This document shows, in pieces, positions 1 through 64,000 of a DNA stretch of 64,000 nt (position 1 is its first letter; every line of letters begins with the position of its first letter). Made by a program: the position numbers and the translations under genes. The DNA is from Lachnospiraceae bacterium (GTDB lineage: Bacteria > Bacillota > Clostridia > Lachnospirales > Lachnospiraceae). The stretch spans positions 1 to 64,000 of the forward strand of contig JAFXFO010000027.1 in assembly GCA_017520425.1 (NCBI GenBank). The letters run 5' to 3'. The notes beneath the pieces were generated by a model, which saw only the letters and a program-made list of their open reading frames with translations, was not told where the DNA came from and ran no database searches.

Positions 1-134
1 AAATAACCCCTTCCAGGGGTGGCGAAAGCGGCAAAGGCGAAATGGCTTGAACGAAGTGAAAGCCAGCGTCTTTAGGCGCTGGCCGGTAACAAAGGCTTAT
101 AGCCGCAGAGCAAACCACCCGTTAGACGGGTGGT
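1..134 (+). mobile_element. Right end of a putative IS200/IS605-type element (omega-RNA-like hairpins)
   Basis: The first 134 bases hold a run of short perfect stems: ACCCC/GGGGT near 6-20, GGCTT/AAGCC near 45-64, GCCAGCG/CGCTGGC at 62-84, GGCT/AGCC near 95-105 and CCACCCG/CGGGTGG at 115-133. Such a chain, ending in a G/C-rich hairpin with a TTAGA-like loop, is how the right ends of IS200/IS605 elements and their TnpB guide-RNA scaffolds look. No transposase or TnpB gene is visible; it would lie left of the window. The element call is inference from structure, and a plain strong terminator is the alternative. Confidence 0.45.
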
Positions 135-1287
135 GCTGATTACTCAAAAATGCAATCAATTTCTCCTTCGTGGTCTGCACATTACCTTGTATCATGGGGG
201 GAGTACCGCCGCCTTTGGCACCGAATGCCTCGCGTAAGCGGGAGGCCAGAGTACGACAATCTTCCGTACTGCTACCGATGATAAAGCTGTAACCGCTCGC
301 ATCATTGCCATTGAAAATGCCGCAATAGCCGGGATATTTGCCGGTCAATTCATTGACCGTATTGCGGATGGCAATGGGATTGGATAGTTCCACAAAAAGA
401 ATGGGATTGGGGCAAACGGAAGGTTCAGGCAGGGAAGCAACTTGAAGCTGTAACAACTGACCTGCTAAAGTGTTTAAGGTTTCCTTCTGCTTCAAGCCAT
501 CTTCCTGAAGCTTCTTTACGGCTTCCACCACCAGTTCCGGCTTGGCTGAAAGTAAAGCGGAAAGGGCATTCACAGAGTCCTGTTTGATACTGTAATCTTT
601 CAGGGCACGCTGGCCGCAAAGAATATTGATGCGCACGCCGCCTCTGTGACTTTGTACACCAGTGATTTTGATCAGGCCGATTTCGCCGGTTTTTTTCACA
701 TGGGGCGCACAGCAGGCACAAACATCGACATCGGGTATCTCCACGATACGTACCGCACCTTCTATCTCTATTTTGCTTCGATATTCCATGGCTTGTAAAC
801 TGTCCCGGTCAGGGAAGTAAGCCTTCACAGACAAATTCTGCCATACAATATTATTAGCTTCTGCTTCAATCTCCCGAAGCGCGTCCATACCGATATTGCC
901 GTCAAAATCCAGCGTTACTTCAGCTAGTCCCAAATGAAAGCCAACATTGGTAAATCCATAATGCTTATGAAGCAGACCGGAGATAATATGCTCCCCGGAA
1001 TGCTGTTGCATGAAATCAAAACGTCTGTCCCAGTCCACATGTCCCGTTACTTTACATCCCACTTCTAAAGGTGTGTCCATATGATGATAAATAATATCCT
1101 TCCGTATGCTTACATCACGAACCGCCAATCCGTTTAAGGTACCGGTATCCGCAGGCTGTCCCCCTTCCTCCGGGAAAAATGCAGTGCGGTTCAGAACAAT
1201 CAGAAAAGAGTCATTCACGGCCTGACAATCTGTAACCACAGCTTCAAAATCCAGTATATGTGTATCTTCATAAAATAGCTTTTCCAT
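97..1287 (-). CDS. Alanyl-tRNA editing protein (AlaX-M/AlaRS editing-domain family)
   Basis: Cytoplasmic trans-editing enzyme expected to hydrolyse mischarged Ser- or Gly-tRNA(Ala). The 396-residue product has the AlaRS second additional domain with the HxxxH zinc motif (QQHSGEH, about residues 93-99) and the downstream CACCAPH motif, then a coiled linker and a DHHA1-like C-terminus with GGGTPPMIQG. The ATG at 1287 is chosen because GAGG lies just upstream; an earlier in-frame start at 1362 would add 25 residues unlike the family. The last roughly 14 residues (from NQHHPSNGW on) are encoded by the hairpin of the element at the window edge, so the natural stop seems to have been replaced. Transcribed divergently from the two-component genes. 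Confidence 0.88.
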   Translation of the reverse strand: MEKLFYEDTHILDFEAVVTDCQAVNDSFLIVLNRTAFFPEEGGQPADTGTLNGLAVRDVSIRKDIIYHHMDTPLEVGCKVTGHVDWDRRFDFMQQHSGEHIISGLLHKHYGFTNVGFHLGLAEVTLDFDGNIGMDALREIEAEANNIVWQNLSVKAYFPDRDSLQAMEYRSKIEIEGAVRIVEIPDVDVCACCAPHVKKTGEIGLIKITGVQSHRGGVRINILCGQRALKDYSIKQDSVNALSALLSAKPELVVEAVKKLQEDGLKQKETLNTLAGQLLQLQVASLPEPSVCPNPILFVELSNPIAIRNTVNELTGKYPGYCGIFNGNDASGYSFIIGSSTEDCRTLASRLREAFGAKGGGTPPMIQGNVQTTKEKLIAFLSNQHHPSNGWFALRL

Positions 1288-1360
1288 AGTGCCAACCTCG
1301 CAATTTCGTAAACTAAGAAATATTATAAAGGGGCGGAAAAGGAAAGTCAAATAAAAGCTC

Positions 1361-1419
1361 ATCTTAAAGAAATCTTAAAGATTTAGAGTATTTATTTTTA
1401 AAGATTTTTTGTTTATACT
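1361..1419 (+). promoter_or_regulatory. Promoter with phased TTAAAGA repeats, likely response-regulator boxes
   Basis: TTAAAGA occurs at 1364-1370, 1375-1381 and 1398-1404, spaced 11 and 23 bp, so all three lie on one face of the helix. A TATACT -10 follows at 1414-1419. OmpR-family regulators bind 11-bp direct repeats placed over or upstream of the -35, so autoregulation by the regulator encoded downstream is the natural reading. The repeats and spacing are visible; binding is inferred. Confidence 0.6.
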
Positions 1420-1445
1420 TTTCTTAGGGAAAGGAAGTGGCAGGT

Positions 1446-2144
1446 ATGTATCAGATTTTGTTGTGTGATGATGAAAAGGATATAGTGAATGCATTGAAGA
1501 TATATTTGGAGAACGAGAACTACAGCTTTCTGGAGGCTTTTAACGGAGAAGAAGCGGTTCGTATAGTTAGGGAGCAGGAGGTGCATCTGGTAGTAATGGA
1601 TATCATGATGCCTGTGATGGACGGCATACAGGCCATGGTTGAGATACGCAAAAACAGCAATGTTCCGGTAATACTGCTGACAGCCAAGGGCGAAGATGCG
1701 GATAAAATCTTGGGTTTGAATATCGGTGCAGATGACTATATTACTAAGCCCTTTCATCCCATGGAGGTATGTGCCAGAGTGAAGTCCCAACTGCGCAGAT
1801 ATATGCAACTGGGCAGCGGCAGCAGCACTTCAAACCTTTTACAAATCGGAGGAGTGGAGCTGAACGATTTGAGAAAACAGGTGCTGGTGGATGGAGAGGA
1901 AATCAGTCTGACACCCACGGAATATGACATTCTGAAGCTTCTGATGCAAAATCCGGGGAAGGTGTTTTCGCCCAAGGAAATCTATGAACGGGTATGGAAG
2001 GATTTGCCCTATGGTAGCGAAAGCACAGTGGCAGTACATATCCGACATTTGAGAGAGAAGATAGAAATCAATCCGGCGGAACCACGATATCTGAAAGTGG
2101 TTTGGGGCCAGGGGTACAAGTTTGAAAAGGGGGCAAGGTCGTGA
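1446..2144 (+). CDS. OmpR/PhoB-family response regulator
   Basis: Two-component response regulator of 232 residues. The receiver domain has the acidic pair D8-D9, the phospho-acceptor D52 in VVMDIMMP, T79 and K101 in ITKPF. The C-terminal winged helix (about 130-232) has LTPTEYDILKLL and the recognition helix and wing ending in WGQGYKF, closest in style to VanR/PhoP-type regulators. The ATG at 1446 fits AAAGGAAG at a normal distance; a GTG at 1437 is possible. The stop overlaps the GTG start of the kinase by translational coupling, so the two form an operon. The phased repeats upstream suggest autoregulation. The signal sensed is not evident. Confidence 0.93.
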   Translation: MYQILLCDDEKDIVNALKIYLENENYSFLEAFNGEEAVRIVREQEVHLVVMDIMMPVMDGIQAMVEIRKNSNVPVILLTAKGEDADKILGLNIGADDYITKPFHPMEVCARVKSQLRRYMQLGSGSSTSNLLQIGGVELNDLRKQVLVDGEEISLTPTEYDILKLLMQNPGKVFSPKEIYERVWKDLPYGSESTVAVHIRHLREKIEINPAEPRYLKVVWGQGYKFEKGARS

Positions 2145-4006
2145 AAAATGAGAAAAAATATACCCTATTAGGAAAATGTATGGCGGTTTTGGGTATTGTA
2201 TTGAGCATACTATGCCTGCCAGCAAGTGTGGCGGGGGTTTATTATATGGTGGAGGAAGGCTTCTATATCACCGATGCCCAAAGCAGGAAGGATACCTACT
2301 TGCAGGAATATCTGGGTGATTTGGGCAGAGAGGTTTTATATACCTTTCACCGATACGGAGAGGCAGAAGCTGATAAGGTACTGGCGGGCTGCTCCGTGGA
2401 TGCCGTCATCTTAAACGGTAATGACAGTTGGAATGAAGCAAAGTACGGCAAAGAAATTGAGTGGACCCACACTTATGTATTTCAGGAATTCAGGGCAAGA
2501 GGTTCTTTTATCGTTCAGATGATAGTGCCCAGAGAGAAGGGCTATCCGGACTATATTGCTGTGGTTTGTTTCCTGACGGAGCATTTGAATCTTTTCAAAG
2601 TATTACTGCCCTTATTGGTGGTGTTGAGTCTTCTTGTGGGGATTGTCAGTGTTGCTTATTTCAGGAAAGCACTTGCAGAGTCCAAGAAAGCAAAAAAACA
2701 GGGCGCGAATCTCTACATACCCACAGATTTACTGGTAGTGTTGTTGGGAGCAGCTATATGGGGAGTATTTCAGATACCCTTACCCGGCAGTCAGGATATA
2801 TTCTCCGTATCGGGTTATATACGTTTTGTGGCAATTGCTATCATTGCGATATTTGGGGGATTGGCTTTGTATAGTCACGCATGTGAAGAAGGGGTGGTAA
2901 AGCGTAGTATTCTCTATGCTTTGTGGCATAGGTTTGAGAAGGTATTTGCTTTTTTCGGAGAAATCCTACACAAGATACCCCTGATTTGGAAGACTGCGAT
3001 TATCGTATTGGGACTTACGCTGGCCGAACTATTGGCGTGGATTTATGTGAAAGGAAAAATCCCTACTAACTATTCTCTCTATCGGATGCTGATATGCTTA
3101 TTTGCAGCATGGATTATTACCAGAGTTGTATTGATTCCTTTCTTGTTTTACAGGTTGCAGCAGATGTTTCTGCTAAAGAAGGCGGGAGAAGAGCTGGCAA
3201 GGGGCAACAGTGATTACAAGGTGGATGTGGAAGGATTACACGGGGACATCCGCCGACATGCAGAGAATCTGAACCGGATTTCAGAAGGCGTGGCAACGGC
3301 AGTGAATGAGCGGATGAAAAGTGAGCATCTAAAGACAGAGCTGATTACCAATGTATCCCATGATATTAAGACTCCCCTTACCTCTATCATTAATTATTCG
3401 GATTTGATTTGCAAGGAAGAAACGGATAATGAGAAGATTAAGGAGTATTCGGAAGTTTTGTATCGTCAGGCTGGAAGATTAAAGAAGCTGTTGGAGGATT
3501 TGATGGAGGCAGCCAAAGCTTCCACCGGAAATGTAGAAGTAAGTCTGCAGACCTGTGATATCGGAGTGTTATTGGAGCAGGCAGTGGGAGAATTCGAACA
3601 AAGGCTTTCAGAGAAGCAGTTGACCCCGGTGGTTAAAAAGCCGGAGGAAGAGATACAGATTATGGCGGACAGTAGGCTGTTATGGAGAGTGTTTGATAAT
3701 CTGCTGACCAACATTTGTAAATACAGTCAAAGCGGAACCAGGGTATACCTGACTGTGGAGCGGAAAGAAAATAAGGTACATATCTTTTTTAAGAACATCT
3801 CTGAATATGCATTGGATATTAGTGAAGAGGAACTGATGGAACGCTTTGTAAGAGGGGACCGTTCCAGACATACCGAAGGTAACGGATTGGGTCTTGGTAT
3901 CGCAAAAAGTTTGGTAGAATTACAGGGAGGTACCCTTGAGATAAGTGTGGATGGTGATTTGTTTAAGGTATTGGTTACCTTGTCCTTGCAGGAAGACAAT
4001 AAATAA
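2141..4006 (+). CDS. Multi-pass membrane sensor histidine kinase
   Basis: Cognate sensor kinase of 621 residues. Hydrophobic segments at about 13-36, 153-174, 196-210, 227-246, 283-303 and 315-338 enclose an extracytoplasmic loop between the first two. A HAMP-like linker precedes the H-box with the phosphorylated His407 in NVSHDIKTPL. The N-box Asn519 lies in VFDNLLTN, and the G-box is GNGLGLG near 579. All catalytic motifs are intact. The GTG start at 2141 overlaps the regulator stop. Kinases of this size with a central block of extra membrane helices are common beside VanR-like regulators in clostridia. The helices may sense envelope stress, but that is inference. A terminator follows. Confidence 0.92.
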   Translation: MKNEKKYTLLGKCMAVLGIVLSILCLPASVAGVYYMVEEGFYITDAQSRKDTYLQEYLGDLGREVLYTFHRYGEAEADKVLAGCSVDAVILNGNDSWNEAKYGKEIEWTHTYVFQEFRARGSFIVQMIVPREKGYPDYIAVVCFLTEHLNLFKVLLPLLVVLSLLVGIVSVAYFRKALAESKKAKKQGANLYIPTDLLVVLLGAAIWGVFQIPLPGSQDIFSVSGYIRFVAIAIIAIFGGLALYSHACEEGVVKRSILYALWHRFEKVFAFFGEILHKIPLIWKTAIIVLGLTLAELLAWIYVKGKIPTNYSLYRMLICLFAAWIITRVVLIPFLFYRLQQMFLLKKAGEELARGNSDYKVDVEGLHGDIRRHAENLNRISEGVATAVNERMKSEHLKTELITNVSHDIKTPLTSIINYSDLICKEETDNEKIKEYSEVLYRQAGRLKKLLEDLMEAAKASTGNVEVSLQTCDIGVLLEQAVGEFEQRLSEKQLTPVVKKPEEEIQIMADSRLLWRVFDNLLTNICKYSQSGTRVYLTVERKENKVHIFFKNISEYALDISEEELMERFVRGDRSRHTEGNGLGLGIAKSLVELQGGTLEISVDGDLFKVLVTLSLQEDNK

Positions 4007-4041
4007 AATAACTGATAACCCGAAAAGATAAAATGTGAAAA

Positions 4042-4067
4042 AGTCCGGTAGACTGCCGGGCTTTTTT
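4042..4067 (+). terminator. Intrinsic terminator of the two-component operon
   Basis: Seven-pair stem AGTCCGG/CCGGGCT with loop TAGACTG followed by a T run, 36 bases after the kinase stop. Confidence 0.85.
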
Positions 4068-4108
4068 GCTATAAAATAGGGATAGTATGATTTGGGAGGA
4101 ATATAAGC

Positions 4109-4753
4109 ATGAATCGGCGCAATTACCAAAAGGAATTGGATAGATTACTGGAACAGCTGAAGGGTCAGGAAGAGAAGCATTTGTTTTTACACAGTTGCTG
4201 TGCGCCATGTAGCAGTTATGTTCTGGAATACTTAAGTCCCTGTTTTCGGATTACGGTTTTTTACTACAATCCTAATATTACGGCTTCTGCTGAGTATTTT
4301 AAGCGTGTGGAAGAGCAGAAGCGTCTTATAGAGATTCTGAATCAAAAGGAGGGTCACTTCCCCATACAGGTAGTGGAAGGAGATTACAGGCCGAAGGACT
4401 TTTTGGATGTGGCCGAAGGGTTGGAGGATTGCCCGGAAGGGGGCGAACGATGCTTTGCTTGCTATCGTCTGCGCTTGGAAGAAACCGCCAAGCGGGCGAA
4501 GGAGTATGATGCAGACTATTTTGCCACCACGCTTACTATCAGCCCCCTTAAAAATGCGGAAAAGCTGAATGAACTGGGAGAAGAGTTTGCACTAATCTAT
4601 GAGGTTCCCTGGTTGCCTTCAGATTTTAAGAAAAAGGAAGGTTATAAGCGTTCCATTGAGTTGTCGGCAGAGTATGATTTGTATCGCCAGGACTATTGCG
4701 GATGTGCTTTTTCCAAGGCAGAGCGGGAAAGACAAAAGAACTTGTCAGATTGA
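4109..4753 (+). CDS. queH: Epoxyqueuosine reductase QueH
   Basis: Last step of queuosine synthesis: reduction of epoxyqueuosine to queuosine in tRNA, by the QueH (former DUF208) enzyme rather than the cobalamin-dependent QueG. The 214-residue product has the adjacent cysteines in HSCCAPCSS (about 28-36), the CFACYR motif near residue 112 and the C-terminal DYCGCAFS, which together supply the 4Fe-4S and metal ligands of the family. The start is preceded by GGGAGGAA at normal distance. It stands just upstream of argS with about 80 bases between. QueH is usual in anaerobes lacking QueG. Confidence 0.92.
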   Translation: MNRRNYQKELDRLLEQLKGQEEKHLFLHSCCAPCSSYVLEYLSPCFRITVFYYNPNITASAEYFKRVEEQKRLIEILNQKEGHFPIQVVEGDYRPKDFLDVAEGLEDCPEGGERCFACYRLRLEETAKRAKEYDADYFATTLTISPLKNAEKLNELGEEFALIYEVPWLPSDFKKKEGYKRSIELSAEYDLYRQDYCGCAFSKAERERQKNLSD

Positions 4754-4833
4754 TAAATATACGTTATAGTAATAACAATGGTGCCCGAAGGGGCATAAAG
4801 AATAACTTGTTAGCTAACGAGGAGAATAACAGA

Positions 4834-6615
4834 ATGAAGAAGATTTTGGATTTGATATCAGAGGAAATGCAGCAGGCCTTTGAAAAGACCGGATATGCAA
4901 AGGAATTGGGCAAGGTGACCCTGTCTAATCGTCCGGATTTGTGCGAATATCAGTGTAACGGTGCCATGGCAGGTGCAAAGCAGTACAAGAAGGCCCCCAT
5001 CATGATTGCCAATGATGTGGCAGCACAGCTTGAGGATAGCAAGGTGTTTGCAGAAGTCAATGCAGTGGCTCCCGGATTTTTGAATTTGAAGATAAAGGAA
5101 GACTTTTTGAAGGATTATTTGGAAGGTATGGCAGCGGATGAAAAGTTCGGTCTGGATATGCCTGAGAATCCTAAGAAGATTGTAATCGATTACGGCGGAC
5201 CTAATGTGGCAAAGGCTTTGCATGTGGGACATTTACGTTCTGCCATCATCGGTGAAAGTGTAAAGAGAATAGCACGTTACGTGGGACATGATATTATCGG
5301 CGATATTCATTTGGGAGATTGGGGACAGCCCATGGGTCTGATTATTCATGAGTTGGAGCTCAGATATCCGGATTTGCCTTATTTTGATGAAAGCTATACC
5401 CGAGAGTATCCTGCAGAAGCACCTTTTACCATTGCGGAGCTGGAGGAAATCTATCCCACTGCCAGCGGTAAGGCCAAGGAGGATGCGGAGTACAAGGCAA
5501 AGGCCATGGAGGCTACCTTTAAGCTGCAAAGTGGTGTGAGAGGCCATCGTGCACTTTGGAATCACATCATACGTGTTTCCGTCAGTGATTTGAAGAGAAA
5601 TTATAACAATCTAAATGTGGAGTTCGAACTTTGGAAGGGTGAGTCCGATGCCCATGACTGGATTCCGGATATGGTAAAGTATATGAAGGATGAGGGCTAT
5701 GCATATATCAGCGACGGTGCGTTGGTAGTGGATGTAAAGGAAGAAACGGACACCAAGGAGATTCCTCCTTGTATGATTTTGAAGTCTGACGGTGCTTCCC
5801 TTTACAATACCACAGACCTGGCTACCATCAAGATGCGTATGGCTGAATATGCACCGGAACAGATGATTTATCTTACGGATAAGCGTCAGGACCTGTATTT
5901 TGAGCAGGTATTCCGTTGTGCCAAGAAGACCAAGCTGGTAAATGATGATACAGAGCTTCTTCACATTGGCTTCGGTACCATGAACGGCAAGGATGGCAAG
6001 CCCTACAAGACCCGTTCCGGCGGCGTGCCCCGTTTGGAGAATCTGATTGAAGAAATCAATGTGGAAATGCTTCGTAAGATTAAGGAAAATGCAGAACTGA
6101 AAGGCTATCAGATAGACGAAGAAGAGGCAGTAAAGACCGCAAAAATTGTAGGTCTTGCAGCTATTAAGTACGGTGACCTGTCCAACCAGCCTGCCAAGGA
6201 TTATGTCTTTGATGTGGAAAGATTTACCTCTTTTGAAGGCGATACCGGCCCCTATGTGCTGTATACCATCGTGCGTATCAAGTCCATTCTGGCAAAATAC
6301 AAGGAGCAGGGCGGAGACTTGGCTTCAGCAAAGCTTCAGAACGTTCAGAATGGTGCAGAAAAGGCATTGGCTATGGAATTGGCGAAATTCAATGCCACCA
6401 TGCAGGCGGCTTACGAAGAAAGTGCACCCAATAAGGTTTGTGCTTATATCTACGATTTGGCCAATGAATTTAACCGTTTTTACCATGAAACCAAGATCCT
6501 GGTAGAAGAGGATGAAACAAAGAAAGCCGGCTGGATTGCGCTCTTAGGCCTTACAAAGGACGTGCTGGAAGCATGTATTGATGTGCTTGGTTTTGAGGCA
6601 CCGGAAAGAATGTAA
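4834..6615 (+). CDS. argS: Arginyl-tRNA synthetase
   Basis: Class I aminoacyl-tRNA synthetase charging tRNA(Arg). The 593-residue protein has the N-terminal Add1 domain, the GPNVAKALHVGHLRS signature with HVGH as the HIGH motif, a KPYKTRSGG loop standing for KMSKS as usual in ArgRS, and a C-terminal DALR anticodon-binding domain ending in LGFEAPERM, the normal family ending. The ATG at 4834 has GAGGAG at 4819-4824; an earlier in-frame start at 4696 would overlap queH and add non-family residues. A small GTGCCC/GGGCAT hairpin lies in the leader near 4780-4797. Full length, no anomalies. Confidence 0.97.
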   Translation: MKKILDLISEEMQQAFEKTGYAKELGKVTLSNRPDLCEYQCNGAMAGAKQYKKAPIMIANDVAAQLEDSKVFAEVNAVAPGFLNLKIKEDFLKDYLEGMAADEKFGLDMPENPKKIVIDYGGPNVAKALHVGHLRSAIIGESVKRIARYVGHDIIGDIHLGDWGQPMGLIIHELELRYPDLPYFDESYTREYPAEAPFTIAELEEIYPTASGKAKEDAEYKAKAMEATFKLQSGVRGHRALWNHIIRVSVSDLKRNYNNLNVEFELWKGESDAHDWIPDMVKYMKDEGYAYISDGALVVDVKEETDTKEIPPCMILKSDGASLYNTTDLATIKMRMAEYAPEQMIYLTDKRQDLYFEQVFRCAKKTKLVNDDTELLHIGFGTMNGKDGKPYKTRSGGVPRLENLIEEINVEMLRKIKENAELKGYQIDEEEAVKTAKIVGLAAIKYGDLSNQPAKDYVFDVERFTSFEGDTGPYVLYTIVRIKSILAKYKEQGGDLASAKLQNVQNGAEKALAMELAKFNATMQAAYEESAPNKVCAYIYDLANEFNRFYHETKILVEEDETKKAGWIALLGLTKDVLEACIDVLGFEAPERM

Positions 6616-6645
6616 AAAAATTGTTATTTTATAGAAAAAAAGTTG

Positions 6646-6674
6646 TTGACAAAACGCAACCGGCATTGTATACT
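6646..6674 (+). promoter_or_regulatory. Strong sigma-A promoter of the tRNA pair inside an inverted repeat
   Basis: Perfect TTGACA at 6646-6651, 17-bp spacer and TATACT at 6669-6674. The inverted repeat CGCAACCG (6655-6662) / CGGTTGCG (6683-6690) encloses the -10 and the expected start site, which is unusual for a stable RNA promoter. Confidence 0.85.
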
Positions 6675-6705
6675 AACAAAGTCGGTTGCGACAAAGCTTT
6701 TAAGC

Positions 6706-6778
6706 GGGGTCTTAGCTCAGCTGGGAGAGCATCTGCCTTACAAGCAGAGGGTCACAGGTTCGAGCCCTGTAGGCCCCA
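6706..6778 (+). tRNA. tRNA-Val (anticodon TAC)
   Basis: Complete cloverleaf: acceptor GGGGTCT/AGGCCCC, D arm with GCTCAGCTGGGAGAGC, anticodon loop CTTACAA giving TAC, and T arm with GGTTCGAGCC. No CCA is encoded. It is the first gene of a two-tRNA transcript. Confidence 0.97.
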
Positions 6779-6805
6779 TTAAATACTTAAAAGCAAACAG
6801 AATAT

Positions 6806-6879
6806 GGCGAGATAGCTCAGTTGGCTAGAGCATACGGTTCATACCCGTAGTGTCGAGGGTTCAAATCCCCCTCTCGCTA
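6806..6879 (+). tRNA. tRNA-Met, elongator type (anticodon CAT)
   Basis: Complete cloverleaf with D arm GCTCAGTTGGCTAGAGC, anticodon loop TTCATAC and T arm GGGTTCAAATCCC. The anticodon stem TACGG/CCGTA lacks the three G:C pairs of initiator tRNA, so this is the elongator. The first acceptor pair is G-T. It lies 27 bases after the tRNA-Val and is followed directly by a terminator. Confidence 0.95.
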
Positions 6880-6884
6880 CTAAC

Positions 6885-6912
6885 AAAAAGGAATCCATCT
6901 GGATTCCTTTTT
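6885..6912 (+). terminator. Terminator of the tRNA pair
   Basis: Perfect 12-bp stem AAAAAGGAATCC/GGATTCCTTTTT with loop ATCT, six bases after the tRNA-Met. Confidence 0.92.
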
Positions 6913-6925
6913 GTGTTGCAGACCC

Positions 6926-6941
6926 AATCCCTCTCTCGCTA
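6926..6941 (+). repeat. Partial direct repeat of the tRNA-Met 3' end
   Basis: AATCCCTCTCTCGCTA matches the last 16 bases of the tRNA-Met (6864-6879) with one mismatch and lies 62 bases downstream, beyond the terminator. Such a copy is what a past integration at a tRNA 3' end leaves; a chance or slippage origin cannot be excluded. Confidence 0.5.
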
Positions 6942-7101
6942 TCTTAAGTAAGCAAGGCAGGAAAAGTCTGACAACTGCTAAGAAAGTACTTTGTTTTTGT
7001 AAAAAAGTGTGCTATAATGATGGTATCTATTTTATATGGATATGAGGGTGTTAAAGGGGAGCTTTTTTCCTTTACCGTGAATTAAGTGCATGGAGTATAA
7101 C

Positions 7102-9012
7102 ATGAAAAAAAAGATTGCCGTATTTGCCAATGGTTGGAGTAATGAATATCTGGAATTAGTATTAGAGGGTGCTAAGAATCGTGCTGCAGAAGACAATATT
7201 GATTTGTTTGTATTTTTGAATTATTCTTCCGGTAGCGAGAGTGACCCCGGTAATGTTGGGGAAAGCATGATATTTAGTTTGCCTAATATTGCGGATTTTG
7301 ATGCTGTGTTATTGATGGGGAATACCATTAATATGGCTTATGAGCGTAAAGAATTGCGTGAAAAGATATTGAAGTACAAGATTCCGGCCATTAGTTTAGA
7401 ATATCCGATGCAAGATATTCCCTATATCGGTACAGATACGTATCAGGGTATTTATAACTTGATGTTACACGTGTTAGCAGTTCATCATGCACATGATTTC
7501 GTTTTCATGAGCGGTCCCAGAAGCAATCAGGAAAGCGAAAGCAGAAAAAGGGCAGTAGAGGATGCACTGGAAACGGCCGGATTAGTATTGAGAGAAGAGA
7601 ATATTATTGAAGCCGATTGGTCCTATTTTGTATCATATGATAAGACAATAGAATATGTAAATACTCATGATAAGTTACCTGATGCCATTGTATGTGCTAA
7701 CGATGAGATGGCTATCGGTGTATGTGCCGCACTGGATTTTATGAAGGTGCGTGTACCGGATGATGTGATTGTAACCGGTTGCGACTATTTGAGAAGAGGG
7801 CAAGACTTTTTCCCTATTTTGTCTACAGTGGGACGAGAGTGGGATAAACTTGGCTATCAGGGTATGGATATGCTGATTCAGCAGATGAACGGTGCAGAAA
7901 TACCTATGAATACCGTTTTACAATCTACTCCGATTGTGGGAGAGAGCTGCGGATGTAATGTGAGCCTGACTAAGTCTGATGAGAGATTACATTCTATTAT
8001 TGCTAATTATCGAGTGCAAAGAGAAGATGCCATTAACGAATGGCAGTTACGTTATATTGATGAATTGTTTTCTAAGAAGAATTCCGTAGATGGATTAAAG
8101 GAAAGTATGAGAAATACTTTCCAGGATAACCATTCCTTTGAGGGCGAAAATTTTATGCTTTGCATTGTGGATCGTTATTTTGAAGAAAAGGAAAGCTGGG
8201 AAGAATTAAAACTGGGTGAGTTGACAGAACGCATGGATGTTTATGTGAATCTGGTTGATGGAAAAGCTGTTATCACGGATAAATTCCCTACAAAAGATTT
8301 ATTGCCTTATTATGACGGCAATACAGAAGAAACTCAGGTTTACTTGTTTATACCTTTAAATACAAAATTGACCAGCATAGGCTATATGGTCCAAAAGAAC
8401 AATTTAAAACGTGTATACGAGCAAAGCATTTATGTATGGCTTCGTCGTGTCAGCCAGGATTTGGAACGTGTGAAGCAGAATATCCGAGTGGAAGAACTGA
8501 ATAAGAAGCTGAAGGAAGTTTCGATTACGGATGCTTTGACCGGACTTCGTAATCGTACCGGATTTGATGTATTGGCATTGCCTTGCTTATTGGAATGCCA
8601 GAAGCAGGGGAAGCATAGTGCTATCGTATTTGCAGATGTAAATCAGATGAAGCTGATTAATGATAAACATGGACATTTACAAGGAGATTTGGCACTGTGT
8701 ACCGTAGCAGAAGCCATCAAAAAGGCGCTTCCGGAGAACTGGGTTGCAGTTCGGTATGGCGGAGATGAATTCCTCATGGTTGGTGAGTGTCGCGATGCAC
8801 AGGATGCAGATGAGATTACAGAGAATTTAAGGGTGGAATTGGAGACACTTAAGAGTAAGAGAAGGCTGAGCTTTAATTTGTCGGTTAGTATCGGTTCTGT
8901 GGTAATGTATCCGGAAGAGAATAACAATTTGGAAGAATACTTAAGAAGAGCGGATGAAGCCATGTATGTGGCAAAGCAGTATTTCCATGAGACACAGGCA
9001 AGTTTGATTTAA
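7102..9012 (+). CDS. LacI-type ligand-binding domain fused to GGDEF diguanylate cyclase
   Basis: Predicted soluble protein of 636 residues that would make cyclic di-GMP in response to a small ligand. Residues about 3-285 resemble the periplasmic-binding-like sensor half of LacI/GalR regulators (FANGW, VCANDEMAIGV, a DVIVTGCD strand), without a DNA-binding headpiece and without a signal peptide. A middle region with a short coiled segment follows, and the C-terminal GGDEF domain has DALTGLRNRTGF and an intact RYGGDEF near residue 551. The ATG at 7102 is preferred because GGAG stands seven bases upstream; one at 7090 lacks a site. A TATAAT at 7013-7018 with a weak TTGTTT 16 bp upstream is the likely promoter. 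No c-di-GMP riboswitch is seen in the window. Confidence 0.9.
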   Translation: MKKKIAVFANGWSNEYLELVLEGAKNRAAEDNIDLFVFLNYSSGSESDPGNVGESMIFSLPNIADFDAVLLMGNTINMAYERKELREKILKYKIPAISLEYPMQDIPYIGTDTYQGIYNLMLHVLAVHHAHDFVFMSGPRSNQESESRKRAVEDALETAGLVLREENIIEADWSYFVSYDKTIEYVNTHDKLPDAIVCANDEMAIGVCAALDFMKVRVPDDVIVTGCDYLRRGQDFFPILSTVGREWDKLGYQGMDMLIQQMNGAEIPMNTVLQSTPIVGESCGCNVSLTKSDERLHSIIANYRVQREDAINEWQLRYIDELFSKKNSVDGLKESMRNTFQDNHSFEGENFMLCIVDRYFEEKESWEELKLGELTERMDVYVNLVDGKAVITDKFPTKDLLPYYDGNTEETQVYLFIPLNTKLTSIGYMVQKNNLKRVYEQSIYVWLRRVSQDLERVKQNIRVEELNKKLKEVSITDALTGLRNRTGFDVLALPCLLECQKQGKHSAIVFADVNQMKLINDKHGHLQGDLALCTVAEAIKKALPENWVAVRYGGDEFLMVGECRDAQDADEITENLRVELETLKSKRRLSFNLSVSIGSVVMYPEENNNLEEYLRRADEAMYVAKQYFHETQASLI

Positions 9013-9018
9013 TAACAG

Positions 9019-9048
9019 GAAGGAACAACAAGGGTTGTTCCTTCTTTT
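9019..9048 (+). terminator. Terminator after the GGDEF gene
   Basis: Eleven-pair stem GAAGGAACAAC/GTTGTTCCTTC with a four-base loop and T run, directly after the stop codon. Confidence 0.88.
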
Positions 9049-9083
9049 CAAGTAGAACTCACATAATGTGAGGAGGAGGTTTT

Positions 9084-9620
9084 ATGAGAGTAGGAATGGG
9101 CTATGATGTACATCGTCTGGTGGAAGGACGGGATTTAATCATGGGAGGCGTGAAGATTCCTTACGAGAAGGGTCTTCTCGGACATTCGGATGCGGATGTG
9201 CTTCTTCATGCCATATCCGATGCTTTGTTGGGAGCAGCGGCGCTTGGTGATATCGGGAAGCATTTTCCGGATACGGATCCGGCTTATAAAGGGATATCCT
9301 CTCTTTTGTTATTGCAGAAGGTGGGAGAGCTTTTGGAAGAGAAGGGCTATCTGATTGAAAATATTGATGCCACTATCATTGCACAGGCACCTAAGATGCG
9401 CCCCCATATTGATACCATGCGGGAGAATATAGCAGGAGCTTTGGGGATTTCAATAGAACAGGTAAATGTAAAGGCCACCACGGAGGAAGGCTTAGGCTTT
9501 ACCGGAACAGGAGAAGGGATTTCTTCCCAGGCTATTTGCCTGCTGACCAGTCCCTTTAATCTGGTAGCAGAGGATGTAAGCGGCAATAAATGTGCCGGTT
9601 GTCAAGGTTGCGGCAAGTAA
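9084..9620 (+). CDS. ispF: 2-C-methyl-D-erythritol 2,4-cyclodiphosphate synthase
   Basis: MEP-pathway enzyme that cyclises CDP-methylerythritol 2-phosphate to MECDP with release of CMP. The 178-residue protein begins [11 protein letters not shown] with the metal-binding D8 and H10, followed by [12 protein letters not shown] with the third metal ligand, and FPDTDP and [11 protein letters not shown] for substrate and trimer contacts. GAGGAGG precedes the ATG. It is about 20 residues longer than the common 157; the extra tail ends in CAGCQGCGK, a small cysteine-rich tag of unknown role. It has its own terminator upstream and a new promoter downstream, so it is probably monocistronic. Confidence 0.95.
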
Positions 9621-9656
9621 ACGAAGGAATGTCTGAGGGAGGGAAGAATTGCCCTA

Positions 9657-9685
9657 TTGACAAATGCGGATATTTTGCATATTCT
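9657..9685 (+). promoter_or_regulatory. Sigma-A promoter of the cysE-cysS operon
   Basis: TTGACA at 9657-9662, 17-bp spacer, TATTCT at 9680-9685. Transcription would start near 9692, at the 5' edge of the T-box leader. Confidence 0.8.
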
Positions 9686-9691
9686 AAAGAA

Positions 9692-9949
9692 TAGATAGAG
9701 AAAAACTGTGAACGAAAAGAGTACTCCAAGGAAAGTCACAGGGAGGGCGTGTCGGCGACTGGAAGCATGCCTGATGGAAGATGGAGGAAGTGCATTCGGG
9801 AGTTGGTTTTGCGAAGGTGCCTATAAACGGCAAACTAGCAGAACTCGTAGGCGTGCGTTAAACGCATTGAGGGAAAGGCAGATTTGCCTTTAAAAAGAGT
9901 GGAACCGCGGATAAATTCGTCTCTTAGGGAGGAGTTTATCCGTTTTTTT
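9692..9949 (+). promoter_or_regulatory. T-box leader, probably cysteine-specific
   Basis: The leader opens with GAACGAAAAGAGTA, typical of stem I, and carries the T-box core AGAGTGGAACCGCGG at about 9895-9910. The antiterminator competes with a terminator, CGGATAAA pairing with TTTATCCG before a T run ending at 9949. Uncharged tRNA pairs its CCA end with the T-box and keeps the downstream genes on. The genes cysE and cysS and a TGC in the segment GAAGTGCATTCGG near 9790 point to tRNA(Cys); the specifier position was judged by eye. Confidence 0.9.
9908..9949 (+). terminator. Regulated terminator of the T-box
   Basis: Stem CGGATAAA/TTTATCCG followed by seven T residues. It overlaps the 3' end of the T-box sequence, so it is the off state of the riboswitch. 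Confidence 0.85.
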
Positions 9950-10003
9950 CGCGAATAAGGAAGGCGAAGCCTTTCGAGTCTGCTTATGAGAGGAGATTTG
10001 CTT

Positions 10004-10687
10004 ATGGGCTTTATCAGTAATATCAAAGAAGAGATAAAAATCGTACAAGAGCGTGACCCGGCCATTCATTCCAAGATGGAAGTGCTTTTGTATCCCAGCT
10101 TTAAGGTAATGCTTCATTATCGGCTGGCTCATAAGTTGTATAAGAAAGGGCATTATTTCTGGGCCAGATACATTTCCCAGAGAGCTGCCAGAAAGACCGG
10201 TATCGAGATTCATCCCGGTGCTCAGATTGGTAAGGGATTTTTTATTGACCATGGGAATGGTGTTATTATCGGGGAAACCACAATTATCGGAGACAATGTA
10301 ACTCTTTATCAGGGAGTCACCTTAGGGGGTACCGGTAAGGAGCATGGCAAGCGTCATCCCACCATCGGTAATAATGTAATGATCAGTGCCGGAGCTAAGG
10401 TACTTGGTTCCTTTACCATCGGGGATAATTCCAAAATCGGTGCCGGAAGCGTAGTGCTTCATGAGGTGCCGCCCGGATCCACGGTAGTGGGTGTGCCGGG
10501 ACGTGTGGTGAAGCGTATGAATACGGCATTGCCACAGGAAACTATGAACCAGACCGATTTGCCCGACCCGGTCAAGGAAGATATTGCAGCACTCATGCGT
10601 GCCAATGCAGAATTAACCAGTCGTTTGATTGATTTGGAAGAGGCTATAGAAAAGATAAAAAAGGAGAATGAAGATGAAACTGTTTAA
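10004..10687 (+). CDS. cysE: Serine O-acetyltransferase
   Basis: Acetylates serine to O-acetylserine, the first step of cysteine synthesis. The 227-residue product shows the family order: an N-terminal helical part ([15 protein letters not shown]), then a left-handed parallel beta helix of hexapeptide repeats with [21 protein letters not shown] and [16 protein letters not shown], ending in VVGVPGRVV. The ATG at 10004 has GGAG eight bases before; an upstream ATG at 9986 would place the site inside the gene. The C-terminal tail is charged and helical. First gene behind the T-box; its last 14 bases overlap cysS. Confidence 0.96.
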
Positions 10688-12077
10688 TACCTTAACCAGA
10701 AATGTAGAAGAGTTTAAGCCCAATGTGGAAGGCAAGGTAAATATGTATACCTGCGGACCTACCGTGTATCATTTTGCACATATTGGTAATTTGAGAAGTT
10801 ATATCATGGAGGACGTACTGGAGAAGACCTTACGTTACGCAGGCTATGATGTAAAGCGTGTTATGAATATTACAGACGTAGGACACCTTTCTTCTGATGC
10901 GGATACCGGCGAGGATAAGATGCTTAAGGGTGCAAAGCGTGAAAATAAGACGGTTATGGATATTGCAAAGTTCTATACCGATGCGTTCTTTGCAGATTGC
11001 GCTAAGTTAAATATCAAGACTCCCGATGTGGTAGAGCCTGCTACCAATTGTATTGACAGCTTCATCGAAATGATTGAGAAGCTTTTAGAGAAGGGCTATG
11101 CATATCAGGCAGGAGAGAATATTTATTTTGATACTTCAAAGCTTCAGAACTACTATGTATTCGGCAATCAGAACGAGGAAGAGTTGATGGTTGGTGTGCG
11201 TGATGATGTAACCGAGGACACCAACAAGAAGAATAAGAATGATTTCGTACTGTGGTTTACTAAGTCTAAGTTTGAAGACCAGGCACTGAAGTGGGATAGC
11301 CCTTGGGGCGTAGGATATCCCGGCTGGCATATTGAGTGTTCTTGCATCAGTATGAAGCATTTGGGCGAGTATATGGATATCCACTGCGGCGGTATTGACA
11401 ATATGTTCCCTCACCACACCAACGAAATCGCACAGAGTGAGGCGTACCTTGGACATAAGTGGTGTAATTATTGGTTTCACGTACATCATTTGAACGACCA
11501 GACCGGCAAGATGAGTAAGTCTAAGGGTGAATTCCTGACCGTATCCCTGATTGAAAGCAAGGGCTACAATCCTTTGGCCTACAGACTGTTTTGCTTGCAG
11601 TCTCATTACAGAAAGCCTCTGGTATTCTCTTATGAAGCATTGGATCAGGCTACCGGTACCTACAATAAGTTAAAGAACCGTGTGGCTGTGTTGGCTAAGG
11701 ATGGTGCCGTGAACGAAGCAACAGTGGCAGAATACAAGGCAAAATTCGTAGAAGCAGTGGGCAATGATGTGAACACATCCATGGGTATTACTTTACTGTA
11801 TGATGTATTGAAGGCGGACTTGGATGATGCTACCAAGCGCGCCATCATCGGTAGCTTCGATGAAGTATTGGGCCTTGATTTATTGAAGGAAGAAGTGGTA
11901 GCAGAGCCCGCCGTAGATGCTGAGCTGGAAGCTTATGTACTGGCAAAGATTGAAGAGCGTAAGGCAGCAAAGAAGGAAAAGAACTTTGAACTGGCAGATG
12001 CTATTCGTGCAGAGCTGTTAGAGAAGGGTGTGGAAATCAAGGATACCCGTGAAGGAGTAGTATGGAAGCTGGTTTAA
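10674..12077 (+). CDS. cysS: Cysteinyl-tRNA synthetase
   Basis: Class I synthetase charging tRNA(Cys), 467 residues. TCGPTVY carries the first zinc cysteine, HIGN is the HIGH motif, ECSCISM and the [11 protein letters not shown] segment provide further zinc and active-site residues, and KMSKSKG is the classical KMSKS loop. The start at 10674 is seven bases after AAGGAG; the ATG at 10668 is too close to it. It overlaps cysE upstream and mrnC downstream, so cysE, cysS and mrnC are translationally coupled under the same T-box. The enzyme thus shares control with the supply of its own amino acid. Confidence 0.97.
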
Positions 12078-12502
12078 GCTTATTAGGACAGATAAAGAAG
12101 GAATTTCAGTGTAAAGAGGTGGATGTGCGTGCCTATTCCCCTCTTACACTGGCATACATAGGGGATGCGGTATATGAGATGGTGATTCGTACCGTCATCG
12201 TGGAACGTGCCAACAAAGCGGCAAATGAACTTCATAAAAAGACGGTAAAGTATGTACAGGCGGGAACCCAGGCGGCTATGATTATGGCACTGCAGGATAT
12301 TCTGACGGAGGACGAGCTGGCCGTATTTAAGCGAGGCCGCAATGCCAAGTCCAACACATCCGCTAAGAATGCATCTATCACGGATTATCGGAAGGCTACG
12401 GGGTTTGAAGCTTTGATAGGCTTTCTGTATCTGATGGATGATATGGACAGAGTGCTGTTTTTGGTGAAGGAAGGAATTGAAAGAGTAGGGTTGAGTATAT
12501 AA
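12062..12502 (+). CDS. mrnC: Mini-ribonuclease 3
   Basis: Dimeric RNase III-like enzyme without a double-stranded RNA-binding domain, known in Bacillus for 23S rRNA 3' maturation. The 146-residue product has the catalytic helix motif LAYIGDAVYE and the second acidic helix KATGFEALIGFLYL, matching the family length and order. It begins inside the last codons of cysS with GAAGGAG at 12051-12057 as ribosome site. The cysS-mrnC-rlmB order is standard in Firmicutes. Confidence 0.94.
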   Translation: MEAGLSLLGQIKKEFQCKEVDVRAYSPLTLAYIGDAVYEMVIRTVIVERANKAANELHKKTVKYVQAGTQAAMIMALQDILTEDELAVFKRGRNAKSNTSAKNASITDYRKATGFEALIGFLYLMDDMDRVLFLVKEGIERVGLSI

Positions 12503-12517
12503 GAGAGGGAAGATACC

Positions 12518-13258
12518 ATGGGATATCAGGAATTAACAATCGAAGGAAGAAATGCAGTAATTGAGGCCTACCGTTCCGGGAAGCCCATTGATAAGATTTT
12601 TATATTGGACGGTTGTCAGGATGGTCCCATGATGACCATTAAGAGAGAGGCCAAAAAGCATGATACTTTGGTGAAGTTTGTGAGCAAGGAGCGTTTGGAT
12701 CAGATGTCCGAAACCGGCAAGCATCAGGGGGTTATCGCCTATGCGGCAGCTTACGAGTATGCGGAGGTAGAGGATATTTTGCAGGCGGCAAGGGATAAGA
12801 ATGAACCTCCGTTTATTTTCTTATTGGATAATATTGAGGACCCGCATAACTTGGGTGCCATTATCCGTACCGCTAATCTGGCAGGAGCACATGGCGTAAT
12901 CATTCCGAAAAACCGTGCAGCAGGACTGACAGCTACGGTGGCACGTACCTCGGCAGGTGCTTTGAATTATACTCCGGTAGCGAAGGTGACGAACCTGGCC
13001 AAGACCATCGAGGATTTAAAGAAGGAAGGCTTGTGGTTTGTGTGTGCGGATATGGGCGGAACCACCATGTATCAGCTGGATTTGAAGGGGGCCATCGGAC
13101 TTGTTATCGGCAATGAAGGAGAAGGTGTGGGACGTCTGGTGAAGGAAAAGTGTGATATGATTGCTTCTATCCCCATGAAGGGCGACATTGATTCCTTAAA
13201 TGCTTCCGTGGCAGCAGGTGTGCTGGCTTATGAAATCGTAAGACAAAGATTGCAGTAA
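12518..13258 (+). CDS. rlmB: 23S rRNA (guanosine-2'-O-)-methyltransferase RlmB family
   Basis: SpoU-class knotted methyltransferase, predicted to methylate the 2'-O of a 23S rRNA guanosine (G2251 in E. coli numbering). The 246-residue product has the N-terminal SpoU substrate-binding domain (IEGRNAVIEAYRSG) and the three knot motifs: DNIEDPHNLGAIIRTA, the GLVIGNEGEGV strand and SLNASVAAGVLAYE. It lies 15 bases after mrnC in the same operon. The family assignment is firm, the exact target site is by analogy. Confidence 0.94.
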   Translation: MGYQELTIEGRNAVIEAYRSGKPIDKIFILDGCQDGPMMTIKREAKKHDTLVKFVSKERLDQMSETGKHQGVIAYAAAYEYAEVEDILQAARDKNEPPFIFLLDNIEDPHNLGAIIRTANLAGAHGVIIPKNRAAGLTATVARTSAGALNYTPVAKVTNLAKTIEDLKKEGLWFVCADMGGTTMYQLDLKGAIGLVIGNEGEGVGRLVKEKCDMIASIPMKGDIDSLNASVAAGVLAYEIVRQRLQ

Positions 13259-13273
13259 AACAGTGGAGGAAAT

Positions 13274-13885
13274 ATGTATATAAACTACGAGCAGGAAAGC
13301 GATGAAAGCCTCATAGAGCGTCTGCGGGACGGAGAGAGTACCATCGTGGATTATATCATGAATAAGTACAAGTATCTGGTGAGAAGTAAGGCCCAGGCCA
13401 TGTACATCCTGGGTGCTGATACGGAGGACCTGATACAGGAAGGCATGATAGGGCTTTTTAAGGCGGTAAGGGACTATGATTGCGGCAGGGATGCCAGCTT
13501 CTTTACTTTTGCGGAGCTTTGTATCAGCCGGCAGATGTATACGGCGGTACAGGCCTCTCAGCGAAAAAAGCATGCCCCCTTAAATACTTATATTTCTTTG
13601 TACGGTGAGCAGAAGGAAAAGGGTGAGGGAGCACCTTTGGAGGAGATTCTTTCTTCCGGAGCCGGTAGTAATCCGGAGACATTATTTCTGGATAAGGAAC
13701 GTATGGAGTATCTGGAGGGAGAGATAGACAAGGAGCTTAGCACCTTTGAAAAGCAGGTGCTGGATTTGTACTTGACCGGAATGAGCTATTCCCAGATTGC
13801 CAAGGTCCTTGGAAAAGAGGAAAAATCCACTGACAATGCCTTACAAAGAGTGAAAGCAAAGATTAAGAAAATTCTGAAAAACTAA
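13274..13885 (+). CDS. sigH: RNA polymerase sigma factor SigH (Spo0H)
   Basis: Sigma-70 family factor of 203 residues. Region 2 has the ADTEDLIQEGMIGLFKAV stretch that contacts the polymerase, followed by the DNA-binding CISRQMYTAVQAS. Region 4 near the C-terminus has YLTGMSYSQIAKVLG as the -35 helix-turn-helix. Length and position directly after rlmB match SigH of spore-forming Firmicutes, where it drives early sporulation and competence genes. Presence of the gene does not prove that this organism sporulates. A strong terminator ends the five-gene operon. Confidence 0.93.
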   Translation: MYINYEQESDESLIERLRDGESTIVDYIMNKYKYLVRSKAQAMYILGADTEDLIQEGMIGLFKAVRDYDCGRDASFFTFAELCISRQMYTAVQASQRKKHAPLNTYISLYGEQKEKGEGAPLEEILSSGAGSNPETLFLDKERMEYLEGEIDKELSTFEKQVLDLYLTGMSYSQIAKVLGKEEKSTDNALQRVKAKIKKILKN

Positions 13886-13920
13886 GATAAAGTGTAGAAA
13901 GCTACGCTTTATCTTTTTTT
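13885..13920 (+). terminator. Terminator of the cysE-sigH operon
   Basis: Thirteen-pair stem AGATAAAGTGTAG/CTACGCTTTATCT with loop AAAG and a long T run, starting at the sigH stop. Confidence 0.92.
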
Positions 13921-13944
13921 AATACTTTAATACAGGTTATTTTA

Positions 13945-13982
13945 TTGACTTTGACAAAACGCAAGAATATAATAAATTGCGT
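13945..13982 (+). promoter_or_regulatory. RND pump promoter with a palindrome over the -10
   Basis: TTGACT at 13945-13950, 17-bp spacer, TATAAT at 13968-13973. The palindrome ACGCAA (13959-13964) / TTGCGT (13977-13982) brackets the -10, where a repressor would block polymerase. The 14-mer TTGACAAAACGCAA here recurs in the tRNA promoter at 6646-6659. Confidence 0.6.
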
Positions 13983-14018
13983 GAAAAAATGTGCTTTTGT
14001 GAAAATAGGGAGTAATTT

Positions 14019-17000
14019 ATGATTTCAAAATTCAGTGTAAAAAAACCATATACTGTGCTGGTAGGTGTGATATTATCCATCGTATTGGGTGTCGTATCCT
14101 TTACTAAGATGACCACGGATTTACTGCCCAGTATCAGTTTGCCATATGTAATCGTTATGACTACATATCCCGGTGCCAGTCCGGAGACCGTGGAAATGGC
14201 GGTGACCAAGCCGGTAGAAGCGTCCATGGCAACAGTCAGCAATATTCAAAGTGTCAGTTCCATGTCCGCAGAGAATTATTCCTTAGTAATACTGGAGTTT
14301 GCCCAGTCAGCGGATATGAATGCGGTATCCTTGGAAATTAGGGAGAATCTGGACCAGATTACTTCCTATTGGGATGAGACCGTGGGCAACCCCATCATCA
14401 TGAAGCTGAACCCGGATATGCTGCCGGTTATGATTGCCGCAGTGGGTGTAGATGGTATGGAGCATGCCGAAATCAGTCAATACGTACAGGAAACTATTAT
14501 GCCGGAGCTGGAAAGTGTCGAAGGTGTAGCCAGCGTCAGTGCAGATGGTTTATTAGAGGAGCAGATCAATGTCATCATCCGTCAGGATAAGGTGGATGAA
14601 CTGAATGAAAAGATATATGCTGCCATCGATGAGAAGATGGAGGAAGCAGCACAGGAAATCGCAGACGGCAAGCAGAAACTGGAGGATGGCGAGAAGGAAT
14701 TAGCCGACGGTAAGGCGGAGATTGTCAGCGGTCAGCAGGAGTTAAATGACGGCAAGAAAGAGATAGAAGACGGCGAAAAGGAGTTGGAGCAGAAGAAAAA
14801 AGAAACCATCGAGGAATTGGCAAAGACCAAGAATGAGTTACTTACTGCAAAAGCCAGCTTAGAATCCACCAAGATGACGATTACCACCGGTCTGGCCACA
14901 GCGGAAGGGTATCAGACTGCTATCAATAATATGGAGCCCTTGCTGGAGGTAAGAGGGAAGTATGAGGATGCCTATGACAGACTGCAGAATGCCAGGGAAG
15001 AGTTTGAAAGCGTGTCCGACTCCGATTCATCTACTATAAATGTTGATAATGCCAAGAAAGAAATAGAGGATTTGAAAAAGTCCTATGTAGATAATAGTAT
15101 GATGCAGACCCTTGCATCTTCAGAGGAGACTTTGGGTACCCTTGTTACTACCCTAAAGACGCTTGATTGGTGTTCCGAGGAAGACCATGATGTGGTTGTG
15201 GAAAATATGACCATGCTGGATGTTTTGGTAGGTGTGTCCATGCTGAAGATGGAGAGTGACTTAAGCAATGCCACCCAGGGATTAGGCTTGGAAGCCTACA
15301 AAGTACTGATGAATCAGACCATGGTTACCATTGAAGATGGCTTGAAAAAGGTAAATCAGGGGCTTGTAGAAATCGAAAAGGGTGAGATGACGGCAGCCAT
15401 TGAGTTTTCCAATGCCTCCATGCAGTTGGCTTTGGGCAAAATGCAGATGGAATCCGCACAGGCACAATTGGATGCTGCTTTGGAGCAGATTAATGCCGGT
15501 CAGGACCAGATGAATGAGGCAAAGGACCAACTGGAAGAGGGTGAGAAACAGTTTGAGGATGCCAAGGAAGATGCTTATAAGCAGGCCGATATGACTGAGA
15601 TTCTTACAGTGGATACCATAAAAGGACTTTTGACTGCTCAGAATTTCTCCATGCCCGCAGGCTATGTAACTGAAGCAGGTGTGGATTATCTGGTGCGTGT
15701 AGGCGATAAGCCCGATGATATTGAAGAACTGAAAAAGTTGCCCCTTATGGATTTGCATATGGATGGGGTGCCGGTAATCACTTTGGAGGATGTGGCGGAC
15801 GTATTTTACAGTGATAATAGTGCAGGTACCTATACCAATGTAAATGGCAGTGTGGGCTGTATGTTGACTATTCAGAAGCAGACCGGATATTCTACCGGTG
15901 AAGTGTCTGACTTACTGGGCGAACGCTTTAAGGAATTGATGGAAACAGAGGAAGGCCTGACCATTATTACCTTGATGGATCAGGGTATCTTCATTGATCT
16001 GGTTATGGATTCCATCATTAATAATGTGTTGTTTGGCGGTCTTTTGGCGATAGTGGTGTTGATTCTTTTCCTGAAGGATTTGCGTCCCACTATGGTGGTT
16101 GCATGTTCCATTCCCGTGAGCTTGGTGACTGCTATTGTATGTATGTATTTCAGCGGAGTAACGCTTAATGTAATATCTCTGTCCGGTCTGGCACTGGGTA
16201 TCGGTATGCTGGTGGATAACTCCATCGTAGTTATTGAGAATATTTATCGACTACGCAGCGAGGGATATTCTATGCGGGAGGCTGCTATCAAAGGTACCTC
16301 TGAAGTAGGCGGTGCGATTGTGGCATCTACATTGACTACCGTATGTGTATTCCTGCCTATTGTATTTACGGAGGGTATTACCAGACAGTTGTTTGTGGAT
16401 ATGGGGCTTACCATTGCGTATTCCCTGTTTGCCAGTCTGTTTATCGCTATGACAGTGGTGCCGGCTATGGCATCTAAGACCTTGAACAAGACCAAGAGTG
16501 TGCAGGACGGAAGATTTTTCGCAGGATTGGTTAAGGCATATACGAAGTTATTGGGGCTTGCTTTAAAGGCAAAATCCTTGGTTATTATTTTGTCTCTGGC
16601 ACTTTTGGTAATCAGTATTGCCGCTGCTTGGACCAATGGTACCGCATTTATGTCAGATATGGATTCAACGCAGTTGACAGTAACGGTTACGTTGCCGGAT
16701 GATGCGAAATTAGAAGATACGGCTGAACTTACCAATCAGGTGGTAGAGAGAATCCTGGAGATAGAGGATGTGAAGGATGTAGGTGCTATGCTGAGTGCTA
16801 CCTCCATGTCCACCTTTACCGGCGGTGGTGGCAGTACCACCGGTACTACCATATATGTAGTGGCCCATGATGATAAGACCATGACCAATGAGGAGATTGC
16901 GGATATTATTGAGGCAAAGACGGAGGATTTGAATGCAGAGATTGCCATCCAGACTTCCAGTATGGATATGTCTGCTTTGGGTGGTAGTGGTATTTCCATC

Positions 17001-18191
17001 CAGGTGCGTGGTAGAGATATTGATACCTTGCAGGATGTAGCAAAGGAACTGGCAGCCATTATAGAAACCGTAGAAGGTACGGCGGAGGTATCCGATGGTT
17101 TGGCAGAAACCGGTGAGGAACTGCGTATTACCGTGGATAAGGAGAAGGCTATTTCCCATGGTTTGACCGTGGCACAGGTGTTTACACAGATAGCCCCCAA
17201 GCTGGCTGAGGCAAGCGTAGCCACTACTTTGGAAGCCTCTGATAAGGATTATTCGGTATATGTGGAAAGCGGTGCGGATACAGAGCTGACCAGAGAGCTG
17301 GTGAAAGCGTTGACCGTAAAGGGTACCGATGCGGAAGGAAAATCAGTGGAGATTCCTTTGGAGGAAATCGTAGAGTTTTCGAATGCTATGTCATTGGATA
17401 CCATCAGCCGTGTAGATAACACCAGATATCTTACTGTTTCAGCGACAATCGCAGACGGATACAATGTGGGTAGAGTCGCAACAGCGGTAGAGCAGAAGCT
17501 GAAGAATTATGAGGTGCCGGAGGGCTGCAAGCTGGTATTTGCCGGTGAGAATGAAACTATCAATGACGCCTTGGAACAGGTGGGATTGATGATGTTACTG
17601 GCTGTCATCTTCATGTATTTAATCATGGTGGCCCAGTTCCAGTCCTTGAAATCACCCTTTATCATCCTGTTTACAATACCGTTGGCATTTACAGGCGGCT
17701 TCTTCGGATTGTTCTTTAGTAACAGTGAAATCAGTGTAATCGCCATGATTGGTTTCGTCATGCTGTCCGGTGTCATCGTAAACAACGGTATCGTGATCGT
17801 AGACTATATGAATCAGCTTCGGGAAGGCGGCAGGTCTAAGAGAGAAGCAATCCTTGAAGCCGGTAAGACCAGAATGCGACCGGTATTGATGACTGCCCTG
17901 ACAACCATCCTGGCATTGTCTACCATGGTATTCTCTAATGATATGGGTTCTGAAATGGCGAAGCCCATGTCCGTGGTAACCATCGGTGGTTTATCCTATG
18001 GTACCTTGCTGACTTTGATTGTGATTCCTTGTATATATGATCTTTTCAATCCGGAGCGCAAGAAAAAAGGCGGGGTAATTGAGGCTGTGGATACACAGGA
18101 AGATGCTGAATATTCGGAATATGAAGAAGTGCAGGAAACAGTAGAGTATGAGGAAGTAACTTCGGAGGAGACTTCCGCAGAAGAAATCTAA
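14019..18191 (+). CDS. RND-family (HAE1-like) efflux pump with coiled-coil insertion
   Basis: Proton-driven export pump of the AcrB/SwrC superfamily, 1390 residues, far longer than the usual 1030. It opens with the typical first helix and the TDLLPSISLPYV porter entry. Residues about 205-525 are an insertion rich in Glu, Lys and Asp-Gly heptads (DGEKEL, DGKAEI, DGKKEI), predicted coiled coil. A second porter part and the first membrane block follow (LSGLALGIGMLVDNSIVVIENI with the proton-relay Asp pair region), then the second porter and second membrane block (GFVMLSGVIVNNGIVIVDYM). An acidic tail ends the protein. No adaptor gene is adjacent, as is common in Gram-positives. The insertion may act as a built-in adaptor or hairpin. 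Confidence 0.93.
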   Translation: MISKFSVKKPYTVLVGVILSIVLGVVSFTKMTTDLLPSISLPYVIVMTTYPGASPETVEMAVTKPVEASMATVSNIQSVSSMSAENYSLVILEFAQSADMNAVSLEIRENLDQITSYWDETVGNPIIMKLNPDMLPVMIAAVGVDGMEHAEISQYVQETIMPELESVEGVASVSADGLLEEQINVIIRQDKVDELNEKIYAAIDEKMEEAAQEIADGKQKLEDGEKELADGKAEIVSGQQELNDGKKEIEDGEKELEQKKKETIEELAKTKNELLTAKASLESTKMTITTGLATAEGYQTAINNMEPLLEVRGKYEDAYDRLQNAREEFESVSDSDSSTINVDNAKKEIEDLKKSYVDNSMMQTLASSEETLGTLVTTLKTLDWCSEEDHDVVVENMTMLDVLVGVSMLKMESDLSNATQGLGLEAYKVLMNQTMVTIEDGLKKVNQGLVEIEKGEMTAAIEFSNASMQLALGKMQMESAQAQLDAALEQINAGQDQMNEAKDQLEEGEKQFEDAKEDAYKQADMTEILTVDTIKGLLTAQNFSMPAGYVTEAGVDYLVRVGDKPDDIEELKKLPLMDLHMDGVPVITLEDVADVFYSDNSAGTYTNVNGSVGCMLTIQKQTGYSTGEVSDLLGERFKELMETEEGLTIITLMDQGIFIDLVMDSIINNVLFGGLLAIVVLILFLKDLRPTMVVACSIPVSLVTAIVCMYFSGVTLNVISLSGLALGIGMLVDNSIVVIENIYRLRSEGYSMREAAIKGTSEVGGAIVASTLTTVCVFLPIVFTEGITRQLFVDMGLTIAYSLFASLFIAMTVVPAMASKTLNKTKSVQDGRFFAGLVKAYTKLLGLALKAKSLVIILSLALLVISIAAAWTNGTAFMSDMDSTQLTVTVTLPDDAKLEDTAELTNQVVERILEIEDVKDVGAMLSATSMSTFTGGGGSTTGTTIYVVAHDDKTMTNEEIADIIEAKTEDLNAEIAIQTSSMDMSALGGSGISIQVRGRDIDTLQDVAKELAAIIETVEGTAEVSDGLAETGEELRITVDKEKAISHGLTVAQVFTQIAPKLAEASVATTLEASDKDYSVYVESGADTELTRELVKALTVKGTDAEGKSVEIPLEEIVEFSNAMSLDTISRVDNTRYLTVSATIADGYNVGRVATAVEQKLKNYEVPEGCKLVFAGENETINDALEQVGLMMLLAVIFMYLIMVAQFQSLKSPFIILFTIPLAFTGGFFGLFFSNSEISVIAMIGFVMLSGVIVNNGIVIVDYMNQLREGGRSKREAILEAGKTRMRPVLMTALTTILALSTMVFSNDMGSEMAKPMSVVTIGGLSYGTLLTLIVIPCIYDLFNPERKKKGGVIEAVDTQEDAEYSEYEEVQETVEYEEVTSEETSAEEI

Positions 18192-18207
18192 AAATTATCA
18201 TTAATAA

Positions 18208-18250
18208 GTGCGATAGCCGAAGCGGGTGTCTCCCGCTTCGGGATGCGCTT
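18208..18250 (+). terminator. Stem-loop after the RND gene
   Basis: Perfect 10-bp stem CCGAAGCGGG/CCCGCTTCGG at 18218-18242 extended by weaker outer pairs. No long T run follows, so termination may be partial. Confidence 0.6.
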
Positions 18251-18299
18251 AATCATTTATTCTATTATCTGATAGAAAATCATCCCAAAATTGTAATTT

Positions 18300-18610
18300 A
18301 AGAAAAGTGGCTTAATTTTTCAGTTGAGAAAGGCCTGGAAGTAGCCCAAAACTAAGCTAAAAACTATAAAATTGAAAAAGTGGCTTAGTTTTTCAGCTGA
18401 GAAGGGCCTGGAAGTAGCCCAAAACTAAGCTAAAATCTGTGAAATTGGAAAAGTGGCTTAGTTTTTCAGTTGAGAAGGGCCTGGAAGTAGCCCAAAACTA
18501 AGCTAAAAACTATAAAAATGAAAAAGTAGCTTAATATTTCATCTGTGTGAGGTTGGGAAGAAGCAGAAACCTAAGCCTAAAAATGGAGAAAAAGGGCTTA
18601 GTTCACTCAG
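18300..18610 (+). repeat. 73-bp tandem repeat array, each unit a hairpin
   Basis: Units begin at 18306, 18379, 18452 and 18525, exactly 73 bp apart, with a partial fifth near 18593. The first three are nearly identical; the fourth and fifth are degenerate. Each full unit has the 10-bp inverted arms GCTTAGTTTT and AAAACTAAGC with a GGGC/GCCC stem inside, so each folds into one hairpin. The first unit has one changed base (GCTTAATTTT). There are no variable spacers, so this is not a CRISPR array. The array fills the space between the RND gene and the gene at 18648, and its last part would be the leader of that gene. Confidence 0.93.
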
Positions 18611-18647
18611 ACATGATAAAAATAAATAAGAAAAGGAGAACAAAATT

Positions 18648-19439
18648 ATGAGAACAAAGGAGCAATTAGTTGAACGTTGTCAGTATTTACAGAAGGTAGA
18701 GAAGGAAAAAGAGAATGCCTTGTTAAAAGCACCTTTGGGAACTTTACGAGTGATGCAGCAGGGCGAGAATATGCGCTATTATGTGAGGAAAGAAGAATAT
18801 CCTAATGATACAATCTATCTTCCTAAGGAGAAGTTAAATCTGGCAAGGGACTTGGCGCAAAAGGATTATGATCAAAAGGTGTTAAAAGCCGTAAGCAAGG
18901 AATTGACAGCAATAAACAAATATATACAGCATTGTCCGTCCATAAGAGCAGAGCAAATTTATGAGACACTCCACAAAGGAAAACAGAGTTTGGTAACCCC
19001 TCTGTATCCATCTGATGAAGAATATGTACGGGAATGGGAGGCTGTAGAGTACGAGGGCAAACCTTTTTCAGAGAATGTACCGGAGTTTTATTCCATGAAG
19101 GGGGAGCGGGTACGATCCAAGTCAGAAGTTATTATAGCGGATATGTTATATCAGATGGGGATTCCTTATCGATATGAATATCCATTGTATTTGCGGGGCT
19201 TGGGAGTAATCTACCCCGATTTTACAGTGCTCAATGTAAGGGAGAGGAAAGCGGTATATTGGGAACATTTTGGAAGAATGGATGATCCGGAATATGCGGA
19301 GAAGGCGGTGCGGAAAATAAATTGTTTCAGACAGAATGGTTATTATGAAGAGGATAATACCCTGTATACATATGAAACTGGAAAAGAACCATTGAATCAG
19401 AAAATGATAAGGAGTTTGATAGGGCGAAGACTAAACTAG
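18648..19439 (+). CDS. Uncharacterised protein with PD-(D/E)XK nuclease-like C-terminal half
   Basis: 263-residue cytoplasmic protein without a recognised name. The N-terminal 110 residues are charged and helical. From about residue 150 the pattern RSKSEVIIADML, then GIPYRYEYPL, YPDFTVLN and YWEHFGRMDD follows the alpha-beta-beta-beta order of PD-(D/E)XK folds, with E in KSE, D in YPDF and an E-x-H/K-like position in WEH. A C-terminal helix with NCFRQNGYY follows. AAAGGAG is eight bases before the ATG. The hairpin repeat array lies directly upstream. Nuclease activity is inferred from the motif order only; the lysine of the classical motif is replaced, so it could be inactive. Confidence 0.6.
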   Translation: MRTKEQLVERCQYLQKVEKEKENALLKAPLGTLRVMQQGENMRYYVRKEEYPNDTIYLPKEKLNLARDLAQKDYDQKVLKAVSKELTAINKYIQHCPSIRAEQIYETLHKGKQSLVTPLYPSDEEYVREWEAVEYEGKPFSENVPEFYSMKGERVRSKSEVIIADMLYQMGIPYRYEYPLYLRGLGVIYPDFTVLNVRERKAVYWEHFGRMDDPEYAEKAVRKINCFRQNGYYEEDNTLYTYETGKEPLNQKMIRSLIGRRLN

Positions 19440-19546
19440 GAAATATACTAATTTGATGGATGAAAAAACTAAAGAATTGTGTTAAAATATACGATAATAA
19501 GATATAGAGTTTATGGAAGAACTTTGTGATTTGGGAGGAAGCAAGG

Positions 19547-19831
19547 ATGCATTCAATCTATACTAATTTAAAGGTAAATAATGAAATAGAACTATGTGAA
19601 ATAGAGGATGGAGATCACAGAAAAGTTATAGAGAAGGAACTGTTAAAGAACCGAATCTCTTACTTTTTGCGTTGGCCCAAGAGAAGCATTTTCAGTAGGA
19701 AAAACACCTGCATCCTCTGTGTGCATGATGATGTGAAGGAGTCTGCGTCAGAAATCGTTCAGTCCATTTGTGATGAATTGGGTTATGCAGTTCGGTTTAT
19801 GTATAAAAAGACCAAAAATGACTTCTTATAA
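19547..19831 (+). CDS. Small hypothetical protein
   Basis: 94-residue protein of unknown function. It begins MHSIYTNLKVNNEIEL and ends in MYKKTKNDFL, with a mixed alpha/beta pattern, two cysteines in a CILCVHDD segment and no signal peptide or membrane helix. The ATG at 19547 has GGGAGGA six to ten bases upstream; a GTG at 19526 would add seven residues but lacks a site. It stands alone between the nuclease-like gene and the tRNA-Thr. The good ribosome site and codon use support a real gene. Confidence 0.6.
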   Translation: MHSIYTNLKVNNEIELCEIEDGDHRKVIEKELLKNRISYFLRWPKRSIFSRKNTCILCVHDDVKESASEIVQSICDELGYAVRFMYKKTKNDFL

Positions 19832-19926
19832 ATATTATAATTTGTCTAAAAAATACATGCAATTTTTGTTGACAAATGAAGAAAGCTCTGATACAATAGC
19901 ATTTGTGATTGGGGAAACCCAAACAT

Positions 19927-19999
19927 GCTGCTGTGGCTCAGTCGGTAGAGCGTCGCATTGGTAGTGCGGAGGTCACGGGTCCGATTCCCGTCAGCAGCT
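19927..19999 (+). tRNA. tRNA-Thr (anticodon GGT)
   Basis: Complete cloverleaf: acceptor GCTGCTG/CAGCAGC, D arm with GGCTCAGTCGGTAGAGC, anticodon loop TTGGTAG giving GGT, and T arm GGGTCCGATTCCC. No CCA is encoded. Followed 23 bases later by an unusually long hairpin. Confidence 0.95.
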
Positions 20000-20022
20000 T
20001 CCACGCTAGGCTAAAGCCGGGC

Positions 20023-20087
20023 AAAACGTAAAAGAAAAAGCAGGACATCAAGTTTACTTGAGAGTCCTGCTTTTTCTTTTGCGTTTT
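20023..20087 (+). terminator. Giant hairpin terminator after tRNA-Thr
   Basis: Inverted arms of 24 bases with one mismatch at 20023-20046 and 20064-20087 (AAAACG...GGAC against GTCC...CGTTTT); the 17-base loop contains a further CAAGT/ACTTG stem. T-rich right arm suits termination on the plus strand. Confidence 0.88.
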
Positions 20088-20091
20088 ATCG

Positions 20092-20205
20092 GGCGCAGCC
20101 CGTGATGAGCAACGTCAGTTGCGAATCCCGGCGTTAGCCTAAGTGTAGAGAGAGAAGGCGCAGCCCGTGATGAGCAACGTCAGTTGCGAATCCCGGCGTT
20201 AGCCT
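20092..20205 (+). repeat. Two identical 49-bp direct repeats
   Basis: Copies at 20092-20140 and 20157-20205 are identical and 65 bp apart. Each starts GGCGCAGCCCGTGATGAGC, holds the small stem GCAAC/GTTGC and ends CCCGGCGTTAGCCT. The end is nearly the reverse complement of AGGCTAAAGCCGGG at about 20008-20021, so the repeats also pair across the giant hairpin. Confidence 0.92.
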
Positions 20206-20231
20206 GGCTGCCATGATAAGTATTGGGTGCG

Positions 20232-20266
20232 GCTGCTGACGGGAATCGGACCCGTGACCTCCGCAC
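20232..20266 (-). repeat. Inverted 35-bp copy of the tRNA-Thr 3' half
   Basis: The segment is the exact reverse complement of 19964-19998, which runs from the 3' side of the anticodon stem to the acceptor end. Identity stops sharply at both ends. It is not a functional tRNA because the 5' half is missing. Confidence 0.95.
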
Positions 20267-20387
20267 GAATAAAGTAATAATCTGTTTATGCTATTATACT
20301 TATACATCCGCCAGGTTATTATTTTATAAGTTGAGAATATATGATATAATTCATACAAGGTAGAAACGTGTTTACAAGGAGCCCAAT

Positions 20388-20861
20388 ATGCGACTGATAA
20401 ATTATGATTTTGATGATTTGTATGCATTAATTGTATTTTTCAGAAATGATACAGATAAAATTGCAGAGTATGCAGAAGCAATCAAACAAATAATTGCCTG
20501 CTTAGAGGGGAAAAACGGAAAAATCGAATCTTCATGCAATACAATTCGTAAAATATTGCAATATTATGTCAAGGAAGAAGAACCGGGTCTGTTTTGGATA
20601 TGGGTAGAGAATATCTACACGGGGAATGTTTTTACTATGAAAAATGAGGGATATTACCGTGTACTGGCGGCAGTATTTCGAGAAATGCTTGCCGGTATAG
20701 GAGATAATCAACGCTTGTGGTGCCTATGTGATGCAACCCACAATCTGCCCATATTGCTGGTGGAATGTAAGGAACCGAAGAAGGGGATTATAACCATGAT
20801 TCGGATTTATCAAGTACAGTATAACAAAGATTTTTTGGCAGAAGAATTGAAAGCACTTTAA
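20388..20861 (+). CDS. Hypothetical protein
   Basis: 157-residue soluble protein of unknown function. The start is well supported by AAGGAG eight bases before the ATG, and a TATAAT lies at 20345-20350. The N-terminal half is helical and acidic, the C-terminal half has strand-like runs (NLPILLVECKE, GIITMIRIYQVQ). No signal peptide, membrane helix or known catalytic motif is seen. Size and position beside other small orphans recall immunity-type proteins of accessory regions, but no toxin gene is near, so no function is claimed. Confidence 0.65.
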   Translation: MRLINYDFDDLYALIVFFRNDTDKIAEYAEAIKQIIACLEGKNGKIESSCNTIRKILQYYVKEEEPGLFWIWVENIYTGNVFTMKNEGYYRVLAAVFREMLAGIGDNQRLWCLCDATHNLPILLVECKEPKKGIITMIRIYQVQYNKDFLAEELKAL

Positions 20862-20909
20862 CAAGATAGTTTACCAATGCCATTTGAATGATAAGAAAAG
20901 GATATAACA

Positions 20910-21392
20910 ATGTTACAAAACACTATTGAAAATATGAGTAACTGGACCAAAATCACAGAATTCTCCGTGGGTGGTTTTCTTTGGATCGGCTATTCGAAAA
21001 AACAAACCCATAAACTGATATGCATTTCTTCGGAATATTCCTCTGTGGTGAATTGCGATACAGGAGAAATCGAAGAATGTGATGCAGAGTATGATGAAGA
21101 ACAGTATATAGCTGTTTGCGACCGGTTTGAAGGGGAGGAGATACCCATTTATGGACAATATGGCGGAGAACCAATTCTTACCACATTAGCCGGTGAAAGC
21201 ATTCACGTTCGAGTGCAGGAAGAGATGTATGCAGGGAAAGCGGTGATGAGATATAAAATATATTGGAATACATCGCAATCCCATGCGGAAATCTATAACA
21301 ATTACGGATACTATGTTTGTTCCTTCAGCTTGTGCGGTAATTATTTCGTGCTGGCGGAGGATGCAGGAATTACAGTATATAAGAGAGGATAA
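20910..21392 (+). CDS. Hypothetical protein
   Basis: 160-residue soluble protein of unknown function, rich in Tyr, Glu and Ser. The pattern of strands in the second half (GGFLWIGYSK, AVMRYKIYWN, YYVCSFSLCGNYFVLAED) suggests an all-beta or propeller-blade-like fold. An AAAAGGA site precedes the ATG. It lies 48 bases after the previous orphan and only three bases before the NUDIX gene, so the three genes probably form one transcript. Confidence 0.7.
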   Translation: MLQNTIENMSNWTKITEFSVGGFLWIGYSKKQTHKLICISSEYSSVVNCDTGEIEECDAEYDEEQYIAVCDRFEGEEIPIYGQYGGEPILTTLAGESIHVRVQEEMYAGKAVMRYKIYWNTSQSHAEIYNNYGYYVCSFSLCGNYFVLAEDAGITVYKRG

Positions 21393-21395
21393 CCT

Positions 21396-21860
21396 ATGAT
21401 TCACGTGAATGTAAGAGGTCTTCTGATTCGGGAAAAGGAAGGCGAAAAGCAATTACTCATTCAGCTGAGAAAGCGAAAGGGCGAAGCGCAGGTGTATGAA
21501 CTGCCCGGTGGCAGAATAAATGAATATGAAAGTATTACAGACGGACTCAAGCGGGAAATCATGGAAGAAACCGGTTTGAAGATAACTGCAATCCGTGGTG
21601 AACAGGAGAAGATTACCACCAACGGGAAAAGTTTTACTATGGAATGTATCAAGCCTTTTTCTGCTTATCAGACATTGGAGGGACCGGTAGATTCCTTTGG
21701 GATTCATTTTATTTGTGAAGCGGAAGGTGAACTGTTGACCACCGGTGATGATACGGCTGATATTCATTGGGCCTGTAGAGCAGAACTTCAAAAGCTTATT
21801 GATGAACATAAATTTTCAGAGATTGATTTGCCGGCGCTGTTAATGTTTTTGAAGAATTAA
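21396..21860 (+). CDS. NUDIX hydrolase
   Basis: 154-residue NUDIX-fold pyrophosphohydrolase. The NUDIX box is complete: GGRINEYESITDGLKREI followed by MEETGL, with the metal-binding Glu residues in place. The N-terminal strand MIHVNVRGLLIRE and the C-terminal helix fit the fold. The substrate cannot be told from the sequence; family members clean up nucleotide or sugar-nucleotide derivatives. AGAGGA lies ahead of the ATG, within the end of the upstream gene, which supports coupling to it. Confidence 0.9.
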   Translation: MIHVNVRGLLIREKEGEKQLLIQLRKRKGEAQVYELPGGRINEYESITDGLKREIMEETGLKITAIRGEQEKITTNGKSFTMECIKPFSAYQTLEGPVDSFGIHFICEAEGELLTTGDDTADIHWACRAELQKLIDEHKFSEIDLPALLMFLKN

Positions 21861-21895
21861 TGTTAGGATTATTTTGTAAGGTCCGACTTGTATAG

Positions 21896-22090
21896 GATAA
21901 AGAGGCTGAACCCAATCCCCATTTACATGTGCATGTGAGACCGAGATATAAAAATGCTATTGAAATAAATAATCATTCGTACATGGATTCCGAGTTTGCA
22001 CATCATTATGCTTTGCGAAAAGAGATTTTATTGACAAACGAAGATAGAAAAGTATTGTATGAGTTAATGAAGAAACATTTTTCTCAGTAG
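21896..22090 (+). pseudogene. C-terminal remnant of a HIT-family hydrolase gene
   Basis: An open frame without a start, from 21896 to the TAG at 22088-22090, encodes 64 residues beginning at the NPHLHVHVRPRY segment, which is the catalytic HxHxH triad and its flank in HIT-family dinucleoside polyphosphate hydrolases. It continues with FAHHYALRKEIL and a helical end. The N-terminal half of the domain is missing and an in-frame stop lies just upstream, so the gene is broken. Confidence 0.8.
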
Positions 22091-22598
22091 AGTCTGCGTA
22101 TGATAAGATGGTATTGGACATATATGTAAGAAAGTTGAGAATATATCCAAAAAAAGGGCTATTTGCATGATTTTAAGGCTGTTTTCGTCAGAATTGGATA
22201 TATAGAAAAAAATACAGCTAATATGTCCACAAAATAGGGCAAACCATGGATATTTTGGGAGGAATCTTTTGTATATGTCCAAAAAGCTTCAAAAAGTGTC
22301 TGATATATGCGAAAAAGGGGATTATTTTGGACATTTTTGGTAGAAAAAATAGTATATGTCCAAAGAAGAACCGGAGTTGGTGGTTAGCGTGTAGGTGGGG
22401 TCAAGGGAAGCCGTGAGAGATGCGAGAGTCTATACCATACATAAGATAGAGTCAGATAATTATATCCGATTTGTCATATATGTGCATGTCGACGTGTCGA
22501 AATTTGTAGATAATTGACGAAAAACACTTTTGCCCCTTCTCACAGGGGTAAAAGTATGGTATGATGATAAAAAATAAACAATAGTAAAGGAAGCCTGC
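22091..22598. other. Gene-free stretch with short dispersed repeats
   Basis: No supported gene. It holds seven copies or near-copies of ATATGTCCA or its complement TTGGACAT at about 22114, 22141, 22194 (complement variant), 22221, 22273, 22327 (complement) and 22354, often followed by a run of A. Beyond 22366 there is unstructured sequence, then the palindrome at 22526. Confidence 0.75.
22526..22555 (+). promoter_or_regulatory. 12-bp palindrome in front of a small gene
   Basis: ACTTTTGCCCCT (22526-22537) and AGGGGTAAAAGT (22544-22555) pair with one G-T mismatch over a six-base loop. It lies just upstream of TATGAT at 22560-22565, a possible -10, so it may be an operator; lack of a T run argues against a terminator. 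Confidence 0.5.
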
Positions 22599-22913
22599 AT
22601 GAAACAAGCAACCCGAATGATAAAGGATATTTTAAAGCTAAAGTATCCTGACAATGATTTTCACCTGAAGTATTACAAGACCAAAGATGAAATCGAGCTG
22701 TTTGATAAGTTGACTATTCTTTGTGAAAAAGGGATTGATGTGGAGGAAGTGATTTCTCACATCAAAAAGTATGTATCCGGAATCGTAGTATATAAGACCG
22801 GTGAATTGATACCTCCGATTGACAGAGGGGTGAATAAAATGATTTCCATTGCCAGCTACAATTGGGTAGAGATGGCGGCATTGGAATATATTGAGGTGAA
22901 GACAGAGCTTTAG
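22599..22913 (+). CDS. Small hypothetical protein
   Basis: 104-residue basic, mostly helical soluble protein of unknown function. The ATG follows AAAGGA at good distance. It shows KYPDNDFHLKYYKTKDE in the first half, an ISHIKKYVSGIVVYKTGE middle and an acidic end. No recognised domain. The stop codon sits inside the left arm of the terminator that follows, so the gene ends exactly at its own hairpin. The palindrome upstream may control it. Confidence 0.65.
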   Translation: MKQATRMIKDILKLKYPDNDFHLKYYKTKDEIELFDKLTILCEKGIDVEEVISHIKKYVSGIVVYKTGELIPPIDRGVNKMISIASYNWVEMAALEYIEVKTEL

Positions 22914-22950
22914 AATATGTAGAATATTCTAAAGCTTCTTTGTTTTTTCT
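22905..22950 (+). terminator. Terminator overlapping the stop codon
   Basis: Thirteen-pair perfect stem AGCTTTAGAATAT/ATATTCTAAAGCT with a five-base loop, then a T-rich tail. The TAG stop lies within the left arm. Confidence 0.9.
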
Positions 22951-22976
22951 TCATAAATTCTTAAGGGGATATACAA

Positions 22977-23005
22977 TTGTCTGTATGCCGGAAACATGTT
23001 ATAAT
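22977..23005 (+). promoter_or_regulatory. Promoter of the MoxR/VWA operon
   Basis: TTGTCT at 22977-22982, 17-bp spacer, TATAAT at 23000-23005, 32 bases before the first ATG of the operon. Confidence 0.7.
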
Positions 23006-23037
23006 TTTATGGTAATCTGACGAAAGGGGCGGACAGT

Positions 23038-25056
23038 ATGAATAAAAGAGCGGATAGAAAGAATTTATATAAAGTATTTCTTTTGCCATGCCTGATACTT
23101 TGCATGGTAGTTGTATTTGGTATGACTGCTTTGCCGGTACGAGCAGAAGGTAAGGGAGATGCTTTTTTTGTATGGCTGGATGTGCTGAGTGCGGATGAAA
23201 CAGCCTATGAAATACAGGTAAATATAGAGAACGAAGGGAAGGACTGGGAAGGCATTGTGAGAGTTGTACCCTATGAAAGATATCGCAAGGGTACCGCTTA
23301 CGATACCGCGCTCAGTTTGCCGGAAGGCAGTAAAAAACAGTTTATTGTGAAGATACCCAGAATAAGCATGGAGGATGAAAACGGTACCCTGTTAGTTCAT
23401 CTACTGGATACAAAGGACCGGGTAGTATTTGAGCAGGAATTTGTCCATTTGCTGAACGGTGGGATTTCGGCACTGAACATGGGTATTTTAAGTGATAATT
23501 ATTCAGCACTGACCTATTTGGATATGGGAGGCAATACTCTGCATTATTGGTCGGATGAATATCCCATCCGCCTGATGGAGTTGAATCAGATGACCTTGTC
23601 GGAAAATCTGGAGAAGCTGCAGTTCCTGGTGATTGATGAGTATAATACGGAGGTGCTGACTGATGAGGAAGTGGCGGCTGTTGGCGCATGGTGTGAAAAG
23701 GGGGGCATCCTGCTGATTGGTACAGGAGCATCCGTAGATAAGACTTTGGGAGGTTTGTCATACCGCTTGGTGGATGTGGAAAGCGACGGAACGGTGGTAC
23801 AAGGGCTGGATTCCTCGCAGAATCGCTATATAGATAGTTTTCAGTGGCAGATGCTGGACATGGTGGAGCTTCAGTATTTCGGGACATATTCTTATGAAAT
23901 TATGTATACCACAGCAGCCGTGAACTATAATTGTCAAAACGGAGCAGTAGGTGTATTGCCTTATTCCCTGGTGGAGCTTGGTAAGCTGGGTAAAGATTTT
24001 TATGATGAATATTGGACAAGGGATGAGTTTGTAAGAGGAATCCTGCAGGATTTGTCCTATATGTCCGTTGCCAGCAATAATTATCCCTACAGAGATGTGA
24101 AATACAATGTGGCAGATGGGATGCGTGGTATGCTTCGAGCCATCGGCGGTGTGAACAGTGAGCTGGATTTTGATTTGTTGAAGATATTAGTAATTGTTTA
24201 TGTAATCGTGGTGGGACCGCTTCTTTATGTAATATTAAAGACGGCAAAAAAACGTGAACTTTATTGGGTGGCTGTGCCGGTTACGGTTTGCGTGGGTGTA
24301 CTTTTGATCTATTTTGCCGGCCGTGGCTTTGAAGTGGTTAATACCAGAGCATTTACGGTAACTGTGGAGAATCTGGAGGATGTAAGCAAGAGTAAGAGTT
24401 ATGTGTATGCTTATGATGCATCCCATGAAGAATGGATGGTTCAGATTGCGCAAGGCTATTCCTATGGAGGAAAGCTGGGCTATCATACCTATAATTATTC
24501 TGAGAAAGAGGGAGATTATGAGTGCCGAGTGCTCAAGGAAGGCGACCATCTGTCCATAGGGTCTGTACCGGAACAGAATTTTGAAGATTCCTACTTTATG
24601 CTGGGAAAGGGGAAAGATAGCAAGCCCATGGAAGGTTCCTTCTATGGCAATCAGGTTTATGAGGACTATGATAAGCTTTATGGTACCGTAACCAATGATA
24701 CCGCTTATGATTTCCCTTATTATGCCGTGGTTGTGGATAATCACTTGTTTTTGCTGGAGGATTTGAAGGCCGGAGAGACCGTGGATTTGAGTGGCGAAAG
24801 CATCCTGTACCATAATGCGGACCGGGATAAGTATTTCCAAAGATATCGATATCAGTTTATACAGGATAAGTATTACAACGATAAGGATTATGACATATTG
24901 AGCGATCTGGCTGCTTTGGGTGTGGGCGTGTATCATATCCTGCCGGAAACAGAAGGCACAGAGGTGGTTCTGATTGGTCTGCTTTCGGGAACAGAGGGTA
25001 TTATTGACGCCAATTGTAATGAGCTGGCATTCAAATGCGTATATCAGATACAGTAG
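23038..25056 (+). CDS. Large exported membrane-anchored protein of the MoxR/VWA operon
   Basis: 672-residue protein of unknown function. A signal peptide (LLPCLILCMVVVFGMTALPVRA, about residues 16-36) is followed by a beta-rich domain and a GATase-like or Rossmann-like part (YSALTYLDMG, LQFLVIDEYN, GGILLIGTGAS). Two membrane helices at about 381-400 and 407-425 separate it from a beta-rich C-terminal domain of about 245 residues. The ATG follows AAAGGGGCGG. It is the first gene of the operon with the ABC transporter, MoxR and VWA genes, 14 bases ahead of the ATPase. It probably forms the outward-facing part of that machine. Confidence 0.78.
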   Translation: MNKRADRKNLYKVFLLPCLILCMVVVFGMTALPVRAEGKGDAFFVWLDVLSADETAYEIQVNIENEGKDWEGIVRVVPYERYRKGTAYDTALSLPEGSKKQFIVKIPRISMEDENGTLLVHLLDTKDRVVFEQEFVHLLNGGISALNMGILSDNYSALTYLDMGGNTLHYWSDEYPIRLMELNQMTLSENLEKLQFLVIDEYNTEVLTDEEVAAVGAWCEKGGILLIGTGASVDKTLGGLSYRLVDVESDGTVVQGLDSSQNRYIDSFQWQMLDMVELQYFGTYSYEIMYTTAAVNYNCQNGAVGVLPYSLVELGKLGKDFYDEYWTRDEFVRGILQDLSYMSVASNNYPYRDVKYNVADGMRGMLRAIGGVNSELDFDLLKILVIVYVIVVGPLLYVILKTAKKRELYWVAVPVTVCVGVLLIYFAGRGFEVVNTRAFTVTVENLEDVSKSKSYVYAYDASHEEWMVQIAQGYSYGGKLGYHTYNYSEKEGDYECRVLKEGDHLSIGSVPEQNFEDSYFMLGKGKDSKPMEGSFYGNQVYEDYDKLYGTVTNDTAYDFPYYAVVVDNHLFLLEDLKAGETVDLSGESILYHNADRDKYFQRYRYQFIQDKYYNDKDYDILSDLAALGVGVYHILPETEGTEVVLIGLLSGTEGIIDANCNELAFKCVYQIQ

Positions 25057-25070
25057 GGGAGGAGTAAGAA

Positions 25071-26009
25071 ATGTTAAAAATAAATGATTTGACGAAAAAT
25101 TACGGCTCCTTTACGGCAGTGAATCACTTGAGCCTGCATATTCCGGAGGGTGAGCTGTTTGGCTTCGTGGGACCTAACGGAGCCGGCAAAACCACTACCA
25201 TCCGCATTGTCTGCGGGTTGCTAAAGGCCAGCGGAGGTACGGTGGAAATCGGTGGTTCCAAGGCTGCATTGGGCACCAAGGAGATGAAGAGAATGATTGG
25301 TTATGTACCGGATTTCTTTGGGGTATATGACAATCTGAAGGTAAAGGAATATATGGATCTGTACGGTTCCATGTACAGCATGAACTCCAAGGAAATCGCC
25401 AAGCTTTCCGATGACTTGTTGGAGCTGGTGAATCTGACGGACAAGAAAGAATTTTACGTGGATACTTTGTCCCGCGGTATGAAGCAGCGCCTTTGTGTGG
25501 CGAGAGCGTTGCTTCACAATCCTCGGCTTTTGATTCTGGATGAGCCTAACTCCGGTCTGGACCCCAGAGCCCGTGTGGAGATGAAGGAGTTATTAAAGAA
25601 TCTGCATTCCATGGGTAAAACCATTATTATCAGTTCCCATATTTTGTCCGAACTGTCGGAAATGTGCAGTAGTATCGGTATTATGGATCATGGTAAGCTG
25701 GTGACAGCGGGTAATATGGATACTATTATGCAGGGCATTATGGGGGATGTAAGCGGAGGTAAAAAAATCCATATCCGCATCAGTGCAGGAATGGAAGCTG
25801 CGGTACGTATGATGAAGGAATACCCTAATGTGGTGGTGGAATCCGTGAGAGAGAATGAGCTGATTATCGGCTATCAGGCTACGGATGAAGAAATATCTGC
25901 CTTAATCGGCAGACTGATACAAAGTCAGGTGGTGCTCACAGGTTTCTATCAGGAAGAGGGTAATCTGGAATCCCTGTTTATGCAGTTGACAGGAGGTGAG
26001 GAAGCATGA
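25071..26009 (+). CDS. ABC transporter ATP-binding protein
   Basis: 312-residue ATPase. It has Walker A GPNGAGKTT, a Q-loop region near MIGYVPDFFGVYDN, the signature SRGMKQR, Walker B LLILDEPNSGLDP and the switch histidine in ISSHILSE. The C-terminal 90 residues are the extra domain typical of ABC-2 exporters for drugs or gliding-type systems. AGGGGAGGAG precedes the ATG. Its end overlaps the permease gene by four bases, so the two make one exporter. The neighbours (MoxR, DUF58, VWA) suggest that it serves the same envelope function. Confidence 0.93.
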   Translation: MLKINDLTKNYGSFTAVNHLSLHIPEGELFGFVGPNGAGKTTTIRIVCGLLKASGGTVEIGGSKAALGTKEMKRMIGYVPDFFGVYDNLKVKEYMDLYGSMYSMNSKEIAKLSDDLLELVNLTDKKEFYVDTLSRGMKQRLCVARALLHNPRLLILDEPNSGLDPRARVEMKELLKNLHSMGKTIIISSHILSELSEMCSSIGIMDHGKLVTAGNMDTIMQGIMGDVSGGKKIHIRISAGMEAAVRMMKEYPNVVVESVRENELIIGYQATDEEISALIGRLIQSQVVLTGFYQEEGNLESLFMQLTGGEEA

Positions 26010-26905
26010 GAATAAACCCTATCGTAAAAAAGGATTTACAGGTAAGCGCCCGTAGTATGCGTCTTGCGTGGGGACTTTTCGGCTATGAAGCCATATTAGC
26101 CATAGCCTTTCTGTTGGCTATGATGGTGATTCGAGAGGAAAGCAGAAGCTTATACGGAAGCGGTAATATATACAATTCCATGGTGTATCTGTTCCCGGTG
26201 ATTGGGATTTCGCAGCTTTGTATTATTGCGTTAATTACACCGATTATCACAGCCTCCTCCATTTCGGGAGAGAAGGAAAGACAAACCTTTGATGTAATGT
26301 TGACCACAGCTATGTCGCCTTTTTCCATTGTATTCGGCAAGGTGACTTCGGCGGTAGTAAGGATTATGTTTTATGTGCTGGGAAGTCTGCCCATCATGGC
26401 ACTTTCTTTTATAGTAGGAGGTTTGGGCTGGAGTACTCTGTTTTTGTATTTGTTAACAGTTTTGTTGCTGGCAGTGTTTTCCGGAAGTATCGGTATCTTT
26501 TGTTCGTCTATTTGCCGTAAGTCCATCACGGCAGTGATTTTGTCCTTTGTATTTTATTTTGTGGTATACGGTATGACTTTTCTGCCTTTATTACTTCGCT
26601 TTATCTTAGGCTATAATGATGCGGGAGAAAGCCTGCTTGCCCTGTTGTGGAATCCGGGAGCGTTTTTTGAAGAATATTTTATGATTACCATGACAGGAGA
26701 GTCGCTGATATCCACGGAAATGCTTCGTAAGGATGATGTGGGTGCCATTACCTATTGGTTTATGGAACGTAATATATGGGTGTATGTATCCGCAGGATGC
26801 ATCCTGGTATTAACGATATTGTTTATGCTGATGGCAGCATGGAAGGTGAATCCCATGCATAGTTCCGGCGGACGTAAGCCGGGCAAGAAAAAGAAGGAGA
26901 ACTAA
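26006..26905 (+). CDS. ABC-2 type transporter permease
   Basis: 299-residue integral membrane protein with six predicted helices, at about 25-43, 59-86, 109-132, 140-163, 170-195 and 252-274. The cytoplasmic SISGEKERQTFDVMLTTAM segment between helices 2 and 3 is the coupling region typical of ABC-2 permeases. The tail GGRKPGKKKKEN is basic. It overlaps the ATPase gene by four bases and the next gene by one, so translation of the three is coupled. The exported substrate is unknown. Confidence 0.9.
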   Translation: MRINPIVKKDLQVSARSMRLAWGLFGYEAILAIAFLLAMMVIREESRSLYGSGNIYNSMVYLFPVIGISQLCIIALITPIITASSISGEKERQTFDVMLTTAMSPFSIVFGKVTSAVVRIMFYVLGSLPIMALSFIVGGLGWSTLFLYLLTVLLLAVFSGSIGIFCSSICRKSITAVILSFVFYFVVYGMTFLPLLLRFILGYNDAGESLLALLWNPGAFFEEYFMITMTGESLISTEMLRKDDVGAITYWFMERNIWVYVSAGCILVLTILFMLMAAWKVNPMHSSGGRKPGKKKKEN

Positions 26906-28278
26906 TGGAAAAGAAGGAATTCCTGAGGAAAATTCAGAAGTATCAACGAAAACTGAATAGGGCAGAATTGGTGCAGAATCTGATAATTTCCTTATGCATC
27001 GGTGCAGGTGTGGGAATTCTGTTTCAGATAGTAGCTTTTCTGGTGGTCTTCTATCCGGTCAATTGGTATAGTATTGCTGCTTTGGTGATAGCGGCAGTGA
27101 CAGCGGTGGTGCTTACCCTGTGCAGAAAAAAGAGTATGCAACAGACCGCACTTTATATGGACCGATTTGGTTTTCAGGAGAGAATCGTAACGGCTTATGA
27201 GCATCTGGAGGAAGAAGGAGAGATACTTCGTCTTCAAAGAGCAGATGCCATGAAGCAACTGCAGGCCAAGGAAGACAGGATAAAGATTCCCTTGTTGAAG
27301 AGCTGGAAGCAACCGGTTTTTACCCTGGGACTTTTGGCAGTCATGGTGGTGCTGATGATGGTGCCCTCTGAGACCAAGAAACAGGCAAAGGCCCTGCATA
27401 TGGTTCGGGAAGAGGCACAGGAGAAGCAGGAGGAGCTACAGGAAGTGTTGGAAGAAATGGAGGAGCTGGCAGAAAACACCTTGACTCCGGAACAGCTGGC
27501 AGCCCTTCAAGAGATGATAGAAAGTCTGCAGTCTTCCATGCAGGAGTATAATCAGGTGGAGTCCACGGAAGCCTTGCAGGCAGCCAATCAAAAGCTGGAT
27601 TATAAATATCATAATATGCAACAGCAGTTGGAAAATATGGTGGCACAGCAGATGCTGAGTAGCGGTGCGGCAGCATCCTTTCAGTCTCTGGAAGCCATGC
27701 AGCAAATGGCAGAAATGATGCAGGAGCTTCAAAATAGCGGAATGCAGGATGGTAGTCCCTCTTTGGCCGGCAATCAGGGACAAAACGGGCAGCAGGGGAA
27801 TAACCAGCAGGGTAACGGCAATTCCTCAAATAACGGCCAGAACGGCCAGAATGGTCAGAACGGCAATAATCCCGGCGACGGTCAAAATGGCCAAAGTGGT
27901 AATGGTCAGGGAAATGGCCAGGGCCAAGGAAACGGTCAAGGTCAGGGAAATGGTGAAGGCCAAGGCCAAGGTCAAGGCCAGGGTACCGGTGAAGGAAGCG
28001 GTCAGGGCCGTGGAGAGGGCAGCGGAAGCTCACCTCACGACTATGTAAGTATCCCCAATGAAATTATGGATGCGGGCAATCTGAATGGTAGTGCAAACGG
28101 CCATGAAAATTCGGACTTTTTCCGTACACAAAATGGTATCAGCTGGGAAGGCAATCATGTATCCCATGAGGCAGTTATGGGTACCTATGAGCAGAAGGCT
28201 TATGAAGGAATTGCTGCGGGAAGATATCCCAGCGGTATGGAGGAAGTCATTAAGGAATATTTTGCAAGCTTTAATTAA
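26905..28278 (+). CDS. DUF4175-like membrane protein with coiled coil and Gly/Gln/Asn-rich region
   Basis: 457-residue protein. Membrane helices lie at about 25-49, 53-72 and 135-153. A Glu/Gln-rich coiled coil at about 160-280 has repeated EELQEVLEEMEEL-type heptads. Residues about 288-375 are a low-complexity stretch of GQ, GN and GQG repeats, encoded by a matching short-period DNA repeat. A folded C-terminal part of about 80 residues with DYVSIPNEIMDAG follows. The start codon overlaps the permease stop by one base. Proteins of this plan accompany MoxR/DUF58/VWA clusters in many bacteria; the exact role is unknown. Confidence 0.75.
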   Translation: MEKKEFLRKIQKYQRKLNRAELVQNLIISLCIGAGVGILFQIVAFLVVFYPVNWYSIAALVIAAVTAVVLTLCRKKSMQQTALYMDRFGFQERIVTAYEHLEEEGEILRLQRADAMKQLQAKEDRIKIPLLKSWKQPVFTLGLLAVMVVLMMVPSETKKQAKALHMVREEAQEKQEELQEVLEEMEELAENTLTPEQLAALQEMIESLQSSMQEYNQVESTEALQAANQKLDYKYHNMQQQLENMVAQQMLSSGAAASFQSLEAMQQMAEMMQELQNSGMQDGSPSLAGNQGQNGQQGNNQQGNGNSSNNGQNGQNGQNGNNPGDGQNGQSGNGQGNGQGQGNGQGQGNGEGQGQGQGQGTGEGSGQGRGEGSGSSPHDYVSIPNEIMDAGNLNGSANGHENSDFFRTQNGISWEGNHVSHEAVMGTYEQKAYEGIAAGRYPSGMEEVIKEYFASFN

Positions 28279-28296
28279 GGCTTAGGAGGAAGAGAA

Positions 28297-29271
28297 ATGA
28301 GCGAGTTGGATAGAAGCAGACTGCAGGATGCGTCATATATGGCAGGACTTGTGGCAGAATGTGAGAAAGAGATACAGAAGGGAATCATCGGCCAGAAGGA
28401 TATTATTCATCAGGTGATTTTGGCCATGCTGACCGGTGGTAATGTACTGTTGGAGGGTATGCCGGGACTTGGCAAGACCAAGCTGGTAAGTACCATCAGT
28501 AAGGTCTTTGATTTGTCCTTTAAGCGTATCCAGTTTACACCGGATTTGATGCCCAGTGATGTGACAGGTACCAATATTATCGTAAAGAACGAGCAGGGAA
28601 GCGGCTTCTCCTTTGAGAAGGGTCCTATATTTGCCAATCTGATACTGGCGGACGAAATTAACCGTGCTACGCCCAAGACCCAGTCCGCTCTTTTGGAAGC
28701 CATGCAGGAGCATACTGTTACCGTGGGCAATGACAGTCATAAGCTGGAGGAGCCTTTTTTGGTACTGGCTACCCAGAACCCTATTGAAAATGAAGGTACC
28801 TATCCTTTGCCTGAGGCACAGCTGGACCGTTTTATGTTTAAGATACTGGTGAAATTTCCCGGCAAAGAGGAACTGAAGGAAATCGTAAACCTGACAGAGG
28901 GAGGCAAGGCGCCGACCATTGAAAAGAAAATGGATGGAGAAGCCTTGCTTGCAGCCAGAGAGCTGGTAAATCAGATACCCATTGCGGATGCAGTAATGGA
29001 TTATCTGCTGGATATTGTCATGGAGACCCATGCGGCCAACCCTTACATCAGGGAAGGTGCCAGCCCAAGAGCGGCACAGGCATTGGTAAGGGCCGCGAAG
29101 GCAAAGGCCTTCCTGGACGGCAGATTTAATGTATCCTTCCAAGATGTGGAGGATGCGGCATATCCGGTGCTTCGACATCGTATTATTGTGAGCTTTGATG
29201 CTATCAGTGAAGGCATCACTGAAGATGCAGTGATTAAACGGATTTTGGAGGCAAAGAAGCCTAGAGTATAA
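28297..29271 (+). CDS. MoxR-family AAA+ ATPase
   Basis: 324-residue AAA+ chaperone-like ATPase. Walker A is GMPGLGKTK, Walker B is LILADEINRATPK, sensor 1 lies in LATQNPIEN, the helix-2 insert has QFTPDLMPSD, and the arginine-rich sensor 2 region is EGASPRAAQAL. MoxR proteins work with VWA-domain partners in metal insertion or assembly and repair of envelope complexes. DUF58 and VWA genes follow directly, as expected. GGAGGA lies ahead of the ATG. All catalytic motifs are intact. Confidence 0.95.
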   Translation: MSELDRSRLQDASYMAGLVAECEKEIQKGIIGQKDIIHQVILAMLTGGNVLLEGMPGLGKTKLVSTISKVFDLSFKRIQFTPDLMPSDVTGTNIIVKNEQGSGFSFEKGPIFANLILADEINRATPKTQSALLEAMQEHTVTVGNDSHKLEEPFLVLATQNPIENEGTYPLPEAQLDRFMFKILVKFPGKEELKEIVNLTEGGKAPTIEKKMDGEALLAARELVNQIPIADAVMDYLLDIVMETHAANPYIREGASPRAAQALVRAAKAKAFLDGRFNVSFQDVEDAAYPVLRHRIIVSFDAISEGITEDAVIKRILEAKKPRV

Positions 29272-29298
29272 AGCATACAGAGACGGAAGGTGAGTAGT

Positions 29299-30180
29299 AT
29301 GATGTTGGACAGTGCATTCTTTGAGAGACTGTCCCGGTTAAGGCTGCAAATGGGACATAAATCTTCCATGAATCTGACCGGTAATCGCAAATCCGTACAG
29401 AAGGGGTCTTCCACAGAGTTTTCGGATTTTCGGGAATATATGCCGGGAGATGATATCCGTCGTATCGACTGGAATGCCTACGGCCGATTGGACAGGCTGT
29501 ATGTTAAGGAGTATATGGAAGAGAAGGAGGCTGTGGTTTCGATTCTTTTAGATACCAGTGCTTCCATGAATTACGGAAAAAATAAAAAATGTGATTTAGC
29601 AGGGAAACTGGCCGGTGCTTTAGGCTATTTGGGATTAAACAATATGGACCGTGTCATTCTTTATGATATGAAGCGTATGCAGAGCCCTTTTGTGAGTAAC
29701 GGCGGTCGAAAGGCCATATGGGGACTGAATGAATGGCTGGAGAAGTGTGATTACGGCGACACAGTGGATATCCTAACAGCAGTCAAAGCGCTTGCACCCA
29801 AGGGGCCGGGAGTTACCATATTAATCAGTGATTTCTTTCAGGAAGCTTTTTTGGAAGAACAGAGTGAGGTGTTAACGCAGATTTTGCGTTTTTTGAATTA
29901 TCGGCGTCAGAAAACAGTGCTATTACAGGTCTTGGCGGGGGAAGAGCTGAATGTAAATCTGACCGGTACCCTGAATCTGATTGATATGGAGGATAAGAGT
30001 ACTTTGCGTGTCACCATGGATGCGGCAGGGATTCAGACCTATGACAAGGTGTTGAAGGAATTTACCGGACGATTGCAGCGGGAAAGTGCCAAAGCCGGTG
30101 CTGTTTATGCACTTTGCAATACGGACCGGGATTTTTACCAGATGATGTTTTCGGATTTGAGGATGTTGTATGATATTTGA
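29299..30180 (+). CDS. DUF58-domain protein
   Basis: 293-residue protein of the MoxR-associated DUF58 family. The family signature is FREYMPGDDIRRIDWN near residue 50, and a VWA-like region begins with SILLDTSASM, whose D-x-S-x-S motif can bind a metal, so it may be a MoxR adaptor. Several starts are possible: GTG at 29290 and ATG at 29299 or 29302. The ATG at 29299 fits AAGGTGA best. It overlaps the next gene by 11 bases. No membrane segment is seen, unlike many longer DUF58 proteins. Confidence 0.92.
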   Translation: MMLDSAFFERLSRLRLQMGHKSSMNLTGNRKSVQKGSSTEFSDFREYMPGDDIRRIDWNAYGRLDRLYVKEYMEEKEAVVSILLDTSASMNYGKNKKCDLAGKLAGALGYLGLNNMDRVILYDMKRMQSPFVSNGGRKAIWGLNEWLEKCDYGDTVDILTAVKALAPKGPGVTILISDFFQEAFLEEQSEVLTQILRFLNYRRQKTVLLQVLAGEELNVNLTGTLNLIDMEDKSTLRVTMDAAGIQTYDKVLKEFTGRLQRESAKAGAVYALCNTDRDFYQMMFSDLRMLYDI

Positions 30181-33100
30181 GAGCTTATGGCCGCTAATTT
30201 TTTTACTGGCGGTGCCCATTATCATAATTTTATATTTGTTAAAGCCGAAGGGGGAGGATTATGAAATCTCCTCCAACCTTTTGTGGACAAAAATATTGAA
30301 AAATCAGCAGTCTAAGACCTTTTTTGAAAAGTTTGTTCACAATATCCTGATGTATTTGCAGATATTGATTGTGCTTTTGCTTATTCTGGCATTGATGTCC
30401 CCTTTTATCCGGATGGAGGGAAAGAGCGGCGGACGGAAGATTATTCTGATGGATACCGGTGCAAGTATGCAGCATAAAAGTGCAAACGGCAAGACCCGTC
30501 TGGAGGAAGCAGTGAAGCTGGCGGAAGAATATATACGCACCATGGGGAACACCAAGGTCAGTATTGTGGCAGAGGACGGATGCGAAACCAGACTGCTGGC
30601 AGTGGACAGTACGGATAAGGCGCAGTTGCTTCGGATTTTACAGAATCTAAGCTGCAGCGATGGTGGCAGCAGCTTGTTGGAAGCCCAGTCCATACTAAAC
30701 AATCTGGCCGGTGAAACGGAGGAAGAAGCAGCGGATTTGCTGGTATTCACGGACGGTTCGGGAGCGGATGACTTTGAAACACTTAAAAGTGCCGGTGCGA
30801 AAGAATTGTATGTGGTAGGTGATAAGGTCAGCAATCTGGCCAATGAATATACGGTTTATACCGAAAGGGAGGACGGGCTTTTTGATGTGCTTGTCAGCAT
30901 CACCAATTATAGCGACAGCGGGGCAAGCTGTGATGTGGGAATCTACGGAGAGGACAATCAGCTGTTACTGCTGAAAGCCATGGAATGGAAGCCTTCGGAG
31001 AATAAGGTATGTCTGATGGAAGGCTTGGAATGGCAAGGAGAATGGATTCGGACAGAATTAACCGGTATTACTTTTACGGATGGTGCAAAAGACAGCCTTG
31101 CAGCGGATGATACTTCCTATGCAGTAAAGAATAAAGGGAATCTGATCAGGGGATTGCTGGTGGGAGAAGGCAATACCTTTCTTGAGAAAGCTTATCAGGC
31201 GGTAACCGGTGAAAGTATTACTAAAAGTGTTTCGGTCGAGGCGAACCCGAATGACAGCTATAATGTGGTGATTTATGATGCAGGTCAGAGTGAAGCTATG
31301 CAAACCGGTAACCGGCTGGTCTTTGGGGATGCATATCTTAGCTCTTCGGGGACGCTGGAGCATGTGGTACTGAATATGACGGCCTGCGAGCTTACATCCG
31401 GTCTGACAGATTTTAATATCGGTGTGAATAAGGCCTACTGTTTTGATTTGCCGGAGGGAGCAAAAAGCTTTCTGGAATGTGACGGAAAAACAGTAGGATA
31501 TTATCGGAATACGGAAGAATCACGTGAAATTGTGGTGGGCTTTGATATCAGAGAGTCGGACTTTCCTTTACGGGCGGAATTTCCCGTATTTCTGGCCAAT
31601 GCCATGATTTATTTGTCCGATACATCATGGTTGGCTACGGACGTATATTATGCGGGAGAAGAGCTGGCAATACAGCCTTGGGCTGAACCGGAAGAAGGTA
31701 CGGTGCCGACGAATTTAAAGAAGGCAGGTTGCTATGAGCTGGGAAATGAGGCGTACCGGGAAGCCTATGTGGTACGGTTTCAGACGGCCACAGAGTCGGA
31801 TGGTCGAAAGACAGCGGAATCCGTAACCGGAGACAGTGGCTTCAAACAGATGAAGGTCAGACAGACTCTACGGAATCTGTTCCTTATACTGGTGCTTATT
31901 GTGCTGGTGGCGGAATGGGTGATTTATGTAAAGCAAATGCGCTATAAGGGGAAATTTTATCTTGTATGGCGGGTGGCAGTGACCTTATGCGTAGTATTGG
32001 CTTTACTGGGACTAAAGCTACCCATGGGAAGCAATCGGACAGCCACGGTCTTTTTGGTGGATTTGTCTAATAGTAACCGGGCACATCTGGAAGAAGCGAA
32101 ATCCTATCTGAAGGATATGGTGGAGGAGATGCCGGCAGGGAATTCTTACGGTATCGTCACCTTTGGAAATGATGTGCAGGTGGAGCAGTTTGTGACAGCG
32201 GACAAAAAGTACGTGGAGCTTATGACGCTGCCGGAGAAGACGGCTACCAATTATGAAGAAGCCATAGCCAAGGGACTCTCCATGATACCGGAGAATGCAA
32301 AGGGCAGACTGGTCATACTGACAGACGGAAAAGAAACTAAAGGTGATATCGGACGTATGACACAGGCGGTAATGTCTTCCCATACGGAAGTGCTTACCCT
32401 TTTGTATGAAGATGAGGCGGTACAGGATGCTTATATAGAGCAGGTGACTTTGCCGGCATATTTGCATCCCGGGGACAAATATGCGGTGAATATCACAGTA
32501 GAAAGTAATTATGATACAGACGCGGTGCTTGAGCTGTATCACGGAAGTAATCAAACGGGCACTCATTCAGTGCATTTGAATAAAGGCAGGAACCATTTTG
32601 TAATTCATGAAACTGTCAGCGAAGAGGCGGTAAATACCATGGAAAGCCTTCGCGTACAGGTGAAGGCAGAAGGGGACGGCTGTGAGGAAAATAACAGCTA
32701 TAATGCTTTTTCCGTAGTGGAATCCCTGCCCAAGGTATTGGTGATATCCGACCGGAATACGGATGTAACTAATTTCTCCGGTATATTACAGGCGGCAGGC
32801 TGTGATTACAGTGTAGTATCGGCCTTTAATGCACCGGCTACCATTCAGGATATGCTGGCATATAAATCCATTGTGCTGGTGGATACCTATATTGATGATT
32901 TGCCCCAGGGATTTTTGGACAATCTGGAGGCTTATGTAAAGGATTACGGATGCGGCTTTATATGTTGTGGCGGCGAGGACAGCTTCGCACTGGGTGGATA
33001 TCGTGACACGGTGATTGAGACCGTTTTGCCGGTGGACATGGAGCTTCGTAATATGAATGAGGCACCTTCCATGGCTATGGTAATGGTAGTGGATCATTCC

Positions 33101-34600
33101 GGAAGTATGATGGGAGAGATGTCAGGATCGGGCGGCACTAATCTGGATGTGGCTATCAAGGCAGTCAATGTGGCTGTGGATAATCTGCGGGACAAGGACT
33201 ATGTAGGTGTTCTTACCTTTGATGACGGCTATGACTGGCAGGTGGAAATTACCACGGCGGATGCAAGACAGTCCATTAAGGAGAGTGTCAAGAAAATCGA
33301 AGCCGGCGGTGGCACTACCATAAAACCGGCCTTGTTTGAGGCATATGATAAAATTGCAAAGAGTAATGCAGCCGTAAAGCATGTAATATTATTGACGGAT
33401 GGTATGGGAGAGACTACCAACTATCAGGATGTAATCAATGCATTCAGTAACAGCGGTATTACACTTTCCACAGTTGCCGTAGGAGAGGGCTCAGATAAAC
33501 AGCTTTTGGAAAACCTGGCAGATAAATGCGGCGGAAGATATTATTATTCAGACTTGTCTTCCGACATTCCCAAGATTTTTGCCAGAGAGGTATTCTTAGG
33601 CGGAGACAGCTTCCTGCAAAACGGTGATTTTTCACTAATGGTACGAAGCGGTCATGAACTGACCAAGGAACTTTTTACGCAGGGTTGGCCCTATGTATAC
33701 GGTTATGTGGCGGCAACCCCCAAAGCAGCATCATCTTCTGTAATTGCAGTGGCCGGAAAGGACGATCCTTTACTGACCGTGTGGCAGTATGGTCTGGGTA
33801 GGTCAGTGGCATGGAACAGTGATGTGACAGGTGAATGGACGGCAGCCTTTGAAGGAAAAGAGGATTATGTACAGCTTTGGAAGCGTGTGATTGATTATTC
33901 CGCAGGAAACGCAGATATGGGCGAGGATCGTGTGAATGTGGTAACTGCTGAGGGTGTCACCGAAATCATGTACGAAGCAAGGGATTACGGAACAGAAACA
34001 GAAATCATCACTACCGTAATAGGGCCGGATGGAGAATCCTCGGAAGTAAAACTTTTTGCAACCGCACCCGGCAAATATAAGGCCCAGCTTCCCACGGGAC
34101 AAACCGGCATGTATCATTTGAACGTACGCAGGCAGGAAAATGGTGAGATTAGTAATTATATGATTACAGCTGCTGCTGTGCAGTTTTCGGATGAATATAA
34201 ATTTGATGTGGATACTAAGAATTATCTACAGTTTATTACAGCCTGCGGAAAAGTGATCTCCGAAGATGAGTACTTGTGGAATAAAATAACTGCCGGTACC
34301 ACGGGAATGCGTTCTATAACCAACTATTTGATTGGTCTGGGGTTAATCCTTTTCCTGGCTGATGTGGCGATGAGAAGGTTTCAATATGTACCTAAAAGGA
34401 AAGCCGGAAAGCCGAAAGCGGAAGCATTTGTACGGGAGAATGAGCAGAGAATCATGTCTGATGATACGATTGTGATAGAACCCAAACCGGAGGAGAAGGT
34501 TTCAAAACCTAAGGAAAGAGCAAGTAAATCAAAGAAACAAGCAACACAATCCTTAGATACCTCCTCGCTTCTTAAGAAAAAAGATGAACGAAATATCTAA
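30170..34600 (+). CDS. Giant BatA-like protein with several von Willebrand A regions
   Basis: 1476-residue membrane protein. The N-terminus has the BatA pattern: helix at about 7-24, then LKPKGEDYEISSNLLW, a helix near 65-80 and a first VWA-like segment (IILMDTGASM near 92). Helices near 565-585 and 595-615 introduce a second VWA region (VFLVDLSNSNRAH, about 629). A GATase1-like part follows (VLVISDRN near 854, CGFICCGGEDS near 930), then a canonical VWA with complete MIDAS MVVDHSGSMMG near 973. A C-terminal helix at about 1385-1403 and a basic tail end the protein. It looks like a BatA protein fused to a YegL/GATase-VWA protein; in other genomes these may be separate genes. Last gene of the operon. 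Confidence 0.88.
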   Translation: MIFESLWPLIFLLAVPIIIILYLLKPKGEDYEISSNLLWTKILKNQQSKTFFEKFVHNILMYLQILIVLLLILALMSPFIRMEGKSGGRKIILMDTGASMQHKSANGKTRLEEAVKLAEEYIRTMGNTKVSIVAEDGCETRLLAVDSTDKAQLLRILQNLSCSDGGSSLLEAQSILNNLAGETEEEAADLLVFTDGSGADDFETLKSAGAKELYVVGDKVSNLANEYTVYTEREDGLFDVLVSITNYSDSGASCDVGIYGEDNQLLLLKAMEWKPSENKVCLMEGLEWQGEWIRTELTGITFTDGAKDSLAADDTSYAVKNKGNLIRGLLVGEGNTFLEKAYQAVTGESITKSVSVEANPNDSYNVVIYDAGQSEAMQTGNRLVFGDAYLSSSGTLEHVVLNMTACELTSGLTDFNIGVNKAYCFDLPEGAKSFLECDGKTVGYYRNTEESREIVVGFDIRESDFPLRAEFPVFLANAMIYLSDTSWLATDVYYAGEELAIQPWAEPEEGTVPTNLKKAGCYELGNEAYREAYVVRFQTATESDGRKTAESVTGDSGFKQMKVRQTLRNLFLILVLIVLVAEWVIYVKQMRYKGKFYLVWRVAVTLCVVLALLGLKLPMGSNRTATVFLVDLSNSNRAHLEEAKSYLKDMVEEMPAGNSYGIVTFGNDVQVEQFVTADKKYVELMTLPEKTATNYEEAIAKGLSMIPENAKGRLVILTDGKETKGDIGRMTQAVMSSHTEVLTLLYEDEAVQDAYIEQVTLPAYLHPGDKYAVNITVESNYDTDAVLELYHGSNQTGTHSVHLNKGRNHFVIHETVSEEAVNTMESLRVQVKAEGDGCEENNSYNAFSVVESLPKVLVISDRNTDVTNFSGILQAAGCDYSVVSAFNAPATIQDMLAYKSIVLVDTYIDDLPQGFLDNLEAYVKDYGCGFICCGGEDSFALGGYRDTVIETVLPVDMELRNMNEAPSMAMVMVVDHSGSMMGEMSGSGGTNLDVAIKAVNVAVDNLRDKDYVGVLTFDDGYDWQVEITTADARQSIKESVKKIEAGGGTTIKPALFEAYDKIAKSNAAVKHVILLTDGMGETTNYQDVINAFSNSGITLSTVAVGEGSDKQLLENLADKCGGRYYYSDLSSDIPKIFAREVFLGGDSFLQNGDFSLMVRSGHELTKELFTQGWPYVYGYVAATPKAASSSVIAVAGKDDPLLTVWQYGLGRSVAWNSDVTGEWTAAFEGKEDYVQLWKRVIDYSAGNADMGEDRVNVVTAEGVTEIMYEARDYGTETEIITTVIGPDGESSEVKLFATAPGKYKAQLPTGQTGMYHLNVRRQENGEISNYMITAAAVQFSDEYKFDVDTKNYLQFITACGKVISEDEYLWNKITAGTTGMRSITNYLIGLGLILFLADVAMRRFQYVPKRKAGKPKAEAFVRENEQRIMSDDTIVIEPKPEEKVSKPKERASKSKKQATQSLDTSSLLKKKDERNI

Positions 34601-34603
34601 AAT

Positions 34604-34635
34604 AAAACCGGGATGGTCGTGACCATCCCGGTTTT
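34604..34635 (+). terminator. Bidirectional terminator between the VWA and PBP genes
   Basis: Fifteen-pair perfect palindrome AAAACCGGGATGGTC/GACCATCCCGGTTTT. The two convergent genes end on either side, so it can serve both. Confidence 0.92.
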
Positions 34636-34655
34636 GATTTTCTTCTGAATTTCAG

Positions 34656-37346
34656 TTATTGAGGTTGTTGCTGCTGCATCTGTTGTTGTGCATTTAATAC
34701 TTCCTGAATACGGATATTCAGTTCTTCCTGCTGTATCTGCAAAATCACCGGATAATCGGGATTCAGGAAGAATTCTGCATTATGCTGGCACATATTGGAG
34801 GTTTTGGGCATCTGGTACACGATGGTGCCATCCGGTTGTTCAATAGGTATTTCAGAACCCTTATGCAAGGACTCGTGTTCTACCGGAGTCATAAGCCATG
34901 AGCCGGTGTACTGGAAAGGACACTCGGCGGTGGCAATCAGATTGTCATAGGCACAAATCTGTCCGTAATAATGCACATCACAAAGTTCCATAGGAATGGT
35001 ATCCTCTTCAAAGTATTCCGTTACGATACATGCAGGATCGCAAGTGTCCGGGTTGGGAAGCTTTCCGGAAAGCTTACATATTTCCGCTTCCACAATACCG
35101 GTAGGAATCTCAAAATCCTGGTCTGGAAGGTTCTCATGCACGGATTTCATTACATTACGCCAAATGTTTTTGGCAATATTGGTTTCCTGGTTAACACCGC
35201 TGGAAATCATCTTGTGATTGTTGTCATAACCTGCCCAGGTAGAACAGGTGTAGTAGGGGGTATAGCCTGCAAACCATACGTCCACATTGCTGGAGGTCGT
35301 ACCGGTCTTACCGGCAATAGCCATAGTATTACTAAAACGGACACGGGTACCGGTTCCTTTGGTAACTACATCCCTCATGGCATCCGTTAACAGGAAAGCA
35401 GTGGTTTCTTTGATAACCTGCTTTGTTTTCGGAGTTCTGTTATCTAAGAGAATTCTGCCATCCGAAGTTTCCACTGTTTTGTACAGTCGGGGCTTGGTAT
35501 AAATACCGCCGTTGGCAATGGATGCATATGCTGCCGTCAATTCTTCGTTGGATACACCGGTGGTAATACCGCCAAGAGCCAGAGGCTGCTGCGCATCATA
35601 GAAAAGCTGACCGTTCACTTCCTTGCCGTTAGCCAATTGCTTGAAACCAAAATTCTCTGCATAATCAAAGCCCAATCTGGGAGTGATTTGTGTCAATGTC
35701 TTTACTGCTACAATATTTAAGGATTGCTCAATACCATACCGGATACTGCAGAGACCCTTGTATTTGGTCTCGTCATACCAGTTGCTGACTGCTTTTCCGT
35801 CATCGTAGAAGAAAGGAGCATCGTTGTATACGTTGGCAAGAGTAAGTCCGGCACTATCCAGCGCAGGTGCATAGGCAGCTAACACTTTAAAGGTGGAACC
35901 GGGCTGACGATAAGAGCCGGTAGCACGGTTAAAGGTTAATCGTCCTTCCTTAGGACCGCGTCCGCCGGACATGGCAGCAACATAGCCTGTTTTCTGATCC
36001 ATGATATATACGGAAACCTGGGGCTGAACTGTGGTACGGATTCGTTCTACATATTCGTCCCCTTCCTGCAATAAAGCGGCTTTGTATTCTTCAAATTTGG
36101 CCTGTGCCTCCTCCGGACTGTCGAACAGTAAATCGAAATTAGGCTCACCATTGTTTTTAAAGTAGAGAGTCATCATTTCCTTACTGTAATTCTGTGTCAC
36201 ACCGTCTTTGCTTGTGATGGTCAATGCACAGTCTAATTCGTATTGGACATAATCCGGATAATTCTCCGGGTTGTTTACTTCATAATCTACAATGGCCTGA
36301 ATCTTCGGATCCATGGTGGACATAATACGGAGCCCGCCGGAATATAAAAGCTGGTCTACCTGGGATTCCGTATACAATCCGGTTGCCAGTAAATCCTCAC
36401 GCACATCATAGGTGAGGGCATCTACAAAGTAGCTGCTGGAGGTATTGTTTTCCAAAAAGTCTACATTATGTCTTTCGATGCGCTCATAAACATTATCAGC
36501 CATGGCTTCGTCATATTCTGCTTGAGTAATAAACTCAAATTTCAGCATGTATTCCAAACATTTTGCTCTACGCTCAGCATTTTTTTCGGGATGGCTGATG
36601 GGGTTATATTTGGAAGGATTCTGGGTAATAACCGCAATAGTAGCGGATTCGGAAATGGTCAGTGCACTGACTGATTTGCCGAAATAACGCTGGGCAGCGG
36701 CTTCCACACCCAAGGTGTTCTGACCCAGGTTGATGGTATTCATGTAGCTTTCCAGAATTTCTTCCTTGGACATAACCTTTGACAGCTCAATGGCCAGGTA
36801 TTGTTCCTGCAATTTACGTTTTACGGATTTGATGATATTACCATCTTCTTCCATCCAGCCCGTAAAAATACGGTTCTTTAAAAGCTGCTGGGTGATGGTA
36901 CTTGCACCCTGCTGTTCATCGCCCATGGTCTTAAGGAACTGATATCCGGCACGGAGAATACCCATGAAGTCCACGCCGTTATGCTCATAAAAACGTTCGT
37001 CTTCAATGGCTACCACAGCATCTGCCATGTGTTTGGGAATCTGCTCCATTTTTACTAAAATACGGTTGGAATTGGCAGCTACCAGTTCGTCGATTTTATT
37101 GCCTTCTATGTCATATACAAAAGTAGCTTCTTCCGTGGATGCCAGCTGTGCTGTGGTAATGGGGGGCGTAGAAGCCAGTATACCATTGTACATACCCAAA
37201 GCTGCCGCAATGCCCCAAACTACGATGCCGATAAAGGCAGTGATGAGAAGCATGACCAGTGTAAGCAACAGTTTACGACCGAATTTGCCGCCTTTTGCGT
37301 TAAGGGCACGTTGCTTTGCCTGAATCCCTTTTTGTGTAAAATTCAT
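34656..37346 (-). CDS. Class A penicillin-binding protein (transglycosylase/transpeptidase)
   Basis: Bifunctional cell wall polymerase of 896 residues. A basic cytoplasmic start and a membrane helix at about 26-50 are followed by the GT51 glycosyltransferase with EDERFYEHNGVD near residue 114 and QLLKNRIF. The transpeptidase has the active Ser in GSTFK near 484, SLN in EQSLNIV and KTGT near 679. A C-terminal domain with four cysteines and a poly-Gln end (QQMQQQQ) follows. AAGGAG precedes the ATG. An extended -10 TGGTATAAT lies upstream on the minus strand at 37403-37411. All catalytic residues are intact; it is closest to PBP1A/PonA types. Confidence 0.95.
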   Translation of the reverse strand: MNFTQKGIQAKQRALNAKGGKFGRKLLLTLVMLLITAFIGIVVWGIAAALGMYNGILASTPPITTAQLASTEEATFVYDIEGNKIDELVAANSNRILVKMEQIPKHMADAVVAIEDERFYEHNGVDFMGILRAGYQFLKTMGDEQQGASTITQQLLKNRIFTGWMEEDGNIIKSVKRKLQEQYLAIELSKVMSKEEILESYMNTINLGQNTLGVEAAAQRYFGKSVSALTISESATIAVITQNPSKYNPISHPEKNAERRAKCLEYMLKFEFITQAEYDEAMADNVYERIERHNVDFLENNTSSSYFVDALTYDVREDLLATGLYTESQVDQLLYSGGLRIMSTMDPKIQAIVDYEVNNPENYPDYVQYELDCALTITSKDGVTQNYSKEMMTLYFKNNGEPNFDLLFDSPEEAQAKFEEYKAALLQEGDEYVERIRTTVQPQVSVYIMDQKTGYVAAMSGGRGPKEGRLTFNRATGSYRQPGSTFKVLAAYAPALDSAGLTLANVYNDAPFFYDDGKAVSNWYDETKYKGLCSIRYGIEQSLNIVAVKTLTQITPRLGFDYAENFGFKQLANGKEVNGQLFYDAQQPLALGGITTGVSNEELTAAYASIANGGIYTKPRLYKTVETSDGRILLDNRTPKTKQVIKETTAFLLTDAMRDVVTKGTGTRVRFSNTMAIAGKTGTTSSNVDVWFAGYTPYYTCSTWAGYDNNHKMISSGVNQETNIAKNIWRNVMKSVHENLPDQDFEIPTGIVEAEICKLSGKLPNPDTCDPACIVTEYFEEDTIPMELCDVHYYGQICAYDNLIATAECPFQYTGSWLMTPVEHESLHKGSEIPIEQPDGTIVYQMPKTSNMCQHNAEFFLNPDYPVILQIQQEELNIRIQEVLNAQQQMQQQQPQ

Positions 37347-37552
37347 AATAACTCCTTCTTTCTATATGAAAAAATGATATGGTCTAAATTTATATCCCAA
37401 TTATTATACCAAATAATCCTATGTAAATAAAGATTTATTTTGTTTATTAAGAATTGTTCACGAAAACTTCAGATTTATTCGGTTTTTCTTCCAAACTTTG
37501 TGTTTTTCGTATATACTATATAAGTACAAAGGATGAAAGGCCGTAAAAAATT

Positions 37553-38206
37553 ATGGAAAAGAATCAGTTACAATCCTATCGCGTGCTTTTAGAAGGCGGA
37601 GAGGGCGAGATTGTGGAGAAGAAGTCACGCTTTATTGCTACTGTGCGACGCGTGGAGACGGAAGAGGAAGCCATTGCTTTTATAGAAGAGATGAAAAAGA
37701 AATATTGGGACGCCAGACATAATTGCAGTGCGTTTGTGATAGGTACCAGAGGGGAGTTGACCAGATGCAGTGATGACGGGGAACCAAGCGGTACGGCAGG
37801 CCGTCCTATGCTTGAGGTATTGTTGGGGGAAGGGGTCCGAAACATTGCAGTAGTGGTAACACGTTATTTCGGCGGTGTGCTTTTGGGGACCGGTGGATTG
37901 GTGAGAGCTTATACCCAGGCAGTGAAGGAAGGATTGAGTCATTGCAGTGTGGGGACCATGGTGCATGGCTATGATGTGCTTCTGAATACGGATTACAACG
38001 GAATCGGCAAGGTGCTGTATCTGTTGGGGCAGTACGGTCTGGAGCCTGCGGACAGTGATTACGGAGTGGATGTGACGTTACAGCTTCAGATAGCGGATGA
38101 ACAGGCAGAGCGTTTAAAAAAAGAGCTTACAGAAGCCACCAGCGGTAAAATCGGCTGGGAAGTATTGGATGAACAATATTTTGTGCAAAAAGAAAATAAA
38201 AAATAA
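37553..38206 (+). CDS. YigZ/IMPACT-family protein
   Basis: 217-residue cytoplasmic protein. The N-terminal IMPACT/UPF0029 domain has KKSRFIATV, a WDARHNCSAF strand, CSDDGEPSGTAGRPML and RYFGGVLLGTGGLVRAY, which is the family hallmark. A smaller ferredoxin-like domain with YNGIGKVLYLL follows. The family has been linked to translation or proline-peptide handling, but its biochemical role is not settled. It is monocistronic, with a TATACT-like -10 near 37512 and its own stop followed by an A/T-rich gap. Confidence 0.92.
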   Translation: MEKNQLQSYRVLLEGGEGEIVEKKSRFIATVRRVETEEEAIAFIEEMKKKYWDARHNCSAFVIGTRGELTRCSDDGEPSGTAGRPMLEVLLGEGVRNIAVVVTRYFGGVLLGTGGLVRAYTQAVKEGLSHCSVGTMVHGYDVLLNTDYNGIGKVLYLLGQYGLEPADSDYGVDVTLQLQIADEQAERLKKELTEATSGKIGWEVLDEQYFVQKENKK

Positions 38207-38280
38207 TTTTACTTTTGTCGAAAAAAAAGTTAAAATAGAAGTGGCGGTTTTTGAATAAAATAGAAAAAGGGAAACATATT

Positions 38281-39138
38281 ATGGAAGAGAGGGAATTCCT
38301 ACCGGAAATTGAAGACTTAAATCCTACATTCCTGTTTACATGGAAGGGGACCAGGCAGCAGTCAGAGGAGAGATATCATAGTCATGATTATCTGGAGATG
38401 GCCTTTGTAATGTCCGGTAGCGGAAAATATCATATTGATGATGTCATATATGATGTAAAAGAAGGGGATTTTTTGATTTTCAATCCCGGTGTGAAGCATC
38501 AGGCTTTGATGGATGAGGCCAGTGATGTGCCGACTACGGAATTTTTTGTGGGATGCACGGATTTTCAATTAAAGGGTTTCGAAAAGAATGTGATGCCCTT
38601 GGAGGATGGCGGACATATTCTTCACACAACAGGCGATTTACGACAGAAGCTTTTTAAGATTTGTTCGTCCATGGATGCGGAAAAGGAGCTGGGGGGCTAT
38701 GCCAGGTATTTTGTGATGAAGGCTTATCTGATGCAATTGCTGGTATATATTATCCGTTCCCAGCGGCCAAAGCCGGTTATGGTTTCAGGCGGATATAGCT
38801 TTGACCCGGTTAATAAAAAGTATGTGGTAGAGCAGATTGTAAACTATTTTGAGGAACATTATAGTGAAAAAATATCCCTGGATAGTATTGCAGAGAATAT
38901 GTATCTGAGTACTTTTTACATTTCCAAGATATTTAAGAGTGAGACGGGGGATGCACCTATTCGTCATTTGATTAATATCCGTTTGGAAAAGGCTAAAGAG
39001 ATTATTGAACAGATACCGGGGCTTAGTATTAAGGAAGTTGCTGCAAAAGTAGGATACGAGGATGTGTATCATTTCAGTAAGCAGTTTAAAAAACATTATG
39101 GGGTATCACCTTCGCAGGTCAAGGTGGCGAAGGTTTAA
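38281..39138 (+). CDS. AraC-family transcriptional regulator
   Basis: 285-residue regulator. The N-terminal cupin has YHSHDYLEMAFVMSG with the two ligand-facing histidines, DVKEGDFLIFNPG and VKHQA. The C-terminal domain (about 185-285) has the two helix-turn-helix units YLSTFYISKIFKSETG and VAAKVGYEDVYHFSKQFKK of AraC regulators. The ATG at 38281 follows AAAAAGGG; a TTG at 38251 would add ten residues without a site. The cupin suggests a sugar-type effector. It is followed 12 bases later by the DUF1905/C39 fusion gene, probably co-transcribed. Confidence 0.92.
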   Translation: MEEREFLPEIEDLNPTFLFTWKGTRQQSEERYHSHDYLEMAFVMSGSGKYHIDDVIYDVKEGDFLIFNPGVKHQALMDEASDVPTTEFFVGCTDFQLKGFEKNVMPLEDGGHILHTTGDLRQKLFKICSSMDAEKELGGYARYFVMKAYLMQLLVYIIRSQRPKPVMVSGGYSFDPVNKKYVVEQIVNYFEEHYSEKISLDSIAENMYLSTFYISKIFKSETGDAPIRHLINIRLEKAKEIIEQIPGLSIKEVAAKVGYEDVYHFSKQFKKHYGVSPSQVKVAKV

Positions 39139-39149
39139 CGGAGGTATGA

Positions 39150-39818
39150 ATGAGATATTTTTTTGAATCAACAGTGGAGAAAAGCGATAAGGGATATATG
39201 ATTCAGATTCCCTTCAATGTATGGGAGGTTTGTAAGCAGAGAGATGTGATACAGGCCGATGTGGTTTTGGACAATTCCATCATTGCCTGTGAACTTTTGC
39301 CCAAAGAAAAAGGCAATTACGAGATTCATATTTATGATGAAGACGCAGTAAAGGTAGAGCTGAATAAGACACATAAGATTTTGTTGCATGTAACAGGCAG
39401 TATCATAAAAATGGATCAGAATAGTCCTTACAGTTTTGATAAGCCCATACGAAAGATTGACAGTATGCAGGTGATTATCCAGCCGGAGGATGGTTTGTGC
39501 GGACAAGCCTGTGTGGCAATGTTAGCAGGTGTAACCATTGCAGAGGTTATCAGTGTAATGGACTGCAGAGAATGGCAGGCTACCATGGGGCGTGTGATTT
39601 CGGCACTTAATTATTACGGAATCGACCATTCTGACGTTATTGTTTATACGGAAGGAAGGGATGCCGTGCTTCCTAAGTGCTGTGTTATGATGGAGAAAAT
39701 GGGCCGCTTCTGTCACTATCTGATTTACTTTGACGGCAAGTATTATGATTCTAATCTTGGCGTATTGGATGAGTATGATATGAGCAAGTTGCAGGGGTAT
39801 TTGGAAATCAAGTGCTAA
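39150..39818 (+). CDS. DUF1905 domain fused to a C39/papain-like cysteine peptidase domain
   Basis: 222-residue cytoplasmic protein. Residues about 1-90 match DUF1905 (FFESTVEKSDKGYMIQIPF start, a small beta barrel of unknown role). From about 110 the protein has the papain-like pattern DGLCGQACVAML with a likely catalytic cysteine, then CHYLIYFDGKYYDSNLG with the His and Asp positions, as in C39-like peptidases. No signal peptide or transporter is present, so it would act inside the cell. CGGAGG precedes the ATG. The fusion is seen directly; the peptidase activity is inferred from motif order only. Confidence 0.75.
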   Translation: MRYFFESTVEKSDKGYMIQIPFNVWEVCKQRDVIQADVVLDNSIIACELLPKEKGNYEIHIYDEDAVKVELNKTHKILLHVTGSIIKMDQNSPYSFDKPIRKIDSMQVIIQPEDGLCGQACVAMLAGVTIAEVISVMDCREWQATMGRVISALNYYGIDHSDVIVYTEGRDAVLPKCCVMMEKMGRFCHYLIYFDGKYYDSNLGVLDEYDMSKLQGYLEIKC

Positions 39819-39831
39819 CTATTCAGAGCCC

Positions 39832-39875
39832 TAAACCACCGTTTCTGATAGGAAACGGTGGTTTATTCTTTTTTT
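39832..39875 (+). terminator. Terminator after the DUF1905/C39 gene
   Basis: Fourteen-pair stem TAAACCACCGTTTC/GAAACGGTGGTTTA with a six-base loop and a long T run. Confidence 0.93.
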
Positions 39876-39897
39876 AGAATTTTTTGAGAGTAATCTA

Positions 39898-39926
39898 TTT
39901 ACAAATCATGGCATATCATGTAATAT
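39898..39926 (+). promoter_or_regulatory. groESL promoter
   Basis: TTTACA at 39898-39903, 17-bp spacer, TAATAT at 39921-39926, immediately upstream of the CIRCE operator. Confidence 0.8.
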
Positions 39927-39938
39927 ATGTTTCGTGAG

Positions 39939-39965
39939 TTAGCACTCTGGTGATGAGAGTGCTAA
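39939..39965 (+). promoter_or_regulatory. CIRCE operator (HrcA binding site)
   Basis: TTAGCACTC, nine bases, GAGTGCTAA: a perfect match to the CIRCE consensus. The heat-shock repressor HrcA binds this inverted repeat and represses groESL when GroEL is free. Confidence 0.98.
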
Positions 39966-40005
39966 CGTAAGAAGGATAAAGTAGATATAACAGGAGGCAA
40001 TTCAT

Positions 40006-40293
40006 ATGAGATTAGTACCTTTGGGTGACAGAATCGTATTAAAGCAGTTAGTAGCTGAAGAAACAACCAAGTCCGGTATCGTTCTTCCCGGACAGAATAA
40101 GGAAAAGCCCCAGCAGGCAGAGGTAGTTGCTGTCGGACCCGGTGGAATGGTAGACGGCAAGGAAGTAAAGATGGAAGTGAAAGTAGGCGACCAGGTAATT
40201 TACTCCAAGTATGCTGGTACCGAAGTGAAGCTGGATGAGGAAGAATATATCATCGTAAAGCAGAATGACGTATTGGCAATCGTAAGCAAATAA
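40006..40293 (+). CDS. groES: Co-chaperonin GroES
   Basis: 95-residue GroES ring subunit that caps GroEL. It starts MRLVPLGDRIVLKQ, has the mobile loop TTKSGIVLPG, and ends KQNDVLAIVSK, all in family register. AGGAGG lies ahead of the ATG. It is the first gene behind the CIRCE operator and 15 bases before groEL. Confidence 0.98.
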   Translation: MRLVPLGDRIVLKQLVAEETTKSGIVLPGQNKEKPQQAEVVAVGPGGMVDGKEVKMEVKVGDQVIYSKYAGTEVKLDEEEYIIVKQNDVLAIVSK

Positions 40294-40302
40294 AGGAGAT
40301 AG

Positions 40303-41928
<1,626 letters not shown>

Positions 41929-41946
41929 AATAGTCTAATAAATGCG

Positions 41947-41979
41947 AACTCCCGGTTACGAAAGTGACCGGGAGTTTTT
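41947..41979 (+). terminator. groESL terminator
   Basis: Ten-pair stem AACTCCCGGT/ACCGGGAGTT with loop and T run, shortly after the groEL stop. Confidence 0.93.
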
Positions 41980-42039
41980 GGTGTGAAAAAAATTAAAAAT
42001 TTTTCAAAAAAAATGAAACTTATTTGAGACTTGCTGTGT

Positions 42040-42158
42040 ATTATGTGTGTAAGGGACGAGGGGGAGAGGTAACTTACCTAAGAAACACGCATTTTTTATG
42101 AGGGGTGCGGAACTTACGTCCCGATAAAATATTTTATATTATCAGGAGGAAAAGAAAA
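42040..42158 (+). other. Leader of the repeat-protein gene with possible RNA structure
   Basis: The gap after groEL contains a G-rich stretch GGGACGAGGGGGAGAGG, a small AGGTA/TACCT hairpin and a distal CGTCCC that can close GGGACG over about 70 bases. No known riboswitch class was recognised. A GGAGG ribosome site ends it. Confidence 0.35.
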
Positions 42159-43661
42159 ATGAAGAAATTGGTAGTAGCAGTATTGGTAGGAGCAATCTGG
42201 TTTGGTAGCAGCATGCCGGCAGATGCAGCAGGTTTAAGGGATGTGTTTGATGCAGAGTACTATGCAGCACAGTATGATGACCTGGCGAAAGCATTTGGAA
42301 ATGATGCAGATGCACTTTATCAGCATTTTGTAAACTTCGGAGCGAAGGAAGGACGTAATATGAGTCCTATCCTTGATATTGCAAAGTACCGTAATACATA
42401 TAAGGATTTGGACAAGGCATTTGGTGACAACTGGGATGCTTATGTGGATCATTACTTCGAGTATGGTATTAAGGAAAAACGAGACAACGGAACCGATTTT
42501 GATGTGAAGAAATATGTATCATCCTATGAGGACTTAAGTAAGGCATTTGGAGATGATTACAAGAAGGCAGCAAAGCATTATCTGGAGACCGGTAAGAAGG
42601 AAAACAGAGGTAAGGGACATAAGGAGCAGATTAAAAAGCATGATAATAAGCCTGTTGTACAGCCACCTGTTTCTTTGGGAAGAAGTGAGAGAACAGACTA
42701 TCCCGGAGGCTTTAGCATAGCTGATTTTAATGCGAAGGGAGATTGTGTAAAGGTTTCCTATTATTTAGAAGATGGTACATTGGAATGGTACATGATAAAT
42801 GAATATGATAATAATGGCGTGTATTTAAAGCATTTTTCATATAATGCAGACGGAACGCTGAATATGTGGTGTGAATACTTCTACGAAGCAGATGGTTCCA
42901 TGGATTATTCAAAGAATCATTTTAATGACGGAACCTATTCCATTAATATCTATGACGAAAATGAATCGGTAGTAGAAAGCTATGATTATGATGCAAACGG
43001 TGAACTCACCGGTAGTAGCAAAAATGTTATGGAAAACGGTGAATGGGTTGGAATCATTGATTATGATGCTGCAGGAAATGTGATTATGGAGTACGAAAGA
43101 ATAGAGACAGAAGATGGTTCGTTTGTATTCGTACCGGTAGGAAGCGGAGATGGTGAAGATGGCGAAGTTGAGGAAGAAGTAGGCTTTACAGGCACTTCAG
43201 AAGAGATGAAGTCTGACGGAAGTAAGGTTGTTTATGAGTATGAGAACGGCGCGCTGTTAAAGTCAAGCTTCTATAATGCAGCAGGTGAGTTGACCGGATA
43301 TACTACCTTTGTATATGATGAATACTATAGAGAAATCGGACACGCTACTTACGATGCAAATGGTAACAGAACCAGTTATGCGGAAAACACATTGGATGCA
43401 GAAGGCAGAATCATTGCGGTAACTTCTGTTGATAATGCAGGTTTCATCACTACAAATATGTATGACTATACACATAGCTTGCATATAATCATCTGCTATG
43501 ATGCTGAAGGGCGTTTCCTGAGTAATACTACGTATGTATGGGACGAGAATCATGACTATGTAGAAGCTTGGTTTTGCGATGCGGCAGGCAATATAATTAC
43601 AAAGTACGACATGGTAAAGGATGCAGACGGCAACTATACATTAATTCCCAAGGAAGCATAA
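42159..43661 (+). CDS. Secreted protein with three DUF-like helical repeats and RHS/YD-type repeats
   Basis: 500-residue exported protein. Residues 1-23 are a signal peptide ending ADAAG. Three repeats of about 38 residues follow (about 27-145), each with F/I-D-x-x-Y, a YxDLxKAFGD core and an HYxxxGxKE end. A linker with PVVQPPV follows. The rest has many short YDANGE, YNAAGE and YDANGN units with aromatic and acidic residues, like RHS/YD or MORN-type secreted repeats. There is no cell wall anchor. The ATG at 42159 follows CAGGAGG; an earlier ATG at 42105 lies before the site. It is probably a surface or matrix protein; the binding partner is unknown. Confidence 0.8.
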   Translation: MKKLVVAVLVGAIWFGSSMPADAAGLRDVFDAEYYAAQYDDLAKAFGNDADALYQHFVNFGAKEGRNMSPILDIAKYRNTYKDLDKAFGDNWDAYVDHYFEYGIKEKRDNGTDFDVKKYVSSYEDLSKAFGDDYKKAAKHYLETGKKENRGKGHKEQIKKHDNKPVVQPPVSLGRSERTDYPGGFSIADFNAKGDCVKVSYYLEDGTLEWYMINEYDNNGVYLKHFSYNADGTLNMWCEYFYEADGSMDYSKNHFNDGTYSINIYDENESVVESYDYDANGELTGSSKNVMENGEWVGIIDYDAAGNVIMEYERIETEDGSFVFVPVGSGDGEDGEVEEEVGFTGTSEEMKSDGSKVVYEYENGALLKSSFYNAAGELTGYTTFVYDEYYREIGHATYDANGNRTSYAENTLDAEGRIIAVTSVDNAGFITTNMYDYTHSLHIIICYDAEGRFLSNTTYVWDENHDYVEAWFCDAAGNIITKYDMVKDADGNYTLIPKEA

Positions 43662-43670
43662 ATTTAATGC

Positions 43671-43714
43671 AACACCTCTATATGGGCAGAAATGCCTGTA
43701 TAGGGGTGTTTTTT
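43671..43714 (+). terminator. Terminator after the repeat-protein gene
   Basis: Eighteen-base arms AACACCTCTATATGGGCA and TGCCTGTATAGGGGTGTT around GAAA, followed by a T run. Confidence 0.92.
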
Positions 43715-43813
43715 CAATATAGAAAGTTACAATAATCAGAGTGAATTGTGATGTATTTTTCTGAGGAATGTGATAAGATATATACAATAATTTTTTATAT
43801 GGAGGGTAATGCA

Positions 43814-45439
43814 TTGGAAGGATTTCGTAAACCGATGTTAAATCAGGTGGGTTATAATGTAAAACAGAAGAAGCCGGCAGTAGTAAAGATGCCGGGTTCC
43901 TATGAGATTAAGGATGAACAGGGCAGAGTTGTGACCGGTGTGGGTACCAGAGAGGCTATCCATGATCCCTTATGCAGGGAATCTTTATACAAGCTGGATT
44001 TGTCCAAGGTGGACAAGCCGGGCAAATATCAGCTGGTACATCCCTTTATGGGCGAGTGCGGTTCCTTTACCGTAGGTGAGGATGTATATCGGGAAGTACA
44101 TAATGCTATGATTAAGGCATTGTATTTCCAGAGATGCGGCTGCGCCTTGGAGGAAAAGTATGCGGGCGTTTATAAGCATGAAGCATGTCATTTGGACAAA
44201 GTACAGGTATGGAGTGACAGGAGTATAGAGTTTGAGGCTACCGGTGGCTGGCATGACGCAGGCGATTACGGCAGATATATTACACCGGCGGCTGTAACAA
44301 TAGGTCATTTAATCTATGCTTTCATAAAATACCCGGCAGCGTTTACGGATGAATTGAATATTCCGGAAAGCGGTAATGGTATACCGGATCTCATCAATGA
44401 GTGCCGATATGAATTGGAATGGATGCTGAAGATGCAACGGGAAGACGGTGGCGTATATCATAAGCTTACCTCACAGAATCATGCAGATTTTTTAATGCCG
44501 GAGGAGGATTTATTACAGTTCTATGCCTTTGATGTTTCTTCCATGGCTGTGGCTGATTTTTGTGCTACCATGGCTCTTTGTGCAAGAGTGTACCAAAAAT
44601 ATGATGCGGATTTTGCAAAGAAGATGGAAGCAGCGGCAAGAAAATCCTGGAATTGGTTAGAAACTCATCCGGAGCCGGTATTGTTCCGCAATCCGGAGAA
44701 TTCTGATACCGGAATGTATGGGGATTATTCGGATATGGATGAACGCCTTTGGGCAGCAGTAGAGATGTTTTATCTGGCAAAGGATAGAAAGGAAGATGGT
44801 ACGGTTTATCAAAATACTGCAATGGAATTCCTGAAAAAGAATGTTCCCATAGTGGATTTCGGTTGGACGGATGTGGGAGGATTTGCATCTCTGGCAGTGC
44901 TTTCAGATGCGGAAAAGAGCATTGGAGAAGAGATATACAATATCTGCAAGACGGCTGTAATCGCCGAAGCGGAGCGTTTGCTGGAGCTATGCAGACTGAA
45001 TGTTTTTGAGATGGGTATGGCACCGGAAGATTTCTGTTGGGGGTCCAGCATGGTAGTGACCAACAGAGGAATCCTTTGGAGTCTGGCTTATGAATTGACC
45101 GGAAAGGAAGCCTATGCAGAGGCGGTGCAATGTCATGTGGATTATCTGCTGGGTAAAAATATCACTCAGTATAGTTTTGTGACAGGCTTTGGAACCAAGC
45201 CTTATAAGAATCCTCACAGCAGACCACTTCAAATGGATGATATTGAGGAACCGGTACCCGGACTGGTGTCCGGTGGTCCAAACGGTCATCCGGGGGATCC
45301 GGCAGCACGTAAATTACTGACACCGGGTACGGCACCCATGAAATGCTTTGTGGATGTATGGGAAAGCTATTCCACCAATGAAATCACCATTTACTGGAAT
45401 TCATCCGCAATATATAACACAGCGTTTTTACGCCGATAG
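43814..45439 (+). CDS. Glycoside hydrolase family 9 enzyme (endo-/exo-beta-glucanase type)
   Basis: 541-residue GH9 protein. A CelD-type immunoglobulin-like N-terminal domain (KPMLNQVGYN) is followed by the (alpha/alpha)6 barrel with GGWHDAGDYGRY, which carries the catalytic base Asp pair, and YSTNEITIYWNSSAIY at the end with the catalytic acid Glu. No signal peptide is present, so it is likely cytoplasmic and acts on imported cello- or xyloglucan oligosaccharides rather than on cellulose. The preferred start is the TTG at 43814, seven bases after GGAGGG; an ATG at 43799 is the alternative. A short DUF3006-like gene follows it by nine bases. Confidence 0.88.
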   Translation: MEGFRKPMLNQVGYNVKQKKPAVVKMPGSYEIKDEQGRVVTGVGTREAIHDPLCRESLYKLDLSKVDKPGKYQLVHPFMGECGSFTVGEDVYREVHNAMIKALYFQRCGCALEEKYAGVYKHEACHLDKVQVWSDRSIEFEATGGWHDAGDYGRYITPAAVTIGHLIYAFIKYPAAFTDELNIPESGNGIPDLINECRYELEWMLKMQREDGGVYHKLTSQNHADFLMPEEDLLQFYAFDVSSMAVADFCATMALCARVYQKYDADFAKKMEAAARKSWNWLETHPEPVLFRNPENSDTGMYGDYSDMDERLWAAVEMFYLAKDRKEDGTVYQNTAMEFLKKNVPIVDFGWTDVGGFASLAVLSDAEKSIGEEIYNICKTAVIAEAERLLELCRLNVFEMGMAPEDFCWGSSMVVTNRGILWSLAYELTGKEAYAEAVQCHVDYLLGKNITQYSFVTGFGTKPYKNPHSRPLQMDDIEEPVPGLVSGGPNGHPGDPAARKLLTPGTAPMKCFVDVWESYSTNEITIYWNSSAIYNTAFLRR

Positions 45440-45448
45440 GAGGAAAGT

Positions 45449-45622
45449 ATGAATACATTTCAATATATCGTAGAAAGCATCGATGGGGACTACGCACATT
45501 TGAGAAGAATCGATGAAGAATCCGATGAACTGAAGCTGGTTGCCAGAGCATTGCTTCCCGCTGAAATCGTAGAGGGCAGCAAGTTGCTTTACGAGTGGAT
45601 GCAATACAGTATTATGGAATAA
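45449..45622 (+). CDS. Small DUF3006-like protein
   Basis: 57-residue protein, MNTFQYIVESIDGDYAHL at the start and ARALLPAEIVEGSKLLYEW near the end. This matches the DUF3006 plan of a short beta hairpin, a variable acidic loop and LLPxxxxEGSxL. GGAGGAAAG lies ahead of the ATG. It follows the GH9 gene by nine bases and is probably in the same transcript. Function unknown; family members are small and soluble. Confidence 0.75.
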   Translation: MNTFQYIVESIDGDYAHLRRIDEESDELKLVARALLPAEIVEGSKLLYEWMQYSIME

Positions 45623-45638
45623 ATAGTGGAAATGATAC

Positions 45639-45894
45639 ATCCCCCTGTCTTAACTTGAGGGTGGTTATATATCCTAATGAGGTAACCCTGAACGGCGTCA
45701 GCCCTTGGCGAGGTTTTTTCGAGCCTAGTGCTGCTACGCTTCTTGCATTATCGAAAATGTGCGAGTACAGTAGTGTACGCCAGAAGAATTGCAAAGCAAT
45801 TCTTGTAGAGAACGTCGCCGGACGTTCTCTTTTTCATTAAGCGAGAGCGGGTCCGAATAGGATATATAACCGCCCGAAAGTTAGACGGGGGGAT
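45639..45894. mobile_element. 260-bp element bounded by 37-bp imperfect inverted repeats
   Basis: The arm at 45639-45676 (starts ATCCCCCTGTCTTAACTT, ends GGTTATATATCCTA) is the imperfect reverse complement of 45858-45894 (starts TAGGATATATAACC, ends GTTAGACGGGGGGAT). The two outer bases and the central ATCCTA/TAGGAT parts are fully matched; a few internal positions differ. It begins 16 bases after the DUF3006-like stop and ends 13 bases before the typA stop, so it is a compact insertion in the convergent gap. The GTTAGACGGG core also appears at the hairpin at the left edge of the window, suggesting related ends. It carries no transposase gene and so would be non-autonomous. Confidence 0.7.
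45677..45857 (+). ncRNA. Candidate HEARO/omega-RNA-like structured RNA
   Basis: Between the arms, 181 bases follow an ATGA, the target site after which HEARO (IscB/IsrB-associated) RNAs are known to insert. They hold strong nested stems: AGAATTGC/GCAATTCT and GAGAACGTC/GACGTTCTC at about 45783-45830, plus GGCGTCAGCC...GGCGAGG segments and a GTACAG/TAGTGTAC region. The folded shape and site suggest a guide-RNA-type element without its nuclease gene. The class was assigned from memory of the pattern, so it needs a covariance model search. Confidence 0.4.
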
Positions 45895-45907
45895 TCTTGT
45901 GTTTGTT

Positions 45908-47743
45908 CTATTTATTCTTAAAAGCAGCCCTCTTTCTAAGAGTAGGGTCCAGTATCTTTTTGCGGATTCGAAGGCTCTTGGGAGTGACCTCTAAAAGCTC
46001 GTCAGTCTCGATAAAGTCAAGTGCCTGTTCCAGGCTTAAAATCTTGGGGGGTGTCAGACGAAGTGCCTCGTCCGCACTGGAGGAACGGGTATTGGTAAGC
46101 TGCTTTTTCTTGCAGACATTCAGTTCGATATCTTCTCCGCGTCCGTTTTGGCCAACTACCATACCTGCATATACTTTTTCACCGGGGCCGATGAAGAGGG
46201 TTCCGCGCTCCTGGGCATTGAATAATCCGTAGGTGATGGATTCGCCGGCTTCAAAGGCGATCAGAGAACCCTGCTTACGATAGGAGATATCCCCCTTGTA
46301 GGGACCATAGCCGTCAAATACGGTATTGATTACACCATTTCCCTTGGTATCCGTCATAAATTCTCCACGATAGCCAATCAGTCCTCTGGACGGAATAGAA
46401 AATTCTAAGCGGGTGTTGTCGCTGCCGCTTAAGGTGCTCATTCCGCGAAGCTCACCTTTTCGCTGGCTCAGCTTTTCGATAACAGAGCCAGAAAACTCTG
46501 TGGGAACGTCTATATAGGCCAATTCCATGGGTTCTAAAAGCTTTCCGTTCTCATCATGCTTGTACAATACTTCTGCCTTGCTTACGGCAAATTCAAAGCC
46601 TTCCCGGCGCATATTCTCGATTAAAACCGATAAATGCAATTCGCCACGGCCGGATACCTTAAAGCTTTCCGTGGTATCTGTTTCCTCCACACGCAAGGAT
46701 ACATCAGTATTCAACTCACGAAACAGTCTGTCACGGATATGACGGCTGGTCACATATTTGCCTTCCGTTCCGGCCAAAGGTGAGTCGTTTACACAAAAAT
46801 GCATGGCAATGGTGGGTTCGCTGATTTTCTGGAAAGGAATGGGTTCCACATGGTCTACGGCACAGAGGGTATCGCCGATATGGATATCCTGAATGCCGGA
46901 AATAGCCACGATAGAGCCGATTTCCGCAGATTTTACCTCTACCTTATTCAGACCGTCAAATTCATAGAGCTTGCTGACTTTCACCTTGGTTTGCTTCTCC
47001 GGTTCATGATGATTGACGATAATGACTTCCTGGTTCACACTGATGGTACCGTTATCTACCTTGCCCACACCGATACGTCCCACATACTCATTATAATCAA
47101 TGGTACTGATGAGAAGCTGAGTGCCTAATTCAGGGTCTCCTTCCGGTGCAGGGATGTAGTCTAAGATGGTTTCAAACAAAGGCTCCATGCTGGTACCCTG
47201 TTCCTCCGAATCCAAGGAAGCAATACCGGCCTTGGCAGAGGCGAAAATAAAGGGACAGTCCAGCTGTGCGTCGTCCGCATCCAACTCCAAAAACAGTTCC
47301 AGAACTTCATCAATTACTTCGTTCGGACGGGCTTCCGGACGGTCGATTTTATTGATGCATACGATGACGGGAAGCTTCAGTTCCAGTGCTTTACGGAGTA
47401 CGAATTTGGTCTGGGGCATGGCACCTTCGAAGGCATCCACTACCAGAATAACACCGTTTACCATTTTCAGTACACGCTCTACCTCGCCGCCGAAGTCAGC
47501 ATGTCCGGGGGTGTCAATAATGTTAATCTTGGTATCCTTGTACATAACAGCAGTGTTTTTCGCTAAGATAGTGATACCACGTTCTCTTTCGATATCATTG
47601 GAATCCATAACTCGTTCAGCCACTTCCTGGCCTGCACGGAACACACCGCTTTGCTTTAAAAGCTCATCTACTAATGTGGTTTTGCCGTGATCTACATGGG
47701 CAATGATGGCAACATTTCGAACATTTTCTCTTTTCTGTTTCAT
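45908..47743 (-). CDS. typA: Translational GTPase TypA/BipA
   Basis: 611-residue ribosome-binding GTPase needed under stress and at low temperature. It has G1 AHVDHGKTT, the switch I ERERGITI, G3 DTPGHADFGGE, G4 NKID and an SAKAG G5-like motif. Domains II and III follow, then the TypA-specific C-terminal domain with GRGEDIELNVCKKKQLTN. AAGGATGG precedes the ATG. The gene is convergent with the GH9 operon, and the inverted-repeat element lies between them. The promoter is visible on the minus strand. Full length and intact. Confidence 0.97.
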   Translation of the reverse strand: MKQKRENVRNVAIIAHVDHGKTTLVDELLKQSGVFRAGQEVAERVMDSNDIERERGITILAKNTAVMYKDTKINIIDTPGHADFGGEVERVLKMVNGVILVVDAFEGAMPQTKFVLRKALELKLPVIVCINKIDRPEARPNEVIDEVLELFLELDADDAQLDCPFIFASAKAGIASLDSEEQGTSMEPLFETILDYIPAPEGDPELGTQLLISTIDYNEYVGRIGVGKVDNGTISVNQEVIIVNHHEPEKQTKVKVSKLYEFDGLNKVEVKSAEIGSIVAISGIQDIHIGDTLCAVDHVEPIPFQKISEPTIAMHFCVNDSPLAGTEGKYVTSRHIRDRLFRELNTDVSLRVEETDTTESFKVSGRGELHLSVLIENMRREGFEFAVSKAEVLYKHDENGKLLEPMELAYIDVPTEFSGSVIEKLSQRKGELRGMSTLSGSDNTRLEFSIPSRGLIGYRGEFMTDTKGNGVINTVFDGYGPYKGDISYRKQGSLIAFEAGESITYGLFNAQERGTLFIGPGEKVYAGMVVGQNGRGEDIELNVCKKKQLTNTRSSSADEALRLTPPKILSLEQALDFIETDELLEVTPKSLRIRKKILDPTLRKRAAFKNK

Positions 47744-47834
47744 AAAAATCCATCCTTTTCTAAGAAAAGTAATGAAGGCGGTCGAAGCCTGTTATTTCCT
47801 GTCATTCATTTATTTATCACCTTCAAACTGTATA

Positions 47835-47863
47835 AGTATAGCACTAATCAGAGGCTTAGGCAA
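47835..47863 (-). promoter_or_regulatory. typA promoter
   Basis: On the minus strand: TTGCCT (47858-47863), 17-bp spacer, TATACT (47835-47840). The transcript would start about 95 bases upstream of the ATG. Confidence 0.75.
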
Positions 47864-48105
47864 TGTATAAAGAGCTGTATAAATAAGGGTTTTCAAAGAT
47901 TTTTTTGGAAAGACTGTCAGTTTAGGGGGGCGTCAGGAATCCTCGAAAGCCATGATTTTTGGTGGTTTTGTGTAGATAATATGCGATGGGTTTGAGTGTT
48001 CGAACGGGCAAAAATGGTGTATAAATAGTAGTGCAAATATCGGTAAAAATTTCAGGAGAAGGAATTTTATCAAAAGAATTCTTAGTGCAAGAAGGGAGAA
48101 CAAAG
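47864..48105. other. Divergent gap without a gene
   Basis: This stretch between the typA promoter and the SSB-like gene shows no supported coding frame. A TATAAA near 48020 is the only promoter-like feature seen for the SSB-like gene. The GGCGTCAGG and GGTTTTGTG segments show no recognised structure. Confidence 0.6.
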
Positions 48106-48735
48106 ATGACAGATAAGGTTATCGAAAACAATCAAGTTACAATTATGGGGGAAATAGTAAGTGATTTCAGTTTCAGCCATGAAATTTTTGGGGAAGGTTT
48201 TTATTTGGCGGATATCAGAGTGAAGCGCCTCAGTGAGAGTTATGATGAAATACCGCTTATGGTGTCGGAACGTCTTTTGGATGTAAAAGGTGATTATAAA
48301 GGAATGAATGTGGCTGTGAACGGACAGTTTCGTTCTTACAACAGACATGAGGAACGCAAAAACCGTCTGGTGCTTTCAGTGTTTGCAAGAGAAATTGCTT
48401 TTGTGGATGAGGTAGAAGAGAGTGCCAAAAGTAACCAGATTTATTTAGACGGATATATTTGTAAGGAGCCCATTTATCGTAAGACACCTTTGGGAAGAGA
48501 AATTGCAGACGTGCTGTTGGCAGTAAACAGACCTTACGGCAAGTCCGATTACATACCCTGCATCTGTTGGGGGAGAAATGCCCGCTATGCCAATCAGTTT
48601 AAGGTGGGAGAGAGATGCGCCATCTGGGGCCGTATACAGAGCAGGGAATATATGAAGAAGCTGAGTGAGGATGAAATCGAGAAAAGAGTGGCCTTTGAGG
48701 TCAGTGTCAGCAAGCTGGAGCTGTTGGAAGAATAA
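48106..48735 (+). CDS. Single-stranded DNA-binding (OB-fold) protein
   Basis: 209-residue protein with two OB-like halves. The second half, from about residue 105, is SSB-like: QIYLDGYICKEPIYRKTPLGREIADVLLAVNR, WGRNARYANQFKVGERCAIWGRIQSREY and a final strand. The first half has VTIMGEIVSDF and FRSYN as in PriB/SSB folds. There is no acidic SSB tail, so it is not the main replicative SSB, and a role in primosome or recombination is more likely. The ATG at 48106 follows GAAGGGAG; an upstream ATG at 48031 is unlikely. Confidence 0.85.
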   Translation: MTDKVIENNQVTIMGEIVSDFSFSHEIFGEGFYLADIRVKRLSESYDEIPLMVSERLLDVKGDYKGMNVAVNGQFRSYNRHEERKNRLVLSVFAREIAFVDEVEESAKSNQIYLDGYICKEPIYRKTPLGREIADVLLAVNRPYGKSDYIPCICWGRNARYANQFKVGERCAIWGRIQSREYMKKLSEDEIEKRVAFEVSVSKLELLEE

Positions 48736-48783
48736 GGGAAAAGGGAATACGGATCATAAAGAAAAATGTTTGAAAATGTAGCA

Positions 48784-48812
48784 TTGACAAAGCGAAAGGA
48801 CAGTGCTATTAT
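48784..48812 (+). promoter_or_regulatory. Promoter of the lysine operon
   Basis: TTGACA at 48784-48789, 17-bp spacer, TATTAT at 48807-48812, directly ahead of the riboswitch. Confidence 0.82.
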
Positions 48813-48829
48813 GTTTCTAACAAAATAAA

Positions 48830-48995
48830 GATAGAGGTTGCGTTTTTTATTAGTAAATCTTTTGATGTGACAGGCACAGGAGAGAAAGAGGGAAAGGGAA
48901 AGACGCCGAAAGAGGAGATATCCTGTAAGTCAAGTCTTGGGCATACAGTTAAGAGCTGTATGACTGTCATCTGTTTTTTAGGTGGGGCGCTATCA
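48830..48995 (+). promoter_or_regulatory. Lysine riboswitch (L-box)
   Basis: The leader has the class landmarks in order: TAGAGGTTGCG, a short AGTAA segment, GGGAAAGGGAAAGACGCCGAAAG, CTTGGGC, a GACTGTCA stem and the closing GGGGCGCTATC. In this class lysine binding stabilises a fold that lets the downstream terminator form. It controls dapA and probably dapB and fbp. Confidence 0.95.
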
Positions 48996-49035
48996 GATTA
49001 TGATCCAAATAAGTGTATTATATTTGGAAAGAATT

Positions 49036-49063
49036 GTCGGCGCGTGCAGAGCCGGCTTTTTTT
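49036..49063 (+). terminator. Regulated terminator of the lysine riboswitch
   Basis: GTCGGC/GCCGGC with a T run, 40 bases after the aptamer and 60 bases before dapA. Confidence 0.88.
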
Positions 49064-49122
49064 ATGCAGACCCCCTTCATCACTAATTTTTGATAGCCTG
49101 ATGAGGCGGAATGGAGGATTTT

Positions 49123-50007
49123 ATGTCAATTTTTACAGGTTCAGGAACAGCAATTATTACACCCATGAACGCGGATGGAAGCGTGAATTATGAGAGCTTT
49201 AAGAAATTAATCGAATTCCAGATTGCAAATGACACAGACGCAATTATCGTATGCGGTACTACCGGTGAGGCATCTACCCTGACACATGAAGAGCATTTGG
49301 ATGTGATTAAGTATTGTGTGGAAGTGGTAAATAAGAGAATCCCTGTAATCGCAGGTACCGGTTCTAACTGTACCGAAACAGCAATTTATTTGTCAACAGA
49401 GGCAGAGAAGGCAGGAGTAGACGGACTCCTTGTAGTATCTCCTTACTATAACAAGGCAACACAGAATGGTCTGTTTGCACACTTTAAGGCAGTGGCAGAC
49501 TCCGTAAAGATTCCGGTGCTTCTTTACAATGTACAGAGCAGAACCGGTGTCAATATAGCACCTGCTACCGTGGTAAGACTTTGTGAAGCTTGTGAGAATA
49601 TCGTAGGTGTAAAGGAAGCCAGCGGTAACATCAGCCAGGTAGCAAAGATTGCAGCATTAGGCAAAGGAAAGATTGATATTTATTCCGGTAATGACGACCA
49701 GATTATTCCGATTATGTCATTGGGCGGCAAGGGTGTTATTTCCGTACTTTCTAATGTGGCACCCCGTCAGACTCATGAGATGTGTGCAAAGTATTTGTCA
49801 GGTGATGTGAATGGAGCCGCACAGATGCAGTTAGATGCTATCGATTTGATCGAAGCATTGTTCTGCGAGGTAAATCCTATTCCTGTGAAGAAGGCAGTAA
49901 ACTTAATGGGGATGAATGCAGGTACCTTGAGATTGCCTCTGACCGAAATGGAAGAAGCAACCACAGCCAGATTAAAGGCATCTATGGAGGCTTACGGAAT
50001 CCTGTAA
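49123..50007 (+). CDS. dapA: 4-hydroxy-tetrahydrodipicolinate synthase
   Basis: First committed enzyme of lysine and diaminopimelate synthesis, condensing pyruvate with aspartate semialdehyde. The 294-residue TIM barrel has FTGSGTAIITPM, CGTTGEASTL, YYNKATQ, the active tyrosine in YNVQSRTG and the Schiff-base lysine in VKEASG. The ATG at 49123 follows GGAGG; an ATG at 49111 lies before it. It stands behind the lysine riboswitch. A stem with arms ACAGGCTCGAAAAC/GTTTTCGAGCCTGT lies between it and dapB. Product feeds lysine and peptidoglycan. Confidence 0.97.
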   Translation: MSIFTGSGTAIITPMNADGSVNYESFKKLIEFQIANDTDAIIVCGTTGEASTLTHEEHLDVIKYCVEVVNKRIPVIAGTGSNCTETAIYLSTEAEKAGVDGLLVVSPYYNKATQNGLFAHFKAVADSVKIPVLLYNVQSRTGVNIAPATVVRLCEACENIVGVKEASGNISQVAKIAALGKGKIDIYSGNDDQIIPIMSLGGKGVISVLSNVAPRQTHEMCAKYLSGDVNGAAQMQLDAIDLIEALFCEVNPIPVKKAVNLMGMNAGTLRLPLTEMEEATTARLKASMEAYGIL

Positions 50008-50017
50008 TTGGTAATTT

Positions 50018-50052
50018 GACAGGCTCGAAAACGGAATGTTTTCGAGCCTGTG
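50018..50052 (+). other. Intercistronic stem-loop between dapA and dapB
   Basis: Fourteen-pair stem ACAGGCTCGAAAAC/GTTTTCGAGCCTGT around GGAAT. No T run follows, so it may modulate transcript stability or ratio rather than terminate. Confidence 0.75.
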
Positions 50053-50083
50053 CTGAATAAGTGAATGTTTGGAGGATAAAGAT

Positions 50084-50842
50084 ATGATTAGAGTAATAAT
50101 GCACGGTTGTAACGGTAAAATGGGACAGGTTATCAGCGGTTTGGTGGCAGCTGATGACAATCTTCAGATGGTAGCGGGTATCGACCCGGTGGATGACGGA
50201 CACAATCTCTATCCGGTATTTGCGGATATTACAGCTTGTGATGTGGAAGCAGATGTATTGATTGATTTTTCCACTGCAAAGGTAATTGATCAGCTGATTG
50301 ATTATTGTGTAGAGAAGAATTTACCCTGTGTACTTTGTACCACCGGCCTGGATGAAGCGCAGCTTCAGAAGGTGGCAGAGGCTTCAAAGAAGGTGGCGAT
50401 TTTAAAGTCTGCAAATATGTCCCTTGGTATCAATCTGCTTCTTAAGATGCTGAAGGAAGCGGCAGGTGTATTGGCGCCTGCAGGCTTTGATATTGAAATC
50501 GTGGAGAAGCATCACAATTTGAAGGTGGATGCACCCAGCGGTACAGCGTTGGCACTGGCGGATTCCATCAATGCAGAATTTGACAATGAATATGAATATG
50601 TTTATGATAGAAGTACGAAGAGAGAGAAGAGAAGTAAGAAGGAAATGGGTATCAGTGCCGTTCGTGGCGGAACTATCGTGGGAGACCATGATGTAATCTT
50701 TGCCGGTGAGGATGAAGTGATTACCTTTTCCCATACCGCTTATTCCAAAGCTGTATTTGCAAAAGGTGCGGTACAGGCGGCCAAGTTCCTGGCCGGAAAA
50801 GAAGCCGGTATGTACAATATGAGTCATGTGATTAATGCATAA
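50084..50842 (+). CDS. dapB: 4-hydroxy-tetrahydrodipicolinate reductase
   Basis: NAD(P)H-dependent second step of the diaminopimelate pathway. The 252-residue product has the nucleotide-binding GCNGKMGQ, DFSTAKV, the catalytic EKHHNLKVDAPSGTA segment and the C-terminal dimer part with VRGGTIVGDHDVIFAG. GGAGG precedes the ATG at 50084, and an ATG at 50069 would lie before the site. Same transcript as dapA, followed 21 bases later by fbp. Confidence 0.97.
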   Translation: MIRVIMHGCNGKMGQVISGLVAADDNLQMVAGIDPVDDGHNLYPVFADITACDVEADVLIDFSTAKVIDQLIDYCVEKNLPCVLCTTGLDEAQLQKVAEASKKVAILKSANMSLGINLLLKMLKEAAGVLAPAGFDIEIVEKHHNLKVDAPSGTALALADSINAEFDNEYEYVYDRSTKREKRSKKEMGISAVRGGTIVGDHDVIFAGEDEVITFSHTAYSKAVFAKGAVQAAKFLAGKEAGMYNMSHVINA

Positions 50843-50863
50843 GAGGACATGTGGAGGTATACA

Positions 50864-52819
50864 ATGACGGAAACCAATCTGGCATTACTAAAAAGTCTGG
50901 CAAGAGAATATCCCAATAGTGCGGCTGCAGCGACGGAAATCATTAACCTGCAGTCTATCTTAAACCTGCCTAAGGCAACCGAGCATTTTTTGACGGATAT
51001 TCATGGAGAGGATGAACAGTTTCGTCATGTTTTGTGTAACGGTTCCGGAGCGGTACATTTTAAGATAGAGGAAGTATTCGGTCATACCATCAGTACCAAG
51101 GACAAAAAGAGTTTGGCTACGCTGATTTATTATCCGGAGGAGAAGTTGGAGATTGTACAGCGTGAGGAGGAGAATCTTGCGGATTGGTACAAGATTACCC
51201 TGCACAGACTGGTACAGCTGGTAAAGCGTGTTTCTTCCAAGTATACCCGTTCTAAGGTACGTAAGGCTTTGCCAAAGGATTTCTCCTATGTCATAGAAGA
51301 GTTGATTGCGGAAAAGGAAGAAATCCAGGACAAGGAAGCTTATTACAACGAAATCATCAATACGATTATACGAATCGGCAGAGCCCCCCAGTTTATTGAA
51401 GCATTGTGCCATTTGACACAGCGTATGGTGGTGGATCATTTACATATTGTGGGAGATATTTTTGACAGAGGTGACGGAGCCCATATTATTATGGATATGC
51501 TTTGTGATTATCATTCCGTGGATATCCAATGGGGCAATCACGATATCGTATGGATGGGTGCGGCCTGCGGACATTGGGCTTGTATTGCCAATGTAATTCG
51601 TTCCGCGGCCACCTATGGCAATCTTTCCACACTGGAGGACGGATACGGTATTAACCTGTTGCCTTTGGCGGCATTTGCTCTGGAAACCTACGGGGATGAT
51701 GCCTGTGATACCTTTGCCATTCGTCACGGCAACAATTATGATACCAAGGATTTGAGTCTGGATCAGAAAATGCACAAGGCCATCGCTGTTATGAAATTTA
51801 AGCTGGATGGACAGGCAATCATGCGAAATCCATGGTTTGATATGGATGACAGACTGGTTTTAAATCAAATTGATTATGAAAAGGGAACCATTCGTCTGGG
51901 CAATGAGGAGTATGATTTGCTGGATAAAAGCTTCCCTACCATAGATCCGGCAGAACCTTATCGTCTGTCTGAGGGAGAGGTTCTGTTAATGGAACGTTTG
52001 GAGAGAGCCTTCGTCAGATGCGAAAAGCTGCAGCGGCATGTACGGTTTATGTATTCCAAGGGCGGTATGTACAAGATTTACAACGGAAACCTTTTGTATC
52101 ACGGCTGCGTACCTATGGATGAAAATGGGCAGCTGAGTAAGGTGAAGGTGTTTGAAGAAGAGTACGCCGGAAAAGAATTGTATGATATCTTGGAATATTA
52201 TGCAAGACGCGGTTATTATGCCAAGGACGCCAAGGAACGTTTGGCGGGACAGGATGTACTTTGGTATATATGGAATGGTCCCGGTTCACCGGTATTCGGC
52301 AAGGACAAGATGACTACCTTTGAACGATATCTGGTAGCAGACAAGGCGACTCATAAGGAAAAGAAAAACAGTTACTATCGACTATTAGAGCAGGAAGATG
52401 TGGTGAATCGCATACTGGATGATTTTGGCTTGGACAAGGGAAATGCCCATATCATCAACGGGCACGTGCCGGTAGAACAGATTCACGGAGAGTCCCCCAT
52501 AAAGTGTGGAGGAAAGCTTTTGGTCATCGATGGCGGTTTCTCCAAGGCATATCATAAAAAGACCGGAAATGCAGGATATACGCTTGTTTGTAATTCCAGG
52601 GGAATGCGTCTTGTGGCACATAAACCTTTTGAATCTACCCGAGAGGCTATTGTAAATGAAACGGATATTGTATCGGAGGCTATCGTGGTAGAAAAATTCC
52701 CTTACAGAAAGCTGGTAAACGATACGGATATCGGTACAGCCCTTCGAGAGAGGATTTACTATCTGGAGCAGCTTTTAGAGGCTTTTGAAGACGGTGTTAT
52801 AGCAGAGGAAGAGCGTTAA
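50864..52819 (+). CDS. fbp: Fructose-1,6-bisphosphatase, class III
   Basis: Gluconeogenic phosphatase of the Firmicutes class III type, 651 residues, removing the 1-phosphate of fructose 1,6-bisphosphate. It has the metallophosphatase motifs HIVGDIFDRGDGAH, QWGNHDI and a distal NGHVPV, plus the FLTDIHGEDEQFRH start. GGAGG lies before the ATG at 50864, and the ATG at 50849 is upstream of that site. It lies close behind dapB, so it may be co-transcribed with the lysine genes, a link whose meaning is not obvious. Full length. Confidence 0.95.
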   Translation: MTETNLALLKSLAREYPNSAAAATEIINLQSILNLPKATEHFLTDIHGEDEQFRHVLCNGSGAVHFKIEEVFGHTISTKDKKSLATLIYYPEEKLEIVQREEENLADWYKITLHRLVQLVKRVSSKYTRSKVRKALPKDFSYVIEELIAEKEEIQDKEAYYNEIINTIIRIGRAPQFIEALCHLTQRMVVDHLHIVGDIFDRGDGAHIIMDMLCDYHSVDIQWGNHDIVWMGAACGHWACIANVIRSAATYGNLSTLEDGYGINLLPLAAFALETYGDDACDTFAIRHGNNYDTKDLSLDQKMHKAIAVMKFKLDGQAIMRNPWFDMDDRLVLNQIDYEKGTIRLGNEEYDLLDKSFPTIDPAEPYRLSEGEVLLMERLERAFVRCEKLQRHVRFMYSKGGMYKIYNGNLLYHGCVPMDENGQLSKVKVFEEEYAGKELYDILEYYARRGYYAKDAKERLAGQDVLWYIWNGPGSPVFGKDKMTTFERYLVADKATHKEKKNSYYRLLEQEDVVNRILDDFGLDKGNAHIINGHVPVEQIHGESPIKCGGKLLVIDGGFSKAYHKKTGNAGYTLVCNSRGMRLVAHKPFESTREAIVNETDIVSEAIVVEKFPYRKLVNDTDIGTALRERIYYLEQLLEAFEDGVIAEEER

Positions 52820-52840
52820 GAAGATTTTTATATGACAAAA

Positions 52841-52869
52841 AGAATCGAGCAGTAATTCTGCTCGATTCT
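52841..52869 (-). terminator. Terminator, best for the minus-strand lipoprotein gene
   Basis: Twelve-pair perfect stem AGAATCGAGCAG/CTGCTCGATTCT. The minus-strand exit runs into TTTTTG, while the plus side lacks a T run. Confidence 0.85.
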
Positions 52870-52874
52870 GTAAA

Positions 52875-53261
52875 TTAGCGGGCGCCGTTGCCGGTGGTGG
52901 AAGTGGTACTTCCGGTATCGTTGGTACCGGTGATATCATCAACCATATTGCCCACGCCGTCGGCTACATCCTCGGTAACATTACCAACAGTGTTGCCGGC
53001 GTCTTCGATGACATTTCCGACAGCGTTGCCGGTATCATCTAAAAGTCCTTCATCAGTGTTCACATTGCCGTTATCATTGTTCATGTTATCATCCATGGGA
53101 GTTGCGGATGGACTGGGAGAAGGAGTTGCAGCTTCAGTTCCGGCCATATCGCCGGAATTGTTGCCACTTTCGTTGTTGCTTGTACAACCTGCGCAGAAGC
53201 ACATAAGTGCTAAGAGCAGACCAAGTACAAGTAAGTGTTTTGCTTTGTTTTTGAAGTGCAT
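52875..53261 (-). CDS. Small repeat-containing lipoprotein
   Basis: 128-residue exported lipoprotein. A signal helix LLVLGLLLALMCFCAGC is followed by the lipobox cysteine (C-A-G-C, slightly off consensus because of the leading Cys). A Ser/Asn/Thr/Pro-rich linker with PSPSPSATP follows. The mature part has repeated NAVGNVIEDAGNTVGNV units that predict amphipathic helix and ends GSTTSTTGNGAR. Start at 53261 is preceded by GGAGGT on the minus strand; the longer frame upstream is not supported. It is divergent to hisA. Function unknown. Confidence 0.8.
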   Translation of the reverse strand: MHFKNKAKHLLVLGLLLALMCFCAGCTSNNESGNNSGDMAGTEAATPSPSPSATPMDDNMNNDNGNVNTDEGLLDDTGNAVGNVIEDAGNTVGNVTEDVADGVGNMVDDITGTNDTGSTTSTTGNGAR

Positions 53262-53351
53262 AATAATGAGACCTCCTTTTACACTATTCACTTGCAGGCT
53301 TAGTATGTGGATAAAATGAAAAATTATGCAAAAAAATTTAGGAGAAAAAAT

Positions 53352-54140
53352 ATGGAATTCAGACCTTGTATCGATATTCATAACGGCTGTGTTAAGCAAA
53401 TCGTGGGCGGTAGTCTGACGGATGTAAATGATGCGGCACAGGAAAATTTTGTAGCCAAGCAGGATGCGGCATTTTTTGCAAAATTGTATCAAAGCGCCGG
53501 AATTAAGGGCGGCCATATTATTTTGTTGAATCCGGTTACCAGTGATTACTATGAAGCTACGAAGAAGCAGGCATTGTCTGCTTTGGAGGCATATCCGGGA
53601 GGTTTGCAGGTGGGTGGCGGAATAAATCCTCAAAATGCCGGAGAGTTTTTGGAGGCAGGAGCTTCCCATGTGATTGTGACCTCCTATGTGTTTCATGACG
53701 GTAAGATAGATTATGAGCGGTTGGAAAGATTAGTGGAAGCCGTGGGGAAAGAGCATCTGGTATTGGACCTGAGCTGTAAGAAGGTGGGAGACGAATATCT
53801 GATTGTGACAGACCGCTGGCAAAAGATAACGGAGGAAGTGGTTTGTGAAGAACTTCTGGATAGGTTATCGGTTTATTGTGATGAGTTTTTGGTGCATGCG
53901 GTGGATGTGGAAGGAAAAGCCCGGGGCATCGAATGCGAACTGGTACGTTTGCTGGGAGCATGGCAGGGATTGCCCATTACCTATGCCGGCGGAGTACATT
54001 GCTATGAGGATTTGGATTTGTTAAAGGAATTAGGTCAAAACCGTCTGCATGTAACCATAGGAAGTGCGCTGGATTTATTTGGCGGCAAGATGGAGTGGAC
54101 CAAAGTGATGGAGAAAATCAAAGAGGATGAAATAATATAG
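53352..54140 (+). CDS. hisA: Phosphoribosylformimino-5-aminoimidazole carboxamide ribotide isomerase, eukaryotic/HIS6 type
   Basis: Isomerase of the fourth step of histidine synthesis. The 262-residue TIM barrel opens with RPCIDIHNGCVKQ (catalytic Asp) and has VGGGINPQNA, a GASHVIVTSYVF strand, LVLDLSCKK, VHAVDVEGKA and TYAGGVHCYEDL with a second phosphate site. The extended insertions and CKK segment fit the eukaryotic HIS6-like branch better than the common bacterial HisA. No other his gene is near. The ATG at 53352 follows TAGGAG. Stand-alone, with its own terminator. Confidence 0.85.
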   Translation: MEFRPCIDIHNGCVKQIVGGSLTDVNDAAQENFVAKQDAAFFAKLYQSAGIKGGHIILLNPVTSDYYEATKKQALSALEAYPGGLQVGGGINPQNAGEFLEAGASHVIVTSYVFHDGKIDYERLERLVEAVGKEHLVLDLSCKKVGDEYLIVTDRWQKITEEVVCEELLDRLSVYCDEFLVHAVDVEGKARGIECELVRLLGAWQGLPITYAGGVHCYEDLDLLKELGQNRLHVTIGSALDLFGGKMEWTKVMEKIKEDEII

Positions 54141-54144
54141 AATC

Positions 54145-54177
54145 AAAAAAAGGGACTGCGGAAAGCAGTCCTTTTTC
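54145..54177 (+). terminator. hisA terminator
   Basis: Stem GGACTGC/GCAGTCC flanked by A and T runs, just after the stop. Confidence 0.9.
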
Positions 54178-54276
54178 TAATCCTATAAAACGATATTGCA
54201 TGTCAAAATAAATGTAAGCATTATATTAAAACAGGTACATCGCGTTACTGATTATGGTGTTATAAGCAACTGAATC

Positions 54277-54477
54277 TTATAACTTGGTTACGTTTACAGC
54301 CTGAGGTCCTTTTTCGCCGTTTACTACTTCGAATTCAACAGCAGCGCCTTCTTCCAAAGACTTGAAACCGTCGGTGTTGATGCCTGAGTAGTGTACGAAA
54401 ACGTCATTGCCTGCTTCATCAGAGATGAAACCATAACCTTTTTGGTTGTTAAACCACTTTACTGTACCTTTGTTCAT
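54277..54477 (-). CDS. Cold-shock protein (CspA family)
   Basis: 66-residue single cold-shock domain that binds single-stranded RNA and DNA. It has [10 protein letters not shown], the RNP1 motif KGYGFIS, RNP2 DVFVHYS and ends [10 protein letters not shown]. The start at 54477 has GGAGGT ten bases before it; the upstream in-frame ATG is not used. A promoter and a short leader with a GTTGTA/TACAAC hairpin lie upstream on the minus strand, a usual place for cold regulation. Confidence 0.96.
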
Positions 54478-54534
54478 TGCAGATACCTCCAAAAAATATA
54501 TACGTTGTATATTACAACATATTAAGAATAGCAT

Positions 54535-54563
54535 ATTTTACCTGAAAAGTAAAGGGAAACATA
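54535..54563 (-). promoter_or_regulatory. Cold-shock gene promoter
   Basis: On the minus strand TTTACT (54558-54563), 17-bp spacer and TATTCT (54535-54540), leaving a leader of about 50 bases with a GTTGTA/TACAAC hairpin. Confidence 0.7.
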
Positions 54564-54664
54564 GGAGAGATTTTATGAAATTTTAATAATTTCTCTTTAC
54601 AGAAAGGGAATATCGTGATAACCTATAATGCGTTAATACGACAGAGTGGTAACGGAGGGAAGAA

Positions 54665-55714
54665 ATGAAGGGAATTAAGAAATTCTTAAATGAAATATTT
54701 ATTGACGGTTTGAGCGGAATGGCATTGGGCTTGTTTGCTACTTTGATCATCGGAACAATTATCTGTCAGCTGGGTACTTTAATCGGCGGAGAGGTGGGTA
54801 CTTATCTGACCACCATGGGAAATGTGGCAAAGACCCTGACCGGCCCCGGTATTGGTGTGGGTGTGGCAGCGAAATTAAAATGCGGACCGTTGGTGGTGGT
54901 TTCTGCAGCAGTTACCGGTATGATAGGAGCGTTTCCCACGGTTATGAGTATGGAAAGCTATGCTATCGGCAAGCCGGGAGAACCTTTGGAGGCTTTTGTG
55001 GCTGCTATCGTGGGTGTTAAGCTGGGACAACTGGTATCCGGCAAGACAAAAGTGGATATTATTGTTACACCACTGGTTTCCATAGTGACAGGTTCCTTAG
55101 TGGGATTTTATGTAGGACCGCCTATTACCACCTTTATGACCTGGTTAGGTCAACTGGTAAACATCAATGTGGAGCAGCATCCGATTATCGGAGGTTTGGC
55201 TATTTCGGTTTTGATGGGTATGATACTTACATTGCCTATCAGTTCGGCTGCAATCGGTGTGAGTATGGGAATTACCGGTCTGGCGGCAGGTGCTGCTACG
55301 GTAGGTTGTTGTTGTAATATGGTGGGCTTTGCGGTTGCCAGCTATCGTGAGAATAAAATGGGTGGTTTGATTGCACAGGGAGTTGGTACTTCCATGCTAC
55401 AGGTACCGAATATCGTAAAGAAGCCGATTATATGGATTCCGGCCATCGTATCCAGTGCGGTATTGGGACCTGTTGCGTCGGCAGTGCTTAAGATGGTTAG
55501 TAATCCGGTAGGTTCCGGTATGGGTTCTGCCGGTTTTGTGGGACAGATTTCCGCTTATACCAGTATGGTAGAGGCAGGAACAAGCGCAAGCACAGCATTG
55601 ATACTGATTCTGGTAATGCACTTTATTTTGCCGGCAGCGGTGACTTTATTGGTTTCTGAATTTATGCGTAAAAAGAATTGGATCAAGCCGGGAGATATGA
55701 AGCTTAACATTTAA
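54665..55714 (+). CDS. PTS EIIC-like membrane protein
   Basis: 349-residue integral membrane protein with about eight to ten hydrophobic segments. It has Gly- and Ala-rich helices and ends in a basic cytoplasmic tail. LSGMALGLFATLIIGTI and the GAAIVSSAVLG-like repeated segments match the stand-alone PTS_EIIC_2 family, which lacks an IIA/IIB partner nearby. The ATG follows GGAGGG. No sugar kinase or regulator is adjacent, so a sugar substrate is only a guess; the family may be a general transporter. Confidence 0.75.
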   Translation: MKGIKKFLNEIFIDGLSGMALGLFATLIIGTIICQLGTLIGGEVGTYLTTMGNVAKTLTGPGIGVGVAAKLKCGPLVVVSAAVTGMIGAFPTVMSMESYAIGKPGEPLEAFVAAIVGVKLGQLVSGKTKVDIIVTPLVSIVTGSLVGFYVGPPITTFMTWLGQLVNINVEQHPIIGGLAISVLMGMILTLPISSAAIGVSMGITGLAAGAATVGCCCNMVGFAVASYRENKMGGLIAQGVGTSMLQVPNIVKKPIIWIPAIVSSAVLGPVASAVLKMVSNPVGSGMGSAGFVGQISAYTSMVEAGTSASTALILILVMHFILPAAVTLLVSEFMRKKNWIKPGDMKLNI

Positions 55715-55819
55715 GTAAATATGGTAAAACTTACCAAAAATATAAGAAAACAATAAAATCGGTTGAGTAATGGAAGGACCTATGATAAAATGATAAAAAT
55801 TTTGTAGGAGATTTCTGTT

Positions 55820-56566
55820 ATGGAACCAAATAAACAAAAACAAAAAAAGAATCATGTGTTTATCGTGACTTCCAATGCGGCAGATGCAAAGGTTAATCAG
55901 TTCCAGATACGTCCCTGGTTACTATGGCTGATTGTAGTGACGATTTGTGTGGTGATAGGTGCAGGTCTTGGATATTTGTTGTATCAGGACCAGATAAAGG
56001 AAGCTACTAACAAAAGAATTGAGGAATACAAGGTGGTGGCAGATAATCTGAAAGCACAACTGAACGAACAGAAGGCGAAGGCTGAGGAAGATGCCAAGCT
56101 GCTGGAAAGTGAAATACAGAAATTAGAGCAGGAAAAAGAAATCTTAAGTACCACCGTGCAGTTAAAAGGCGGAGAATTGGATGCCTTAACGGAGCGCATT
56201 GAAAAGCTGTATTATCCTTCCTTGTTACCAATAACGGGTGCTGCAACCATTGAAGAAATTACGGATGCAGAGCCCAAATGTATTTTCCATGCAAGTGAGG
56301 GTGCACTGGTGGTGACAACCGCAAGCGGAACCGTAACGGAAATAATACAGATACCGGAGGTTGGGTACAAAGTAACCATCGACCATGAAAACGGATATAT
56401 GACAAGCTACATTAACTCGGAGGAACCGAAAGTGAAGCAGGGTGAAATCCTGTTGCAGGGGGCTACGATTTTTGTGGTAGACAGATCCAGCTTGAAGCTG
56501 GAATATCAGATTCAGATGGACGGAGTCTTGATGAATCCCATGGATATTATGGAAATAGACGGCTAA
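55820..56566 (+). CDS. Membrane-anchored degenerate LytM/M23-domain protein
   Basis: 248-residue protein with a short cytoplasmic start, a membrane helix at about 33-54 and a coiled coil at about 58-135 (KAQLNEQKAKAEEDAKLLESE). The C-terminal domain shows the M23 order, with EGALVVTTASGTVTEI, the HENGYMTSYI strand and VKQGEIL, but the zinc-binding H and D positions and the HxH motif are missing. Such catalytically dead LytM proteins activate amidases or act as scaffolds in division. TAGGAG precedes the ATG. Confidence 0.8.
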   Translation: MEPNKQKQKKNHVFIVTSNAADAKVNQFQIRPWLLWLIVVTICVVIGAGLGYLLYQDQIKEATNKRIEEYKVVADNLKAQLNEQKAKAEEDAKLLESEIQKLEQEKEILSTTVQLKGGELDALTERIEKLYYPSLLPITGAATIEEITDAEPKCIFHASEGALVVTTASGTVTEIIQIPEVGYKVTIDHENGYMTSYINSEEPKVKQGEILLQGATIFVVDRSSLKLEYQIQMDGVLMNPMDIMEIDG

Positions 56567-56567
56567 A

Positions 56568-56594
56568 AAAATGTCGCCCTTTGGGCGACATTTT
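56568..56594 (+). terminator. Terminator between the LytM and YerC genes
   Basis: Twelve-pair perfect stem AAAATGTCGCCC/GGGCGACATTTT with a tri-base loop, just after the stop; it can act in both directions. Confidence 0.9.
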
Positions 56595-56608
56595 CTGATT
56601 TATGAAAG

Positions 56609-56899
56609 TTATTTGTTATCAATTCGCGCAAAGACCAAATCATATCCGTCATTACCATAGTTAAGCGAACGGTTAACACGGCTGATGGTGGCGGTAGAAG
56701 CACCGGTCTTTTCAGCGATTTCGAGGTAGGTATTGCGGTTCTTCAGCATCGCTGCCACTTCAAAACGCTGTGATAATGATAATAATTCATTGACCGTACA
56801 AAGGTCTTCGAAGAAGCTGTAACATTCTTCTTTGTTTTCTAAGCTTAAAATCGCATCAAAAAGGCGATCTACAGCATCTGTTTTGATTTTCTTGTTCAT
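56609..56899 (-). CDS. YerC/YecD-family TrpR-like regulator
   Basis: 96-residue all-helical DNA-binding protein. It has VNELLSLSQRFEVAAML and the helix-turn-helix TYLEIAEKTGASTATISRVNRSL, the exact YerC/YecD signature related to the Trp repressor. The effector is not known. GAGAGGG precedes the ATG on the minus strand. It stands alone, with a terminator on its 3' side. Confidence 0.92.
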   Translation of the reverse strand: MNKKIKTDAVDRLFDAILSLENKEECYSFFEDLCTVNELLSLSQRFEVAAMLKNRNTYLEIAEKTGASTATISRVNRSLNYGNDGYDLVFARIDNK

Positions 56900-57086
56900 A
56901 GTACCCTCTCATTCTGCCACGGAAAAAGAAACAACTGCGGCATTTCATTCATACATACATTTGTATTGTGAATGGTAACACATTACGATATTACAATTTT
57001 AACATACTAAAGCAATAAAGTAAAGAGAGAAATAAAAAAATAAAACAGTTGCCATGTAGTATTGAATACTATATAATAGAGATAGA

Positions 57087-57767
57087 ATGAAACTTGCGAA
57101 TGAGGAAGGGGACAAAAAGTTGAAGCTTGATACAAATGATTTGTTAAAGAGTATAATGAAAAGTCTGGACAGGCTGGAATATATAAAGACGGATGAGATT
57201 CCCAATATTGATTTGTACATGGACCAAGTGACTACCCTGATGGATAAAAAACTGCGTGCAGTGACCAGATATCCGAAAGAGGACAAAATTCTGACCAAGA
57301 CCATGATAAATAATTATGCAAAGAATGATTTACTGCCGCCTCCCATTAAGAAAAAGTATTCCAAAGAGCATGTACTGGTTTTGATATTTATCTATTATTT
57401 CAAGAGCATTCTTTCCATTAGTGATATACAGACTTTATTACAGCCGATTACGGATAAGTATTTTGATAACGGCAAGGAATTTGGGTTGAAGGATATTTAT
57501 GAAGAAGTTTTCCGCATGGAGTCTGCAGAGATAGAAATGTTAAAGAAGGACATGATGGAAAAGTACGAGATGGCGCAGTCTACATTTGAAGGTATGCCGG
57601 AAGAGGAGGCTGAGTTTTTGCATCAGTTTTCGTTTATCTGCCTGTTAAGCTATGATGTATATATCAAGAAGCTTTTGGTTGAGAAGCTGATTGATGATAT
57701 GAAGGACAAGATGCCGAAAACAAACGGCAAAGCGGATAAGAAGAGTGAAGAGGTTAAAGAGAAATAA
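57087..57767 (+). CDS. DUF1836 protein
   Basis: 226-residue cytoplasmic protein of the Firmicutes DUF1836 family. It has LYMDQVTTLMDKKL, then KILTKTMINNYAKNDLLPPPIKKKYSKEHVLVL, a MerR-like DNA-binding pattern, and ILSISDIQTLLQPI. The acidic and lysine-rich tail is disordered. The ATG at 57087 has a weak ribosome site; a TTG at about 57120, after GGAAGGGG, is an alternative. A transcription factor role is inferred from the helix-turn-helix-like segment only. Confidence 0.85.
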   Translation: MKLANEEGDKKLKLDTNDLLKSIMKSLDRLEYIKTDEIPNIDLYMDQVTTLMDKKLRAVTRYPKEDKILTKTMINNYAKNDLLPPPIKKKYSKEHVLVLIFIYYFKSILSISDIQTLLQPITDKYFDNGKEFGLKDIYEEVFRMESAEIEMLKKDMMEKYEMAQSTFEGMPEEEAEFLHQFSFICLLSYDVYIKKLLVEKLIDDMKDKMPKTNGKADKKSEEVKEK

Positions 57768-57773
57768 AGAAGT

Positions 57774-57801
57774 ACGGAGGCTCGAAGGAGCCTCCGTTTT
57801 T
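57774..57801. terminator. Bidirectional terminator after the DUF1836 gene
   Basis: Perfect 10-bp stem ACGGAGGCTC/GAGCCTCCGT with loop GAAG and a T run. The ABC lipoprotein gene converges on it. Confidence 0.9.
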
Positions 57802-57804
57802 AGG

Positions 57805-58821
57805 TTAACGAATTGCTTTTTCGGCAAATTCGGTAGTAACCAAGTCTTCATAAGGAACTCTGTTTTCCAAAACCTTCGAATCCTCCAAAATGTTTTGAAG
57901 AAGCTCAAAAGCCTCTTTGTCAAAAATCAGATTATCCTTCCAGGTATCCTGACTGTGATAGCGGGAGATAATGGTGGTAAGAGTAGCGATGTCCGTTTCG
58001 GCAAATTGGGGTGCGATTGCCTTGGCAATTTCTTCCGGAGTATGATTTTGGATATAATCCATACCTTTTTGCAAAGCATTGGTAAAAGACTGAATGATTT
58101 CGGGATGTTCCGCAATATAGCTTTGTTTTGCGCAGAACGCGGTATAAGGAACATAGCCGGAAGCCTCGCCCAGGGAAGCCACTACATAACCATCGCCTTT
58201 TGCCTCCAATGTGGTGGCATGGGGCTCGAATTCGATTGTGAAATCAGCATCACCGCCGGAAAAAGCAGCAGCAGTGGAACCGAAATCGATGCTTTGGTCA
58301 ATCATTAAGTCATTAACCGGGTCTATACCGTTTTTGTTCAGGATATATTCAAATACCATCTGAGGCATACCGCCGGCTCTGCCACCCAGTACGGTTTTGC
58401 CCTTCAGCATATCCCAGGTGAAATTCTCTATGGGTTCTCTGGAAACCAGAAAATTGCCCGCACGCTGTGTCAGTTGGGCAAAGTTTACCACATAGTCCTT
58501 TGTACCGCCTGCATAAGTATAGATGGTTCCTTCACTTCCCATGAACCCGATTTCGGCCTCGCCTGTAAGTACTGCGGTCATGGTTTTGTCTGCACCGAAG
58601 CCTGTTACAAGAGTCAGGTCGATTCCTTCCTCAGCAAAGTAGCCTTCTTCGATGGCCACATACATGGGCGCGTAGAAAATGGAATGTGCCACTTCGTTCA
58701 AAGTGACGGAAGTCAGGGAATCGGTAGTAGAATTATTCTTTTTGCCGCAACTACAAAAAGTCCCAACCAGTAATATAAGCATCAGGGAGTAGGTGAAGCA
58801 TAAGCGAAAATGCTTTTTCAT
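57805..58821 (-). CDS. NMT1/THI5-like ABC transporter substrate-binding lipoprotein
   Basis: 338-residue periplasmic-binding-fold lipoprotein. The signal LMLILLVGTFCSC contains the lipobox cysteine. VTLNEVAHSIFYAPMYVAIEEGYFAEEGID is the classical start of the SsuA/ThiY/NitT family, followed by FGADKTMTAVLTGEAEIG and a GLGxAAA-like ligand segment. Related proteins bind sulfonates, thiamine precursors or similar small aromatics. No permease or ATPase gene is adjacent, so it is an orphan receptor here. The start has GGAG-like GAGGAC upstream on the minus strand. Confidence 0.9.
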   Translation of the reverse strand: MKKHFRLCFTYSLMLILLVGTFCSCGKKNNSTTDSLTSVTLNEVAHSIFYAPMYVAIEEGYFAEEGIDLTLVTGFGADKTMTAVLTGEAEIGFMGSEGTIYTYAGGTKDYVVNFAQLTQRAGNFLVSREPIENFTWDMLKGKTVLGGRAGGMPQMVFEYILNKNGIDPVNDLMIDQSIDFGSTAAAFSGGDADFTIEFEPHATTLEAKGDGYVVASLGEASGYVPYTAFCAKQSYIAEHPEIIQSFTNALQKGMDYIQNHTPEEIAKAIAPQFAETDIATLTTIISRYHSQDTWKDNLIFDKEAFELLQNILEDSKVLENRVPYEDLVTTEFAEKAIR

Positions 58822-58881
58822 AAGAGTCCTCCAAATTGTCTCGATGCTTTATTATATTACGGGTTGGGAAATATGTTCTTG

Positions 58882-59367
58882 TTATTTCAAACGTATATTT
58901 TTCATGGCCCAGAGCTGAAGTGCTTTGGCATTGGTACTGATTTTCTCCAAGGAATCCAAAATATCCTGAAAAGCAGGCTGTTCGGATTCGTCAATGTAAC
59001 CATCCTCCGATATGGAAATCAGGGAGGCTCTCAAGGAATCAATATCTTTCAAGGAACCTAAAACCTTTAATGCCAGACGGTCAAAATCATCTATAGTAAC
59101 CTCAGTGATATTATCCTTTCCTATAGGACATTCTCGAGCGCAGTAAGAATTGCAAAGTTCGGGAGTATTGTAGGCTTCTGCCATGGATTTAACTTCCTCA
59201 GGGTAGGGAGCTATGGTATCTAATTCAATACGTGCCAGCCTGGTGCGGTCAATTCCTACGATTTCAGCGGCTTTCTCACGGCTGGAAAAATCGGAATTGC
59301 ACTCTGAGGCCTCACAACGTGCAAGATAGTACATATTATCGGCTGCTTTCGTAGCTTTTTTACTCAT
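58882..59367 (-). CDS. Helix-turn-helix (XRE-like) protein with cysteine-rich middle
   Basis: 161-residue protein. The N-terminal part has CEASECNSDFSSREKAAEIVGIDRTRLARIE, an XRE-type helix-turn-helix, followed by YAPYPEEV-like segments. The middle NSYCARECPIG has cysteines that could bind metal. The C-terminal two-thirds are helical. The start at 59367 is preceded by AAGGATT on the minus strand; a longer frame to 59415 lacks support. Likely a transcription factor or toxin-antitoxin-like regulator, unproven. Confidence 0.75.
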   Translation of the reverse strand: MSKKATKAADNMYYLARCEASECNSDFSSREKAAEIVGIDRTRLARIELDTIAPYPEEVKSMAEAYNTPELCNSYCARECPIGKDNITEVTIDDFDRLALKVLGSLKDIDSLRASLISISEDGYIDESEQPAFQDILDSLEKISTNAKALQLWAMKNIRLK

Positions 59368-59550
59368 GGAAAAATCCTTTCTGGTATAGTATGATGTATT
59401 TAGATGAAAAGGCAATTTTCATCAACTATATTCAGTTTAAGGTATAGAAAAGATTTTGTAAAGAAAATTTGTAAATCTGTTGAGTAATATTGTGATTTTT
59501 GGTAAAATAGACTCGATGGATTTCAAAAATGAAAGGTGGAGGATAAAATT

Positions 59551-60969
59551 ATGGGTTTAATCAGAGCAGCAAAAGATTCTATCAGTTCCTTGTTGGCAGA
59601 TCAGTGGCGTGAGTATTTCTATTGTGATACATTACCCAGTGATGTTTTGATGAGAAGGGGTAAGAAGAATAATCCCAACAATAATAACAAGGGTAATGAT
59701 AATGTTATCAGCAACGGTTCTCATATTGCGGTAAATGAAGGCCAGTTTATGATTATCGTGGACCAGGGTGCAGTAGTGGATTTCTGTGCGGAAGCAGGTG
59801 TTTTCGTATACGATACTTCTTCCCAGCCCAGCCTTTTGTACGGTGATTTAGGTGAAAATATCAAGAATACCTTTAAGGAAGCTTGGGAAAGATTTACCTT
59901 TGCCGGCAATGTGGGCGGTGACCAGAGAGTATATTTTATTAACAAGAAGGATATCCGTGGCAATCTTTTCGGTACATCTACTCCTATTGATTTTCATATT
60001 GTACATAAGAAATCAGGCTATGAGTATGATACCGTGTTGAAGTGCAATGGTGAATATGTATTCCGTATCTCAGATCCTTTGATGTTCTACAAGAATGTTT
60101 GCGGTAATGTGAAGGATGAGTTCACTAAGGACGATGAAGAATGTCAGCTTCTGCTGAACAATATGAAGAGAGAAGTGGTTTCTAAGCTGACAGGCGCTTT
60201 GGCACCTATTGCAGCAAAGGGTGTAATGCCTTATGAAATCGGCAACTATCATGAAGAAATCTGCATGAACATGCAGCAGCAGTTGAGCCAGATTTGGGAG
60301 GCTGACAGAGGTATTATCATGACCTCCATGACCATTGTTCCCAATCTGTCTAATGATGTACGTGATGAGCTGAACAGATGGAATGAGTCCATGATGTATG
60401 TGAGCGGTTCTCAGACCTTAGATGCAACCATGAACCAGAAAGCAGTTCAAAACAGAGAAGCAATCAATCAGTTTATCGGCAATTCCAGCTTAGGTGGCGG
60501 CGCTAACGGTGGTGGTACCGATCCTATGAGTGGCATGATGGGCATGATGGCCATGAACATGATGGGCAATATGATGGGCGGCAACAATATGATGCCCGGT
60601 AATAACATGATGGGCAACAACATGATGAACAATAATATGATGAATAATGCTTATGCACAGCAGCCCGTGCAGCAGGCACCTCAGATGCAGGCGCCCGTAC
60701 TTGGTTGGACTTGTGAATGCGGTAAGAGCGATAATCGAGGCAAGTTCTGTGAGGAATGCGGTAAGCCCAAGCCGGCAGCAGCAGGCTGGACATGCCAGTG
60801 CGGTTCTGTAAACCAGGGCAAGTTCTGTCAGAATTGCGGTACCAAGAAACCGGAGGGTGCACCTTTGTACAAATGTGACAAGTGTGGCTGGGAGCCTGAA
60901 GATCCTGCCAAGCCTCCGAAATTCTGTCCGGAATGCGGCGATATTTTTGATGATAACGATATCAGATAA
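59551..60969 (+). CDS. SPFH-domain protein with Met/Asn-rich linker and zinc ribbons
   Basis: 472-residue cytoplasmic protein of the YdjI/virion core-like SPFH family. The SPFH domain covers about residues 1-305 (LADQWREYFYCDTLP, VNEGQFMIIVDQGAVVDF). A low-complexity stretch at about 310-375 of MMGMM, NNMM and GNNMM repeats follows. Three zinc ribbons end the protein: CECG/CEECG, CQCG/CQNCG and CDKCG/CPECG pairs. GGTGGAGGA precedes the ATG at 59551. The neighbour at 61045 also ends in a zinc ribbon. Such proteins are thought to form membrane-associated scaffolds; the role here is unknown. Confidence 0.88.
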   Translation: MGLIRAAKDSISSLLADQWREYFYCDTLPSDVLMRRGKKNNPNNNNKGNDNVISNGSHIAVNEGQFMIIVDQGAVVDFCAEAGVFVYDTSSQPSLLYGDLGENIKNTFKEAWERFTFAGNVGGDQRVYFINKKDIRGNLFGTSTPIDFHIVHKKSGYEYDTVLKCNGEYVFRISDPLMFYKNVCGNVKDEFTKDDEECQLLLNNMKREVVSKLTGALAPIAAKGVMPYEIGNYHEEICMNMQQQLSQIWEADRGIIMTSMTIVPNLSNDVRDELNRWNESMMYVSGSQTLDATMNQKAVQNREAINQFIGNSSLGGGANGGGTDPMSGMMGMMAMNMMGNMMGGNNMMPGNNMMGNNMMNNNMMNNAYAQQPVQQAPQMQAPVLGWTCECGKSDNRGKFCEECGKPKPAAAGWTCQCGSVNQGKFCQNCGTKKPEGAPLYKCDKCGWEPEDPAKPPKFCPECGDIFDDNDIR

Positions 60970-60996
60970 AAAATACGAAAGTGATAGTACAATGGT

Positions 60997-61019
60997 TGGC
61001 GGAGCATTTTGCTCCGCCA
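60997..61019 (+). other. Stem-loop between the SPFH and Tim44-like genes
   Basis: Perfect 10-bp stem TGGCGGAGCA/TGCTCCGCCA with a three-base loop, but no T run. May be a weak attenuator or processing site. Confidence 0.7.
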
Positions 61020-61044
61020 TACTGTGGTTAAAGAGGAAATGGTA

Positions 61045-61815
61045 ATGAAATCCGGAATGATTGGTTTGATAATAGTGCTGGTTTTAATATTGGTGATCCT
61101 AATGGGGATTTATCTGGGAATACGGTATTTACGCAAGAAAACCAGAGAGTTTTCCAGGATGTTATTTGGTACGGACAATCTTGGCGAGGGGATTCGCAGA
61201 CAGGAAGCGGAGTATGCTTCCACACCGAAATCAGTATCCGGTGCCACCAGCCTTTATTTGCCACAAATTATGCGGGACTTTCCCGAATTTCATTATGATG
61301 AGATGAAGCGCAGGGCGGAAGGTGTACTTCGCGCCTATCTGCAGGGCATCCATGAAGAGAATCCGGCTATGTTGGATACGGTGGATGTGACCGAAGAATT
61401 GAAAGATAAATTAGACATGAAGATAAGGGCGTTACAGAATGACGGCTGTCATGAACGCTTTGAACAGATAAAGATACATCGGACGGAGATACACCGATAC
61501 CTTAAGGAGCGGGGACGAACCACCATTGTATTCCAGTCTTCCGTAGCACATATTACCTATCTGGAAAAGGATGGTAAGATTATAAAAGGCAAAAAGGACA
61601 GGCTTACACAAAACCGATATAATGTGGAGCTTTGTTACATACAGGACCGTGCATTGGTGGAGGGAATGGATAGTGTGGGCTATTCCATGATTTGCCCCAA
61701 TTGCGGTGGTGCCATCAATGTGCTGGGAGACAAGGAGTGTCCTTACTGCTCTAGTTCGGTGAAGGAGTTTAACATCAAGGTATGGTTTTTCCATGATGTA
61801 CGGGCAGTGAAGTAA
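61045..61815 (+). CDS. Tim44-like membrane protein with zinc ribbon
   Basis: 256-residue protein. A membrane helix (MIGLIIVLVLILVILMGIYL, about 4-24) is followed by a basic segment and a Tim44-like domain (LPQIMRDFPEFHYDEMKRRAEGVL, IKIHRTEIHRYL, TTIVFQSSVAHITYLEKDG). It ends in a zinc ribbon CPNCGG...CPYC. The ATG at 61045 follows AGAGGAAATGG; ATG codons at 61009 and 61039 are less likely. It lies behind the SPFH/zinc-ribbon gene with a small hairpin between. The shared zinc ribbon suggests that the two proteins act together. Confidence 0.82.
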   Translation: MKSGMIGLIIVLVLILVILMGIYLGIRYLRKKTREFSRMLFGTDNLGEGIRRQEAEYASTPKSVSGATSLYLPQIMRDFPEFHYDEMKRRAEGVLRAYLQGIHEENPAMLDTVDVTEELKDKLDMKIRALQNDGCHERFEQIKIHRTEIHRYLKERGRTTIVFQSSVAHITYLEKDGKIIKGKKDRLTQNRYNVELCYIQDRALVEGMDSVGYSMICPNCGGAINVLGDKECPYCSSSVKEFNIKVWFFHDVRAVK

Positions 61816-61833
61816 TAGGAGTGATTAGAATAC

Positions 61834-64000
61834 ATGAGTATTTATGATTCATTAAATAGAGAGCAAAAGGAAGCGGTGCTGACAGTGGATGGACCGCTTT
61901 TGCTTTTGGCGGGAGCGGGCTCGGGCAAAACCAGAGTGCTGACTCACCGTATTGCGTATATGATAGATGAGATGGGGGTCAATCCCTGGCATATATTAGC
62001 CATTACCTTTACCAATAAGGCGGCCGCTGAGATGCGGGAGAGAGTGGACAATATTGTGGGCTTTGGCGCAGAACAGGTCTGGGTGGCCACCTTTCACTCT
62101 ACCTGTGTAAAGATTTTACGCAGACATATTGACCATTTGGGCTTTAGCAATGATTTTACCATTTATGATGCGGACGACCAGAAGTCGGTGATTAAAGATA
62201 TCTGCAAACGATTTCAGATTGATACCAAGCAGCTGAAGGAACGGACCATTATGAGTGCCATTTCTTCTGCAAAGGATGAATTGATTTCACCTTTAGAGTA
62301 TGAATTGAACGCTTTCGGGGATTTTAATAAAAAGAAGATTGCATCCGTTTACAAGGAGTATCAGGCTATTTTGAAACGTTGCAATGCTTTGGACTTTGAT
62401 GATCTGATTGTGAAAACAGTGGAGCTGTTTAAGTCCTGTCCTGAGGTGCTGTATAACTATCAGGAGCGTTTTAAGTATATTATGGTGGATGAGTATCAGG
62501 ATACCAATACGGCCCAGTTTGAGCTGATTCGATTGCTGGCGGACAGACATCATAATCTGTGTGTGGTGGGTGATGATGACCAGTCCATCTATAAGTTCAG
62601 AGGTGCGAATATCCGCAATATTCTGGACTATGAAAAGGTATATCCGGAAGCAAGAGTGATTAAGCTGGAGCAGAACTATCGTTCCACCGGGAATATTTTG
62701 GATGCGGCAAACCATGTGATTAAGAATAATAAGGGCCGTAAGGCGAAATCCTTATGGACAGAGAAGGATGCCGGCGCCAGGGTGCATTACAGGCAGTTTG
62801 ATAATGGTTATGAAGAGGCAGAGTTTGTCTCCGATGATATTACAAGGAAGGTAAACAGGGGAGAAGCCGGTTATGGGGAATGTGCAATCCTGTATCGTAC
62901 CAATGCCCAGTCCCGTATCTTGGAAGAACGTTTTGTGTTGGAGGGATTGCCCTACAATATTGTGGGCGGTGTAAACTTCTATGCCCGTCAGGAAATCAAG
63001 GATATTCTGGCATATTTAAAAACCATTGATAACGGCAAGGATGATTTGGCGGTAAAGCGTATTATAAATGTACCGAAGAGAGGAATCGGCAATGCTACTC
63101 TGGATAAAGTACAGGAATACGCAGATATGCGAAATATCAGCTTTTATGATGCCTTAAGAGAGTATGACCAAATCTTGAGTTTGGGTAAAGCGGCAGCTAA
63201 GTTGGAACCCTTTGTAACCATGATGCAGACCTTCCGTTCCAAAGCACAGTACTATGGCATACAGGATATGATTCAGGATATACTTGAGGTTGTGGGTTAT
63301 AGAGAGTATTTGAATAGCCTGAACGAAGAGGAAGAAAAAACCCAGGACAGATTGCAGAATATCGATGAATTCATCAGTAAGGCGGCTGTTTACGAGCAGA
63401 CACATGATGAAATATCTCTGACAGACTTCCTGGCAGAAATTGCATTGGTATCGGATGTGGACAGTATGGATGACAAGAATGAGAAGGTTCGTCTGATGAC
63501 CATTCACAGTGCCAAGGGTCTGGAGTTTAAGCATGTTTACATGGTGGGCATGGAGGATGGTCTCTTCCCAAGCTATATGACCATTGTATCTGATGATCCT
63601 TCCGATATGGAAGAAGAGCGTCGTCTGGCTTATGTGGGAATCACCCGTGCTATGGAGGATTTGACCTTGACCTATGCCAAGTCCAGAATGATTCGGGGAG
63701 AGACTCAGTACAATCCTGTCAGCCGTTTTGTGAGGGAGATTCCTCCGGAGCTGATGGACAATACAGTCCCCACGGTGAAGCGTAGAGATGAGGATGTGTT
63801 TGACTTCCGTCCCAAGGCTGTATTAAAACCCAAGATTACACCCCAACCGGTGAAGCCCTTTATTGCGCAAGGTATCGGAAGCTTGAACAGAGTGGCCGGT
63901 ATCAACAAGGGAGCTGCAGCATTAGAAGCTGATACGGTTCTGGATTATGAAAAGGGAGATCGGGTTCGTCATGTGAAATACGGGGAGGGAACTGTTATAA
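61834..64000 (+). CDS. pcrA: ATP-dependent DNA helicase PcrA/UvrD, cut by the window edge
   Basis: Superfamily 1A 3'-5' helicase for repair and replication restart; 722 codons are in the window and only the last few are missing. The Q motif is at MSIYDSLNREQKEAV, Walker A is AGAGSGKT, motif Ia ITFTNKAAAEM, motif II VDEYQDTN, motif III DDDQSIYKFRGA, motif IV QNYRST, motif V IHSAKGLEFKHV and motif VI YVGITRA. The visible end, EKGDRVRHVKYGEG, is the Tudor-like RNA-polymerase-binding tail typical of PcrA. The ATG at 61834 has GGAG 13 bases ahead, slightly far. Intact as far as seen. Confidence 0.96.
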   Translation, partial: MSIYDSLNREQKEAVLTVDGPLLLLAGAGSGKTRVLTHRIAYMIDEMGVNPWHILAITFTNKAAAEMRERVDNIVGFGAEQVWVATFHSTCVKILRRHIDHLGFSNDFTIYDADDQKSVIKDICKRFQIDTKQLKERTIMSAISSAKDELISPLEYELNAFGDFNKKKIASVYKEYQAILKRCNALDFDDLIVKTVELFKSCPEVLYNYQERFKYIMVDEYQDTNTAQFELIRLLADRHHNLCVVGDDDQSIYKFRGANIRNILDYEKVYPEARVIKLEQNYRSTGNILDAANHVIKNNKGRKAKSLWTEKDAGARVHYRQFDNGYEEAEFVSDDITRKVNRGEAGYGECAILYRTNAQSRILEERFVLEGLPYNIVGGVNFYARQEIKDILAYLKTIDNGKDDLAVKRIINVPKRGIGNATLDKVQEYADMRNISFYDALREYDQILSLGKAAAKLEPFVTMMQTFRSKAQYYGIQDMIQDILEVVGYREYLNSLNEEEEKTQDRLQNIDEFISKAAVYEQTHDEISLTDFLAEIALVSDVDSMDDKNEKVRLMTIHSAKGLEFKHVYMVGMEDGLFPSYMTIVSDDPSDMEEERRLAYVGITRAMEDLTLTYAKSRMIRGETQYNPVSRFVREIPPELMDNTVPTVKRRDEDVFDFRPKAVLKPKITPQPVKPFIAQGIGSLNRVAGINKGAAALEADTVLDYEKGDRVRHVKYGEGTVI

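Follow-up and report, generated by a model that had tools for sequence, protein, structure and literature searches.

REPINs are inverted doublets of REP sequences with conserved ends and less conserved spacers and are linked to RAYT genes, as described in excerpts of PMC3116915. The RAYT enzyme and its REP repeat diversify together and the gene is flanked by the repeats (excerpts of PMC3116915 and PMC8266576). REP palindromes bear a GTAG or CGTC tag (excerpt of PMC3733652). An earlier sequence-only reading had drawn on this comparison for the locus considered here, where a tandem array lies next to a nuclease-like gene. No description of such a gene-array system was found in searches of an open-access library.

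The locus was found in a Lachnospiraceae genome of 2.9 Mb in 42 contigs (the source genome), within a window of 64,000 nucleotides, which is the whole stretch of DNA analysed. Its features are the following:

18280..18315, forward strand: cell 1, TCATCCC (18280-18286), 22 nt and GGCTTAA (18309-18315); heterotypic cell at the outer array end
18302..18582, forward strand: tandem array of 73-bp units with array-specific linkers separating the cells (TRF)
18352..18388, forward strand: cell 2, CTAAGCT-N23-GGCTTAG
18425..18461, forward strand: cell 3, CTAAGCT-N23-GGCTTAG
18498..18534, forward strand: cell 4, decayed, CTAAGCT-N23-AGCTTAA; two mismatches, outside the cell census
18571..18601, forward strand: cell 5, decayed, CTAAGCC-N17-GGCTTAG; gap six off
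18648..19439, forward strand: ORF of 263 aa; N-terminal region of about aa 1-130, fold unassigned; C-terminal PD-(D/E)XK-like domain, profile match at aa 136-259

The 73-bp array described by the sequence-only reading was confirmed by TRF and by a separate repeat search. TRF called 3.3 copies at 18303-18545 (89% matches, score 395) and also a row of 146 bp at 18302-18582, and the separate search returned three 146-nt copies at a spacing of 73. The array is thus real, but its span, given as 18300..18647, needed correction: it starts with the half-site TCATCCC at 18280-18286 and the last decayed cell ends near 18601. The decayed end does run into the leader of the gene, as had been proposed, and lies about 46 bp from the ORF. 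An arm pair of 10 bp had been assigned to each unit. It is exact in some units, with the arm GGCTTAGTTTT at 18382 and 18455 and the partner arm AAAACTAAGCT at 18348, 18421 and 18494, but the first unit carries GGCTTAATTTT. The 73-bp unit is best read as a cell of 36-37 bp, consisting of TCATCCC or CTAAGCT, 22-23 nt and GGCTTAR, followed by a linker.

At Rfam gathering scores five matches were obtained within the window, none of them at 18280-18601; a T-box leader (9699-9927) and a lysine riboswitch (48824-49000) lie elsewhere. A promoter scan of the window array gave a single weak match on the reverse strand, no terminator-like site and no promoter standing out. Tandem repeats of short period (9-36 bp) were also called by TRF at 27832-27995 and 60543-60648. 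Just downstream of the tRNA gene at 19927-19999, about 2.5 kb (20001-22494) is unmatched in the syntenic locus of a relative (L059), where 0.57 kb is found. By eye, part of the tRNA end recurs in this segment in inverted orientation (20232-20266), together with two direct repeats around 20092 and 20157; it is perhaps a small tRNA-associated insertion.

The array is not confined to the window. The pattern TAAGCC-N12..42-GGCTTA occurs 25 times in the source genome, compared with one occurrence of the reversed control pattern; 21 of the 25 have a gap of 23-24, and every one of these lies in an array. Among 138 genomes of the genus, the source genome with its 25 matches (control 1) was followed by genomes with 17 and 13 (controls 11 and 8). 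BLAST and the pattern census together gave eight further arrays whose cells consist of a half-site, 22-24 nt and a half-site, on contigs C4, C15, C11 (two), C10 (two and the contig end, overlapping C32) and C8. None of them adjoins a homologue of the gene; the nearest one is 9 kb away, on C4. The source genome has four family members, namely the window gene, one on C4 and two on C28, and the C4 paralogue has degenerate arms with only weak matches elsewhere. Among the nine array consensuses, identity was 0.93 for the right half-site, 0.67 for the left half-site, 0.61 for the A-rich gap (expected 0.40) and 0.43 for the linker (expected 0.34), whereas linkers within one array had a mean identity of 0.73. 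So units are homogenised inside an array, while different arrays have diverged from one another, with the right half-site changing least.

Twelve places were inspected for their position among genes: the window array, the eight others and one weak place of another family in the source genome, and two in the relative G006. None (0/12) lies between divergent ORFs, and three dispersed arrays of the source genome are found between convergent ORFs. According to a mechanical ORF list, short ORFs overlap four array pieces. The array on C4 fills a gap of 385 bp between an arginase and a dehydrogenase gene, which are adjacent in relatives too. In five relatives the same gap measures 17, 18 and 31 bp in three, and two (L317 and L318) have 262 and 241 bp of different intergenic sequence at this place. 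Hence, this array either arrived after the species split or was lost elsewhere. Inspection by eye gave no sign of a target-site duplication. The end of C10 and the start of C32 (L019, L022) overlap by 137 identical bases, and several homologues among the family matches are located near contig ends. Assemblies can end within such arrays, and array-bearing homologues may thus be under-counted in fragmented genomes.

The sequence-only reading described the repeat as hairpin-forming; hairpins as its defining property were not supported. In ten array pieces of the source genome, a left and a right half-site lie within 0-50 nt of each other in 49 pairs, and 40 of these have a gap of 22-24, in four combinations. 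The cell census (at most one mismatch per half-site, gap 20-26) gave 40 cells, two of which were counted twice in the overlapping contig ends, leaving 38 distinct ones. They comprise 26 of the CTAAGCC/GGCTTAG types, eight TCATCCC/GGCTTAR (five within one array), two CTAAGCC/GGGATGA (one of which reads AGGATGA) and two TCATCCC/GGGATGA; the outermost half-sites are often TCATCCC and GGGATGA. While 28/38 cells are homotypic, 10/38 have heterotypic, non-complementary half-sites at the same gap, and a hairpin is hence not required. In the syntenic L059 all four exactly matched cells read TCATCCC-N23-GGCCTAG, which is non-complementary as well. As mixed cells are unable to form a stem, the fixed gap needs another reason, and most simply it would reflect a protein that spans a pair of half-sites in double-stranded DNA. 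RNA folding of the units was no better to modestly better than that of shuffles (z +0.3 to -2.0), and nothing was found for the RNA repeat-processing that had also been considered. Eight homotypic single cells folded better than shuffles as single-stranded DNA (z -1.3 to -4.7); hairpins may therefore have an added role.

The spacing of the units follows the DNA helix. In relatives, 50 of 55 upstream periods measure 52-55 (17 loci), 62-64 (15), 73-75 (15) or 82-84 bp (3), and the others 36, 44, 92, 100 and 105 bp. For the 52 upstream periods of 45-100 bp, R was 0.83 with a phase of 0.01 turns at a pitch of 10.5 bp. After removal of relatives with more than 70% protein identity R was 0.86 (46 loci), and with more than 50%, 0.83 (30 loci); 11 far arrays of at least 45 bp gave 0.38. 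The 63 upstream and downstream values reached a best R of 0.81 at a pitch of 10.1 bp (phase 0.26), whereas none of 2000 random-integer draws exceeded 0.47. The fit of the pitch is broad, the upstream optimum of 10.2 bp (R 0.84, phase 0.19) fitting little better than 10.5 bp. Distances between exact arms in 38 loci, found without TRF, gave R 0.83 and a phase of -0.02 turns at 10.5 bp, with some of them (60, 65, 90, 96, 97, 115, 119) falling between the classes. Single arrays also mix classes, such as 52 and 82 in L004, 62 and 73-74 in L086 or 63 and 73 in L128, and one-turn steps within a single array are not easily explained by common descent. Judged from the sequences, the array periods correspond to a whole number of DNA helix turns.

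The pairing of array and gene noted by the sequence-only reading proved to be recurrent. At the loci of relatives, TRF detected arrays of different sequence directly upstream of homologues. As TRF alone misses degenerate arrays, a score for inverted arms was added. A tandem or inverted-arm array was then found in 56/89 upstream, 17/94 downstream and 3/121 far stretches (upstream versus far, Fisher p 9e-24, for loci that are not independent); the upstream test covered loci with a full 800-bp stretch, those below 780 bp being excluded. For the best 80 of 569 relatives, the fraction of positions covered by arrays was 0.34 at -500 to -250, 0.25 at -250 to 0, and 0 to 0.03 beyond 1.5 kb. A 7-mer occurring at least three times in both orientations was present in 38/95 upstream, 10/104 downstream and 0/58 far stretches; in this inverted-arm scoring, one locus (L093) is of low sequence complexity, and scores of up to 8 were obtained with its shuffles. 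In 31/42 loci the near end of the upstream array and the point where the protein match begins are separated by 40-230 bp.

In a tree of 96 homologues, the 66 array-bearing loci are scattered across both deep branches. By automatic criteria, 50 have an array upstream only, 13 on both sides and three downstream only, and 30 have none; by eye, degenerate arms are visible in some of the latter (L002, L066, L069). The tree was built from 96 of 104 loci, those with less than 250 bp upstream being excluded. The set of 104 excludes L035 (6 bp upstream), L041-L044, L053 and L058 (partial or domain-only) as well as matches without a locus; the 30 loci L139-L168 lie outside the analysed set. One gene is represented twice, as L032 and L064, and three further pairs are at least 90% identical. 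Arrays flank the homologue on both sides for example in L097, L103, L109, L111, L114, L120, L132 and L136, with identical arms and period on either side of the gene in L097 and L120. This gives the impression of a gene inserted into an array or delimited by it. The arms are CGATGCC in L097 and CTATGCC in L120, and L132, a locus of Eubacterium uniforme ATCC 35992, has a GCTTTCC/GGAAAGC array. Related homologues tend toward common arms (48 loci, Mantel r 0.18, 0/5000 permutations as high; TRF units scoring at least 6.8 and 15 arms entered by hand), a weak correlation that is explained in part by descent. Taken together, these distributions support a recurrent partnership of array and nuclease-like gene over a large protein family, and this link is not due to chance.

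Arrays without the gene were also found in relatives. Twenty stretches of 20 kb each were sampled blindly from the genomes G356, G342, G006 and G095, and later 19 stretches of G292 and 16 of G364. In three of the four sampled gene-bearing relatives, the half-sites of the gene recur with the exact gap in distant gene-less arrays. In G006, both GGGGC-N25-GCCCC and GCCCC-N17-GGGGC are present in the gene-linked array L057 as well as in each of three distant arrays, with differing linkers. In G342, two of whose three family matches were covered as gene loci, GTACCCC-N24-GGGGTAC and TTACGTGT-N22-ACACGTAA were each found at a gene locus and, with a differing interior, in a distant sampled array; other sampled arrays, e.g. 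one with TGTACCATAT arms, matched no covered gene. G364 has GTACAG-N18-TACTGT at the gene and 1.1 Mb away. In G292 the gene-linked array is decayed, and no dispersed array was seen in the 380 kb sampled. An automatic filter alone (non-coding, inverted arms) returned three arrays for G342, none for G006 and G356 and one for G095; recognition by eye added the array sampled in G006 and, in G342, the array L226, which the filter had placed in an open frame. G356 and G095 carry weaker family matches only (E 7e-25 and 1e-35). In 400 kb of each, no array row was obtained for G356 and two for G095, which belong to one long array of 66-bp period that looks like a CRISPR.

A BLAST search of the array itself in 60 relatives, close to a check that the sequence-only reading had suggested, gave just three matches of 20-27 bp, judged to be chance; few matches are found because the half-sites are short and the linkers turn over. 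That repeats should always lie beside the gene does not apply, as gene-less arrays exist, but those matched lie in gene-bearing genomes and bear the half-sites of the gene. Likewise, the gene comes with repeats in 66/96 loci and, by automatic criteria, without a detectable array in 30/96. To count repeats without the gene, or the gene without repeats, against the link, as had been proposed, is too strict.

Acidic catalytic residues of PD-(D/E)XK nucleases follow the motif E...PD...(D/E)xK. In 23 aligned homologues 15 positions are invariant, among them S157, K158, E160, P190, D191, F192, E206 and H207. The third motif reads EH at E206 in these homologues, and the usual lysine two residues on is missing. 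The invariant residues are compatible with a PD-(D/E)XK nuclease, an assignment based on motifs and weak profile matches. The C-terminal part matches the PADLOC profile PDC-S68 (E 9e-27), whose fold is not stated by PADLOC; of its more than 1200 positions roughly the last hundred align with the protein. The same domain also matches the candidate-defence profile PDC-S69, and weakly HEAT_CxxC_PDDEXK (E 0.0054; 5.8e-5 and 3.1e-4 in two of three relatives). No fitting Pfam model was found for the 263-aa protein, with no match to PF01797 (Y1) at E up to 1, and the domain by itself gave no significant Pfam match either; no NCBIfam model fits four homologues. The 23 homologues gave scattered weak Pfam matches, PF01797 being absent among the 25 of 29 families listed. 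A match to PF01452 (rotavirus NSP4) in one homologue (E 9.9e-5) was judged to be a coiled-coil artefact. A profile search of solved structures (PDB) with the whole protein and the domain gave nothing significant; similarities to T7 endonuclease I (E 0.5) and a family of phage Holliday junction resolvases (E 0.005) were counted as non-significant.

The protein family is widespread. Matches at E up to 1e-10 were obtained in 127 of 397 genomes of the Lachnospiraceae, the weakest of which (E about 1e-11 to 1e-37) may be other proteins sharing just the domain. One collection contains 569 relatives at E up to 1e-3, and the best 80 include Treponema. A phage search gave three records, one of them nearly full length (95%) on an unannotated faecal scaffold of 4.2 kb. 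Nine plasmid records were found, none spanning more than 51% of the query, and nine IMG/VR loci, all confined to aa 133-260. Full-length carriage on phages or plasmids was thus not observed by these searches. Between 1 and 11 matching places, some being fragments of one gene, were found in each of the 14 close relatives searched. Identity exceeds 50% only at the syntenic locus L059, and the runner-up has 45%.

Between L059 and the source genome, identity is 86% for the upstream transporter and 90% for the next ORF, compared with 58% for the nuclease-like protein. A further neighbour is just 47% identical, and low conservation is therefore not unique to the nuclease-like gene; the contrast in identity is at most suggestive of a special speed of change. 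This sole close ortholog (L059:3001-3789) has one in-frame TAG near the C-terminus, and the species concerned may therefore be losing the gene by decay.

Gene and array probably form a single system, a PD-(D/E)XK-like protein paired with its own address in double-stranded DNA. This reading builds on features evident from the genomes compared: arrays are associated with the gene, their periods are quantised in helical turns, the gap is fixed, half-sites are mixed, arrays are dispersed, and half-sites are kept up despite linker divergence. The address would consist of paired half-sites of about 7 bp at a fixed distance (22-24 bp in the source genome); with tandem repetition at a whole-turn period, bound subunits would lie on one DNA face. 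The protein would bind to its own array, contacting the half-sites as an oligomer, perhaps via the N-terminal region, with one array upstream of the gene and copies of the same address at other intergenic places. The nuclease domain might nick or cut at bound arrays and recombinational repair might then copy or expand them; array and gene would thereby behave as a selfish repeat system, as REPINs and RAYTs do. Such a system fits best with an address that differs between the paralogues covered, the turnover between species, the gene-less intergenic copies and the retained catalytic motif. We propose tentatively that it represents an undescribed class of selfish repeats, in which each paralogue of the PD-(D/E)XK protein has a private duplex address and the nuclease seeds and expands gene-less arrays chromosome-wide.

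Alternatively, the protein could be a DNA-binding regulator with an inactive or incidental nuclease-like domain, the upstream array being autoregulatory and the dispersed arrays controlling other genes. The array end 40-230 bp from the protein-match start in 31/42 loci agrees with an operator, and helical phasing is typical of cooperative regulators. Three dispersed arrays between convergent ORFs, 0/12 places between divergent ones, the invariance of the presumed catalytic residues in 23 homologues and the lack of a promoter standing out at the window array do not. A regulon defined by the flanking genes was rejected, since the nine Pfam-matched ORFs among the ten scanned are mutually unrelated in function. 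We regard regulation as unlikely. Unlikely, too, is a leashed defence nuclease that attacks foreign DNA, with the arrays holding or titrating it or marking the chromosome as self and the address serving as a safety device. The candidate-defence profiles PDC-S68 and PDC-S69 point in this direction, but just about the last hundred of the more than 1200 positions of the PDC-S68 profiles match, and no partner genes were seen. The identity of 58% compared with 86% and 90% for the two nearest neighbours, together with the 1-11 matching places in 14/14 close relatives of which one exceeds 50% identity, would suit defence as well; against this stands the third syntenic neighbour with 47%.

A structure-specific nuclease that processes REPIN-like hairpins, the arms being stems of single-stranded DNA or RNA, would be consistent with the folding of the eight homotypic cells and with the non-significant likeness to T7 endonuclease I and the resolvase family. 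It is quite improbable in view of the non-complementary half-sites in 10/38 cells, five of them in one array, and in 4/4 cells of L059, and helical-turn quantisation would not be expected of single-strand hairpins. Finally, the gene might be a bystander of ordinary slippage repeats or of REP elements mobilised by a Y1 transposase. Bacteria often have tandem repeats and the source genome does have a single Y1 gene (C31:67959), but no array was found on its contig. Coincidence hardly agrees with 56/89 upstream versus 3/121 far stretches, nor with gene-linked half-sites and gaps that match dispersed ones in the same genome; moreover, the two genomes with weaker family matches only gave 0 and 2 array rows per 400 kb, both CRISPR-looking with a 66-bp period. 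This explanation is very improbable.

With the two-part system, a large and often multi-copy family of gut and rumen bacteria, whose scanned members have no Pfam or NCBIfam model, would gain a partner and a testable mode of action. As homologues carry an adjoining address, the DNA specificity of many proteins might be readable from genome sequence, and the addresses would offer ready data from which a protein-DNA code could be learned. Should the arrays spread, short repeats would colonise bacterial genomes by a route other than a known transposase, and the REPIN-RAYT idea would get a test with an unrelated enzyme.

Among known systems, arrays of iterons and operators are bound cooperatively by replication initiators or regulators. 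They share with the present arrays the tandem, helically phased sites adjoining the gene of the presumed binding protein, but differ by the many dispersed intergenic arrays with differing linkers and by the nuclease-like domain found here. BOX elements of streptococci are similarly modular with distinct end modules and repeated inner modules. They are not known to have a partner gene; here, the outer (TCATCCC/GGGATGA) and inner half-sites (CTAAGCC/GGCTTAG) are interchangeable and paired with a gene. CRISPR arrays likewise contain regularly spaced, partly palindromic repeats adjoining a nuclease-like gene, but the linkers of the present arrays repeat one another within an array (mean identity 73%) and are not unique spacers. 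The comparison with REP/RAYT put forward by the sequence-only reading is a fair analogy, though membership was not supported. Common to both, as far as the excerpts of the cited papers describe REPINs and RAYTs, are inverted half-sites at a set distance, less conserved interiors, and one dedicated enzyme whose gene is flanked by repeats that are also dispersed between other genes. In contrast to RAYTs, the 263-aa protein has no HuH/Y1 (PF01797) match; unlike REP palindromes, the half-sites need not be complementary (10/38 heterotypic), and they form tandem arrays with periods of whole helical turns. On the best reading of this comparison, the system would work like REPIN-RAYT but with an unrelated enzyme and geometry.
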